Source: an uncultured Pelagibacteraceae bacterium
GTDB taxonomy: Bacteria; Pseudomonadota; Alphaproteobacteria; Pelagibacterales; Pelagibacteraceae
Length of the DNA: 40,998 nucleotides
NCBI GenBank assembly: GCA_902580445.1
Contig: CACHKQ010000006.1
Location: 1-40,998 of the forward strand
Reading direction: 5' to 3'
Under the pieces are notes generated by a model, which had not been told where the DNA came from, ran no database searches, and saw only the letters and a program-made list of their open reading frames with translations. Position numbers and translations under genes: made by a program. Shown piece after piece: positions 1 through 40,998 of this stretch. Position 1 is the first letter of the stretch, and each line of letters opens with the position of its first letter.

Positions 1-172
1 CATTGATAATCTTTATGTAAAAGAGGCTTATGTTGGAAAATCAATTGTAATGAAAAGATTTAGACCCAGAGCCAAAGGAAGAGCAGCGCCAATAAAAAAA
101 CCTTTTAGCCGGATAACAATAATTTTAGAGGAAAAACAAAGCAAAACAAAAAAAAATGAGGTAAACAAATAA
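1..172 (+). CDS. rplV: 50S ribosomal protein L22, C-terminal part (truncated by window start)
   Basis: The frame beginning at base 2 is open to a TAA at 170-172 and encodes the end of L22. Its conserved tail is visible ([19 protein letters not shown], then a [17 protein letters not shown]-like end), followed by a Lys-rich extension. L22 lines the nascent-peptide exit tunnel of the large subunit with an extended hairpin; this part is the hairpin and the strand after it. The 5' part lies outside the window. The TAA stop shares its last base with the ATG of rpsC (TAATG), as expected for the rplV-rpsC order of the S10 operon. Confidence 0.95.
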
Positions 173-858
173 TGGGTCAAAAGGTTCATCCAATAGGTTT
201 CAGACTTGGAATAAATAGATCGTGGGACTCACTTTGGTTTGCGAAAAAGGGAGACTATGGAAAATATTTAATCGAAGATTATAAGATTAGACAGTTTATC
301 AAAAAAAATATTAAAAATGCTGGTGTTTCGGAAGTTGTAATAGAAAGATCATCAAAAAAATGTGTAGTTTCTATTCATACTTCAAGACCAGGTTTTGTTA
401 TAGGTAAAAAAGGTTCTGATATAGAAAAAATAAAAAATAAGATATCTAAAATTACTAAAGATGAAGTTTCTGTAAATATTAAAGAAATTAAAAAACCAGA
501 GTTAAATGCTTATTTAGTTTCTGAAAATATTGCTCAACAACTTGAAAAAAGAGTAGCATATAGAAGAGCCATGAAAAGAGCAATGCAAGGTACAATGAGA
601 TTAGGAGCTAAAGGTATTAAAGTTTGTGTCAGCGGCAGACTTGCAGGAAATGACATAGCAAGAAGTGAATGGTTAAGAGAGGGAAGTATACCTCTGCACA
701 CTTTAAGAGCTAATTTAGATTATGCAGAGTCCGAAGCTCTAACAACCTACGGAATGATCGGTGTTAAAGTTTGGATTTATAAAGGAGAAATATTTTTAAA
801 AGACATTGAAAAAGAAAAAATGGAAAGAGTAAAAAATGCTACAACCAACAAGAAGTAA
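172..858 (+). CDS. rpsC: 30S ribosomal protein S3
   Basis: S3 is a small-subunit head protein at the mRNA entry channel. The protein is 228 residues, normal for the family, and starts with the typical [15 protein letters not shown] type II KH domain is visible around residues 40-110, with the G-x-x-G loop in [13 protein letters not shown] near residue 77. The conserved C-terminal domain follows ([23 protein letters not shown], then [10 protein letters not shown]). The ATG overlaps the rplV stop by one base. The 3' end overlaps rplP by 23 bases, so S3 and L16 are probably translationally coupled. The tail is short and Lys-rich. Confidence 0.97.
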
Positions 859-1240
859 ATATAGAAAAGCTCATAAAGGGCGAATACATGGAAAAGCTAC
901 AAGAGTAGCGAAATTGAATTATGGTACTTACGGACTTAAAGCAATACAGCCAGAAAGAATCATAGGAAAACAAATCGAAGCAGCCAGGGTAGCACTTACA
1001 AGACACATGCAAAGAACAGGAAAAGTATGGTCAAGAATTTTTCCAAATATACCAGTTTCAAAAAAACCTACAGAGGTAAGAATGGGAAAGGGAAAAGGAT
1101 CACCAGAGTATTGGGCGTGTAGAGTAAAACCTGGAAGAATATTATTTGAAGTTGATGGAGTATCAGAGGAGGTAGCTAAAGAAGCGCTTTATAAAGCATC
1201 AGCAAAATTACCAATTAAAACTAAATTTATAAAAAGATAA
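836..1240 (+). CDS. rplP: 50S ribosomal protein L16
   Basis: L16 belongs to the central protuberance region near the A-site tRNA elbow and is needed late in large-subunit assembly. The 134-residue product has the family start [16 protein letters not shown] and the conserved [26 protein letters not shown] segment. The start at 836 lies inside rpsC and is chosen because the family N-terminus begins exactly there; it gives a 23-base overlap. It ends two bases before rpmC. Nothing is unusual apart from the overlap. Confidence 0.97.
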
Positions 1241-1242
1241 TT

Positions 1243-1431
1243 ATGAAAAAAAAAGAGGCTAAAAAATTAACAAAAGATCAGTCAATTAGGGAGATTGAAA
1301 AACTCAAAAAAGATCTTTTTAATATGCGATTTAAAAAAATTAATGGTCAGTTACAAAATGTTTCTGAATACTCTTCTATTAAAAAAAATATAGCAAGACT
1401 TTATAACAATCTATTAGGTAGTAAAAAATGA
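1243..1431 (+). CDS. rpmC: 50S ribosomal protein L29
   Basis: This is a small 62-residue protein in the canonical position between rplP and rpsQ. L29 sits beside the exit tunnel, near the trigger factor and SRP docking site. The two-helix pattern is visible, with a [18 protein letters not shown] motif matching the conserved L29 core (LRxELFNLRFQxxxGQL). The ATG follows the rplP stop by two bases, and the stop overlaps the rpsQ start in an ATGA arrangement. Confidence 0.93.
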
Positions 1432-1658
1432 CAAAAAGGATTTTAAAAGGAAAAGTTGTGAGCAGCAAAGGGAATAAAACTATTGTTGTGGAAGTTAATA
1501 GAAAATTCCAACACCCTTTTTATGGAAAAGTCATATCAAGAAAAAAAAAATATCATGCACACGATGAAAATAATAAATTTAAAGAAGGAGATTTTGTGAA
1601 AATAATTGAGAGCAAACCAATTTCAAAATTAAAAACATGGCAGGTTATTGAAAAATGA
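1428..1658 (+). CDS. rpsQ: 30S ribosomal protein S17
   Basis: S17 is a 76-residue OB-fold primary 16S rRNA binder in the small-subunit body. Family features visible are [18 protein letters not shown] near the start, [19 protein letters not shown] in the middle, and the [21 protein letters not shown] motif near the end. It overlaps rpmC and rplN by four bases each (ATGA), consistent with coupled translation in the spc operon. Confidence 0.96.
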
Positions 1659-2023
1659 TACAAGTGCAAACAGAACTATTAGTTGCAGACAACACAGGGG
1701 CAAAGAGGGTTGAATGTATAAAAGTACTAGGTGGATCAAAAAGAAGATATGCTGGTATAGGTGATCTTATTGTTGTTAGTGTAAAAGATGCTCTTCCCAA
1801 AGGTAAAGTTAAAAAAGGTTCAGTTCATAGAGCAGTTGTCGTAAGAACTAAGAAAGAGATATTTAGAAAAGATGGGTCAAAAGTTCAATTTGATAGTAAC
1901 TCAGTTGTTTTAACGGATGAAAAAGGGGAGCCAATTGGAACAAGAATTTTTGGGCCTGTAACTAGAGAATTAAGACTAAAGGGACAAACAAAAATAATTT
2001 CACTAGCACCGGAGGTAATTTAG
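1655..2023 (+). CDS. rplN: 50S ribosomal protein L14
   Basis: L14 is at the subunit interface and forms inter-subunit bridge contacts. The 122 residues match the family length exactly. It opens with [18 protein letters not shown] and carries the signature around [15 protein letters not shown] and [16 protein letters not shown], ending in [19 protein letters not shown]. The start overlaps the rpsQ stop as ATGA. Near its 3' end a GGAGG at 2011-2015 serves as the ribosome binding site of rplX. Confidence 0.97.
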
Positions 2024-2025
2024 AC

Positions 2026-2265
2026 ATGCTTTTAAAAAAAGGAGAAAAGGTAAAAGTAATTGTAGGTAAAGATAAAGGCAAAAATGGCGAAATAATTGAA
2101 ATTGATAGAGTTAGAAATTTGGCAAAAGTAAAAGAAGTTAATATGCAAAAAAAACACAAAAAAGCTACCAAGGAAAACAAAGGCGGCATAATAACTAAAG
2201 AAGGTTTTATTCATATGTCTAATTTAAAGAAAAATATTGATACAAAATCAAAGGCTAAAAAATGA
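2026..2265 (+). CDS. rplX: 50S ribosomal protein L24 (short form)
   Basis: L24 is an early assembly initiator that binds the 5' region of 23S rRNA. The KOW motif is at the N-terminus ([20 protein letters not shown], about residues 4-23), followed by the conserved [30 protein letters not shown] stretch in shorter, divergent form. At 79 residues it is clearly shorter than the usual 100-105; the C-terminal domain is trimmed. A GGAGG ten bases upstream supports the ATG at 2026. The stop overlaps rplE as ATGA. Confidence 0.94.
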
Positions 2266-2870
2266 CACCAAGATTAAGAGAAAAATATAAAAGTGAAATA
2301 ATAAAAAATTTGATGGCAAAATTAAGCTTAAAAAATATACATGCAGTTCCTAGAATTAACAAAATAGTTTTAAATATGGGACTAGGCGCAGAAGCTTTAG
2401 AAAAGAAAAAATTAGAAACATGTATCAAAGATATTGCTGCAATTGCTGGTCAACAACCTGTTGTAACAAAATTTAAAAAATCGATTTCAAATTTTAAATC
2501 AAGAAAAGGCTCTAATGCTGGCCTTAAAGTTACATTAAGAAATGACAGAATGTATGAATTTATTGATAGACTTGTTAACATTGCGCTTCCCAGGATTAAA
2601 GATTTTAAAGGATTAAAAGATTCAAGTTGTGATAAATATGGAAATTTTAGTTTTGGTATTAAGGAGCATATAATTTTTCCAGAAATTAATTTTGACAAAG
2701 TAGAAACTATACGAGGTCTAGACATTACAATTGTAACGACTAGCAAAAAAATTGAAGATACAATTTATCTTTTAAAAGAATTTAACTTTCCAATAATTAA
2801 AGATACAACCAAAAAAAAGAAAAAGTATAAAAAAATAATTGATAAAGAAGAAAAAAAGGAGAATAATTAA
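2262..2870 (+). CDS. rplE: 50S ribosomal protein L5 with Lys-rich C-terminal tail
   Basis: L5 binds 5S rRNA and contacts P-site tRNA in the central protuberance. Conserved segments are [38 protein letters not shown], the [10 protein letters not shown] motif, and [21 protein letters not shown], ending with [10 protein letters not shown]. The usual length is about 180 residues; this one is 202 because a tail very rich in lysine follows the last conserved block (from about residue 180). The stop is immediately followed by rpsN. The sequence AAGGAG in the last codons supplies the rpsN ribosome binding site. Confidence 0.96.
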
Positions 2871-3176
2871 ATGGCTAAAACTAGTGCAATTGAAAGAAAT
2901 CTAAAGAGAATTAAAATGTCAAATCGTTTTGCTAGTAAAAGAAAAAAATTAAAGGCTATTATAAAAAATAAAAAACTACCTTTAAATGAAAGATTTGCTG
3001 CTCAACTTAAATTATCAAAACTTCCAAAAAATTCATCAAAAATTAGAATTAGAAATAGGTGTGAGATTACAGGTAGACCACATGGAGTTTACAGAAAATT
3101 AAGAATATCACGAATAGCGCTCAGACGGATGGCATCCTCAGGAAAAATACCTGGTATGACCAAGTCTAGTTGGTAA
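2871..3176 (+). CDS. rpsN: 30S ribosomal protein S14 (long, zinc-free type)
   Basis: This is a small-subunit head protein of 101 residues. It is the long S14 type: the zinc-ribbon cysteine pairs of the short type are absent. The conserved end is clear ([19 protein letters not shown], then [19 protein letters not shown]). The ATG directly abuts the rplE stop, with an AAGGAG about ten bases upstream inside rplE. It is followed after nine bases by rpsH, which has its own AAAGGAG. Confidence 0.97.
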
Positions 3177-3185
3177 AGGAGAATT

Positions 3186-3590
3186 ATGACATTAGTTGAT
3201 CCAATAGGAGATATGTTAACAAGAATTAGAAATGGTCAGATGAGATCTTTAAATAAAATAGACATACCTTTTTCAAACTTCAGATTAAAAATTTTAGAAG
3301 TTCTTAAAAAAGAGGGTTATATTATCAATTTTAATATTGATATTGATAAGGAAAATAAAGGTAAAAAATCTATCAAAGTAGATCTTAAATATTACGAGGG
3401 ACAACCAGTTATAAGAGAAATTAAAAGAATTTCAAAACCTGGTAGACGTGTTTATTCAAGAGCTGACAGTATTCCAAGAGTTCATAGCGGTTTGGGTCTA
3501 GCAATTTTGTCAACTAGTAAAGGCGTGATGTCTGATAGCGAGGCAATAAAAAACAACTTAGGCGGAGAGGTTATTTGTAGGGTATTTTAA
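3186..3590 (+). CDS. rpsH: 30S ribosomal protein S8
   Basis: S8 is a primary 16S rRNA binder and, in E. coli, the translational repressor of the spc operon. The 134-residue product starts with the family signature DPIGDMLTRIRNGQ and contains the C-terminal signature SRPGRR-like ISKPGRRVYSRAD and GLGLAILSTSKGVMSD. An AAAGGAG lies just before the ATG (from 3175), one of the better Shine-Dalgarno sites here. The stop overlaps the rplF start by one base (TAATG). Whether S8 autoregulation occurs here cannot be seen from sequence. Confidence 0.97.
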   Translation: MTLVDPIGDMLTRIRNGQMRSLNKIDIPFSNFRLKILEVLKKEGYIINFNIDIDKENKGKKSIKVDLKYYEGQPVIREIKRISKPGRRVYSRADSIPRVHSGLGLAILSTSKGVMSDSEAIKNNLGGEVICRVF

Positions 3591-4129
3591 TGTCTAAATT
3601 AGGAAAAAAAATAATATCATTACCAAAAGACTCAAATATTAAAATTGAAAGTGGAGGTCTATTAGTGTCTGGACCTAAAGGATCACAAAAAATCAACATA
3701 AATGATAAACTATTTTCATCTAAAACGAATGATAAAAACGAATTTCAAATTACGCCAAATAAAAAAACTAAAAATACATCCATATTATGGGGAACTTATA
3801 GAAGTTTAATAAATAATGCAGTTTTGGGAGTTACCAAAGGTCATGAAAAAGATCTTGAGTTAAATGGAGTAGGTTTTAGAGCAAATTTAAAAGGCGAAGA
3901 ATTGATTTTAAGCTTAGGTTTTAGCCACGAGGTAAAATATAAAGTTCCTAAGGGAATAGTTCTTAAAATTGAAAAACAAACCAAAATAAAAATAACTGGT
4001 ACTGACAAGGAACTCGTATCAAAAACAGCTTCAGAAATTAAATCGATAAAACCCGTTGAACCATATAAAGCAAAAGGTATCAAAGAAAAAAACCAATATG
4101 TTATAAGGAAAGAAGGAAAAAAGAAATAA
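3590..4129 (+). CDS. rplF: 50S ribosomal protein L6
   Basis: L6 lies near the factor-binding centre of the large subunit. The 179 residues form two repeated alpha/beta domains. The second domain has the conserved [19 protein letters not shown] and [17 protein letters not shown] segments, and the protein ends in [21 protein letters not shown]-like sequence, matching the family PEPYKGKGI motif. Length is normal. It begins on the rpsH stop (TAATG) and is two bases from rplR. Confidence 0.97.
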
Positions 4130-4131
4130 TT

Positions 4132-4485
4132 ATGAGACTTGAGAACTCAAGAGATAAAAGACTTAAACGAAACAGATCTAAACTCAAAAAAGTTAATGTA
4201 GATAGATTTAGAATTACAGTTTCTAAGTCACTTAAAAATATTTCAGCACAAATAATTGACGATAGTAATAACAAAACTATTGTTTCAGCTTCATCTAAAG
4301 AGAAAGATATGAAAAATAATAAAATTAATAAAACAAAAATGTCGGAAGCTATAGGTGAAATTTTAGCAAAAAGAGCAAGTGAAAAGAAAATTAGTAAAGT
4401 TTATTTTGATAGGGGTGGTTACAAATACCACGGAAGAATAAAAGCTTTAGCAGATTCTCTAAGAAAAAATGGAATGAGATTTTAA
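4132..4485 (+). CDS. rplR: 50S ribosomal protein L18
   Basis: L18 binds 5S rRNA together with L5. The 117-residue protein has a basic N-terminus and the conserved [20 protein letters not shown] strand region, then a [20 protein letters not shown] motif that is the family signature, ending [11 protein letters not shown]. Length and position between rplF and rpsE are canonical. The stop overlaps the rpsE start by one base. Confidence 0.96.
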
Positions 4486-4985
4486 TGAAAGATAGTGAAT
4501 TTATAGAAAAATTAGTTGCAATAAATAGAATCACCAAAGTAGTAAAAGGTGGTAGAAGATTTGGTTTTGCAGCTTTAGTTGTTGTTGGAAACCGAAAAGG
4601 ATCCATTGGTATAGGTAAAGGAAAATCTAAACAAGTGCCAGATGCAATTAAAAAAGCTACTGAATTAGCAAAACGCAATATGTTTCAAATACCATTAAAA
4701 GATGGCAGAACTCTTCACCATGATATTTACTCTAAAAGTGGATCTGGAAAAATATTAATGAGATCTGCACCTACAGGTACTGGTATAATTGCTGGTGGCG
4801 CTATGCGATCTGTTTGCGAAGTGCTTGGAATTCAAGATGTAGTTGCAAAATCTTTAGGATCAGCCAATCCACACAATGTTTTAAAAGCTCTTATGCAAGG
4901 TCTCAAAGGTCAAAGTTCTCCAAAATTTTTATCAGCCATTAGGGGTAAAAAAATTTCAGAAATTATTAAACAAAGAGAAAATTAA
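4485..4985 (+). CDS. rpsE: 30S ribosomal protein S5
   Basis: S5 contributes to decoding fidelity and mRNA unwinding at the entry channel. The double-stranded RNA-binding-like N-terminal domain is visible ([18 protein letters not shown], then [20 protein letters not shown]), followed by the C-terminal domain with [19 protein letters not shown] and [15 protein letters not shown]. Length is 166 residues, as usual. It is followed after only two bases by rplO; the L30 gene that most bacteria keep between these two genes is missing. Confidence 0.97.
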
Positions 4986-4987
4986 AA

Positions 4988-5458
4988 ATGAAACTTAATA
5001 CACTAGTAAAAACAAATTTTTCAAAGATAAGAGTTGGTCGAGGAATTGGCTCTGGAAAAGGAAAAACATCAGGACGAGGTGTCAAAGGTCAAAAATCTAG
5101 ATCTGGTGTGGCTATTAAAAGTTTTGAAGGAGGTCAAATGCCACTTTATAGAAGACTTCCAAAAAGAGGTTTTAAACCAATAACAAGAAAAAATATAGCA
5201 ATAATTAATATTTCAGATATTGAAAGTTTTATAAAAAATAAAAAAATTAAAGCCCAAGACGAGATTAACATTAAAATTCTTGTTGAAAAAAAATTAATTA
5301 ATAAAAAATATAATAAATTGAAAATTCTTGGTAACGGTGAAATTAAAGACAAATTAAAAATTAAAACTGATTTTATATCTAAGTCTGCTAAATCAAAAAT
5401 TGAAACAGCAGGTGGTGTTATCACTTTATTAAAAGAGAAGTCTTCACAAAATGGCTAA
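4988..5458 (+). CDS. rplO: 50S ribosomal protein L15
   Basis: L15 is a large-subunit assembly protein that threads into 23S rRNA. The N-terminus shows the Gly/Arg-rich unstructured arm ([41 protein letters not shown]), the diagnostic L15 pattern. The remaining part is more divergent and Lys/Ile-rich but keeps the closing [15 protein letters not shown]. At 156 residues it is slightly longer than average. The 3' end overlaps secY by eight bases. Confidence 0.96.
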
Positions 5459-6737
5459 CGGCGACATTAATCAATCATCAGATTTAAGAAACAGAATTTT
5501 CTTTACTATCTTTATTTTATCAGTTTATAGACTTGGCACATATGTTCCGCTAGCCGGTATTGATCCAGTTGCGCTTTCAGAAATGATGTCAACAAGTCAA
5601 AAGGGTTTACTAGGTATGTTTAATGTTTTTTCTGGTGGTGCAGTTCAAAGGATGGCGATTTTTGCCCTAGGAATTATGCCTTATATATCTGCATCTATTA
5701 TTGTTCAATTGCTTACAGGTGTATCAGACTATTTTAAAAATTTAAAAGATCAGGGGGAAATTGGCAGAAAAAAAATTACGCAAATTACAAGATATGGCAC
5801 AGTTTTAATTGCCTGTTTACAAGGCTATGGAGTTTCTGCTGGTTTAGAAAATTCTGGTAATTTGGTTTTAAATCCAGGATTAAATTTTAAATTAATGACA
5901 ATGATTTCTTTAGTTGCTGGCACCACATTTTTAATGTGGTTAGGTGAACAAATAACATCAAGAGGAATTGGTAATGGTATATCATTAATTATTTTTTCAG
6001 GAATTGTGGCTGAAATACCTCGTGCATTAGCATCAACATTTGAACTTGGAAGAACCGGTGCGTTATCTGCTACAATGATAATTGGCATTTTTATATTAAT
6101 AATTGTTACAGTTATGTTTATAGTTTTTATGGAGAGAGCTATGAGGAAAATATTAATTAATTATCCAAAAAGACAAATGGGAAATAAGGTTTATGGCGGT
6201 CAATCATCCCATTTACCATTAAAAATAAATACAGCAGGCGTAATACCTGCAATTTTTGCGTCAGCATTACTTTTATTACCAATAACTTTTTCAAATTTTG
6301 GTTTAGCTGAGTCTGATTTATTTTTAAATATCTCTTCATTATTTTCACAAGGTAAACCTTTGTATATGCTTCTGTATGCATCAGGTATAATTTTCTTTTG
6401 TTTTTTTTATACTTCAATTGTTTTTAATCCAAGAGAGACAGCAGAAAATTTAAGAAAATATGGGGGATATGTTCCAGGCATAAGACCTGGTGAAAGAACA
6501 GCCGATTATATAGAAGACATTTTGACAAAATTAACAACAATCGGAGCTTGTTACTTAACACTAGTATGTTTAATGCCTGAATTTTTAATAGCAAAATACC
6601 CTATACCATTTTATTTAGGAGGTACTTCTGTTTTAATTGTTGTAGTTGTAGCAATGGATACAGTCACGCAGGTTCAAACAAGATTAATGAGTTCACAATA
6701 TGATTCATTAATTAAAAAAGCAAAATTCGGTAAATAA
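5451..6737 (+). CDS. secY: Protein translocase subunit SecY
   Basis: SecY is the channel subunit of the SecYEG inner-membrane translocon. The 428-residue protein begins with the cytosolic [21 protein letters not shown] helix and shows the plug region ([22 protein letters not shown]) and SecY signature 1 ([14 protein letters not shown], near residues 78-91). The second signature-like loop ([20 protein letters not shown]) and the C-terminal [22 protein letters not shown] loop are also clear. About ten hydrophobic segments are visible. It overlaps rplO by eight bases, and adk follows with no gap, the classic spc-operon arrangement. Confidence 0.97.
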
Positions 6738-7310
6738 ATGAATATAGTAATTTTTGGACCACCAGGTGCTGGCAAAGGTACCCAATCGAAATTTATTGTA
6801 AACAAATTTAATTTAATTCAATTGTCTACTGGCGATCTTCTACGAAATGAAATTAAAAATAAAACACCTCTAGGATCTAAAATATCATCAATCATTAATT
6901 CTGGAGAACTAGTCTCAGATAAAATAGTGGGTAATTTGATAGAGAAATTTATCTCTAACGATAATTACAAAAACAAAATTATTTTTGATGGTTATCCAAG
7001 AACTTTAATACAAGCAAAAAATTTAGATGATCTATTAACAAAATATAAACAAAAAATTGATATCGTATTAAAATTATCTGTAAGTTTAGAAACGGTAAAA
7101 AAAAGAATTTTAGAGAGACAAACCCAAGAAAATAGAGCTGATGATAGCGAGGAAATAGCAATTAAAAGGTTTAAAACTTATGAAAAATCCTCTGAACCCG
7201 TCATTGATTATTATAAGCAATCAAATTTACTCAAAGTTGTAAATGGTGAGGCAGGAATATCCAAAATTAATAGTGAAATTAGCGGGTTAATTGATGCTAT
7301 CAAGGGTTGA
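6738..7310 (+). CDS. adk: Adenylate kinase (short-LID type)
   Basis: This enzyme interconverts ATP + AMP and 2 ADP in the cytosol. The P-loop GPPGAGKGTQ is at residues 7-16, followed by the AMP-binding LSTGDLLRNEI and FDGYPRTLIQA motifs and the R-rich ERQTQENRADD segment. At 190 residues it is a short-form kinase: the LID insertion with or without zinc cysteines, present in the roughly 215-residue forms, is reduced to a short loop. That form is common in Alphaproteobacteria and is not a truncation. The stop codon at 7308-7310 lies inside the -35 hexamer of the proposed rpsM promoter. Confidence 0.95.
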   Translation: MNIVIFGPPGAGKGTQSKFIVNKFNLIQLSTGDLLRNEIKNKTPLGSKISSIINSGELVSDKIVGNLIEKFISNDNYKNKIIFDGYPRTLIQAKNLDDLLTKYKQKIDIVLKLSVSLETVKKRILERQTQENRADDSEEIAIKRFKTYEKSSEPVIDYYKQSNLLKVVNGEAGISKINSEISGLIDAIKG

Positions 7311-7334
7311 CTTTAAGGAATTTGAACATATAAA
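7307..7334 (+). promoter_or_regulatory. Candidate sigma70-type promoter of the rpsM-rpsK-rpoA-rplQ operon
   Basis: TTGACT at 7307-7312 is followed after 16 bases by TATAAA at 7329-7334, close to the -35/-10 consensus with near-optimal spacing. The -35 hexamer contains the TGA stop of adk. A start near base 7341 would give a leader of about 15 bases before the rpsM ATG at 7356. The 45-base adk-rpsM gap is the largest in the ribosomal cluster, which supports a separate transcription unit. The site is predicted from sequence only. Confidence 0.55.
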
Positions 7335-7355
7335 TACAAACTAAAAAATCTTTCT

Positions 7356-7739
7356 ATGGCTAGAATAGCAGGCGTTAATATTCCGCAAGACAAAATTGTT
7401 CACATTGCACTAACATATATTCACGGTATAGGAGATCATAACTCTAAACTAATATGTGAAAAACTAAATATTCCCCTTAATAAAAGAGTTAATAATCTTA
7501 GTGAAGATGAAGTATTAAAAATAAGAGAGTATATAGATCAAAACTATAAAGTTGAAGGCGATCTTAGACGAGAGGTTTCTATGAATATAAAAAGACTGGT
7601 AGATTTAGCTTCCTACCGAGGATCAAGACATAAAAAAAAATTACCAGTTAGAGGTCAAAGAACTCATTGTAATGCGAGAACTAGAAAAGGAAAAGCTATT
7701 GCTATTGCAGGCAAAAAACTTACTCCTATGAAAAAATAA
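7356..7739 (+). CDS. rpsM: 30S ribosomal protein S13
   Basis: S13 is in the small-subunit head and makes the B1 bridges to the large subunit. The 127-residue protein starts [26 protein letters not shown], the family H2TH region, and ends with the conserved [18 protein letters not shown]. First gene of the alpha operon, preceded by the promoter candidate at 7307-7334. No strong Shine-Dalgarno sequence is seen. rpsK follows immediately. Confidence 0.97.
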
Positions 7740-8189
7740 ATGAATAAAAAAACTGAAAAACAGATTGAAAAAAAAACAGATAATAATTTAGAAACAAAAG
7801 TTCAAAAACCAAAATTTAAGAAAAAGAATAAAGAAAAGAAAAATATATCATCAGGAATAGCTTTTGTGAATTCAACTTTTAATAATACTATAATTTCAAT
7901 AGCAGATGAAAACGGTAATGTCATTTCATGGTCATCGGCAGGTTCTAAAGGTTTCAAAGGTTCTAGAAAATCAACACCATATGCGGCGCAAGTGGCAGCA
8001 GACGACGCGGGAGGCAAAGCATATGATATGGGATTAAGAACTTTATCAGTACAAGTAAAAGGTCCTGGATCAGGAAGAGAAACTGCATTAAGGGCATTAC
8101 AATCAAGAGGATTCAAAATTCTATCAATCAAAGATACAACGCCAATGCCACATAATGGTACAAGGCCACCAAAAAAAAGGAGAGTGTAA
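7740..8189 (+). CDS. rpsK: 30S ribosomal protein S11 with Lys-rich N-terminal extension
   Basis: S11 lies on the small-subunit platform near the E-site mRNA. The conserved domain runs from about residue 36 ([21 protein letters not shown]) to the end ([20 protein letters not shown]). Family signatures [21 protein letters not shown] and [15 protein letters not shown] are intact. The protein is 149 residues instead of about 129 because of an N-terminal stretch of some 35 residues containing 14 lysines. The ATG at 7740 abuts the rpsM stop; no ATG lies closer to the conserved domain, so the extension is probably real. The stop overlaps rpoA (TAATG). Confidence 0.95.
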
Positions 8190-9220
8190 TGGAAAATATT
8201 AATATAATAGATAAAAATTGGAAATCTCTAACTAAACCAAAAAAATTAGAAATTGAAAGTAGTCAAGATAAATCTATTGCAACTGTTACAGCTGAGCCCT
8301 TAGAAAAAGGCTTTGGTCAAACGATAGGCAATTCTCTTAGAAGAATTTTGTTATCTTCAATTCAAGGCGCTGCAGTTACAGCAATTCAAATAGATGGTGT
8401 GTTACACGAATTTTCGTCAATAAAAGGTGTTAGAGAAGATGTAACAGATATTGTTTTGAATGTTAAAAATTTAGCACTAAAATTAAATTCAGATGGACCA
8501 AAAAAATTAGTTTTAGACTCAGTCGGCCCAAAAGAGGTAAAAGCGAAAGACATTACACAAATCGCAGATGTAGAAATATTAAATCCAGAACAAACTATTT
8601 GCAATTTAGATGAAAAAACTAAATTCCATATGGAATTGATAGTAAATAATGGAAGAGGTTATGTACTTGCACAACAAAACAAATCTGAGGATACACCGTT
8701 AGGCATGATCGCAATAGACTCTCTTTTTAGCCCTGTAAAAAAGGTATCATTTAAAATTGATAGCACTAGGGCAGGTTCAGCTCTTGATTATGATAAATTA
8801 ATAATGCAAGTTGAAACCAATGGAACAGTAGCTGCAGAAGATGCTATAGCTTTTGCTGCCAGGATATTTCAAGATCAATTATCAATGTTTGTGAACTTTG
8901 AAGATCCAAAAGAGGCACCTAAACCCACAACTTCAACAGAACCTGAATTTAACAAAAATTTATTAAAAAGAGTTGAGGAATTAGAACTTTCAGTTAGATC
9001 CATGAACTGTTTAAAAAATGATAATATAATTTATATTGGTGATCTTGTTCAAAAAACAGAACCTGAAATGTTAAGAACGCCAAATTTTGGTAGAAAATCT
9101 TTAAATGAAATCAAAGAAGTTTTGAGCTCCATGTCACTGTACTTAGGTATGGAAATTCCTAATTGGCCACCAGATAATATTGCAGAATTGTCAAAAAAAT
9201 TGGAAGAAAACACTTATTAA
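8189..9220 (+). CDS. rpoA: DNA-directed RNA polymerase subunit alpha
   Basis: Alpha nucleates core RNA polymerase assembly and contacts UP elements and activators. The N-terminal dimerization domain is visible ([20 protein letters not shown] at about residues 36-55, then the [19 protein letters not shown] motif). It is joined by an acidic, Pro/Thr linker to the C-terminal domain ([14 protein letters not shown] through [17 protein letters not shown], about residues 264-315). At 343 residues it is a normal length. It overlaps rpsK and rplQ by one base each. Confidence 0.97.
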
Positions 9221-9666
9221 TGCGACACAAAATAGGTTATAGAAAATTAAATAAGAATTCAGAGCATAGAAAAGCTCTTTTTAAAAACATGCTTAATTCA
9301 TTAATTAAGTATGAACAAATAATCACCACTTTACCTAAAGCTAAAGAGTTAAAACCAAAAATTGATAAAGTTATAACAATTGGAAAAGATGCAAAACTCA
9401 GTAAAAAAAAAGATCTTTTTTCAAAATTGCAAGATCAAAAGTCTGTAAAAAAAGTTTTTGATATTTTATCTAAAAGGTATGCTAATAGAAAAGGGGGATA
9501 TTCAAGAGTTCTAAAAGCAGGATTTAGAACAGGTGACGACGCCCCAATGGCAGTTATAGAGTTAGTTGATAGAGATTTAAATGCTAAAAAAGTTGATAAA
9601 CCAAAAAAAGTCGAAAAAACAACTAAAGATAAAAAAGAAACTACTCCTAAAGTAGCCGCAAAATAA
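9220..9666 (+). CDS. rplQ: 50S ribosomal protein L17
   Basis: L17 is a large-subunit protein near the exit tunnel. The conserved opening [20 protein letters not shown], the [17 protein letters not shown] region and the closing [27 protein letters not shown] are all present up to about residue 123. They are followed by a low-complexity Lys/Thr/Pro tail to residue 148. Such variable tails are common in this family. Last gene of the alpha operon; a 17-base AT-only-rich gap separates it from the pseudouridine synthase. Confidence 0.96.
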
Positions 9667-9683
9667 TATTAATATAAACTTCA

Positions 9684-10586
9684 ATGCCAAAAACTTTCAC
9701 AGTCAGCAAAGACTATAATAATTGTCGTTTTGATAGATGGTTTAAGTTAAATATTGGTAAATATCCTCAATCATTAATTGAGAGATTAATTAGAAAAAAA
9801 AAGATAAAAGTTAATAAAAAGAGGATAAAAACATCTTATAGAGTAAAATATAATGACAAAATAGATATCTATGAAATAGATAATTTAAAGCCATCAAAAA
9901 GTAACAAAAAAGAAAAGTATAAACCCTCAAATAAAGAAAAAAAAAATTACGAGGATTTTATAATTGAAGATAATGAAAATTTTATAGTAATAAACAAACC
10001 CAGCGGTATACCAGTACAATCTGGCACTAAGTCTTTTAAGAATATAATTGATATTCTTAGGGAGACCAAATATTTCTTAGACTCTAAACCATATATAGTT
10101 CACAGACTTGATAAAGAAACCTCAGGTGTTATGATTGTTGCTAAAAATAGAGAGTACGCTCAGCTCTTTACATCACTTTTCAGAATTAGAAAAATACACA
10201 AAACTTATTTAGCAATAACACAAGGTAGAGTTAATAAAAATATTAAAATACTTCGAGATGAACTAACTTTTTTTGAAAATAATAAAAAAATTGTTCAAAA
10301 AGCTATTTCATACATTAAAATAATAAGAAGTAACGATAAAAATTCCTTTTTAGAATTAAAACCAATAACTGGAAGAAAGCACCAATTAAGAAAACAACTT
10401 TATAATATTGGTCACCCTATAATTGGTGACAATAAATATTCATTTAATAATATTGAAAAAAAAACAAAATTTAAAAATATAATGCTTCATGCTTACAAAA
10501 TTAGATTTATGATTAACAATATGAAATATAATTTTGAAGCAAAGTATAGCGAAGATTTCTCTAGATTACTAAAAAAAAAGTTTTAA
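9684..10586 (+). CDS. rluC: RluC/RluD-family large-subunit rRNA pseudouridine synthase, likely RluC
   Basis: This enzyme isomerises uridine to pseudouridine in 23S rRNA. An N-terminal S4-like RNA-binding domain is visible (RFDRWFKLN, then SLIERLIRKKKIKVNKKR, about residues 15-60). A Lys-rich linker leads to the catalytic domain with NKPSGIPVQSG (104-114), and HRLDKETSGVMIVAKN holds the catalytic Asp143. The ITGRKHQLRKQL motif and GHPIIGDNKY follow. VQSGTKS resembles RluC more than RluD (which has VHPGAGN), so 955/2504/2580-type specificity is inferred, not shown. At 300 residues it is a normal length. Its TAA stop shares bases with the stop of the convergent lipB. Confidence 0.85.
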   Translation: MPKTFTVSKDYNNCRFDRWFKLNIGKYPQSLIERLIRKKKIKVNKKRIKTSYRVKYNDKIDIYEIDNLKPSKSNKKEKYKPSNKEKKNYEDFIIEDNENFIVINKPSGIPVQSGTKSFKNIIDILRETKYFLDSKPYIVHRLDKETSGVMIVAKNREYAQLFTSLFRIRKIHKTYLAITQGRVNKNIKILRDELTFFENNKKIVQKAISYIKIIRSNDKNSFLELKPITGRKHQLRKQLYNIGHPIIGDNKYSFNNIEKKTKFKNIMLHAYKIRFMINNMKYNFEAKYSEDFSRLLKKKF

Positions 10587-11188
10587 ATCTTATATAAATT
10601 CTTTTGTATTATTTTTTTTAGATTTTTTTTAACGTTTGATATATCTTTTTTTTCATTTTTTAAAGAAGTTATTTTTTCGTTTTCTAACCCACAAGGTAAA
10701 ATCCTTTTGTAATCATTTAAGTTGTTTTTAATATTTATAGAAAACCCATGATAAGCAATCCAACGTGAAACCCGGATGCCTATAGCAGCAACTTTTTTAT
10801 CTTTAATCCAAATACCTACATTTTTTTTATCATAATTAGATTTAACTTTATAAATACTGAGAAATTTTATTATTATATTTTCTATTTGTCTTACCAAGTT
10901 TCTAATATCCTTTTTTCTTTTATTTAGATTTAGAACAAAATAAACAATTTGTTGTCCTGGGTTATGTAGGGTGATTTTCCCCCCGCGATTTGTTTTTATC
11001 ACAGTAATTGATTTATCTAATATTTCTTCTTTTTTTGATCTTATACCCGCACTATAAGTTAACGGATGTTCTAAAAGCCACACTAATTCTTTGCCACCTC
11101 GCTTAACTAATTCGACTCTTTTTTCTAGAAACATAAGAGCTTTTTTGTAATTTACTGGATTTTTACTAATTTTAAATTCTATGTCCAT
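10583..11188 (-). CDS. lipB: Octanoyltransferase (lipoate-protein ligase B)
   Basis: LipB moves octanoyl from acyl carrier protein to lipoyl domains, the first step of lipoate synthesis. Visible motifs are the RGGKITLHNPGQ signature (residues 68-79, family RGGxxTxHxPGQ), the KKVAAIGIRVSRWIAYHGFSIN block carrying the catalytic lysine (about 131-132), and the catalytic cysteine in ILPCGLEN (Cys166). The 201-residue length is normal. It is the only - strand gene here, between convergent rluC and divergent mgtE, so it must have its own promoter in the 64-base gap upstream. Very Lys/Ile/Asn rich, like its neighbours. Confidence 0.92.
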   Translation of the reverse strand: MDIEFKISKNPVNYKKALMFLEKRVELVKRGGKELVWLLEHPLTYSAGIRSKKEEILDKSITVIKTNRGGKITLHNPGQQIVYFVLNLNKRKKDIRNLVRQIENIIIKFLSIYKVKSNYDKKNVGIWIKDKKVAAIGIRVSRWIAYHGFSINIKNNLNDYKRILPCGLENEKITSLKNEKKDISNVKKNLKKIIQKNLYKI

Positions 11189-11252
11189 TTTAAATTGAAT
11201 TTTATCACCAGATAAACTAAAAGTCTCAAAAATTAAAATATTTAGGTGTTAT
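11189..11252. promoter_or_regulatory. Divergent intergenic region lipB / mgtE
   Basis: These 64 AT-rich bases separate the starts of two divergent genes, so both promoters are expected here or just inside the flanking genes. On the - strand a TTGAGA and a GATAAA stand 17 bases apart upstream of lipB; on the + strand a TTGAAT and a TAAAAG are 17 bases apart upstream of mgtE. Both are weak matches. An AGGTG five bases before the mgtE ATG is a plausible ribosome binding site. No Mg2+-sensing leader RNA could fit. Confidence 0.35.
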
Positions 11253-12632
11253 ATGAGTTTAGTTAAATCAATAGGAAAACAAAAAGTAAACGTCGATTTC
11301 AATAAAGATTTTATCAATTTATTTAGTCAAAAGATTAAAAATAATGATGTTGCCTTTATTAATCAAACTCTAGAAGATTTACATGCTGCAGATGTTGCCG
11401 ATTTAATTGAGAATCTTGATACTAGTACTAGAAATAAATTAATTGAAATTGAAGCATTTGCGATTGAACCAGAAATTTTTATTGAGCTTAATGAGTCATT
11501 ACAATCTGAAGTTCTTTTACTTTTAACACCAGAATCAATAGCAAAAATTTTACGTAAATTAGAATCTGATAATGCATTACAAATTTTAGAAAAGATTGAA
11601 GAAACAAAAAAGAAAAAGGTACTAGAAAATTTATCACCTCAAGACAGATTTCTATTAGAAGAGGGTTTGAGCTATCCTGAAGATTCAGCAGCAAGAATAA
11701 TGCAGAGAGAATTTACCGCTGTTCCTAGTGATTGGAGCGTTGGTCAAACAATAGATTATTTAAGAGAAAACAAGGAATTACCTGAAGAATTTTTAGAAAT
11801 ATTTATAGTTGATAAAGATTTTAAACCTATTGGCACAGTTCCATCTTCTAGAGTTTTGAGAACGCCAAGAAATTCTAAGATGAATTCGATTATGAGAGAG
11901 ATACCAGTTTTAATATCCGTTAATATGGATAAAGAAGAAGTCGGTCTAACTTTTGAAAATTACAATCTAGTTTCAGCCGGTGTAGTTAATAAAAATAATA
12001 AATTAATCGGAATGATTACAGCAGATGATGTAGTTACTGTTGTACAAGAAGAGGCCGAGGAAGATGTGTTAAGACTAGCCGGTGTTGGAGATGAAGAAAT
12101 TACTGATAGTGTTTTAAAAAAAACCAAAAGAAGATTTAGCTGGTTATTGCTTAATTTGCTTACAGCTATTATTGCATCTATAGTTATAGGGTTTTTTCAA
12201 GAGGATATAGAAAAAGTTGTTGCTTTAGCAGTATTGATGCCGATTGTGGCGTCAATGGGAGGAAATGCCGGAATGCAAACATTAGCTGTAACAATAAGAG
12301 CAATCGCAAAACAAGAAATTTCATCTGGAAATTTTTATAAAATAGTTACTAAAGAATTTGTTATAGGAATATTAAATGGAATAATTTTTGCTATTATATC
12401 TGCTGCTGTTGTACAATTTTGGTTCAAAGAACTTGATCTTTCAATTTTGATAGCGGTAGCAATGATATTGAATATGATTGTTGCAGGATTATTTGGTATT
12501 TTAGTTCCAGTTTCATTAAAAAAATTTAATATTGATCCTGCATTAGCTTCCAGTGTATTTGTAACCACAATAACTGATGTAATAGGATTTTTATCTTTTC
12601 TTGGTATTGGATCTATCTTTTTTTTAAGTTAA
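11253..12632 (+). CDS. mgtE: Magnesium transporter MgtE
   Basis: MgtE is a gated inner-membrane Mg2+ channel. The 459-residue protein has the family's domains in order: the helical MgtE N domain (about 25-130; repeats such as LHAADVADLIENLD, EVLLLLTPESIAKILRKL), a pair of CBS domains (about 135-265; AARIMQREFTAVPSDWSV and VNKNNKLIGMITADDVV), a linker helix, and a C-terminal membrane domain with about five helices (from about 290). The pore signature region is visible as VALAVLMPIVASMGGNAGMQTLAV. Regulation is probably intrinsic: in the family, Mg2+ binding between the N and CBS domains closes the pore. Its stop shares TTAA with panC. Confidence 0.93.
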   Translation: MSLVKSIGKQKVNVDFNKDFINLFSQKIKNNDVAFINQTLEDLHAADVADLIENLDTSTRNKLIEIEAFAIEPEIFIELNESLQSEVLLLLTPESIAKILRKLESDNALQILEKIEETKKKKVLENLSPQDRFLLEEGLSYPEDSAARIMQREFTAVPSDWSVGQTIDYLRENKELPEEFLEIFIVDKDFKPIGTVPSSRVLRTPRNSKMNSIMREIPVLISVNMDKEEVGLTFENYNLVSAGVVNKNNKLIGMITADDVVTVVQEEAEEDVLRLAGVGDEEITDSVLKKTKRRFSWLLLNLLTAIIASIVIGFFQEDIEKVVALAVLMPIVASMGGNAGMQTLAVTIRAIAKQEISSGNFYKIVTKEFVIGILNGIIFAIISAAVVQFWFKELDLSILIAVAMILNMIVAGLFGILVPVSLKKFNIDPALASSVFVTTITDVIGFLSFLGIGSIFFLS

Positions 12633-13438
12633 AAATTATCAATTAATCTTACATTTCCAATATAAAATGCATAAAATAAATTAAATTTATTTTTTTTTGG
12701 TTTCTTTAAGGTTTTTAAATCGATAAGTTTTATGTAATCAACATTTTTTGCACCAATAGAAATAATTTTTTTTTTAATTTTAGAAAAGTTAAATATTTGT
12801 TTTTTTAAAATTAAATCTTTCTTATATTTTTTTAAAACTTTTATAATACTAATAAGTTTAGCTTTTTCATTATGATTTAACTTCTTTAATCTTGAGGAAT
12901 ATGCTATAAAATTTTTATCTCTAATAGTTTTACATGGAAAAACTTGAGTTTTAATTTTATTTTTCATTATATGTTTTTTGATCAAATAGAGTTGCTGAAA
13001 ATCTTTATTACCAAGGAAAATCCTTTTAGGATTTGTTATCTCTAAAAGTCTGTTAACAACGTCAATTACACCTTTAAAATGACCCTTTCTAAATTGCCCA
13101 CATAACTCTTTTGCAAATTTGTCTAAGTATATTTTATTCTTTGTTTTGAATTTATATATATCTGCATAAGACGGTTTATATAAATAATCGATTTTAAGTT
13201 TTTTTAATATCTTAATATCATTTTTTAAATTTTTAGGGTAACTATTTAAATCTTTTCTACTATTAAATTGTTTCGGATTTACAAAAATACTTACAAGGGT
13301 TTTTCCCGACCCTTTAACAGATTTTTTTATTATACTTTCATGACCTTTATGCAAAAAACCCATTGTTGGAACAAAACTGATATTGTTGATTTTTCCTATT
13401 TCTTCTCGCAATTTTTTTTTATTTGTAAATAATTTCAT
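12629..13438 (-). CDS. panC: Pantothenate synthetase
   Basis: PanC condenses pantoate and beta-alanine with ATP to give pantothenate, the precursor of CoA. The 269-residue protein shows the nucleotidyltransferase HIGH-type motif in PTMGFLHKGHESII (residues 24-37), SIFVNPKQFNSRKDLNSYPKN (pantoate/ATP site region), GHFKGVIDVVNRLL, and the FLGNKDFQQLYLIKKH helix. A weak KMSKS-like SSRLKKLN is also present. The C-terminal domain is Lys-rich and degenerate, typical of very AT-rich genomes. No panB is adjacent. Start chosen at the ATG that puts the HIGH motif at its usual distance from the N-terminus. Confidence 0.92.
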   Translation of the reverse strand: MKLFTNKKKLREEIGKINNISFVPTMGFLHKGHESIIKKSVKGSGKTLVSIFVNPKQFNSRKDLNSYPKNLKNDIKILKKLKIDYLYKPSYADIYKFKTKNKIYLDKFAKELCGQFRKGHFKGVIDVVNRLLEITNPKRIFLGNKDFQQLYLIKKHIMKNKIKTQVFPCKTIRDKNFIAYSSRLKKLNHNEKAKLISIIKVLKKYKKDLILKKQIFNFSKIKKKIISIGAKNVDYIKLIDLKTLKKPKKNKFNLFYAFYIGNVRLIDNF

Positions 13439-13473
13439 TTGTAAAATATTCGTTTAACTTGTAAAAGGTTTTT
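13439..13473. promoter_or_regulatory. Divergent intergenic region panC / galU
   Basis: Only 35 AT-rich bases lie between the divergent start codons, so the promoters of panC and galU must overlap here or extend into the opposite coding sequences. I see no convincing -35/-10 pair within the gap; AAAAGG just before the galU ATG may act as a weak ribosome binding site. Confidence 0.3.
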
Positions 13474-14292
13474 ATGGTTACACAAGCAATCATTCCTTTA
13501 GCAGGATTAGGTACAAGATTACTGCCACTGTCAAGCGTAATTCCAAAAGAATTGTTACCAATTAATGGCAAACCAAACTTAGAATATATTATGGAAGAAT
13601 GTATAGAGGCAGGTATCAAACAATTTATTTTCGTAGTACCAAAAAATAGACCAAGTATCAAAAAATATTTTTTTAATGATAGTTTTTATAAAAAAATATT
13701 AAAAAAGAAAAAAAATGATAAGCGTTTAAAAAATGTTTTTAAAAGATTAAAAAAACTTCAAAAAATGATAAAATTTGTATATCAAAACAAGCCTGAGGGA
13801 ACAGGTCATGCAGTTTTACAATGTAAAAAATATTTAAAAGGGACTCATTTCCTAATGCTTTTAGCAGATGATTTAATAGTAAAAAAAAATTGCTCTAAAG
13901 AGATGATTTCATTGCACAGAAAAACCAAAGGTTCTGTTATAGCTACTAGAAAGGTAGAAAGAAGGACAGTTTCAAGATGGGGTATACTTGGATTTAAAAA
14001 TAAAACAAAAAATTCTTTTTTAATAAACGAAGTTATTGAAAAGCCTAAACTAAGTGAAGCCCCATCAAATTATGCCATAATTGGAAGATATATCCTTCCT
14101 AGAAAAATACTTTCTGTTTTAAAGATGCAGGGTAGAGGCAAAGGTGGAGAGATTCATATTACAGACGCGATTAAGACTATGGTTAAAAAAGATGAAAAGT
14201 TTTATGGAAATATATTTAAAGGAAAATATATAGATTGTGGGACTTTGGATGGATTTATTAAATCAGGACTTACAATTTCAAAATACCTATAA
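13474..14292 (+). CDS. galU: UTP--glucose-1-phosphate uridylyltransferase
   Basis: GalU makes UDP-glucose from UTP and glucose 1-phosphate. The nucleotide-binding signature is at the start (AIIPLAGLGTRLLPLSSVIPKELLPI; G11-L-G-T-R and Lys25). PEGTGHAVLQCK, LLADDLI (metal and nucleotide site) and VIEKPKLSEAPSNYAIIGRYIL follow, with GGEIHITDAI and DCGTLDGFIKSGL near the end. The 272-residue length is slightly short for the usual 290 but no core motif is lost. It is nine bases upstream of ugd; together they convert glucose 1-phosphate to UDP-glucuronate for surface glycans. Confidence 0.93.
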   Translation: MVTQAIIPLAGLGTRLLPLSSVIPKELLPINGKPNLEYIMEECIEAGIKQFIFVVPKNRPSIKKYFFNDSFYKKILKKKKNDKRLKNVFKRLKKLQKMIKFVYQNKPEGTGHAVLQCKKYLKGTHFLMLLADDLIVKKNCSKEMISLHRKTKGSVIATRKVERRTVSRWGILGFKNKTKNSFLINEVIEKPKLSEAPSNYAIIGRYILPRKILSVLKMQGRGKGGEIHITDAIKTMVKKDEKFYGNIFKGKYIDCGTLDGFIKSGLTISKYL

Positions 14293-14301
14293 AAGATTAA
14301 T

Positions 14302-15609
14302 ATGAAAATGTGCATGATAGGAACTGGTTATGTTGGCTTGGTAAGCGGAACGTGTTTCGCTGATCTTGGAAACAAAGTTTACTGCGTAGATAAAGACCAA
14401 AACAAAATAAACAAATTAAAAAATGCTATTTCACCAATTTATGAACCCGGACTGGATGATTTAATAAGAAATAATTTTAAAGCAAAAAGATTGGACTTCA
14501 CAAGTGATCTAGAAAAAGCAGTCAAAGACTCCCAATTAATTTTTATTTGCGTTGGTACACCAACAAAAAAAGGATCAAATTTAGTCGATCTCTCACAAGT
14601 ATTTAATGTTGCAAAATCAATATCAAAATACATAAAAAGTTACAAAATTATTATTACCAAATCAACTGTACCAGTGACAACTGGTGATCAGATAGAAAAA
14701 ATTATAAGTCGAAAGGTAAAGAAGTCTTTATTTGATGTTGTATCTAATCCTGAATTTTTAAGGGAAGGTGAAGCCATTAGAGACTTTAAATATCCTGATA
14801 GAATTGTTATTGGGTCAAACAATAAAAAAATCTTTAAAAAAATGGAACTTTTATATGAACCTCTTATTAAAAAAGGAGCAAAGTTTTTTTGCACATCAAG
14901 AAAAGGAGCAGAATTAATCAAATATGCTTCAAATGCTTTTTTAGCAACTAAGATTACATTTATAAATGAAATTGCAAATTTATGTGAAACAGCAGGAATA
15001 AATATTGAAGATATTTCAGTTGGAATGGGATCGGATGAAAGAATTGGAAGCAGATTTTTGAGAGCAGGCCCAGCTTATGGTGGTTCTTGTTTTCCAAAGG
15101 ATACGAAAGGTTTAGTTTCAATTGCTAATAAATTTAAGTCAAATCTTTCAATTGTGAAATCTGTAATAAAATCTAATCAAAATAGAAAGATTTTATTAAC
15201 AAAAAGAGTATTAAAAATTATGAATAATAAAATTAAAAATAAAAAAATTGCTGTTTTAGGAGTAACTTTTAAAGCAAACACTGATGATATGAGGGAGTCG
15301 TCAAGCCTCGTTTTAATACCTTTTTTACTAAAAAAAGGTGCAAAAGTAAGTTATCATGATCCATCCGGTCCAAAAAATGAATTTGGTAAAAAGAAAAATC
15401 TAAATTTTGCTAGCTCAATAAATAAGGCCTGCCTAGGAGCAGATTTAATTATTATAAACACTGAGTGGGATGAATTTAAATCTATTGATTTTAAAAAAAT
15501 TGTCAAAAAAAATAATTTTAAAATTTACGATATGAGAAATTTATACAATCCTATTGAATTGGAAAAAAGAAATATTAAATATTATTCTGTTGGAAGATCA
15601 AAATTATAA
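14302..15609 (+). CDS. ugd: UDP-glucose 6-dehydrogenase
   Basis: This enzyme oxidises UDP-glucose to UDP-glucuronate in two NAD+-dependent steps. The Rossmann motif GTGYVGL is at residues 7-13, followed by FICVGTPTKKGSNLVDLSQV, KSTVPVTTGDQI, NPEFLREGEAIRDFKYPDRI, and the catalytic block GPAYGGSCFPKDTKGL with Cys263. The C-terminal NAD-linked domain has VLGVTFKANTDDMRESSSL. The 435 residues match the usual length. It forms a two-gene unit with galU. Its TAA stop is shared through TTATAA with the convergent RidA gene. Confidence 0.95.
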   Translation: MKMCMIGTGYVGLVSGTCFADLGNKVYCVDKDQNKINKLKNAISPIYEPGLDDLIRNNFKAKRLDFTSDLEKAVKDSQLIFICVGTPTKKGSNLVDLSQVFNVAKSISKYIKSYKIIITKSTVPVTTGDQIEKIISRKVKKSLFDVVSNPEFLREGEAIRDFKYPDRIVIGSNNKKIFKKMELLYEPLIKKGAKFFCTSRKGAELIKYASNAFLATKITFINEIANLCETAGINIEDISVGMGSDERIGSRFLRAGPAYGGSCFPKDTKGLVSIANKFKSNLSIVKSVIKSNQNRKILLTKRVLKIMNNKIKNKKIAVLGVTFKANTDDMRESSSLVLIPFLLKKGAKVSYHDPSGPKNEFGKKKNLNFASSINKACLGADLIIINTEWDEFKSIDFKKIVKKNNFKIYDMRNLYNPIELEKRNIKYYSVGRSKL

Positions 15610-16059
15610 TTCAAATATTCCATCAACCTCAACAGCAGCACCTAAAGGTAAAGAACTTACACTAATAGCAGCTCTCGTGTGTTTACCACTATCTCCAAAT
15701 ATTTTTGAAATTAAATCTGATGCACCATTTAAAACTTTTGGTTGGTCTATAAAAGAGTCTGTAGAATTAACGTATCCGGTAAGTTTAACGCATCCTTTAA
15801 CTTTATCTAAATTACCACACTTTTTTTTTAGTTGCGCTAAAATATTTAATGCACATAGTTTTGCTGCATCTTGACCCTGTTCTAAACTAAGCTCTTTTCC
15901 AACTTTTCCTTTAGTTAACTCACCTTTTAAATTGAAAGACACTTGACCTGATATATAAATTAAGTTTCCAACAATTTTTGAAGCTACATAGGAACCAACG
16001 GGATCTGGCGCTTTTGGCAAATTAATATTAAGTTTAGATAGATTTTTTTCAGCACTCAT
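15604..16059 (-). CDS. RidA/YjgF family protein (reactive imine deaminase-like)
   Basis: Members of this family trimerise and many hydrolyse reactive 2-aminoacrylate-type imines. The 151-residue product belongs to the longer subgroup (about 150 rather than 128 residues). It shows LIYISGQVSFNLKGELTKGKVG, the AKLCALNILAQLKKKCGNLDKVKGCVKL helix region, and the closing HTRAAISVSSLPLGAAVEVDG; the conserved Arg near the active site and the late Glu are present. The substrate cannot be assigned from sequence. It overlaps topA by four bases (ATGA), so it is the last gene of the - strand operon. Confidence 0.85.
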   Translation of the reverse strand: MSAEKNLSKLNINLPKAPDPVGSYVASKIVGNLIYISGQVSFNLKGELTKGKVGKELSLEQGQDAAKLCALNILAQLKKKCGNLDKVKGCVKLTGYVNSTDSFIDQPKVLNGASDLISKIFGDSGKHTRAAISVSSLPLGAAVEVDGIFEL

Positions 16060-18617
16060 TTTTTTTTCTTCTTTTTATTTTTATCGTACTCTTTTCTTTT
16101 TTCAATTAAAATTAAAGCTTCCTCCATACTAAGTTCAGTGGGGTCTTTGTCTTCAGGAATTGTAGCATTTAAAGATTTGTACTTTATATATGGACCGTAT
16201 TGACCTTTCATTATTCTTACAGGTTTTTTATCTTCTGGATGTTCACCAAGATTTTTTATTTCCGAGGATGACATTCTTCCCGGCTTAGCCTCCGAAATTA
16301 AAGTTATTGCCCTATTCAAACCAATTGAAAATAATTCGTCAACGCTTTCAATTCTTGCAGATTTATTTGAACATTTTAAATAAGGACCAAACCTTCCAAC
16401 ATTAACAGTTATATCGTCATTCAACTCAGGATGCCTACCGATTATTTTTGGTAAAGAACATAAATACTTGGCTTTATCTAAATCCACATTTTCAATTGAT
16501 AAACCCTTTGGTATTGAAACATTCTTTAAGTTTTCGTTTTCTTTTTTCTTTTTAGATTTTTTTATTTTATTTTCATTTAACTCAGAAGGCTCAATCTCAA
16601 ATTGTAAATAAGGTCCAAATCTTCCATTTTTGAGAAAGATATCTTTACCCAAATCATTTTTTCCAATTAATTTCGGTTCTGCCAAATGGATTTGTTGAGA
16701 TGCTTTTGACTTTGATAGTGGCCTTGTAAACTTACATTCTGGATAATTGGAACAACCTATAAATGCCCCACCTCTAAAACTATTTTTAAGACTTAGTTCA
16801 CCAGTATTGCAAAGCTTACACTTCCTATCAATAGTATCATTATCATCTCTTTCAAAAACCAGGTCACCCAAACTTTCATTAAGCAAATCAAGAACTTCCC
16901 TGGTTCTTTTTTCTTTAACTTGCCCGACGTTTGAATAAAAATCTTTCCAAAAATCATCTAAAACCTTAACCCAATCAATTTTGCCACTAGTAATTTCATC
17001 TAGTTGATTTTCTAAATCTGCAGTAAAATTATAATCCACATATTTACTAAATAATTTTTCAAGAAATGCAGATAATAATTTACCTCGGTCAGTTGGGTGG
17101 AATCTCTTATTTAATAACTCAACATAATTTCGTGTTGATAAAACTGATATTATGCTTGCGTATGTTGAAGGTCGTCCAATTCCTAATTCTTCCATTTTTT
17201 TAACCAAACTTGCCTCAGAATATCTTGGCGGAGGATCAGTAAAATGTTGATCATCTATTAATTCTTTTATTGAGACTTTATCACCAACTTTTACTTCAGG
17301 TAAAATATTTTTAAGATCTTCATCTTTTTCCTCAAATTTGTATACTTTTAAATATCCTTCAAATTTAATCGTTGAACCGTTTGCTTTAAAATGAATTTTT
17401 TTATCTTCTGACTCAATAGTTATACTTTTTCTATCAAATTCTGCTGGATTCATTTGAGACGATACAGCTCTATTCCAAATTAACTCATAAAGTTTAGATT
17501 GATCTGTACTTAAATATTTTTTCAAATCAGAAGGTTTTCTATTAACATCCGTAGGTCTTATCGCTTCATGTGCTTCCTGAGCATTCTTTGCTTTTTTTCC
17601 AGAGTAATTATTCGGAACTTCTGGAAGATATTCTTTACCATGTTCCTTATTTATAAAATTTCTAAAATCAGATATGGCCTCTTTTGAAATATTAGTTCCA
17701 TCTGTTCTCATATACGTAATTAAACCAATAGTATCTCCTTCTAAATCTATCCCTTGATAAAGTCTTTGAGCAATTTGCATAGTTCTAGAAGCTCCAAAAC
17801 CATATTTACCAGATGCTGTTTGTTGTAATGTTGATGTTGTAAATGGCGCAAGTGGATTTCTTCGAAAAACTTTAGAGGAAACATCAGTTATTTTGTATGA
17901 TTGATCTTTTATTGCATTTAAAGCTTTTTCTGAGTCTATTTTTTTCTTAAAAGAAAATTTTTCTATTTTTTTTTCGTTAAATACAGATAGCTTAGATTTA
18001 ATAAGTTTATCATCATACTGAAAGTTACTAGCAATAGTCCAAAACTCCTCTGGTTTAAAAAGTTCAATTTCATGCTCCCTTTCAGTTATCAATCTAAGAG
18101 CAACTGACTGAACTCGTCCTGCAGATTTCGATCCTGGAAGTTTTGTCCATAAAATTGGCGATATATTAAAACCAACAAGATAATCTAATGCTCTTCTAGC
18201 CATATAAGCATCAACTAAAAGAGACTCTATTTCCCGTGGATTATTAATTCCATTTGTAACTGCTTTTTTTGTAATTTCATTAAAAACAACCCGTTCAACT
18301 TTTTTACCTTTCAAAAGTTTTTTGCTTTCAAGTATTTCACGAACATGCCAGGCAATAGCCTCTCCCTCTCTATCAGGGTCAGTTGCTAATATTATTTTAT
18401 CAGACTCAGCTGCTGCATCAGTGATTTCTTTTACATATTTTTTTGAGAATGTATCGAGTTCCCACTCCATTTTAAAATTATTTTCAGGATCAACAGAACC
18501 ATTTTTAGAAGGGAGATCTCTGACATGACCATAACTTGCCAAAACTTTATAATCCTTACCCAAATATTTATTAATAGTTTTTGCTTTTGCAGGACTTTCA
18601 ACCACAACTAAATACAT
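16056..18617 (-). CDS. topA: DNA topoisomerase I (type IA)
   Basis: TopA relaxes negative supercoils through a 5'-phosphotyrosine link. The N-terminal TOPRIM domain has VVVESPAKAKTINKYLG (Glu8) and ATDPDREGEAIAWH (Asp80, Asp82, Glu84). The catalytic Tyr302 is in GLITYMRTDGTNIS. VGFNISPILWTKLPGSKSAGRVQSVALRL is the conserved cleavage-domain helix. The C-terminal part holds one four-cysteine zinc finger (CKLCNTGELSLK to GCSNYPECKF) and then repeats ending in GRFGPYLQ / GRFGPYLK / GQYGPYIK, the Toprim-associated C-terminal repeats of alphaproteobacterial enzymes. At 853 residues it is full length. AAGGA upstream supports the ATG at 18617. The upstream neighbour is a glycosyltransferase rather than the usual dprA. 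Confidence 0.96.
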   Translation of the reverse strand: MYLVVVESPAKAKTINKYLGKDYKVLASYGHVRDLPSKNGSVDPENNFKMEWELDTFSKKYVKEITDAAAESDKIILATDPDREGEAIAWHVREILESKKLLKGKKVERVVFNEITKKAVTNGINNPREIESLLVDAYMARRALDYLVGFNISPILWTKLPGSKSAGRVQSVALRLITEREHEIELFKPEEFWTIASNFQYDDKLIKSKLSVFNEKKIEKFSFKKKIDSEKALNAIKDQSYKITDVSSKVFRRNPLAPFTTSTLQQTASGKYGFGASRTMQIAQRLYQGIDLEGDTIGLITYMRTDGTNISKEAISDFRNFINKEHGKEYLPEVPNNYSGKKAKNAQEAHEAIRPTDVNRKPSDLKKYLSTDQSKLYELIWNRAVSSQMNPAEFDRKSITIESEDKKIHFKANGSTIKFEGYLKVYKFEEKDEDLKNILPEVKVGDKVSIKELIDDQHFTDPPPRYSEASLVKKMEELGIGRPSTYASIISVLSTRNYVELLNKRFHPTDRGKLLSAFLEKLFSKYVDYNFTADLENQLDEITSGKIDWVKVLDDFWKDFYSNVGQVKEKRTREVLDLLNESLGDLVFERDDNDTIDRKCKLCNTGELSLKNSFRGGAFIGCSNYPECKFTRPLSKSKASQQIHLAEPKLIGKNDLGKDIFLKNGRFGPYLQFEIEPSELNENKIKKSKKKKENENLKNVSIPKGLSIENVDLDKAKYLCSLPKIIGRHPELNDDITVNVGRFGPYLKCSNKSARIESVDELFSIGLNRAITLISEAKPGRMSSSEIKNLGEHPEDKKPVRIMKGQYGPYIKYKSLNATIPEDKDPTELSMEEALILIEKRKEYDKNKKKKKK

Positions 18618-18642
18618 AAATTAATCCTTAAAAAAACTTAAA

Positions 18643-19878
18643 TTATTTACATAGTTTTTGATAAATACTTAAAATTTTACTAAATTCTTCATTATCATAT
18701 AAAACTTTTGTTTTTTTAACATTTTCCATGTATCTTTCAATTACTTTTGGATTTTTAACAATATTTTCAAGGGTTTTAATTAAATTTTCGCGATGGGGCT
18801 TGCTAATAATTATACCATTAGAATCATTCTTAACTATTTCTGATCCAAAAAATTTTGTAGTTATTGGTATAACTTTTGCATCAATATATTCATATAACAC
18901 TTTGCAGTAAGTTTCAAAATACGAGGTAGTTAACCCAAAATCAGCCCAACTAAGTATGTTATGAAGATTTGAAGGATTAAAACTATCAAAAAATTCTACT
19001 GATTTAAATTTGTTTAAACAAGACTTTGAGGTCTTTTTTTTAAAACCATAAATTCTTAAGTTTATCTTATCATTATTTTTTTTTAATACTTCATAAAAAG
19101 ATTTCTCAATTATATCCCAACCTTTTCTATAACTACCACCGCCAATGAAAATAAAATTTAATTTTTTCCCGTTACTCCTTTTTTTATTTAAAGATAATTG
19201 ATTTTTTTCAACACCAAAACCAAGAACATCAAAATTAGTTTTTAAATCAAAATGTGATAAATAAAATCTAGCAAAAGAATATGTTGGGAATATTAGATGG
19301 TCAAAAAACCTATTATTTATATGTATTACACTTTTTTTTCTCACCTCTAGTTTTTTGTAATAATTTTTAGAATCGTATTTAAGATTAAACCAAAAAAACT
19401 TAGCAATTTTTCCACTTATTTTTCTTTCATTGTGGTAATGATTATTAATAAGACTATCCTCATGATTAAATGTCAATGAGCTATCGAATAAACAAATGTC
19501 TTCTAAATTTAGTACATGTTTTAAAATTGGAACTTTAAAATTTTTTAAAAAATTGAGAAAATCTGGTCTCATACCTACCCAATCCAATATATGAATAATA
19601 TCTGGTTTAAAATTTATTTTATATTTTTCAATTTCTTCAGTTTTTATAGAATAATTAAAAGCATTTTGATACCAATTGTCTAGACTTGGCCAATTATAAA
19701 ATAAAATATTATCTTTTTTAAATTCATTTAAATTATTGTCAATACGACCTGAGTAAGGACTTATTATTGCTATGTTGTGATTAGCTTTGATAGCATTATC
19801 AGCGTATTGTTTTGCAATTAAAGGAACACCAGAAACTTCATTCAAATGAGTTTGGTGCACAATGTAGATTATGTTCAT
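18643..19878 (-). CDS. GT4-like (GT-B fold) glycosyltransferase, accessory
   Basis: This 411-residue protein looks like a retaining GT-B glycosyltransferase of the group 1/GT4 type. The N-terminal half has IVHQTHLNEVSGVPLIAKQYADNAI (donor/acceptor loop near residues 6-30), then IIHILDW near 95-100. The C-terminal half has FIFIGGGSYRKGWDIIEKSF (243-261), LRIYGF, and SWADFGLTTSYFETYCKVLYE (310-330), where the Glu of the E-x7-E-like motif is about residue 322. No signal peptide or membrane span is evident, so it is probably cytosolic or peripheral. It overlaps the methyltransferase by four bases (ATGA) and precedes topA by 25 bases. Sampled lines are lower in G+C (about 20-22%) than topA (about 35%). 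Sugar and acceptor are unknown. Confidence 0.72.
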   Translation of the reverse strand: MNIIYIVHQTHLNEVSGVPLIAKQYADNAIKANHNIAIISPYSGRIDNNLNEFKKDNILFYNWPSLDNWYQNAFNYSIKTEEIEKYKINFKPDIIHILDWVGMRPDFLNFLKNFKVPILKHVLNLEDICLFDSSLTFNHEDSLINNHYHNERKISGKIAKFFWFNLKYDSKNYYKKLEVRKKSVIHINNRFFDHLIFPTYSFARFYLSHFDLKTNFDVLGFGVEKNQLSLNKKRSNGKKLNFIFIGGGSYRKGWDIIEKSFYEVLKKNNDKINLRIYGFKKKTSKSCLNKFKSVEFFDSFNPSNLHNILSWADFGLTTSYFETYCKVLYEYIDAKVIPITTKFFGSEIVKNDSNGIIISKPHRENLIKTLENIVKNPKVIERYMENVKKTKVLYDNEEFSKILSIYQKLCK

Positions 19879-20711
19879 TTATGTTTCGGTGTTAAATAAA
19901 TCCAATGCATTGTTTGAGGCCTTCCTTCGTTCATCATTAGCCACTTATCTATTTCACTAAAATTTTTTAATAAATTTATTTGAAAAGGGTTTTTTGAAGA
20001 ATATTCAATTATTTCAATATTAAAAAATTTTTTAATATTTTGCTGGAAAAGATTTATTAAATTTTTGTTAGGTTGGATAAAATCGTGATTTTCAATTAAT
20101 AAATATGAATGCATCAATCTTTTTAAAATAGTATCATTTAAAAGCTCAAACTCCTGTCCCTCAATATCAATTAAGAATAAAGTTTTTTTTAAATCATTAT
20201 CAGATATATTTTTAAAAATAATATCAAAATTAGCTTCAAAGAAAGTTTTAATCTTTCCATCTAAATTATTTTTGTTTATATTTTCTTCTAAATAATTTTT
20301 AGTTATTTTATCAATTTCAAAGGCATACCCATTCTCAAAATAACCCTTTTTGATTAAACCCAGAATGTGATACCCATCAGCAGCTCCAAAATTAACAATA
20401 TTGACTAAATTATTTTTTTTTTGTTCTTGGATAATTTTATCTTGAACTTGACTTTCATAAATACCTAATAGTTTTGAGCAATTATCTCGACTTTTCCAAT
20501 TTGTTTTACAACTCAGATACGTATCTTTATAATGACCATTTAAAATTAAATTATTTGAAATTTTCATTATTTCATTCTCAAGTTTATCGAGTTTTTCTCC
20601 CAAAAAATAATCATGTTTTTCAATTAATCTTAATTTTCTTAAAAATTTGCTTATTATTCCTTGCCAACCATAAACAGCATGAATTTCTTTTAATTTTTTT
20701 ATTTTTTTCAT
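19875..20711 (-). CDS. Probable FkbM-like SAM-dependent methyltransferase, accessory
   Basis: I recognise the fold, not the substrate. The 278-residue protein has a basic N-terminus (about 1-50, possible coiled coil or membrane-surface helix). A SAM-binding motif I-like [13 protein letters not shown] follows (residues 105-118), then [17 protein letters not shown] with an acidic residue after strand 2 (Glu132), and [14 protein letters not shown] (179-191), which resembles the D-x-E-G-x-E motif of FkbM-family methyltransferases. Relatives often O-methylate sugars in glycan clusters, which fits the adjoining glycosyltransferase. It overlaps both neighbours by four bases, so all are probably co-translated with plsY. 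It occupies the place where dprA usually starts. Confidence 0.6.
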
Positions 20712-21292
20712 TTAAAAATCTTTGGTTCTTTCTTATTTATCAACTGACGTAAATTATTTTTATGGGTGTAAATAATTAAGATTAAAGACATAGTGAAGAA
20801 TAATATAATATTTTTTTCTATAAAAAAATAATCGTAAATTAAAACAGATAGAACAGAGCACATAGAGGATAAAGATGAATATTTAAAAATAACTATTAAA
20901 ATTAACCAACTTAAAACAAAAATTATAAAATAGTCAAAAGATAAGACAAATATTATTCCAAGAAATGTAGCAACTCCTTTCCCGCCTTTAAACTTTAGCC
21001 AAATCGAATATATATGGCCCACTAAACAAAAAAAAGCTGAATAAAGATATAAATCTTGAAAAGTTTCAGTAGTGATAAAAACAGCCGCATATCCCTTAAG
21101 TGAATCAAGGAATAAAGTCAATGCTGCTAGATATTTCTTTCCCGTTCTTAATACATTGGTTGCACCAATATTTCCAGATCCAGTTTTTCTTATATCTTTT
21201 TTAAGAAATATTTTTGTTAATACTAAACCAAAAGGTATAGAACCTAAAAGATATGAGTATAAAGCTACAATTATAAAATTTACTTCCATCAA
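20708..21292 (-). CDS. plsY: Acyl-phosphate:glycerol-3-phosphate acyltransferase PlsY
   Basis: PlsY acylates glycerol 3-phosphate with acyl-phosphate, the first step of membrane phospholipid synthesis in bacteria using the PlsX/PlsY system. The 194-residue integral membrane protein has several hydrophobic segments. Its three conserved cytosolic motifs are [30 protein letters not shown] with the following LDSLKGY, and [14 protein letters not shown]. The gene overlaps the dihydroorotase homologue upstream and the methyltransferase downstream by four bases each. Gene order pyrC-plsY is common in Alphaproteobacteria. Confidence 0.94.
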
Positions 21293-22578
21293 TTCGAGTA
21301 AACAAGTTCACCGTTCAAAAAAGTCATTAAAACTTTTCCTTGAAGTTTTCTATTTTCAATTGCAGTATTTTTTGATTTAGATTTTAAATCCACAGCTTTT
21401 ACTATCCAAGGTTTTTCTAAATCTAATATACATATATCTGCGTCTGCATCTTTTTTTAAAGTACCTTTATTTATCTTAAGTATTTTTGCTGGATTGATTG
21501 TTAGGCATTTAATAATTTTATCTAATGGTAACGAATTGTTATGATATAGCTCTAAAGCAAGAGGTAACAACGTTTCTATTCCTATTGATCCTGATGCAGC
21601 TTGTGCAAATGGGAGCCTTTTACTTTCTTCATCTTCTGGCACATGATCAGATACAATAACATCTATTAAATCATTCTTTATACCCTCTATCAAAGATAAT
21701 CTGTCTTGCTCCTCTCTCAGTGGAGAAGAGAGTTTCAAAAAAGTTCTAAATTCGCCTATATCATTTTGATTTAGCGATAAATTATTAATTGATACACCCG
21801 TAGTAAACTTAACTCCATTTGACTTATTTTTTTTAATTACACTTAGAGATTTTTTTGAGGAAATTTGATTAATGTGGTATCTACAAGGATATTCACTTAA
21901 CAATGAAAGATCTCTTTCTATAATGATTTTTTCAGCTATGTAAGAAATACCTTTTAATCCTAATCTTGTTGCAACTTCACCTTCATTTATACAAGAATTT
22001 TTTGACATCTCTTGATCTTCAGCATGCTGCATAATTAATACATCTAAATCTGAGGCATAGTTCATCACCCTAGACATCAATTCTGTATTTTGAATAGTTT
22101 TATTAACGTCACTAAAACCGATTATACCTCTCGCCTTTAATAAACCGAATTCTGTCATTTGTTTGCCCTCGATATTTCTTGTAATAGAGGCACAAGGAAA
22201 TAAATTTACTTTTGCTTTATCTCTTCCTCTTCTAATTATAAAGTCAACCATCGAGACATTGTCAATAATAGGTTTGGTATTTGGCATAGTTACTATTGAG
22301 GTTACACCTCCAGCCAGAGCAGCTTGAGTAAGAGTTCTAAAGTTTTCTTTATATTCAAATCCTGGTTCTCCTACAAAAGCTTTCATATCAACAACACCAG
22401 GTATTGCTACTTTTCCTTTTAAATCAATTTTTTCTGAAAACTTAGAAGCATCAGAAATTTTTGTTTTTTTTCCTATTGATTTTATTTTTCCTTTTTCATT
22501 AATAATTATATTGCCTATCTCATCAATTTTTTGAGATGGATCTAAAATTCTAAGGTTTGTTAAAATTTTTTCTTTCAT
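21289..22578 (-). CDS. pyrC: Dihydroorotase homologue (PyrC/PyrX type) lacking the HxH metal motif
   Basis: The 429 residues are an amidohydrolase-fold protein of the type I dihydroorotase group. It has an N-terminal beta-sandwich part, [11 protein letters not shown] (55-65), [51 protein letters not shown] and a C-terminal [22 protein letters not shown] segment. Canonical enzymes have D-M-H-x-H-L-R-E-P-G; here residues 64-73 read [10 protein letters not shown], so both metal-binding histidines and the substrate Arg are replaced. Similar non-canonical copies are known next to pyrB, such as Pseudomonas PyrX, which supports ATCase assembly without catalysis. It could be that or an alphaproteobacterial variant enzyme. 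No gap separates it from pyrB. Confidence 0.85.
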
Positions 22579-23523
22579 TTATTTACAATATAGTTTCAAA
22601 CATGCCATTCTGACAGCTACACCTAGTTCTACTTGTTCTTTTACTAAACTTACATTAATGTCATCAGCGAGTTTGGTATCAATTTCAACACCTCTATTCA
22701 TTGGTCCAGGATGCATAATAAGAGCATCTTTTTTTGCATATTTAAGTTTTTCTGGACTTAACCCAAAAAACTCATAGTACTCCCTCTTAGATGGTAAAAA
22801 AGATCCTTGCATTCTCTCATTTTGTAATCTCAACATCATTACGATATCACAACCATCTAACCCCTTTTTCATATCTGTAAATGCTTTTGCTCCTAATTTT
22901 TCTATTGAAACTGGCATCAAAGTTTTTGGTGAAATCACATTTACTTCTGCTCCTAACATGTTCATTAAGTAAATATTAGATCTAGCTACTCTTGAATGTA
23001 GGATATCACCACATATTGCAATTTTAAGTCCCTCAATTTTTCCTTTTCTATTAATTATAGTCAATGCATCCAAAAGAGCCTGAGTAGGATGTTCCCTTAA
23101 TCCATCACCAGCATTTATTACAGAACAATTTACTTTTTGAGATAAAAGATTTGGTGCACCAGAATCTTGATGCCTTACAACAATAATATCAGGATGCATT
23201 GCGTTGAGTGTCATAGCTGTATCTAATATAGTCTCACCTTTTTTTAATGAAGAATTTCCAACATTCATAGTCATTACATCAGCACCTAATCTTTTACCGG
23301 CTAGTTCAAATGAACTTTGAGTTCTCGTAGATGGTTCAAAAAACAAATTTATTTGGGTTTTCCCTCTAAGCAAATCAAGTTTTTTAGATGTACTTCTATT
23401 GAGCCTTATGAAATTTTTTGCTTCACTTAGGATAAGGTTTGCTTCTTTAATAGATAGGTTTTGGATACCTAACAGGTGTTTTGGGATTTTTTTAACAGCT
23501 GAAAAATTTTTTATTATAGCCAT
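22579..23523 (-). CDS. pyrB: Aspartate carbamoyltransferase catalytic subunit
   Basis: PyrB makes carbamoyl aspartate, the committed step of pyrimidine synthesis. The carbamoyl-phosphate signature [20 protein letters not shown] (STRT at 65-68) is intact, followed by [35 protein letters not shown], a LRLQNERM-type aspartate-loop segment ([14 protein letters not shown]), and [12 protein letters not shown]. The 314-residue length is standard. No pyrI regulatory gene is present, consistent with the class that associates with a dihydroorotase homologue. Probably transcribed from the promoter candidate at 23534-23562 with a very short leader. Confidence 0.96.
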
Positions 23524-23533
23524 TAAAATTAAC

Positions 23534-23562
23534 TCTATAGGCCTTTCGCACTATATTAGCAA
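23534..23562 (-). promoter_or_regulatory. Candidate promoter of the pyrB-pyrC-plsY operon
   Basis: On the - strand TTGCTA (23562-23557) is followed after 17 bases by TATAGA (23539-23534), a good sigma70-like pair with optimal spacing. The predicted start near 23527 leaves only about four bases before the pyrB ATG at 23523, so the mRNA would be almost leaderless. There is no room for a pyrimidine attenuator. It lies in the 44-base gap between ruvX and pyrB, the widest gap within this - strand run. Confidence 0.5.
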
Positions 23563-23567
23563 GTTAT

Positions 23568-24023
23568 TTATCTCTTAATATAATCAATTGCACCCTGTAA
23601 TATAAAGGAGGCTGCGTTTTGGTCCAATTTTTCAACTTTTTTGGATGTATTAATGTCTAAACTACTTGATAAATTGAATGCTGCTTGGCTTGATAATCTT
23701 TCATCCCACATAACGATAGGTATCGAAATATTATTTGATAAATTTTTTGCAAAGTCTTTTGCTGATTGGGAAGATGAACCCTTTGAACCATCCATGTTTA
23801 TTGGATTACCAACAACTATTCCTTTGATGTTATTTTCTTTTATTATTTCTAAAATCTCATTAATCAAATCGATATTATTTTTTTTTTCGATTGTTTTTAA
23901 TGGCGTTGAAACCAGTTTGTTCTCATCTGATATAGCAATTCCAACCCTTTTTTTACCCGGGTCGATACCCAATAATCTAGATTTCTTTCCTATAGATTTC
24001 TTAAAATCTTCTATATCTTCCAT
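23568..24023 (-). CDS. ruvX: YqgF/RuvX-family pre-16S rRNA nuclease (putative Holliday junction resolvase)
   Basis: This RNase H-fold protein processes the 5' end of 16S rRNA in E. coli (YqgF); it was earlier thought to be a resolvase. The 151 residues carry LLGIDPGKKRVGIAISD near residues 17-33 (the catalytic Asp is Asp21), IVVGNPINMDGSKGSSSQSA, MWDERLSSQAA, and the late DQNAASFILQ helix with a second acidic residue. Length is normal. Divergent from gatC by 53 bases, an arrangement common in Alphaproteobacteria. Confidence 0.92.
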   Translation of the reverse strand: MEDIEDFKKSIGKKSRLLGIDPGKKRVGIAISDENKLVSTPLKTIEKKNNIDLINEILEIIKENNIKGIVVGNPINMDGSKGSSSQSAKDFAKNLSNNISIPIVMWDERLSSQAAFNLSSSLDINTSKKVEKLDQNAASFILQGAIDYIKR

Positions 24024-24029
24024 GAATAT

Positions 24030-24057
24030 GTTATATTTTACATCACTTTCAAAACAA
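24030..24057 (-). promoter_or_regulatory. Candidate promoter of ruvX in the ruvX / gatC divergent gap
   Basis: On the - strand TTGTTT (24057-24052), 16 bases of spacer, then TATAAC (24035-24030) form a moderate sigma70-like match. The -10 box ends six bases before the ruvX ATG, so the transcript would have almost no leader. The same 53-base gap (24024-24076) must also hold the gatC promoter, for which I see no clear hexamer pair. Confidence 0.35.
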
Positions 24058-24076
24058 ACTAAAACATAGTTTATAA

Positions 24077-24364
24077 ATGTCTATTGATAAAAGCCAAGTT
24101 AAAAAAGTTGCTAAACTCTCAAGAATTTCATTAGATGATAAAAATTTAGATTCTTTATCAAATGATCTTGCATTAATATTGAAGTTTGTTGAGCAGTTGA
24201 ATAAATTAGATACTAATAATGTAAAACCGTTAAACTCAATAGTTGATAAATCACTTGAACCACGAAAAGATCAAGTCAATGATGGTAAGATAAAAGAAGA
24301 AATACTAAAAAATTCACCTGATAAAAATGAAGATTTTTTTATTGTACCAAAAGTTGTTGAATAA
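24077..24364 (+). CDS. gatC: Asp-tRNA(Asn)/Glu-tRNA(Gln) amidotransferase subunit C
   Basis: GatC is the small belt subunit that ties GatA to GatB. The 95-residue protein shows VKKVAKLSRISLDD at the start, LILKFVEQLNKLDTNNVKPL in the middle and the ending ILKNSPDKNEDFFIVPKVVE, matching the family (AP..e...f.VP.V). First gene of gatCAB, two bases before gatA. GatCAB amidates misacylated Glu-tRNA(Gln) and/or Asp-tRNA(Asn). That normally means glnS or asnS is missing, but this cannot be judged here. Confidence 0.94.
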   Translation: MSIDKSQVKKVAKLSRISLDDKNLDSLSNDLALILKFVEQLNKLDTNNVKPLNSIVDKSLEPRKDQVNDGKIKEEILKNSPDKNEDFFIVPKVVE

Positions 24365-24366
24365 AT

Positions 24367-25827
24367 ATGTCAGATCTAAACAAAAGCACTCTTACCCAAA
24401 TTACAAATTTAATTAAAACAAAAAAAATATCTTCCTTGGAGGTAACTAAATTCTTTATTAAAAATATAGAAAAGGCAAAAAAATTAAATACCTTTATTAC
24501 AACTTGTTTCGAAAAAAGTCTTAAAGATGCTAAAAACTTTGATATTAAGAAAAATTATAATGGGTTACTTCCTGGTATTCCACTTGCAGTTAAAGATTTA
24601 TTCTGTACAAAAAATATTAAAACAACTGCAGGAAGTAAAATTCTCGAAAATTTTATACCAGCATATGAGTCTAGCGTAACAAATAATTTGTGGTTAGAGG
24701 GTGCTATAATTTTAGGAAAACTAAATTGTGATGAATTTGCAATGGGATCCTCAAATGAAACTAGCTATTTTGGTAATGTAATAAATCCAATTGGAAAAAA
24801 TTTAGTTCCTGGTGGATCATCCGGTGGTTCTGCAGGTGCTTTAGCGGCAAATTTAACACCAGCTACAATTGGTACTGATACAGGTGGTTCAATAAGACAA
24901 CCAGCATCTTTTACAGGTACAGTAGGTTTAAAACCTACATACGGATTATGTTCGCGATGGGGAATAGTCGCTTTTGCTTCATCTTTAGATCAGGCAGGCC
25001 CTATGACTAAAAATGTTGAGGATTGTGCTCTGTTACTTGAGGCTATGTCCGGGTATGACCCAAAGGACTCAACATCTATTAATAAAAAAAAAGAACAATA
25101 TTCAAAAAATTTAAACGAAAATATAAAAGGTTTAAAAATTGGAATCCCCAAAGAATATAGGATTGATAATATGCCAAAAGAAATTGATAACATTTGGAAT
25201 AAAGGAATAGATATTTTAAAAAAATCAGGAGCTACTATAGTTAATATATCTCTCCCACACACTAACTATGCATTACCAACTTATTATATAGTTGCGCCCG
25301 CAGAAGCATCTTCAAATTTAGCGAGATATGACGGAGTAAAGTATGGATACAGATCTAAAAAAGGTAAAAACCTTACAGAAATGTATGAAAATACTCGAGG
25401 CGAAGGATTTGGTAGAGAGGTAAAACGAAGAGTTCTAATTGGAACATATGTTTTATCCTCTGGTTATTACGATGCTTACTATTTAAAGGCACAAAAAGTA
25501 AGAAAATTAATTAAAAATGATTTCGATGAGAGTTTCAAAAAAATTGATGCAATCTTAACTCCTTCTACACCAAGCTCAGCATTTAAATTCGGGGAAAAAA
25601 CTAATGATCCAATCTCAATGTATTTAAATGATATATTTACAGTACCAGTTAATTTAGCAGGTATACCTGCAATTTCTATTCCTGGTGGAGTAGATAACAA
25701 AGGTTACCCAATGGGTTTACAATTAATCGCAAAAGCTTTGGATGAGCAAAAAATTTTAAATATCGCTTTAACAATGGAAAAAGCTATTAATTTTAAAAAT
25801 TCTATAAATAGATGGTGGGAAAATTAA
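24367..25827 (+). CDS. gatA: Asp-tRNA(Asn)/Glu-tRNA(Gln) amidotransferase subunit A
   Basis: GatA is the glutaminase subunit of the amidase-signature family. The catalytic Ser-cisSer-Lys triad is readable: Lys76 in PLAVKDLFC, Ser151 in [10 protein letters not shown], and Ser175 in [12 protein letters not shown]; the spacing (75 and 24) is the family's. The 486-residue length is normal. It sends ammonia through a tunnel to GatB. Its TAA overlaps the proposed gatB ATG by one base (TAATG at 25825-25829), which suggests balanced translation of the subunits. Confidence 0.96.
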
Positions 25828-27296
25828 TGCAAAAAGACAAATTTAATTATTTTATAAAAACTGAAAAAAATAATTGGGAAGTAATTATCGGTTTAGAAGT
25901 ACATGCACAGGTAGTTTCGGAATCTAAACTATTTTCTGGTTCTTCAACCAAATTTGGTGGAAAACCAAACACACAAGTAAGTTTAGTAGACTCAGCCTTT
26001 CCAGGAATGCTTCCTGTAATAAATGAATATTGTATAGAACAAGCAGTCAAAACTGGTTTAGGATTAAATGCAAAAATCAATTTAGATTCTATATTTGATA
26101 GAAAAAATTATTTCTATGCAGATCTACCTGCTGGTTATCAAATTTCCCAATATAAAAATCCTATTGTGGGAGAAGGGGAGATAAATCTTGATATGCCATA
26201 CGGCAGTAAAAAAATTGGCATAGAAAGATTGCACTTAGAACAAGATGCTGGCAAAAGTATTCATGACTTAAGTCCTGATAATACTTATGTTGATTTAAAT
26301 AGATCAGGTGTAGCTTTAATGGAGATTGTGAGTAAGCCAGATCTTAGATCACCCGAAGAAGTAAATTCATATGTTAAAAAGCTCAGATCAATAATGCGAT
26401 ATTTGAATACATGTGATGGCAACATGCAAGAGGGATCTTTAAGAGCAGATGTTAATGTTTCTGTTCGAAAAAAAGGGGAAACTAAGTTTGGAACCAGATG
26501 TGAAATTAAAAACGTAAATTCAATAAAATTTATGGAAATGGCAATTGACTCTGAAGCAAAAAGACAAGTTGAATTATTAGAGTCAGGTAAATCAATTGAC
26601 CAAGAAACTAGGCTTTTTGATACCAAAAAAAAAGAAACCAGATCAATGAGATCAAAAGAAGAAGCTCATGATTATAGGTATTTTCCGGATCCTGATTTAC
26701 TTCCTTTAAAAATTAACAAATCTTTTGTAGAAAATTTAAAAAAGAAATTACCAGAGTTACCTGATCAAAAAAGAGATAGATACATAAAAAAATTTAATCT
26801 TTCACCTTATGAGGCTAATGTTCTTGTCTCTGAGATTGATGTTTCAAAATTTTTTGAAGAAGTAATTAAAACTGCAGATATTAAACTTGCAAAAAATTGG
26901 ATTATTGTTGAACTTTTTGCTGTTTTAAATGAAAAAAATATTGAAATAAAAGATTCACCCGTCACACCAAAGAATTTAGCCATTTTGATTAATCAAATTT
27001 CTTCTGGAAATATTTCAGGTAAGATAGCAAAAGAGGTTTTTGACATTATGATTAAAACCGGATCTTCGGCTGACAAAATTATTGAGAATAAAGGTCTTAA
27101 ACAACAAAGTAATCCTGAAGAAATTAAAAAAATTATCAAAAAAGTCTTAGACAAAAACTCTGAAAAAGTCTTAGAGTACAAGTCAGGAAAAGTTAAATTG
27201 TTTGGTTTCTTTATAGGTGAAGTAATGAAAATTTCAGCGGGAAAGGCCAATCCAAAATTAGTAAATGAAATCCTTAAAACAGAATTAAAAAAATGA
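25827..27296 (+). CDS. gatB: Asp-tRNA(Asn)/Glu-tRNA(Gln) amidotransferase subunit B
   Basis: GatB is the kinase/transamidase subunit that activates the misacylated t[16 protein letters not shown] near the start is the family signature, followed by [75 protein letters not shown] and [15 protein letters not shown], then the helical and YqeY-like tail. I choose the ATG at 25827 (489 residues). An in-frame ATG at 25812 would add five residues and a 16-base overlap, but the 25827 site gives the TAATG junction seen throughout this window. It overlaps coaX as ATGA. Confidence 0.94.
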
Positions 27297-28051
27297 ACTA
27301 TTTAGTTGGAGATATAGGCAACACCAATATTAAAATTTGTAAAATAGATAAAAAATTTAGAATAAAAAACACTTATTTATTTAACTCAAAAAGCTCAAAT
27401 TTAAAAAAAGAATTGTCTTCAAAAATTAAAAATATAAGTAAAAAAAATTTTAATAAAAATGTTCTATTTTCAAGTGTAGTTCCTCAGGTTTATAATAAAA
27501 TCAAGTTCGTTTTTAAAAAGAAAAAAATGAGAGTTTACGAAATCAAAAACTTTAATTTAAAAAAATTGATAAAATTCAATATTAAAAAATATTCTCAACT
27601 TGGTTCTGATCGAATTGCTAATTCTGTTGGTGCATACTCTAAGTTTAAAACGAACTGTATAATAATAGATTTTGGTACAGCTACAACTTTTGATATTATT
27701 AAATTCAAGGGTGTTTATGATGGTGGCGTAATAGCCCCTGGTATTAAACTTTCTATCGAAAATTTATATTCCTCAACAGCACTATTACCTCCATTTAAAT
27801 TTAAAAAATATCCAAAAAGTTATGGCAAAAATACAATGGAAGCACTGTCATCAGGTTTTTATTGGGGTTATGAAGGCTTAATAAACAATATTTTAAAAAA
27901 AATAAATAATAAAAATGGTAAAATTCCTAATTTAATATTAACTGGTGGTTACGCTAATTATTTTAAAAATCGATTAATTAGAAAAGTTAAAATTGAAAAA
28001 AATATAACAATTTTGGGGATTATAGAAATATATAAAAAATTTTTAATATGA
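27293..28051 (+). CDS. coaX: Type III pantothenate kinase
   Basis: CoaX phosphorylates pantothenate, the first step of CoA synthesis, and uses an ASKHA fold. Motifs seen are [12 protein letters not shown] at residues 4-15 (phosphate 1 loop), [13 protein letters not shown] (family G-x-D-R), [15 protein letters not shown] (phosphate 2), [15 protein letters not shown] and the [11 protein letters not shown] adenosine loop. The 252-residue length is normal. It overlaps gatB and rnj by four bases each. Together with panC elsewhere in the window it indicates the cell makes CoA from pantoate; type III kinases are not feedback-inhibited by CoA. Confidence 0.93.
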
Positions 28052-29709
28052 ATAAAAATGAATTAATTTTCTGCCCACTTGGTGGTTCAGGCCAAATTGG
28101 TGGAAATATGAATTTATATGCTTATGGCAATGAAGAAAATCAAAAATGGATCATAGTTGATACAGGTGTAAGTTTCGCAGACGACTCTGTTCCTGGCATA
28201 GATTTAATATACCCAGATCCCGCTTACATAATTGATAAAAAAAATGATTTGTTGGGAATTGTGTTAACACACGCACACGAAGACCATATTGGTGCAATAT
28301 CTCACATATGGCCAGATTTAAAATGCAATATATATGCTACCCCATTTACGTCGGTACTTATTCAAGAAAAATTTAAGGAAAAAAAAATAGATATTTCCAA
28401 TTTTTTAAAAATTGTAAAATTAAATGGTCAAATTGAATTAGGCCCATTTAATATAGAATTCGTAAGTTTAACTCACTCAATCTTAGAACCCAATGGATTA
28501 AGTATTAAAACACCAGCTGGAATGATTTTACATACTGGTGATTGGAAAATTGATCCAAATCCATTAATAGGAGATAAAATAAATGAAAAAAAATTAAAAG
28601 AAATTGGAAATAACAAAGTATTAGCAATGATTTGCGACTCAACGAATATTTTTAGTCCTGGACGTGCCGGTTCCGAGCTTGATGTAAGAGAAAGTCTTTT
28701 GAAAATAATGTCCTTAAAGTCAAAAAGAATTATCGTAACCTCTTTTGCGTCCAATGTAGCAAGAATGGAAACTATTTTTTATTGTGCAGAAAGAATCAAT
28801 CGGCAAGTTTGTTTAGTTGGAAGATCGATGAACAGAATATTTAAAGCAGCAAAACAGTGTGGATATTTACAGAATATCAAAAATCCAATTGATCCTAGAG
28901 AAAGCAAAAATTTCCCTAGAGAAAAACTAGTTTATTTGTGTACCGGTAGCCAAGGAGAACCTATGGGTGCTATGAAAAGGATTGTTAAAGGTATTCATCC
29001 AGATGTATATATTGAAAAAGGCGATACAGTTATATTCTCGTCAAGAATTATTCCTGGTAATGAAAAAAAATTATATTCTCTTCATAATGATTTAGTAAGA
29101 CAAGAGGTCGAACTTATTACCGAAGAAACAGACTTTGTTCATGTTTCAGGGCATCCAAATAGAGAAGATTTGAAAGATATGTATAATTGGGTAAAACCTG
29201 ATTCTATAATTCCTGTTCATGGCGAACATAGACACATGAATGAGCATATAAATTTTGCAAAAGAAATGCAGATTCCTCATGCCCTCAGAATTGAAGATGG
29301 AGATGTGGTAAGAATTTTTCCGGGAAAAAATCCCAAAATTATTGACAAAGCACCGTCCGGTAAAATGTATTTAGACGGAAATATAGCAGTAGGGGAGGAC
29401 TCGCAATCAATTAAAGAAAGAAAAAACTTATCTTTAAATGGATATTTAGAAATTACGCTGATATTAAACAATAGTGGTAAACTAAATAAACCAATAATTT
29501 CTTATAGGGGAATACCAGAAAATAATTTTGATGAAAAAATTATATTTGAAATGGAAGATAACATTTTTACCACTTGTAGATCATTTTCTATGAAAAATAA
29601 AAATCAGGAGAAAAATCTCATTGAAACAATAAAACAAAATTGCAGAAGATTAATTAAAGAAAAAACAGGAAAAAAACCTTTTACAAATATAAATATTGCT
29701 AGATTATAA
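28048..29709 (+). CDS. rnj: Ribonuclease J
   Basis: RNase J is a metallo-beta-lactamase/beta-CASP ribonuclease with 5'-to-3' exonuclease and endonuclease activity in RNA maturation and decay. The zinc motif is LTHAHEDHIGAI with His75, His77, Asp79 and His80. LHTGDWKID, the beta-CASP motifs ICDSTNIFSPGRAGSE, VTSFASNVARM and STGSQGEP-like LCTGSQGEPMGAM, and VHVSGHPNREDLKDM with IIPVHGEHRHM follow. At 553 residues it is a normal length. It overlaps coaX (ATGA) and proS (TAATG). The coaX-rnj-proS order is typical of Alphaproteobacteria. Confidence 0.95.
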   Translation: MNKNELIFCPLGGSGQIGGNMNLYAYGNEENQKWIIVDTGVSFADDSVPGIDLIYPDPAYIIDKKNDLLGIVLTHAHEDHIGAISHIWPDLKCNIYATPFTSVLIQEKFKEKKIDISNFLKIVKLNGQIELGPFNIEFVSLTHSILEPNGLSIKTPAGMILHTGDWKIDPNPLIGDKINEKKLKEIGNNKVLAMICDSTNIFSPGRAGSELDVRESLLKIMSLKSKRIIVTSFASNVARMETIFYCAERINRQVCLVGRSMNRIFKAAKQCGYLQNIKNPIDPRESKNFPREKLVYLCTGSQGEPMGAMKRIVKGIHPDVYIEKGDTVIFSSRIIPGNEKKLYSLHNDLVRQEVELITEETDFVHVSGHPNREDLKDMYNWVKPDSIIPVHGEHRHMNEHINFAKEMQIPHALRIEDGDVVRIFPGKNPKIIDKAPSGKMYLDGNIAVGEDSQSIKERKNLSLNGYLEITLILNNSGKLNKPIISYRGIPENNFDEKIIFEMEDNIFTTCRSFSMKNKNQEKNLIETIKQNCRRLIKEKTGKKPFTNINIARL

Positions 29710-31022
29710 TGTTGCTATCGAAACTTTTTGTACCAATAACTAAGGATTTACCTTCTGAGGCTAAAATCAAGTCTCATCAACTAATGCTTCAAACTGGCAT
29801 GATAAGACAATCTTCTGCTGGTATTTATTCATGGTTGCCACTTGGATACAAGGTTATGAAAAAAATAGAAAACATAGTTAGAGAAGAACAAAATAACATT
29901 GGAGCTCAAGAAATGCTAATGCCGACCATACAATCGGCCGATATATGGAAAGAAAGTGGTAGGTACGACGATTATGGAGAAGAAATGCTAAGAATATCTG
30001 ATCGTCAAAAAAGAGAAATGTTGTATGGGCCTACAAATGAGGAGCAAATTACTGAAATATTTCGATCAAGCGTTAAATCGTACAAATTATTGCCGCAAAT
30101 CTTTTATCACATACAATGGAAGTTTAGAGATGAGCTTAGACCACGATTTGGAGTTATGAGGTGTAGAGAATTTTATATGAAGGATGCATATTCATTTGAT
30201 TTAAACGAAAGTGGAGCAACACTCACTTATAATAAAATGTTTTATGCATACTTAAAAACATTTCAGCGGCTAGGCTTAAAATCAATTCCAATGAAAGCAG
30301 AAACTGGACCGATTGGCGGAGACTTGTCCCATGAATTTATTATTTTAGCTGAAACTGGAGAAAGCAAAATATATGCTGATAAAAAAGTTTTTGATATTTC
30401 AATTGATAAATATAAAGATGAAAAGGCGTCACTAGAAAAAATGAAAAATGATTTTTCTAAATATTATGCTGTTACTGATGACAAATATAAATCAACCGAA
30501 TTTGATAAAAATGTAAAAAAAGAAAATCAGATTGAAACTAAAGGGATTGAGGTTGGACATATATTTTATTTTGGGGATAAATATTCAAAATCCATGAATT
30601 GTTCTGTCGATACAAAAGAGGGAAAAAAAATTTTTGTTAAAATGGGCTCATATGGAATTGGAGTATCAAGATTGGTAGCCGCAATAATAGAAGCAAAATA
30701 CAAAGATAATAAAATGAAATGGCCCAAATCTGTTTCTCCGTTTGATGTTGTTATTATTCCTTCAATTAATAAAAATGATAGTACAAATTTGGTTAAAGCT
30801 AAAAAACTTTACGAGGAATTAAAAAAAAATAACTTAGATGTTCTTTTAGACGACATTGATGAAAACATATCTAATAAATTTAAAAAGCATGATTTATTAG
30901 GAATACCTTTTCAAATTATTATTGGCTCTAAATCATCTAAAGATCTATTTGAATTTAAAGAAGTCAATTCCGATTCTAAAATGTTAGACTTAAATCAAAT
31001 TATAAAACAAATTAGAAACTAA
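29709..31022 (+). CDS. proS: Prolyl-tRNA synthetase (short form without editing insertion)
   Basis: This class II synthetase charges tRNA(Pro). Motif 1 is near the start (IRQSSAGIYSWLPLGYKVM), motif 2 is WKFRDELRPRFGVMRCREFYMKDAYSFD, and motif 3 is GSYGIGVSRLVAAIIE. The anticodon-binding domain follows (PFDVVIIPSINKND onward). At 437 residues it lacks the approximately 180-residue INS editing domain of the 570-residue bacterial enzyme; the gap lies after motif 2. This is the known short alphaproteobacterial form, so Cys/Ala misacylation must be corrected in trans if at all. The TAA is one base before the lolC TTG start. Confidence 0.95.
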   Translation: MLLSKLFVPITKDLPSEAKIKSHQLMLQTGMIRQSSAGIYSWLPLGYKVMKKIENIVREEQNNIGAQEMLMPTIQSADIWKESGRYDDYGEEMLRISDRQKREMLYGPTNEEQITEIFRSSVKSYKLLPQIFYHIQWKFRDELRPRFGVMRCREFYMKDAYSFDLNESGATLTYNKMFYAYLKTFQRLGLKSIPMKAETGPIGGDLSHEFIILAETGESKIYADKKVFDISIDKYKDEKASLEKMKNDFSKYYAVTDDKYKSTEFDKNVKKENQIETKGIEVGHIFYFGDKYSKSMNCSVDTKEGKKIFVKMGSYGIGVSRLVAAIIEAKYKDNKMKWPKSVSPFDVVIIPSINKNDSTNLVKAKKLYEELKKNNLDVLLDDIDENISNKFKKHDLLGIPFQIIIGSKSSKDLFEFKEVNSDSKMLDLNQIIKQIRN

Positions 31023-31023
31023 A

Positions 31024-32256
31024 TTGTTTACATACGTTGAAAAATTAATTACATCACGGAATTTAAAACCAAAAAAAAAAGAAGGTTTTTTAAAAATTAT
31101 ATCAGCCTTTTCTTTTATTGGAATCATGCTTGGTGTTGCAGTTTTAATAATAGTAATGTCAGTAATGAATGGATTTAGAACCGAATTAACAAATAAAATA
31201 TTAGGTTTTAATTCACATATTACAATAAAGCCATATTCAAAAAATATTACTGATGAGTATTTAAATAAAATAAAAAATAAATATACAAATTTTAATATAG
31301 TCAAAACATTCAATGGCGAGGCAGTAGTTTTAAATAAAAATAACGCAAAAGGGATTTTAGTAAGAGGAATAGATACTAAAGATATTGGTAGTATTGATTT
31401 ATTTAAAAAAAACTTAATTGATGGAAAGACTGATGATTTTGAAACCGGAAGCATTATAATCGGAAAATATTTAGCAATTGAGTTAGGGGTCGTTGTTGGT
31501 GATAAGATAAATATAATGTCATCTAATTCTATGTCGAGTCCACTTGGAAATATTCCAAAGCAATTATCATTCGAAATAGCGGCAGTTTTTAGTAGTGGAC
31601 TTTATGAATTTGACCGAAATGTTTCTTTTTTTAATTTAACAGACTCATTATCTTTTTTTGGAATGGATACAGATGATATTAATTTAGAAATATTTCTTAA
31701 TGACCCTTTAAATGCAAACAATTATAAAGATGAAATACAGAATATTAATCCAGACTTTTATGTAAGTTCTTGGACTGATCAAAACAAGTCTTTTTTCTCA
31801 GCTTTAAAGGTTGAGCGTAATGTAATGTTTTTAATATTAACTTTAATAATTATAGTTGCAGCATTTAATATTATTTCTGGTTTAACAATTTTAATTAAAA
31901 ATAAGACAAAAGAAATCGCAATTCTTAAATCTTTAGGTCTTCCAAAAAAATCAATTATTAAATCTTTTTTTCTTACAGGATTTTTGATTGGATTTACAGC
32001 AACCATTGCAGGACTGATATTTGGGATATTATTTTCTTTAAATATTGAAAGCATAAGATTATTTTTATCTAATACTTTTAACCTCCAAATATTTCCAGAG
32101 GATGTTTATTTTTTAACTGAAATGCCAAGTGAAATAAGTTTGTTTTCGATTGTAGTAATTTCAGGTTTTTCTATTTTAACGTCTATTTTTGCCTCTCTGT
32201 TTCCATCACTTGCTGTAACAAAAATAGAACCTATTAAAGCTTTAAAATATGAATAA
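31024..32256 (+). CDS. lolC: Lipoprotein-releasing system transmembrane protein LolC/LolE, TTG start
   Basis: This is the permease of the LolCDE ABC transporter that extracts outer-membrane lipoproteins from the inner membrane. The N-terminal cytosolic helix EKLITSRNLKPKKKEGFLKI leads into the first membrane span (IISAFSFIGIMLGVAVLIIVMSVMNG). A periplasmic MacB-like domain (about 50-260) and three C-terminal spans of the FtsX fold (about 267-400) follow, ending SLAVTKIEPIKALKYE. I accept a TTG start at 31024 because MFTYVEK matches the family N-terminus and the position is one base past proS. One permease gene, as in most Alphaproteobacteria, presumably works as a homodimer. It overlaps lolD by eight bases. 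Confidence 0.92.
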   Translation: MFTYVEKLITSRNLKPKKKEGFLKIISAFSFIGIMLGVAVLIIVMSVMNGFRTELTNKILGFNSHITIKPYSKNITDEYLNKIKNKYTNFNIVKTFNGEAVVLNKNNAKGILVRGIDTKDIGSIDLFKKNLIDGKTDDFETGSIIIGKYLAIELGVVVGDKINIMSSNSMSSPLGNIPKQLSFEIAAVFSSGLYEFDRNVSFFNLTDSLSFFGMDTDDINLEIFLNDPLNANNYKDEIQNINPDFYVSSWTDQNKSFFSALKVERNVMFLILTLIIIVAAFNIISGLTILIKNKTKEIAILKSLGLPKKSIIKSFFLTGFLIGFTATIAGLIFGILFSLNIESIRLFLSNTFNLQIFPEDVYFLTEMPSEISLFSIVVISGFSILTSIFASLFPSLAVTKIEPIKALKYE

Positions 32257-32932
32257 AAAAATTTTAGAAATTAATAATTTATCAAAACATTTTGAAAATA
32301 ATGGTTCAAAAATTTCTGTTTTAAATAATATAAATCTTAAAATTGAGACCGGGAATGTTATTGCTATAATTGGTCCATCTGGATCAGGCAAATCAACTTT
32401 TCTACATTTAATATCACTATTAGATATGCCATCGAAAGGAAAAATTAAGATTTTAGGAAAATCAATTACAGATCTTTCCGATAATGAAAAAAATAAACTA
32501 ATAAGAGAGCATATTTCAATAATTTTCCAAAATAATAATTTGTTATCTGACTTTACAGCACTTGAAAATGTAGCTTTTCCATTAATAATACGTGACAAAG
32601 ATTATAAAACTTCCACAAAATTAGCTGAGAAGTTTTTAAAAAAAGTTAATTTAGGACACAGATTAAATCATTTTCCCTCAGATTTATCTGGAGGTGAACA
32701 ACAAAGAGTTGCAATAGCAAGAGCACTTATTGCAGAAACTAAAATAATTCTTGCTGACGAACCCACAGGAAATTTAGACAACAAAAATTCCAAAGAAGTA
32801 TTCTCTTATTTTTTAAAGCTTAAAGAGAAAAATAAAATAATACTTATTGCAACTCATAATAGAGAATTAGCTAAAAAAGCCGATTATACTTTAGGCATAT
32901 TTAATGGTAATATAAAAAGAGTTAATGTCTGA
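32249..32932 (+). CDS. lolD: Lipoprotein-releasing system ATP-binding protein LolD
   Basis: This 227-residue ABC ATPase powers lipoprotein release. The Walker A motif IGPSGSGKST is at residues 41-50, and the Q-loop region is IIFQNNNLLSDFTALENV. The signature DLSGGEQQRVAIARAL is near 144-158, and Walker B ILADEPTGNLDNKNS follows near 166-180. An H-loop LIATHNREL is also present. The family and the adjacent lolC identify it as LolD rather than another MacB/FtsE relative. It overlaps lolC and dnaE by eight bases each. Confidence 0.93.
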   Translation: MNKKILEINNLSKHFENNGSKISVLNNINLKIETGNVIAIIGPSGSGKSTFLHLISLLDMPSKGKIKILGKSITDLSDNEKNKLIREHISIIFQNNNLLSDFTALENVAFPLIIRDKDYKTSTKLAEKFLKKVNLGHRLNHFPSDLSGGEQQRVAIARALIAETKIILADEPTGNLDNKNSKEVFSYFLKLKEKNKIILIATHNRELAKKADYTLGIFNGNIKRVNV

Positions 32933-35900
32933 TGCAAATTCAATTTTCACAAACTTCAAAGTTCATACTCAGTATTCAATTTGCGAAGGCGCAATCAAAA
33001 TCGAAGACCTAGCAGAATATTGCAAAAAAAATAAAATAAAGGCTTTGGGTTTAAGTGATAGCTTTAATCTTTGTGGAGCCTTAGAGTTTTCAGAGGCTAT
33101 AAGTAAAGTTGGTACGCAGCCAATAATAGGGACTCAAATCAATTTTAAATATGGCGATACCATTGGTAAAATACCAATTTTTGCTAAATCAGAAAAGGGT
33201 TACAATAATTTAGTTAAATTATCATCAAAAAGTTTTTTAGAAACGAAAGAAAACTTTATTCCGACCTGTTCTTTAAATGATCTTAATGAAAATAATGAAG
33301 AATTAATTGTTTTAAGCGGTGGTATAGATTCTTTATTTAATAATTTAGTTAAAGAAAACAAATTAAAAGATGTGGATACTGTTGCTTCCATTTTAAAAAA
33401 TAAGTTTTCCAATTCATTTTATCTAGAAATTCAAAGACATAACGATTTAGGCGAAGCTAAATTAGAAAATATTTTTTTGAATTTATCATATAAAAAAACA
33501 ATACCTTTAATTGCTTCTCAAGAAGTTTTTTACATTAATAAAGATATGTACGAGGCTCATGACGCATTGCTATGTATTGGCGAAAAGACATATATCGATG
33601 AAACTAATAGAAAAAAATACACAAGTAATCATTATATCAGATCTAATGAAGAAATAACAAAGCTATATTCTGATATTCCAGAAGCACTTCAGAATAATTA
33701 TAATTTTCCTTATAGATTTAATTTTAAAGTAAAAAAGTCTAAACCAGTTCTTCCATCTATAAAAATTATTAATTCACGTAATGAAAATGATGAACTGACA
33801 TTTCAATCTAATCTTGGTTTAAAAAATAGGCTTGAAAATTTTATTTTGAAAGATAATGGTAAAAAAAATGTAGAAGAAATTAAAAAAAAATATGTAGATA
33901 GATTATCTCATGAACTAAGTATAATTCACAAAATGAATTATTCAGGTTATTTTTTAATTGTTTCAGATTATATAAAATGGGCAAAACAAAATGACATTCC
34001 TGTTGGTCCAGGCAGAGGTTCAGGAGCAGGTTCATTAGTAGCTTATTGTTTAGATATTACAGACATAGATCCTTTAGAATTTGGCTTAATTTTTGAAAGA
34101 TTTTTAAATCCCGACAGAATATCGATGCCTGACTTTGATATTGATTTTTGTGAGGAAAAAAGAGATCTAGTTTTTAATTATCTTAAATCCAAGTATAAAA
34201 ATGGTGTGGCACACATAATTACTTTTGGTAAATTAAAAGCCAGGATGGCTCTTAGAGACATAGGAAGGGTAATTGGCTTACCTTACGGACACGTTGATAA
34301 AATATGTAAAATGATACCTTTCGATCCATCAAGGCCATTGAGTTTGCAAGAGTCAATTGATAGAGAACCAAGGTTTAAAGAGGAAGAAAAAAATAACCCT
34401 AAAGTAAAAAAACTAATTGAACTTTCATTAAAACTAGAAGGACTTAATCGAAATCTTGCAACTCATGCAGCTGGAGTAGTTATAGCAGGTGAAAAACTTT
34501 CTGAAGAGGTTCCACTTTATAAAGACAAAACCTCAGAACTTCTTCTTCCATCAACACAGTTTGATATGCATTCCTCAGAAAACGCTGGTTTGGTTAAATT
34601 TGATATACTTGGTTTAAATACATTAACATTAATAAATAAAACAATAAAAATTTTAAAAAATAAAAAAATAGATTTAGATATAAGTAAAATTTCATTAAAT
34701 GATAAAAAAGTTTACGAAATGCTTTCTACAGGAGAGACAACTGGTCTATTTCAACTAGAAAGTTCCGGTGTTAGATCTGCTTTGAAACAAATGAAACCAA
34801 ACAAGTTTGAGGACATAATAGCTTTAGTTGCATTATATAGACCAGGACCTATGAATAATATCCCAATTTACAATGAGTGTAAAAATGGATTAAAGAAACC
34901 TGATTATATACACGAGAGTTTAGAAAAAATTTTGAAACCAACCTATGGTATAATTATTTATCAGGAACAAGTAATGCAAATAGCACAAACACTTGCAAAT
35001 TTTTCTGCTGGAGAAGCTGACATTTTGCGTAAAGCAATGGGAAAGAAAAAAAGAAAAGAATTGGAAAAGCAAGAAGAAAAATTTATCAAAGGTGCTACTA
35101 AAAATGGTATCGGCAAAGATATAGCTGTATTTATTTTTCAAAAAATTAAACCATTTGCTGAGTATGGTTTTAATAAAAGCCACGCAGCGGCATATGCTTT
35201 GATTGCATATCAGACTGCTTTTTTAAAAAAATATTATCCTGAAGATTTTATTGCAGCTACAATGTCAACTGAATTATCTAATACAGATAAATTAAGAGAG
35301 TTTGTTGAAGAACTTAAAAGACTAAGTATTAGTATTGTAAGACCATGTATTAATAAATCATTTGCTGACTTCAAATCAGAAAAAAATAAAATCTACTACG
35401 CGTTATCAGCTATTAAAAGTGTTGGTAAAGAAGCTGTTTCAAATATAATTGATGAAAGACAAAAAAATGGAAAATTTTTGTCAATAAATAATTTTATAAA
35501 TAGAGTTAACCCCAAAGATATTAATAAACTTCAACTTGAGGGTTTAGTCAAAGCCGGTGCTTTCGATGAGTTAGACAGTAATAGAGGAAAGCTATTAAGG
35601 GCTATACCAAAAATCATTCAAGTAAATAAAGTGTTATGGGAGGAAAAAATCGGCAATCAAACAAGTCTATTTTCAAATAAAAATGAAAATAATGAAAATA
35701 TATTTGAATTTGATGAGCAAGTAAATTTTTCTAAAAAAGATATTTTATTAAATGAGTTTCAATCAATAGGCTTCTACATGTCTGACCATCCGCTAAATAT
35801 TTTTAAAGATTATTTTAATGATTTAAAAATAAAATCTTACTTAAGTTTTATTGAAGGCGGTGATATTAATGGTTATGTAGCTGGTACTCTAATGTCAATT

Positions 35901-36344
35901 CAGGAAAAAAAGAGCGCCAAAGGCACACCTTTTGCTATCGTCAAATTTACTGATTTAAAAAGTGAATTTGAATTATTTTTATTTTCAGATTTGCTAGTTT
36001 TGAATAGAGATAAATTAAAAACAGCCAACTCTTTTATGATTACCCTTCAAAAGGACAGTATAAAAGATTCTTTAAATTTAAGAAGAATTAATATTAAAAA
36101 TATTATTCCAATTAATGACTTTATTAATAAATCATATAACAATGTAACAATTGAAATAAATGGTAAATCTAATATGGAGGATTTGAAAAATTTATTAAAC
36201 GACAAAGGTGAGACAAAAGTTCAAATAAAAGTAAAAAGAAATTCTAAAACTTATATTTTTTCACTTAAAAATCCTAGAAAATTTAATTTTAGCATATTTA
36301 GTGCTCTTAAAAATAAAGAATACATTAAAAAAATAAGTTTTTAA
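32925..36344 (+). CDS. dnaE: DNA polymerase III subunit alpha
   Basis: This is the replicative C-family polymerase, 1139 residues and full length for DnaE1. The N-terminal PHP domain begins FTNFKVHTQYSICEGA, where a canonical PHP metal motif would have H-x-H; it is partly degenerate, as in E. coli. The palm carries GPGRGSGAGSLVAYCLDITDIDPL and the catalytic PDFDIDFCEEKRD near residues 400-412. RPGPMNNIPIY, YQEQVMQIAQTLANFSAGEAD, KSHAAAYALIAYQTAFLK and an OB-fold C-terminal region (about 970-1060) follow. The FQSIGFYMSDHPL motif is conserved. It starts eight bases inside lolD; the proS-lolC-lolD-dnaE order is alphaproteobacterial. Confidence 0.96.
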   Translation: MSDANSIFTNFKVHTQYSICEGAIKIEDLAEYCKKNKIKALGLSDSFNLCGALEFSEAISKVGTQPIIGTQINFKYGDTIGKIPIFAKSEKGYNNLVKLSSKSFLETKENFIPTCSLNDLNENNEELIVLSGGIDSLFNNLVKENKLKDVDTVASILKNKFSNSFYLEIQRHNDLGEAKLENIFLNLSYKKTIPLIASQEVFYINKDMYEAHDALLCIGEKTYIDETNRKKYTSNHYIRSNEEITKLYSDIPEALQNNYNFPYRFNFKVKKSKPVLPSIKIINSRNENDELTFQSNLGLKNRLENFILKDNGKKNVEEIKKKYVDRLSHELSIIHKMNYSGYFLIVSDYIKWAKQNDIPVGPGRGSGAGSLVAYCLDITDIDPLEFGLIFERFLNPDRISMPDFDIDFCEEKRDLVFNYLKSKYKNGVAHIITFGKLKARMALRDIGRVIGLPYGHVDKICKMIPFDPSRPLSLQESIDREPRFKEEEKNNPKVKKLIELSLKLEGLNRNLATHAAGVVIAGEKLSEEVPLYKDKTSELLLPSTQFDMHSSENAGLVKFDILGLNTLTLINKTIKILKNKKIDLDISKISLNDKKVYEMLSTGETTGLFQLESSGVRSALKQMKPNKFEDIIALVALYRPGPMNNIPIYNECKNGLKKPDYIHESLEKILKPTYGIIIYQEQVMQIAQTLANFSAGEADILRKAMGKKKRKELEKQEEKFIKGATKNGIGKDIAVFIFQKIKPFAEYGFNKSHAAAYALIAYQTAFLKKYYPEDFIAATMSTELSNTDKLREFVEELKRLSISIVRPCINKSFADFKSEKNKIYYALSAIKSVGKEAVSNIIDERQKNGKFLSINNFINRVNPKDINKLQLEGLVKAGAFDELDSNRGKLLRAIPKIIQVNKVLWEEKIGNQTSLFSNKNENNENIFEFDEQVNFSKKDILLNEFQSIGFYMSDHPLNIFKDYFNDLKIKSYLSFIEGGDINGYVAGTLMSIQEKKSAKGTPFAIVKFTDLKSEFELFLFSDLLVLNRDKLKTANSFMITLQKDSIKDSLNLRRINIKNIIPINDFINKSYNNVTIEINGKSNMEDLKNLLNDKGETKVQIKVKRNSKTYIFSLKNPRKFNFSIFSALKNKEYIKKISF

Positions 36345-36348
36345 TAGC

Positions 36349-36375
36349 TTGATTTTTAAATAAATTAATTATAAA
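36349..36375 (+). promoter_or_regulatory. Candidate promoter of the rpsB-tsf-frr-uppS-cdsA-dxr operon
   Basis: TTGATT at 36349-36354 and TATAAA at 36370-36375 lie 15 bases apart, a slightly short but plausible sigma70-type pair, just after the dnaE stop at 36344. The predicted start near 36382 coincides with the beginning of the structured rpsB leader, which supports the assignment. Confidence 0.45.
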
Positions 36376-36381
36376 AATTAC

Positions 36382-36456
36382 CCAATTTCGCACACAGCAA
36401 AGGGCAATTGCCCACCGGTCCGAAAGGTAAGCTGTGGTGGTTTAACCGGAAAAATT
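36382..36456 (+). promoter_or_regulatory. Structured rpsB leader RNA (putative S2-responsive pseudoknot)
   Basis: This 75-base leader is much richer in G+C than its surroundings. CACAGC (36393-36398) pairs with GCTGTG (36431-36436). Within that loop GGGC (36402-36405) can pair with GCCC (36410-36413), and CCGAAAGG (36420-36427) forms a small GNRA hairpin. CCGGT (36415-36419), inside the loop, pairs with ACCGG (36445-36449), outside it and seven bases before the ATG. That is a pseudoknot that would cover the ribosome-binding region. Structured rpsB leaders through which S2 represses rpsB-tsf are known in Proteobacteria, and candidate RNAs upstream of rpsB have been reported in Pelagibacter. 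Binding of S2 here is inferred. Confidence 0.75.
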
Positions 36457-37254
36457 ATGAACATACCTAACGTATCAATAAAACAACTTTTAGAAGCCGG
36501 CGTGCATCTTGGTCACAAGACTCTAAGGTGGAACCCTAGAATGAAGCAGTTTATTTACGGAGAAAAAAATTCAATACATATAATTGATCTTACCCAAACA
36601 GTTGTTTTAATAAAAAATGCCATGAAAGAGGTCCACAAATGTATTTCATCAGGTGGAAAGCTTTTAATTGTTTCAACAAAGAAACAAGCAGCCGAAACTA
36701 TATTAAAATTAGCAAAAGATACAGAGCAGTACTATGTAAATTATAGGTGGTTAGGAGGTATGCTTACAAATTGGCAAACAATTCAAAATTCAATTAAAAG
36801 ATTAAAAAAATTAGAGAAAGATTTATCCAAAGAGGACATTGGATTTACAAAAAAAGAGATTCTTAAACTAGAAAAAGAAAAAGAAAAGCTAAACAGATCA
36901 TTAGGTGGAATTTCAAATATGCATAAAATTCCTGAGATGATTTTTGTTATAGATACCAATGTAGAGTCAATTGCAATTAAGGAAGCAATTAAATTAAAAA
37001 TACCAATAGTTGCAGTTTTAGATTCAAACTCTGATCCAACAGGAATAAATCATCCGATTCCAGGAAACGATGATGCTCGAAGATCAATAGATTTATATTG
37101 TGAATTATTAAAAGCTACCATAATTGATGCAAAAAAAAATATTGTCGCAAATAAAATTAATAATGAGATGCAAAATAAAAAAATTATTACAGATAATAAA
37201 GAACAATCTCCAAAAAAAAGTAATAATTCATCAAAAAAAGATCTAAGTAAATAA
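36457..37254 (+). CDS. rpsB: 30S ribosomal protein S2
   Basis: S2 joins the small subunit late and is needed with S1 for initiation. The 265-residue protein has the opening signature LLEAGVHLGHKTLRWNPRM and the coiled-coil insertion around 105-150. It also has GGMLTNWQTI, MHKIPEMIFVIDTNVESIAIKEAI and the second signature VLDSNSDPTGINHPIPGNDDARRSI. A Lys/Ser/Asn-rich tail follows from about residue 230. It is preceded by the structured leader at 36382-36456 and followed after nine bases by tsf. Confidence 0.97.
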   Translation: MNIPNVSIKQLLEAGVHLGHKTLRWNPRMKQFIYGEKNSIHIIDLTQTVVLIKNAMKEVHKCISSGGKLLIVSTKKQAAETILKLAKDTEQYYVNYRWLGGMLTNWQTIQNSIKRLKKLEKDLSKEDIGFTKKEILKLEKEKEKLNRSLGGISNMHKIPEMIFVIDTNVESIAIKEAIKLKIPIVAVLDSNSDPTGINHPIPGNDDARRSIDLYCELLKATIIDAKKNIVANKINNEMQNKKIITDNKEQSPKKSNNSSKKDLSK

Positions 37255-37264
37255 ATCTAAGTAA
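37241..37264 (+). repeat. Short direct repeat at the rpsB/tsf junction
   Basis: ATCTAAGTAA occurs at 37241-37250 and again at 37255-37264, a 14-base period. The first copy encodes the last residues of S2 and the second fills the nine-base spacer up to the tsf ATG. It looks like a small tandem duplication that set the spacing between the two genes. Confidence 0.6.
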
Positions 37265-38127
37265 TGACGGATAAAAAAATTTTAGACAATATTAAAAAAC
37301 TTAGAGAAATAACAGGCGTTGGCTTTTCAGATTGCAAACTCGCTATAACTGAATCAAATGGTGATATAGAAAAGGCAATTGAGTATCTTAGAAAAAAAGG
37401 TATTGCAAAAGCTTCAAAAAAAATGAGCCGTATTGCTGCTGATGGTTTAATATTGGTAAATGAAAAAGATGGGAACGTCTCAGCTCTTGAGATCAATAGT
37501 GAAACCGATTTTGTCGCTAAAAATAAAGATTTCATATCATTTTGTAAAGAGGTAGCGATTTTAAATTTTAAAAATAAAGCAGATTTGAGCAAATTAAATA
37601 AAAGTAAAATGAGTGATAATAAAACTGTGGAAGAAAATCTTGTAACGTTAATCTCCAAAATAGGTGAAAAAATTACCATAAGAAGAAGTAAGTATTTTGA
37701 CAGTGATGGCAAAAATTTTTTTTATGTTCACAATTCGTCTGAAAAAAATATTGGCAAGGTTATTTCAATTGTTAAACTTTCAAATACAAATACTAAAGAC
37801 TTAGATTTTGTTGGAACTAAACTTGCAATGCATATAGCTGCTCAGTCACCATTAGCAATAAATGATAAGGGAATTAAAAAAGATGTACTAGATAAAGAGC
37901 TTGAAATCATAAAAGAAGAGTTAGAAAATAGTGGAAAAAAACCTGATATGATTGAAAAAATTGCCAATGGAAAAATTAAAAAGTTTATTTCAGAAAATAC
38001 ATTGCTAAATCAAACTTGGATAATGGATACAAAAATTACAGTTAGCGAGTTTTTGAAACAATATTCAAGTAATGGAGAAATAAATGTTATAGATTTTGTG
38101 AGATACAAAGTTGGTGAAGGAATTTAA
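37264..38127 (+). CDS. tsf: Elongation factor Ts
   Basis: EF-Ts is the nucleotide-exchange factor for EF-Tu. The UBA-like N-terminal domain has LREITGVGFSDCKLAITESNGDIEKAIEYLRKKG (about 13-46), and the signature ALEINSETDFVAKNKDF follows near 75-90. The core subdomains include GTKLAMHIAAQSPLAI. The 287-residue length is normal. The ATG at 37264 lies nine bases after the rpsB stop. The gene that usually follows, pyrH, is absent; frr comes next after five bases. Confidence 0.96.
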   Translation: MTDKKILDNIKKLREITGVGFSDCKLAITESNGDIEKAIEYLRKKGIAKASKKMSRIAADGLILVNEKDGNVSALEINSETDFVAKNKDFISFCKEVAILNFKNKADLSKLNKSKMSDNKTVEENLVTLISKIGEKITIRRSKYFDSDGKNFFYVHNSSEKNIGKVISIVKLSNTNTKDLDFVGTKLAMHIAAQSPLAINDKGIKKDVLDKELEIIKEELENSGKKPDMIEKIANGKIKKFISENTLLNQTWIMDTKITVSEFLKQYSSNGEINVIDFVRYKVGEGI

Positions 38128-38132
38128 ATCAA

Positions 38133-38690
38133 GTGGATATTTTTAACATAAAAGAACTAACAATAAAAATGGGCAAAACAATTGCATCATATAAAAAGGA
38201 TATTGCTACTTTAAGAACTGGAAGAGCTAACCCTGCTATGTTGGACCTAATAAGAATAGATGTATACGGTCAAAAGATGCCAATTAATCAGTTAGCCTCG
38301 GTAACTATTCCAGAACCAAGAACCATATCAATACAAGTATGGGATAAAAACAACGTAACTCTTGTAGATACTGAAATTAAAAAATCAAATCTTGGTGTAA
38401 ACCCTCAAGTTGATGGACAAATTTTAAGAATACGTATTCCTCAACTTACTGAGGAAAGAAGAAAAGAATTAACAAAAGTATTAAAAAATTTGGGTGAAAA
38501 GGCAAAAGTATCAATAAGAAATTTAAGAAGAGAGTCCAATGATAATATAAAAAGTTTGCTAAAAGAAAAAAAAATTGGTGAAGATGAAAGCAAGAGTTTT
38601 GAAAATCAAGTGCAAAAAAGTACCGATGAAAATATTTCGCTTATTGAAAAAATATTAGTAGAAAAAGAAAAAGAAATATTAACTTTATGA
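38133..38690 (+). CDS. frr: Ribosome recycling factor, GTG start
   Basis: RRF splits post-termination ribosomes with EF-G. The 185-residue protein has the diagnostic LRTGRANPAMLDLIRIDVYGQKMPINQLASV block (about 27-58). VNPQVDGQILRIRIPQLTEERRKEL and the helical KAKVSIRNLRRESNDNIKSLLKE follow. The start is a GTG at 38133; the family N-terminus and length support it, and no ATG is better placed. The stop overlaps uppS as ATGA. Confidence 0.95.
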   Translation: MDIFNIKELTIKMGKTIASYKKDIATLRTGRANPAMLDLIRIDVYGQKMPINQLASVTIPEPRTISIQVWDKNNVTLVDTEIKKSNLGVNPQVDGQILRIRIPQLTEERRKELTKVLKNLGEKAKVSIRNLRRESNDNIKSLLKEKKIGEDESKSFENQVQKSTDENISLIEKILVEKEKEILTL

Positions 38691-39364
38691 ATAAGGTCAA
38701 CCATATTGCCATTATTATGGATGGAAATGGTAGATGGGGTAAAAAAAAAGGAAAAAATAGAAATTTTGGACATCAAAATGGAATAAAGGTGATTGAAAAA
38801 ATTGTAAAATCATCAATAAAAATTAATGTACCAATATTAACATTTTATACATTTTCGAGTGAAAATTGGAAAAGACCAAAAAAAGAAATTAGCTTTTTAT
38901 TTAAACTAATAAACTTTTATTTTATTAAAGAAATAAATAGCTTAATTAAAAATAACATTAAAATTAATGTTATTGGTAATATTAAAATTCTTCCAAAAAA
39001 GGTAAGATCTTGTTTGATTGAATCGATGAGAAAAACAAAAAAATGTAATAAAATTTTAGTTAATTTAGCAATTAATTATGGATCACATAACGAAATAATA
39101 GAAGCAAGCAAACACTTAAAAAGAAAAAAATTAATGATTAATGTTAAAAACTTACAAAAAAATTTATATACAAAAAATCAACCTAGCCCAGATATATTGA
39201 TTAGAACGGGAGGAAAAAAAAGGTTGAGTAATTTTTTACTTTGGCAAATTGCTTACACTGAAATTTACTTTGTAAACAAGCTCTGGCCAGATTTCAGTAT
39301 TATGGATTATAAAAAGATTATAAATAATTTCAAAAATGTTAAAAGGAATTATGGAAACATATGA
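38687..39364 (+). CDS. uppS: Undecaprenyl diphosphate synthase (cis-prenyltransferase)
   Basis: UppS extends farnesyl diphosphate with isopentenyl units to make the C55 lipid carrier for peptidoglycan and other cell-wall glycans. The 225-residue protein has HIAIIMDGNGRWGKKKG at residues 6-22 (Asp12 binds diphosphate), TFYTFSSENWKRP, and the C-terminal DILIRTGGKKRLSNFLLWQIAYTEIYF with WPDF. Slightly short for the usual 240-250 residues but complete. It overlaps frr and cdsA by four bases each. Confidence 0.95.
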   Translation: MNKVNHIAIIMDGNGRWGKKKGKNRNFGHQNGIKVIEKIVKSSIKINVPILTFYTFSSENWKRPKKEISFLFKLINFYFIKEINSLIKNNIKINVIGNIKILPKKVRSCLIESMRKTKKCNKILVNLAINYGSHNEIIEASKHLKRKKLMINVKNLQKNLYTKNQPSPDILIRTGGKKRLSNFLLWQIAYTEIYFVNKLWPDFSIMDYKKIINNFKNVKRNYGNI

Positions 39365-40017
39365 GCAATATTAAAAAAAGAATATTTTCATCAATCATAA
39401 TTTTACCAGTTTCTCTTTTTTTTATACTTAAAGGAGGCAATTATATTGTTTCTTTTTTATATGCAATTTTGATATTAGGAAATTTCGAAGTCTTTTCAGC
39501 ATTTAAAAGAAAACTAACAATTATTTTAATTGATCTTATACTTGTTATTTCTTTATTAGCCGTTTTATTTTTAAGAAATGATACTGCATCATCATTTTTT
39601 TTATTACTTTGGGTGATTATATTGACTATTCTATCTGACGTGGGTGGCTATCTTTTTGGTAAATTCTTTAAAGGAAAAAAAATATCAAAAATAAGCCCAA
39701 ACAAAACATATTCTGGTGTGATTGGATCTTTTGTATTTTCAATTTTTTCCGTATTTGTAATTGATATGATTGTTGAAATATTTACAGGTATAGATAATAA
39801 TTTTTTTTTAAAACTTAAATTTTTTATTCTTGCAATAGTATTTTCTACAACTGCACAATTGGGTGATTTAACAATTTCTTATTTTAAAAGACTTGAAAGA
39901 ATTAAAGATACAGGAAGAATTATTCCGGGGCATGGAGGAATCTTTGATAGAATAGACGGCTTAATGTTTGTAGTTATATTAGCTTACATTTTATATACTT
40001 TAAAAATATTTCCATGA
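39361..40017 (+). CDS. cdsA: Phosphatidate cytidylyltransferase
   Basis: CdsA makes CDP-diacylglycerol from phosphatidate and CTP in the inner membrane. The 218-residue protein contains several hydrophobic segments in its first 100 residues. The conserved SDVGGYLFGKFFKGKKISKISPNKTYSGVIG follows, and near the C-terminus the family signature runs SYFKRLERIKDTGRIIPGHGGIFDRIDG. It is shorter than the E. coli enzyme (285 residues) because the N-terminal part is trimmed, as often in Alphaproteobacteria. With plsY upstream, two steps of phospholipid synthesis are in this window. The stop overlaps dxr (ATGA). Confidence 0.94.
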   Translation: MSNIKKRIFSSIIILPVSLFFILKGGNYIVSFLYAILILGNFEVFSAFKRKLTIILIDLILVISLLAVLFLRNDTASSFFLLLWVIILTILSDVGGYLFGKFFKGKKISKISPNKTYSGVIGSFVFSIFSVFVIDMIVEIFTGIDNNFFLKLKFFILAIVFSTTAQLGDLTISYFKRLERIKDTGRIIPGHGGIFDRIDGLMFVVILAYILYTLKIFP

Positions 40018-40998
40018 AAAAAAAAAAGATTGCTATCTTAGGCTCCACAGGAAGTATAGGAAAAAATTCTCTTGAAGTTATAAAATTAAATAAAAAAAGC
40101 TTTAATATTAAATTATTATCTGCAAATTCGAACTATAAAGAAATCTGCATTCAAATAAAATTATTCAAACCTACCTATTTTGTAATTACAAACTATTTGG
40201 TTTATGTCAAAGTTAAATCCGAGTTCAAAAATAAAAGAATAAAAATTTACAACAATTTTAAAGATATACCATCAAAACTAAAATTTGATATTACCATAGC
40301 TGCCATTGTTGGAATCGCAGGCCTTGAGCCAACTATTCAGTTTTCTAAACAATCTAAAAAAATACTTTTAGCAAACAAAGAAAGTATAATTTGCGGATGG
40401 CATATTTTATCGAAAATAATAAAAAAAAATAAAACTGAATTAATTCCGATTGATTCCGAACATTTTTCAATAAATCAATTAACCCAAAATTATACAGATT
40501 CTGATATAAAAAAAATTTATATAACAGCTTCTGGTGGACCTTTTTTAAGAAGACCCCTTAGATCTTTTAAAAAAATTAAACCTAACGCTGCTTACAAACA
40601 TCCGAACTGGAACATGGGAAAAAAAATTTCAATAGACTCGTCAAATCTTATGAATAAAATATTAGAGTTAATTGAAGCCCATAGACTATTTTCATTTAAT
40701 CCAATAAAATATGAAATTATCATTCATCCACAATCACTAATTCATGCAATTGTTGTTTTTAAAAATGGACAGGGTAAATTTCTATATCACGAAACAGATA
40801 TGAAAATTCCTATTTCAAATGCCATTTATAATAATAGAGTTGATATTGATAAAATTATTAAAACTAGTAATAATTTTATTAAGAATTTAAGAAATATTAA
40901 ATTTGAAAAAGTTGATAAAAAAAGATTTCCAATTGTTACTTTGGCTAAAGAGAAATATTTATCAAAGTCAGGTCCGATAATTCTTAATGCTAGCAATG
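40014..40998 (+). CDS. dxr: 1-deoxy-D-xylulose 5-phosphate reductoisomerase (3' end outside window)
   Basis: DXR makes 2-C-methyl-D-erythritol 4-phosphate, the committed step of the non-mevalonate isoprenoid pathway that feeds UppS. The frame from the ATG at 40014 is open through the window end (328 codons of an expected 380-400). The NADPH loop KIAILGSTGSIGKNSLEV is at residues 5-22. IAAIVGIAGLEPT, LLANKESIICG, the metal and substrate block PIDSEHFSINQL, TASGGPFLRRPL, HPNWNMGKKISIDSSNLMNK, EAHRLFSF and IHPQSLIHA follow. It overlaps cdsA as ATGA. Confidence 0.96.
   Translation, partial: MKKKKIAILGSTGSIGKNSLEVIKLNKKSFNIKLLSANSNYKEICIQIKLFKPTYFVITNYLVYVKVKSEFKNKRIKIYNNFKDIPSKLKFDITIAAIVGIAGLEPTIQFSKQSKKILLANKESIICGWHILSKIIKKNKTELIPIDSEHFSINQLTQNYTDSDIKKIYITASGGPFLRRPLRSFKKIKPNAAYKHPNWNMGKKISIDSSNLMNKILELIEAHRLFSFNPIKYEIIIHPQSLIHAIVVFKNGQGKFLYHETDMKIPISNAIYNNRVDIDKIIKTSNNFIKNLRNIKFEKVDKKRFPIVTLAKEKYLSKSGPIILNASN

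Follow-up and report, generated by a model that had tools for sequence, protein, structure and literature searches.

Wilhelm et al. 2007 (PMC2217521) compared two SAR11 strains and reported 62 gene indels in their core regions; in the part of that paper drawn on here such indels are thought to be polymorphisms kept in populations. The portion of Lopez-Perez et al. 2014 (PMC4033161) used here describes O-chain clusters that are exchanged by recombination in their flanks, 'Ca. Pelagibacter' included. As given in the excerpted text of Zhao et al. 2025 (PMC12374537), recombination in SAR11 is promiscuous, which is linked there to the lack of mutS/mutL and recBCD in deep-ocean clades. No paper on the slot between plsY and topA was found in the literature searched. 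Here we describe a SAR11-type genome in which this slot carries a predicted methyltransferase gene (MT) and a predicted glycosyltransferase gene (GT). With a probability of about 0.8, we explain them as a cassette from a lineage of another SAR11 genus, coded g6, which was imported together with pyrC and plsY by homologous recombination, with loss of the box in front of topA.

Gene content of the plsY-topA interval

The window, that is the whole stretch of 40,998 nt that was analysed, belongs to contig C6 of genome G000, an assembly of 847,299 bases in 35 contigs which is 82% complete and has a stated contamination of 0.05. The features of the locus are as follows.

16056..18617, minus strand: topA, native apart from about its first 18 nt
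18618..18642, minus strand: GT-topA junction, 25 nt, without the TTGAC box found before topA in relatives with an empty slot
18643..19878, minus strand: GT (cargo gene 2), 411 aa, GT4 / GT-B glycosyltransferase with E322-x7-E330
19875..20711, minus strand: MT (cargo gene 1), 278 aa, predicted class I SAM-dependent methyltransferase, FkbM-like by its DIEGxE motif only
20708..21292, minus strand: plsY, glycerol-3-phosphate acyltransferase, donor-type
21289..22578, minus strand: pyrC, dihydroorotase, donor-type
22579..23523, minus strand: pyrB, aspartate carbamoyltransferase; the putative import has its left border here
18600..23224, minus strand: putative imported tract (3' part of pyrB, pyrC, plsY, MT, GT and the first topA codons), the best segment of the triplet test, with a soft left border

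MT and GT were found to be two intact minus-strand ORFs between plsY and topA, so that the methyltransferase/glycosyltransferase pair of the preliminary description is borne out; Pfam matches support the identity of PlsY, TopA and the pyrC product. Each of the two genes had also been said to overlap its neighbours by four bases. Overlaps of 4 nt do join plsY to MT and MT to GT, and MT is thus translationally coupled to plsY and GT, but between GT and topA there is a gap of 25 nt.

The description of GT as GT4-like was confirmed by a score of 58.1 bits against PF00534 (cut-off 26.4), by the GT-B fold and by the residues E322-x7-E330. E-x7-E is a motif of retaining GT-B enzymes; its first E is replaced by D in one of four aligned homologues. 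The GT model, with a mean pLDDT of 67.9, was matched by Foldseek to the GT-B enzymes MshA, BshA, PimA and WaaG with probability 1.00. GT resembles these GT4 enzymes in fold and in the E-x7-E motif, but is only 11-15% identical to them among the matches listed, and against the sequences of solved structures it gave 0 matches at E 0.01. Identities by codon position between the GT genes of the window and of genome G288, a member of g6, were 0.70, 0.80 and 0.52, a pattern that fits constraint on the protein. Relatives of GT were detected in 4 of 397 family genomes at 1e-20, and plsY and topA were not found in the 20-kb surroundings of two of these relatives. Two genomes of genus g3, G442 and G192 (L182, L183), carry a GT relative together with a small GT2-like gene, apparently at one shared site flanked by dapA-like and oxidase-like genes (named by eye).

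In profile searches MT reached no Pfam or NCBIfam cut-off, with 11.1 bits against PF05050 (cut-off 22.7) and 15.7 against TIGR01444 (cut-off 37.7). The acidic D-x-E-G-x-E motif is a feature of FkbM methyltransferases; the corresponding D182-IEGxE (DIEGxE) of MT is invariant in all ten aligned homologues, which also have an N-x-G-x-x-x-G stretch in common. Its predicted model (pLDDT 87.4) has a class I methyltransferase fold as judged by Foldseek and by VIA-align (Z up to 15.1, 198 residues, 3.4 A), and the best structural matches were to RNA, protein and small-molecule methyltransferases alike. By this model, MT is a class I methyltransferase. Its earlier naming as FkbM-like therefore holds for the DIEGxE motif and the class I fold, which it shares with the FkbM family (PF05050 / TIGR01444), but not for the profile scores, which stay under every cut-off of that family. 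Judged by the families of both products, the most likely role of MT and GT is to modify a glycan, of the surface or another kind, by transfer of a sugar and by methylation.

Relatives of MT were present in 19 of the 397 family genomes at E 0.001, own genome included, and within the 20 kb surrounding each of the nine best, neither plsY nor topA was detected. The MT homologues at L173, L176, L179 and L180 often stand alone or with one more gene among housekeeping genes (named by eye), and the one at L174 does sit inside a glycan cluster. In G209 (L181 9374-10998) an MT homologue is located in the rho-mnmE interval, with a 4-nt overlap with mnmE. The content of this interval differs among genomes of the window's genus (L251-L270, L181; genes named by eye), mnmE being within reach in 9 of 21 loci at gaps of 486 to 3632 bp. 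When rho-mnmE was considered as a second docking site in the own genus, no simple empty state was found, the content being too varied.

The G + C content had been put at 20-22% for the pair, 35% for topA and 28% for pyrC, figures that require correction: it is 22.5% in MT, 23.8% in GT, 30.8% in topA and 29.8% in pyrC, with 25.3% in plsY. The native genes panC (20.7%) and coaX (22.3%) of the same window are as low as the pair. At the third codon position the G + C fraction is 0.165 in MT and 0.158 in GT, close to that of topA (0.175), pyrC (0.177) and plsY (0.180) and within the range of 0.126-0.252 across 31 measured genes; the low G + C of the pair comes from the first and second positions, and low G + C is shared by panC and coaX. 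Low G + C was therefore rejected as a mark of foreign origin, for which composition gives no evidence.

The slot in relatives

The order plsY-dprA-topA had been described as common in Alphaproteobacteria, and this is correct. PF02481, the profile for dprA, was matched in 77 of 96 genomes of the class, and among 30 dprA loci of the class topA stands beside dprA in 26, plsY in 22 and both in 21 (plsY and topA within 1.5 kb). The own genome, at 82% completeness, has no PF02481 match, in agreement with the reported absence of dprA. Within the order, however, the profile was matched in only 1 of 197 genomes (1 of the 149 with a completeness of 90% or more). This single dprA, in G026 (L001 1396-2343), lies beside a phosphoribosyltransferase-like gene, with a 4-nt overlap, and an aminotransferase-like gene (both named by eye); the surrounding 20 kb yielded neither plsY nor topA, and it is probably a separate acquisition.

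The slot itself was found to be empty in nearly all relatives. In the window's own genus, plsY and topA are separated by 64-85 nt in 22 of 26 topA loci, the other loci being without plsY. In a second set of relatives, which overlaps the first, the gap is 39-85 nt in 78 of 80 loci and the remainder again lack plsY. In genus g6 it is 73-95 nt in 99 of the 100 genomes with both genes paired among the matches listed. The near relatives G206, G211 and G207 have the same flanking order without MT and GT.

Since plsY adjoins topA in the relatives and the order is almost without dprA, the loss of dprA is older than the insert and independent of it. The preliminary description had proposed a landing site for surface-glycan genes with loss of dprA. 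The slot does carry additional glycan-type genes, but the pair did not replace dprA, and the link to its loss fails on the point which that description had itself named against it, namely that dprA is missing from the interval in relatives. A replacement of dprA by the pair in the window's lineage would agree with the position of the pair, which is that of dprA in many other Alphaproteobacteria; with 196 of the 197 searched genomes of the order lacking dprA, the relatives' slot empty and the only dprA of the order sitting with other genes, we regard it as extremely unlikely. A tempting story for this slot is thereby removed as wrong.

The genes dprA and comEC are two hallmark genes of natural transformation. 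The SAR11 order is almost without dprA (1/197) and without comEC matches (PF03772, 0 of 97 genomes of the order), though recombination is frequent. This stands in contrast to the competence genes in SAR11 cited in the part of PMC7542561 available here.

A short box was found in the empty slots by comparison of the intervals, not by a consensus scan. TTGAC is present in all 88 distinct empty plsY-topA intervals, against a mean of 6.4 and a maximum of 13 in shuffled sequences, and extends to TTGACA in 68 of the 88, at 36-48 nt before the topA start; the shuffles used here and for G288 below move pairs of bases and are approximate. Among nine representatives less than 75% alike, TTGAC occurs in 9/9, while it is found in the stretch just upstream in 1/9 and in the first 80 nt of topA in 0/9. 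No enrichment was seen for the box followed by a -10 hexamer at 15-19 nt (1/88 against 1.0 expected), but TTGACA combined with the less strict TA...T at a spacing of 14-20 nt occurs in 41/88 against 0.7 expected. Scans with promoter consensus sequences were uninformative (37 sites against 36.5 expected in the window region, 24 against 20.0 in the sister region). A -35-like box is evident, therefore, but with no clear consensus -10 a full promoter is not, and the box is a likely topA promoter. It is lacking in the slot of both genomes with cargo, where the nearest same-strand TTGAC upstream of topA lies at 687 nt in the window, inside GT, and at 1141 nt in G288. Because both cargo genomes are without the box, we infer that the first insertion probably deprived topA of its own promoter and that its transcription probably now depends on read-through from plsY.

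G288 is the one genome among the 100 paired g6 genomes of the matches listed that has GT between plsY and topA (56-59% identity). The 60 nt that separate the plsY stop from the GT start form a small ORF, of which the last 32 nt are identical to the end of MT at 28 positions and have the same ATGA overlap with GT. The score of this scar, 44, was reached by 0 of 2000 shuffles and by 3 of 3980 60-base windows of the 20-kb G288 locus, all three on the scar itself; other empty-slot intervals scored 27-38 against the cargo DNA, all below the scar, with G034 highest at 38. At the C-terminus of MT a W and a P are invariant in homologues, and the G288 remnant keeps the W, not the P. We read the stretch as a probable deletion remnant of MT, which would make plsY-MT-GT-topA the older state there. 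The suggestion that the slot could hold different cargo in other strains is accordingly true only in part: the slot of G288 has GT alone, but this seems to have arisen from the same cassette by deletion, and an empty slot is by far the commonest state among the genomes measured.

Mosaic ancestry of the pyrB-topA segment

Nucleotide identity between the window and its sisters G206 and G211, calculated per 500 bp, is 94-98% over 11001-18500 and 92-94% over 24001-27500 against 69-74% over 21001-22500, with MT and GT unmatched. At the protein level, TopA is 98% and PyrB 91% identical to the sisters, PyrC 72% and PlsY 51%. The corresponding values against G288 are 87% for PyrC and 62-63% for PlsY.

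A triplet test of window, sister and G288 was applied to the alignable part, with the cargo left out. The best segment was 23224-18600 with G206 and 23173-18600 with G211. Sister-like sites made up 211/585 inside the segment against 322/361 outside in the G206 test (log-likelihood gain 142), and 198/570 against 328/366 in the G211 test (gain 151). None of 200 permutations reached these gains, the highest being 13.4 (G206) and 11.7 (G211), where permuting sites ignores rate differences between genes. With L055 or L052 in place of G288 the gains fell to 99.7 and 75.7, consistent with a closer relation of G288 to the donor. The right border falls in the first topA codons, where the window departs from G206 and G211 at 7 of the 18 initial nucleotides and only sparsely thereafter. 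The left border is soft, from 23173 to 23224, and the second half of pyrB has 41 sister-like against 44 donor-like sites.

Phylogenetic trees gave a similar picture. In the PyrC tree the window falls inside a clade of 11 g6 rows (SH-aLRT 99), and in the PlsY tree it pairs with G288 (97), while in the TopA tree it stays with G206, G211 and G212 (98). For PlsY the AU test rejects placement in the window's genus (p 0.0047). For PyrC that placement has a log-likelihood 30 lower and is not rejected with protein (p 0.125), with p 0.041 for DNA. The partner of the window in the PyrC tree is G302 (83), not G288, and the g6 relatives in that group (G302, G331, G339 and G380) have empty slots, so the histories of the cassette and of pyrC need not be identical. 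No donor closer than about 80% in nucleotide identity is known. By this mosaic, the block of pyrC, plsY, MT and GT is shown to derive from a putative donor in g6, near the lineage of G288. The own genome has one plsY match and one topA match, so the import would have replaced the resident copies rather than added to them.

An origin of the pair in the slot by common descent, with loss in nearly all relatives, has in its favour that cargo occupies the slot in two genomes of two genera and that G288 shows that parts can be lost. It would require, however, not only loss but regain of the same TTGAC box in 128 measured empty loci, and it leaves the departure of pyrC and plsY from the sisters unexplained; a cassette in many genera following the species tree was not seen among the 397 family genomes. 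We consider it very unlikely.

The block could also be a chimera of assembly or amplification, or contamination from a second SAR11 cell, and so not part of the chromosome of the window organism. The mosaic was seen in one genome, from an assembly alone, and that assembly is in 35 contigs and 82% complete. Against such an artefact, both borders lie inside homologous genes, the operon is intact with its 4-nt overlaps, plsY and topA are each matched once in a genome of low stated contamination (0.05), and GT occurs independently in the same slot in G288; it appears quite improbable.

A phage or other mobile element might likewise have placed the pair, and GT resembles phage glycosyltransferases (PHROG 2170, E 2.8e-11). 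A tblastn search with GT in 50,697 phage records, however, gave no match, pattern scans of viral_contigs with GT and MT, which reach close relatives only, gave no relative, and the borders of the import are those of recombination in homologous genes. For the import into the window's lineage this route is thus improbable, and homologous recombination is preferred; a phage or mobile element could still account for the original insertion in the donor line.

A topA of the type of the window's genus was observed in 5 of 120 g6 genomes with a topA match (G305, G292, G276, G327 and G344), with identities of 91-92%, where the other matches listed do not exceed 84%. This suggests that exchange at this locus has taken place in the opposite direction too.

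Proposed history and comparison with known systems

In the history that we favour, an MT-GT cassette would have settled between plsY and topA in a g6 lineage, replacing the short intergenic stretch. The G288 line would then have lost most of MT and kept GT with the remnant. DNA from a relative of that g6 lineage would have replaced the matching piece in the ancestor of the window genome by two crossovers, putatively in conserved pyrB and topA sequence, and as homologous recombination would have acted in these two genes, pyrC, plsY, MT and GT would have come as one block. The imported block may be co-transcribed, topA would be transcribed by read-through from the pyr-plsY operon, and GT and MT may make or decorate a glycan. 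One locus would thus illustrate the entry of glycan genes into the SAR11 core genome, inside essential genes swapped between genera, with a trace of partial loss kept by the relative G288. If the reading of the box as a promoter is true, topA, whose product sets DNA supercoiling, was rewired by the gain of two accessory genes.

A wider generalization is possible, though we hold it to be doubtful: short SAR11 core-gene junctions with a promoter may be docking sites for glycan cassettes of one or two genes, where the cassette ousts the promoter, becomes coupled to the gene upstream through an overlap of stop and start codons, puts the essential downstream gene under the upstream operon and travels between genera with the flanking housekeeping genes. 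Were it true, variation at the surface would be spread across the core genome, beyond the known hypervariable regions, and glycan variation would be tied to regulatory rewiring of essential genes, in a group seemingly without dprA and comEC.

In comparison with described systems, the locus resembles replacement flexible genomic islands, as presented in the portion of PMC4033161 used here, in that surface-glycan genes spread via recombination in conserved flanks. Those islands, however, are tens of kb in size and present in all strains with different content, whereas the insert in the window measures 2 kb and nearly all relatives have nothing in the corresponding slot. It is also like the cases in the excerpted text of PMC12374537 in that exchange occurred between divergent genomes, and the promiscuous recombination and missing mutS/mutL and recBCD described there fit a cross-genus exchange; the exchange in the window is between genera, about 70% identical in nucleotides in pyrC. 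To the core-region indels, as set out in the part of PMC2217521 drawn on here, the likeness is that one or a few genes are missing in a near relative within a conserved order, and here the flanking genes, a likely donor genus, the borders, a relative's putative deletion remnant and a lost promoter-like box can be named in addition. The locus therefore belongs with the known SAR11 core-region gene indels moved by promiscuous recombination, of which it is a well-resolved further case.
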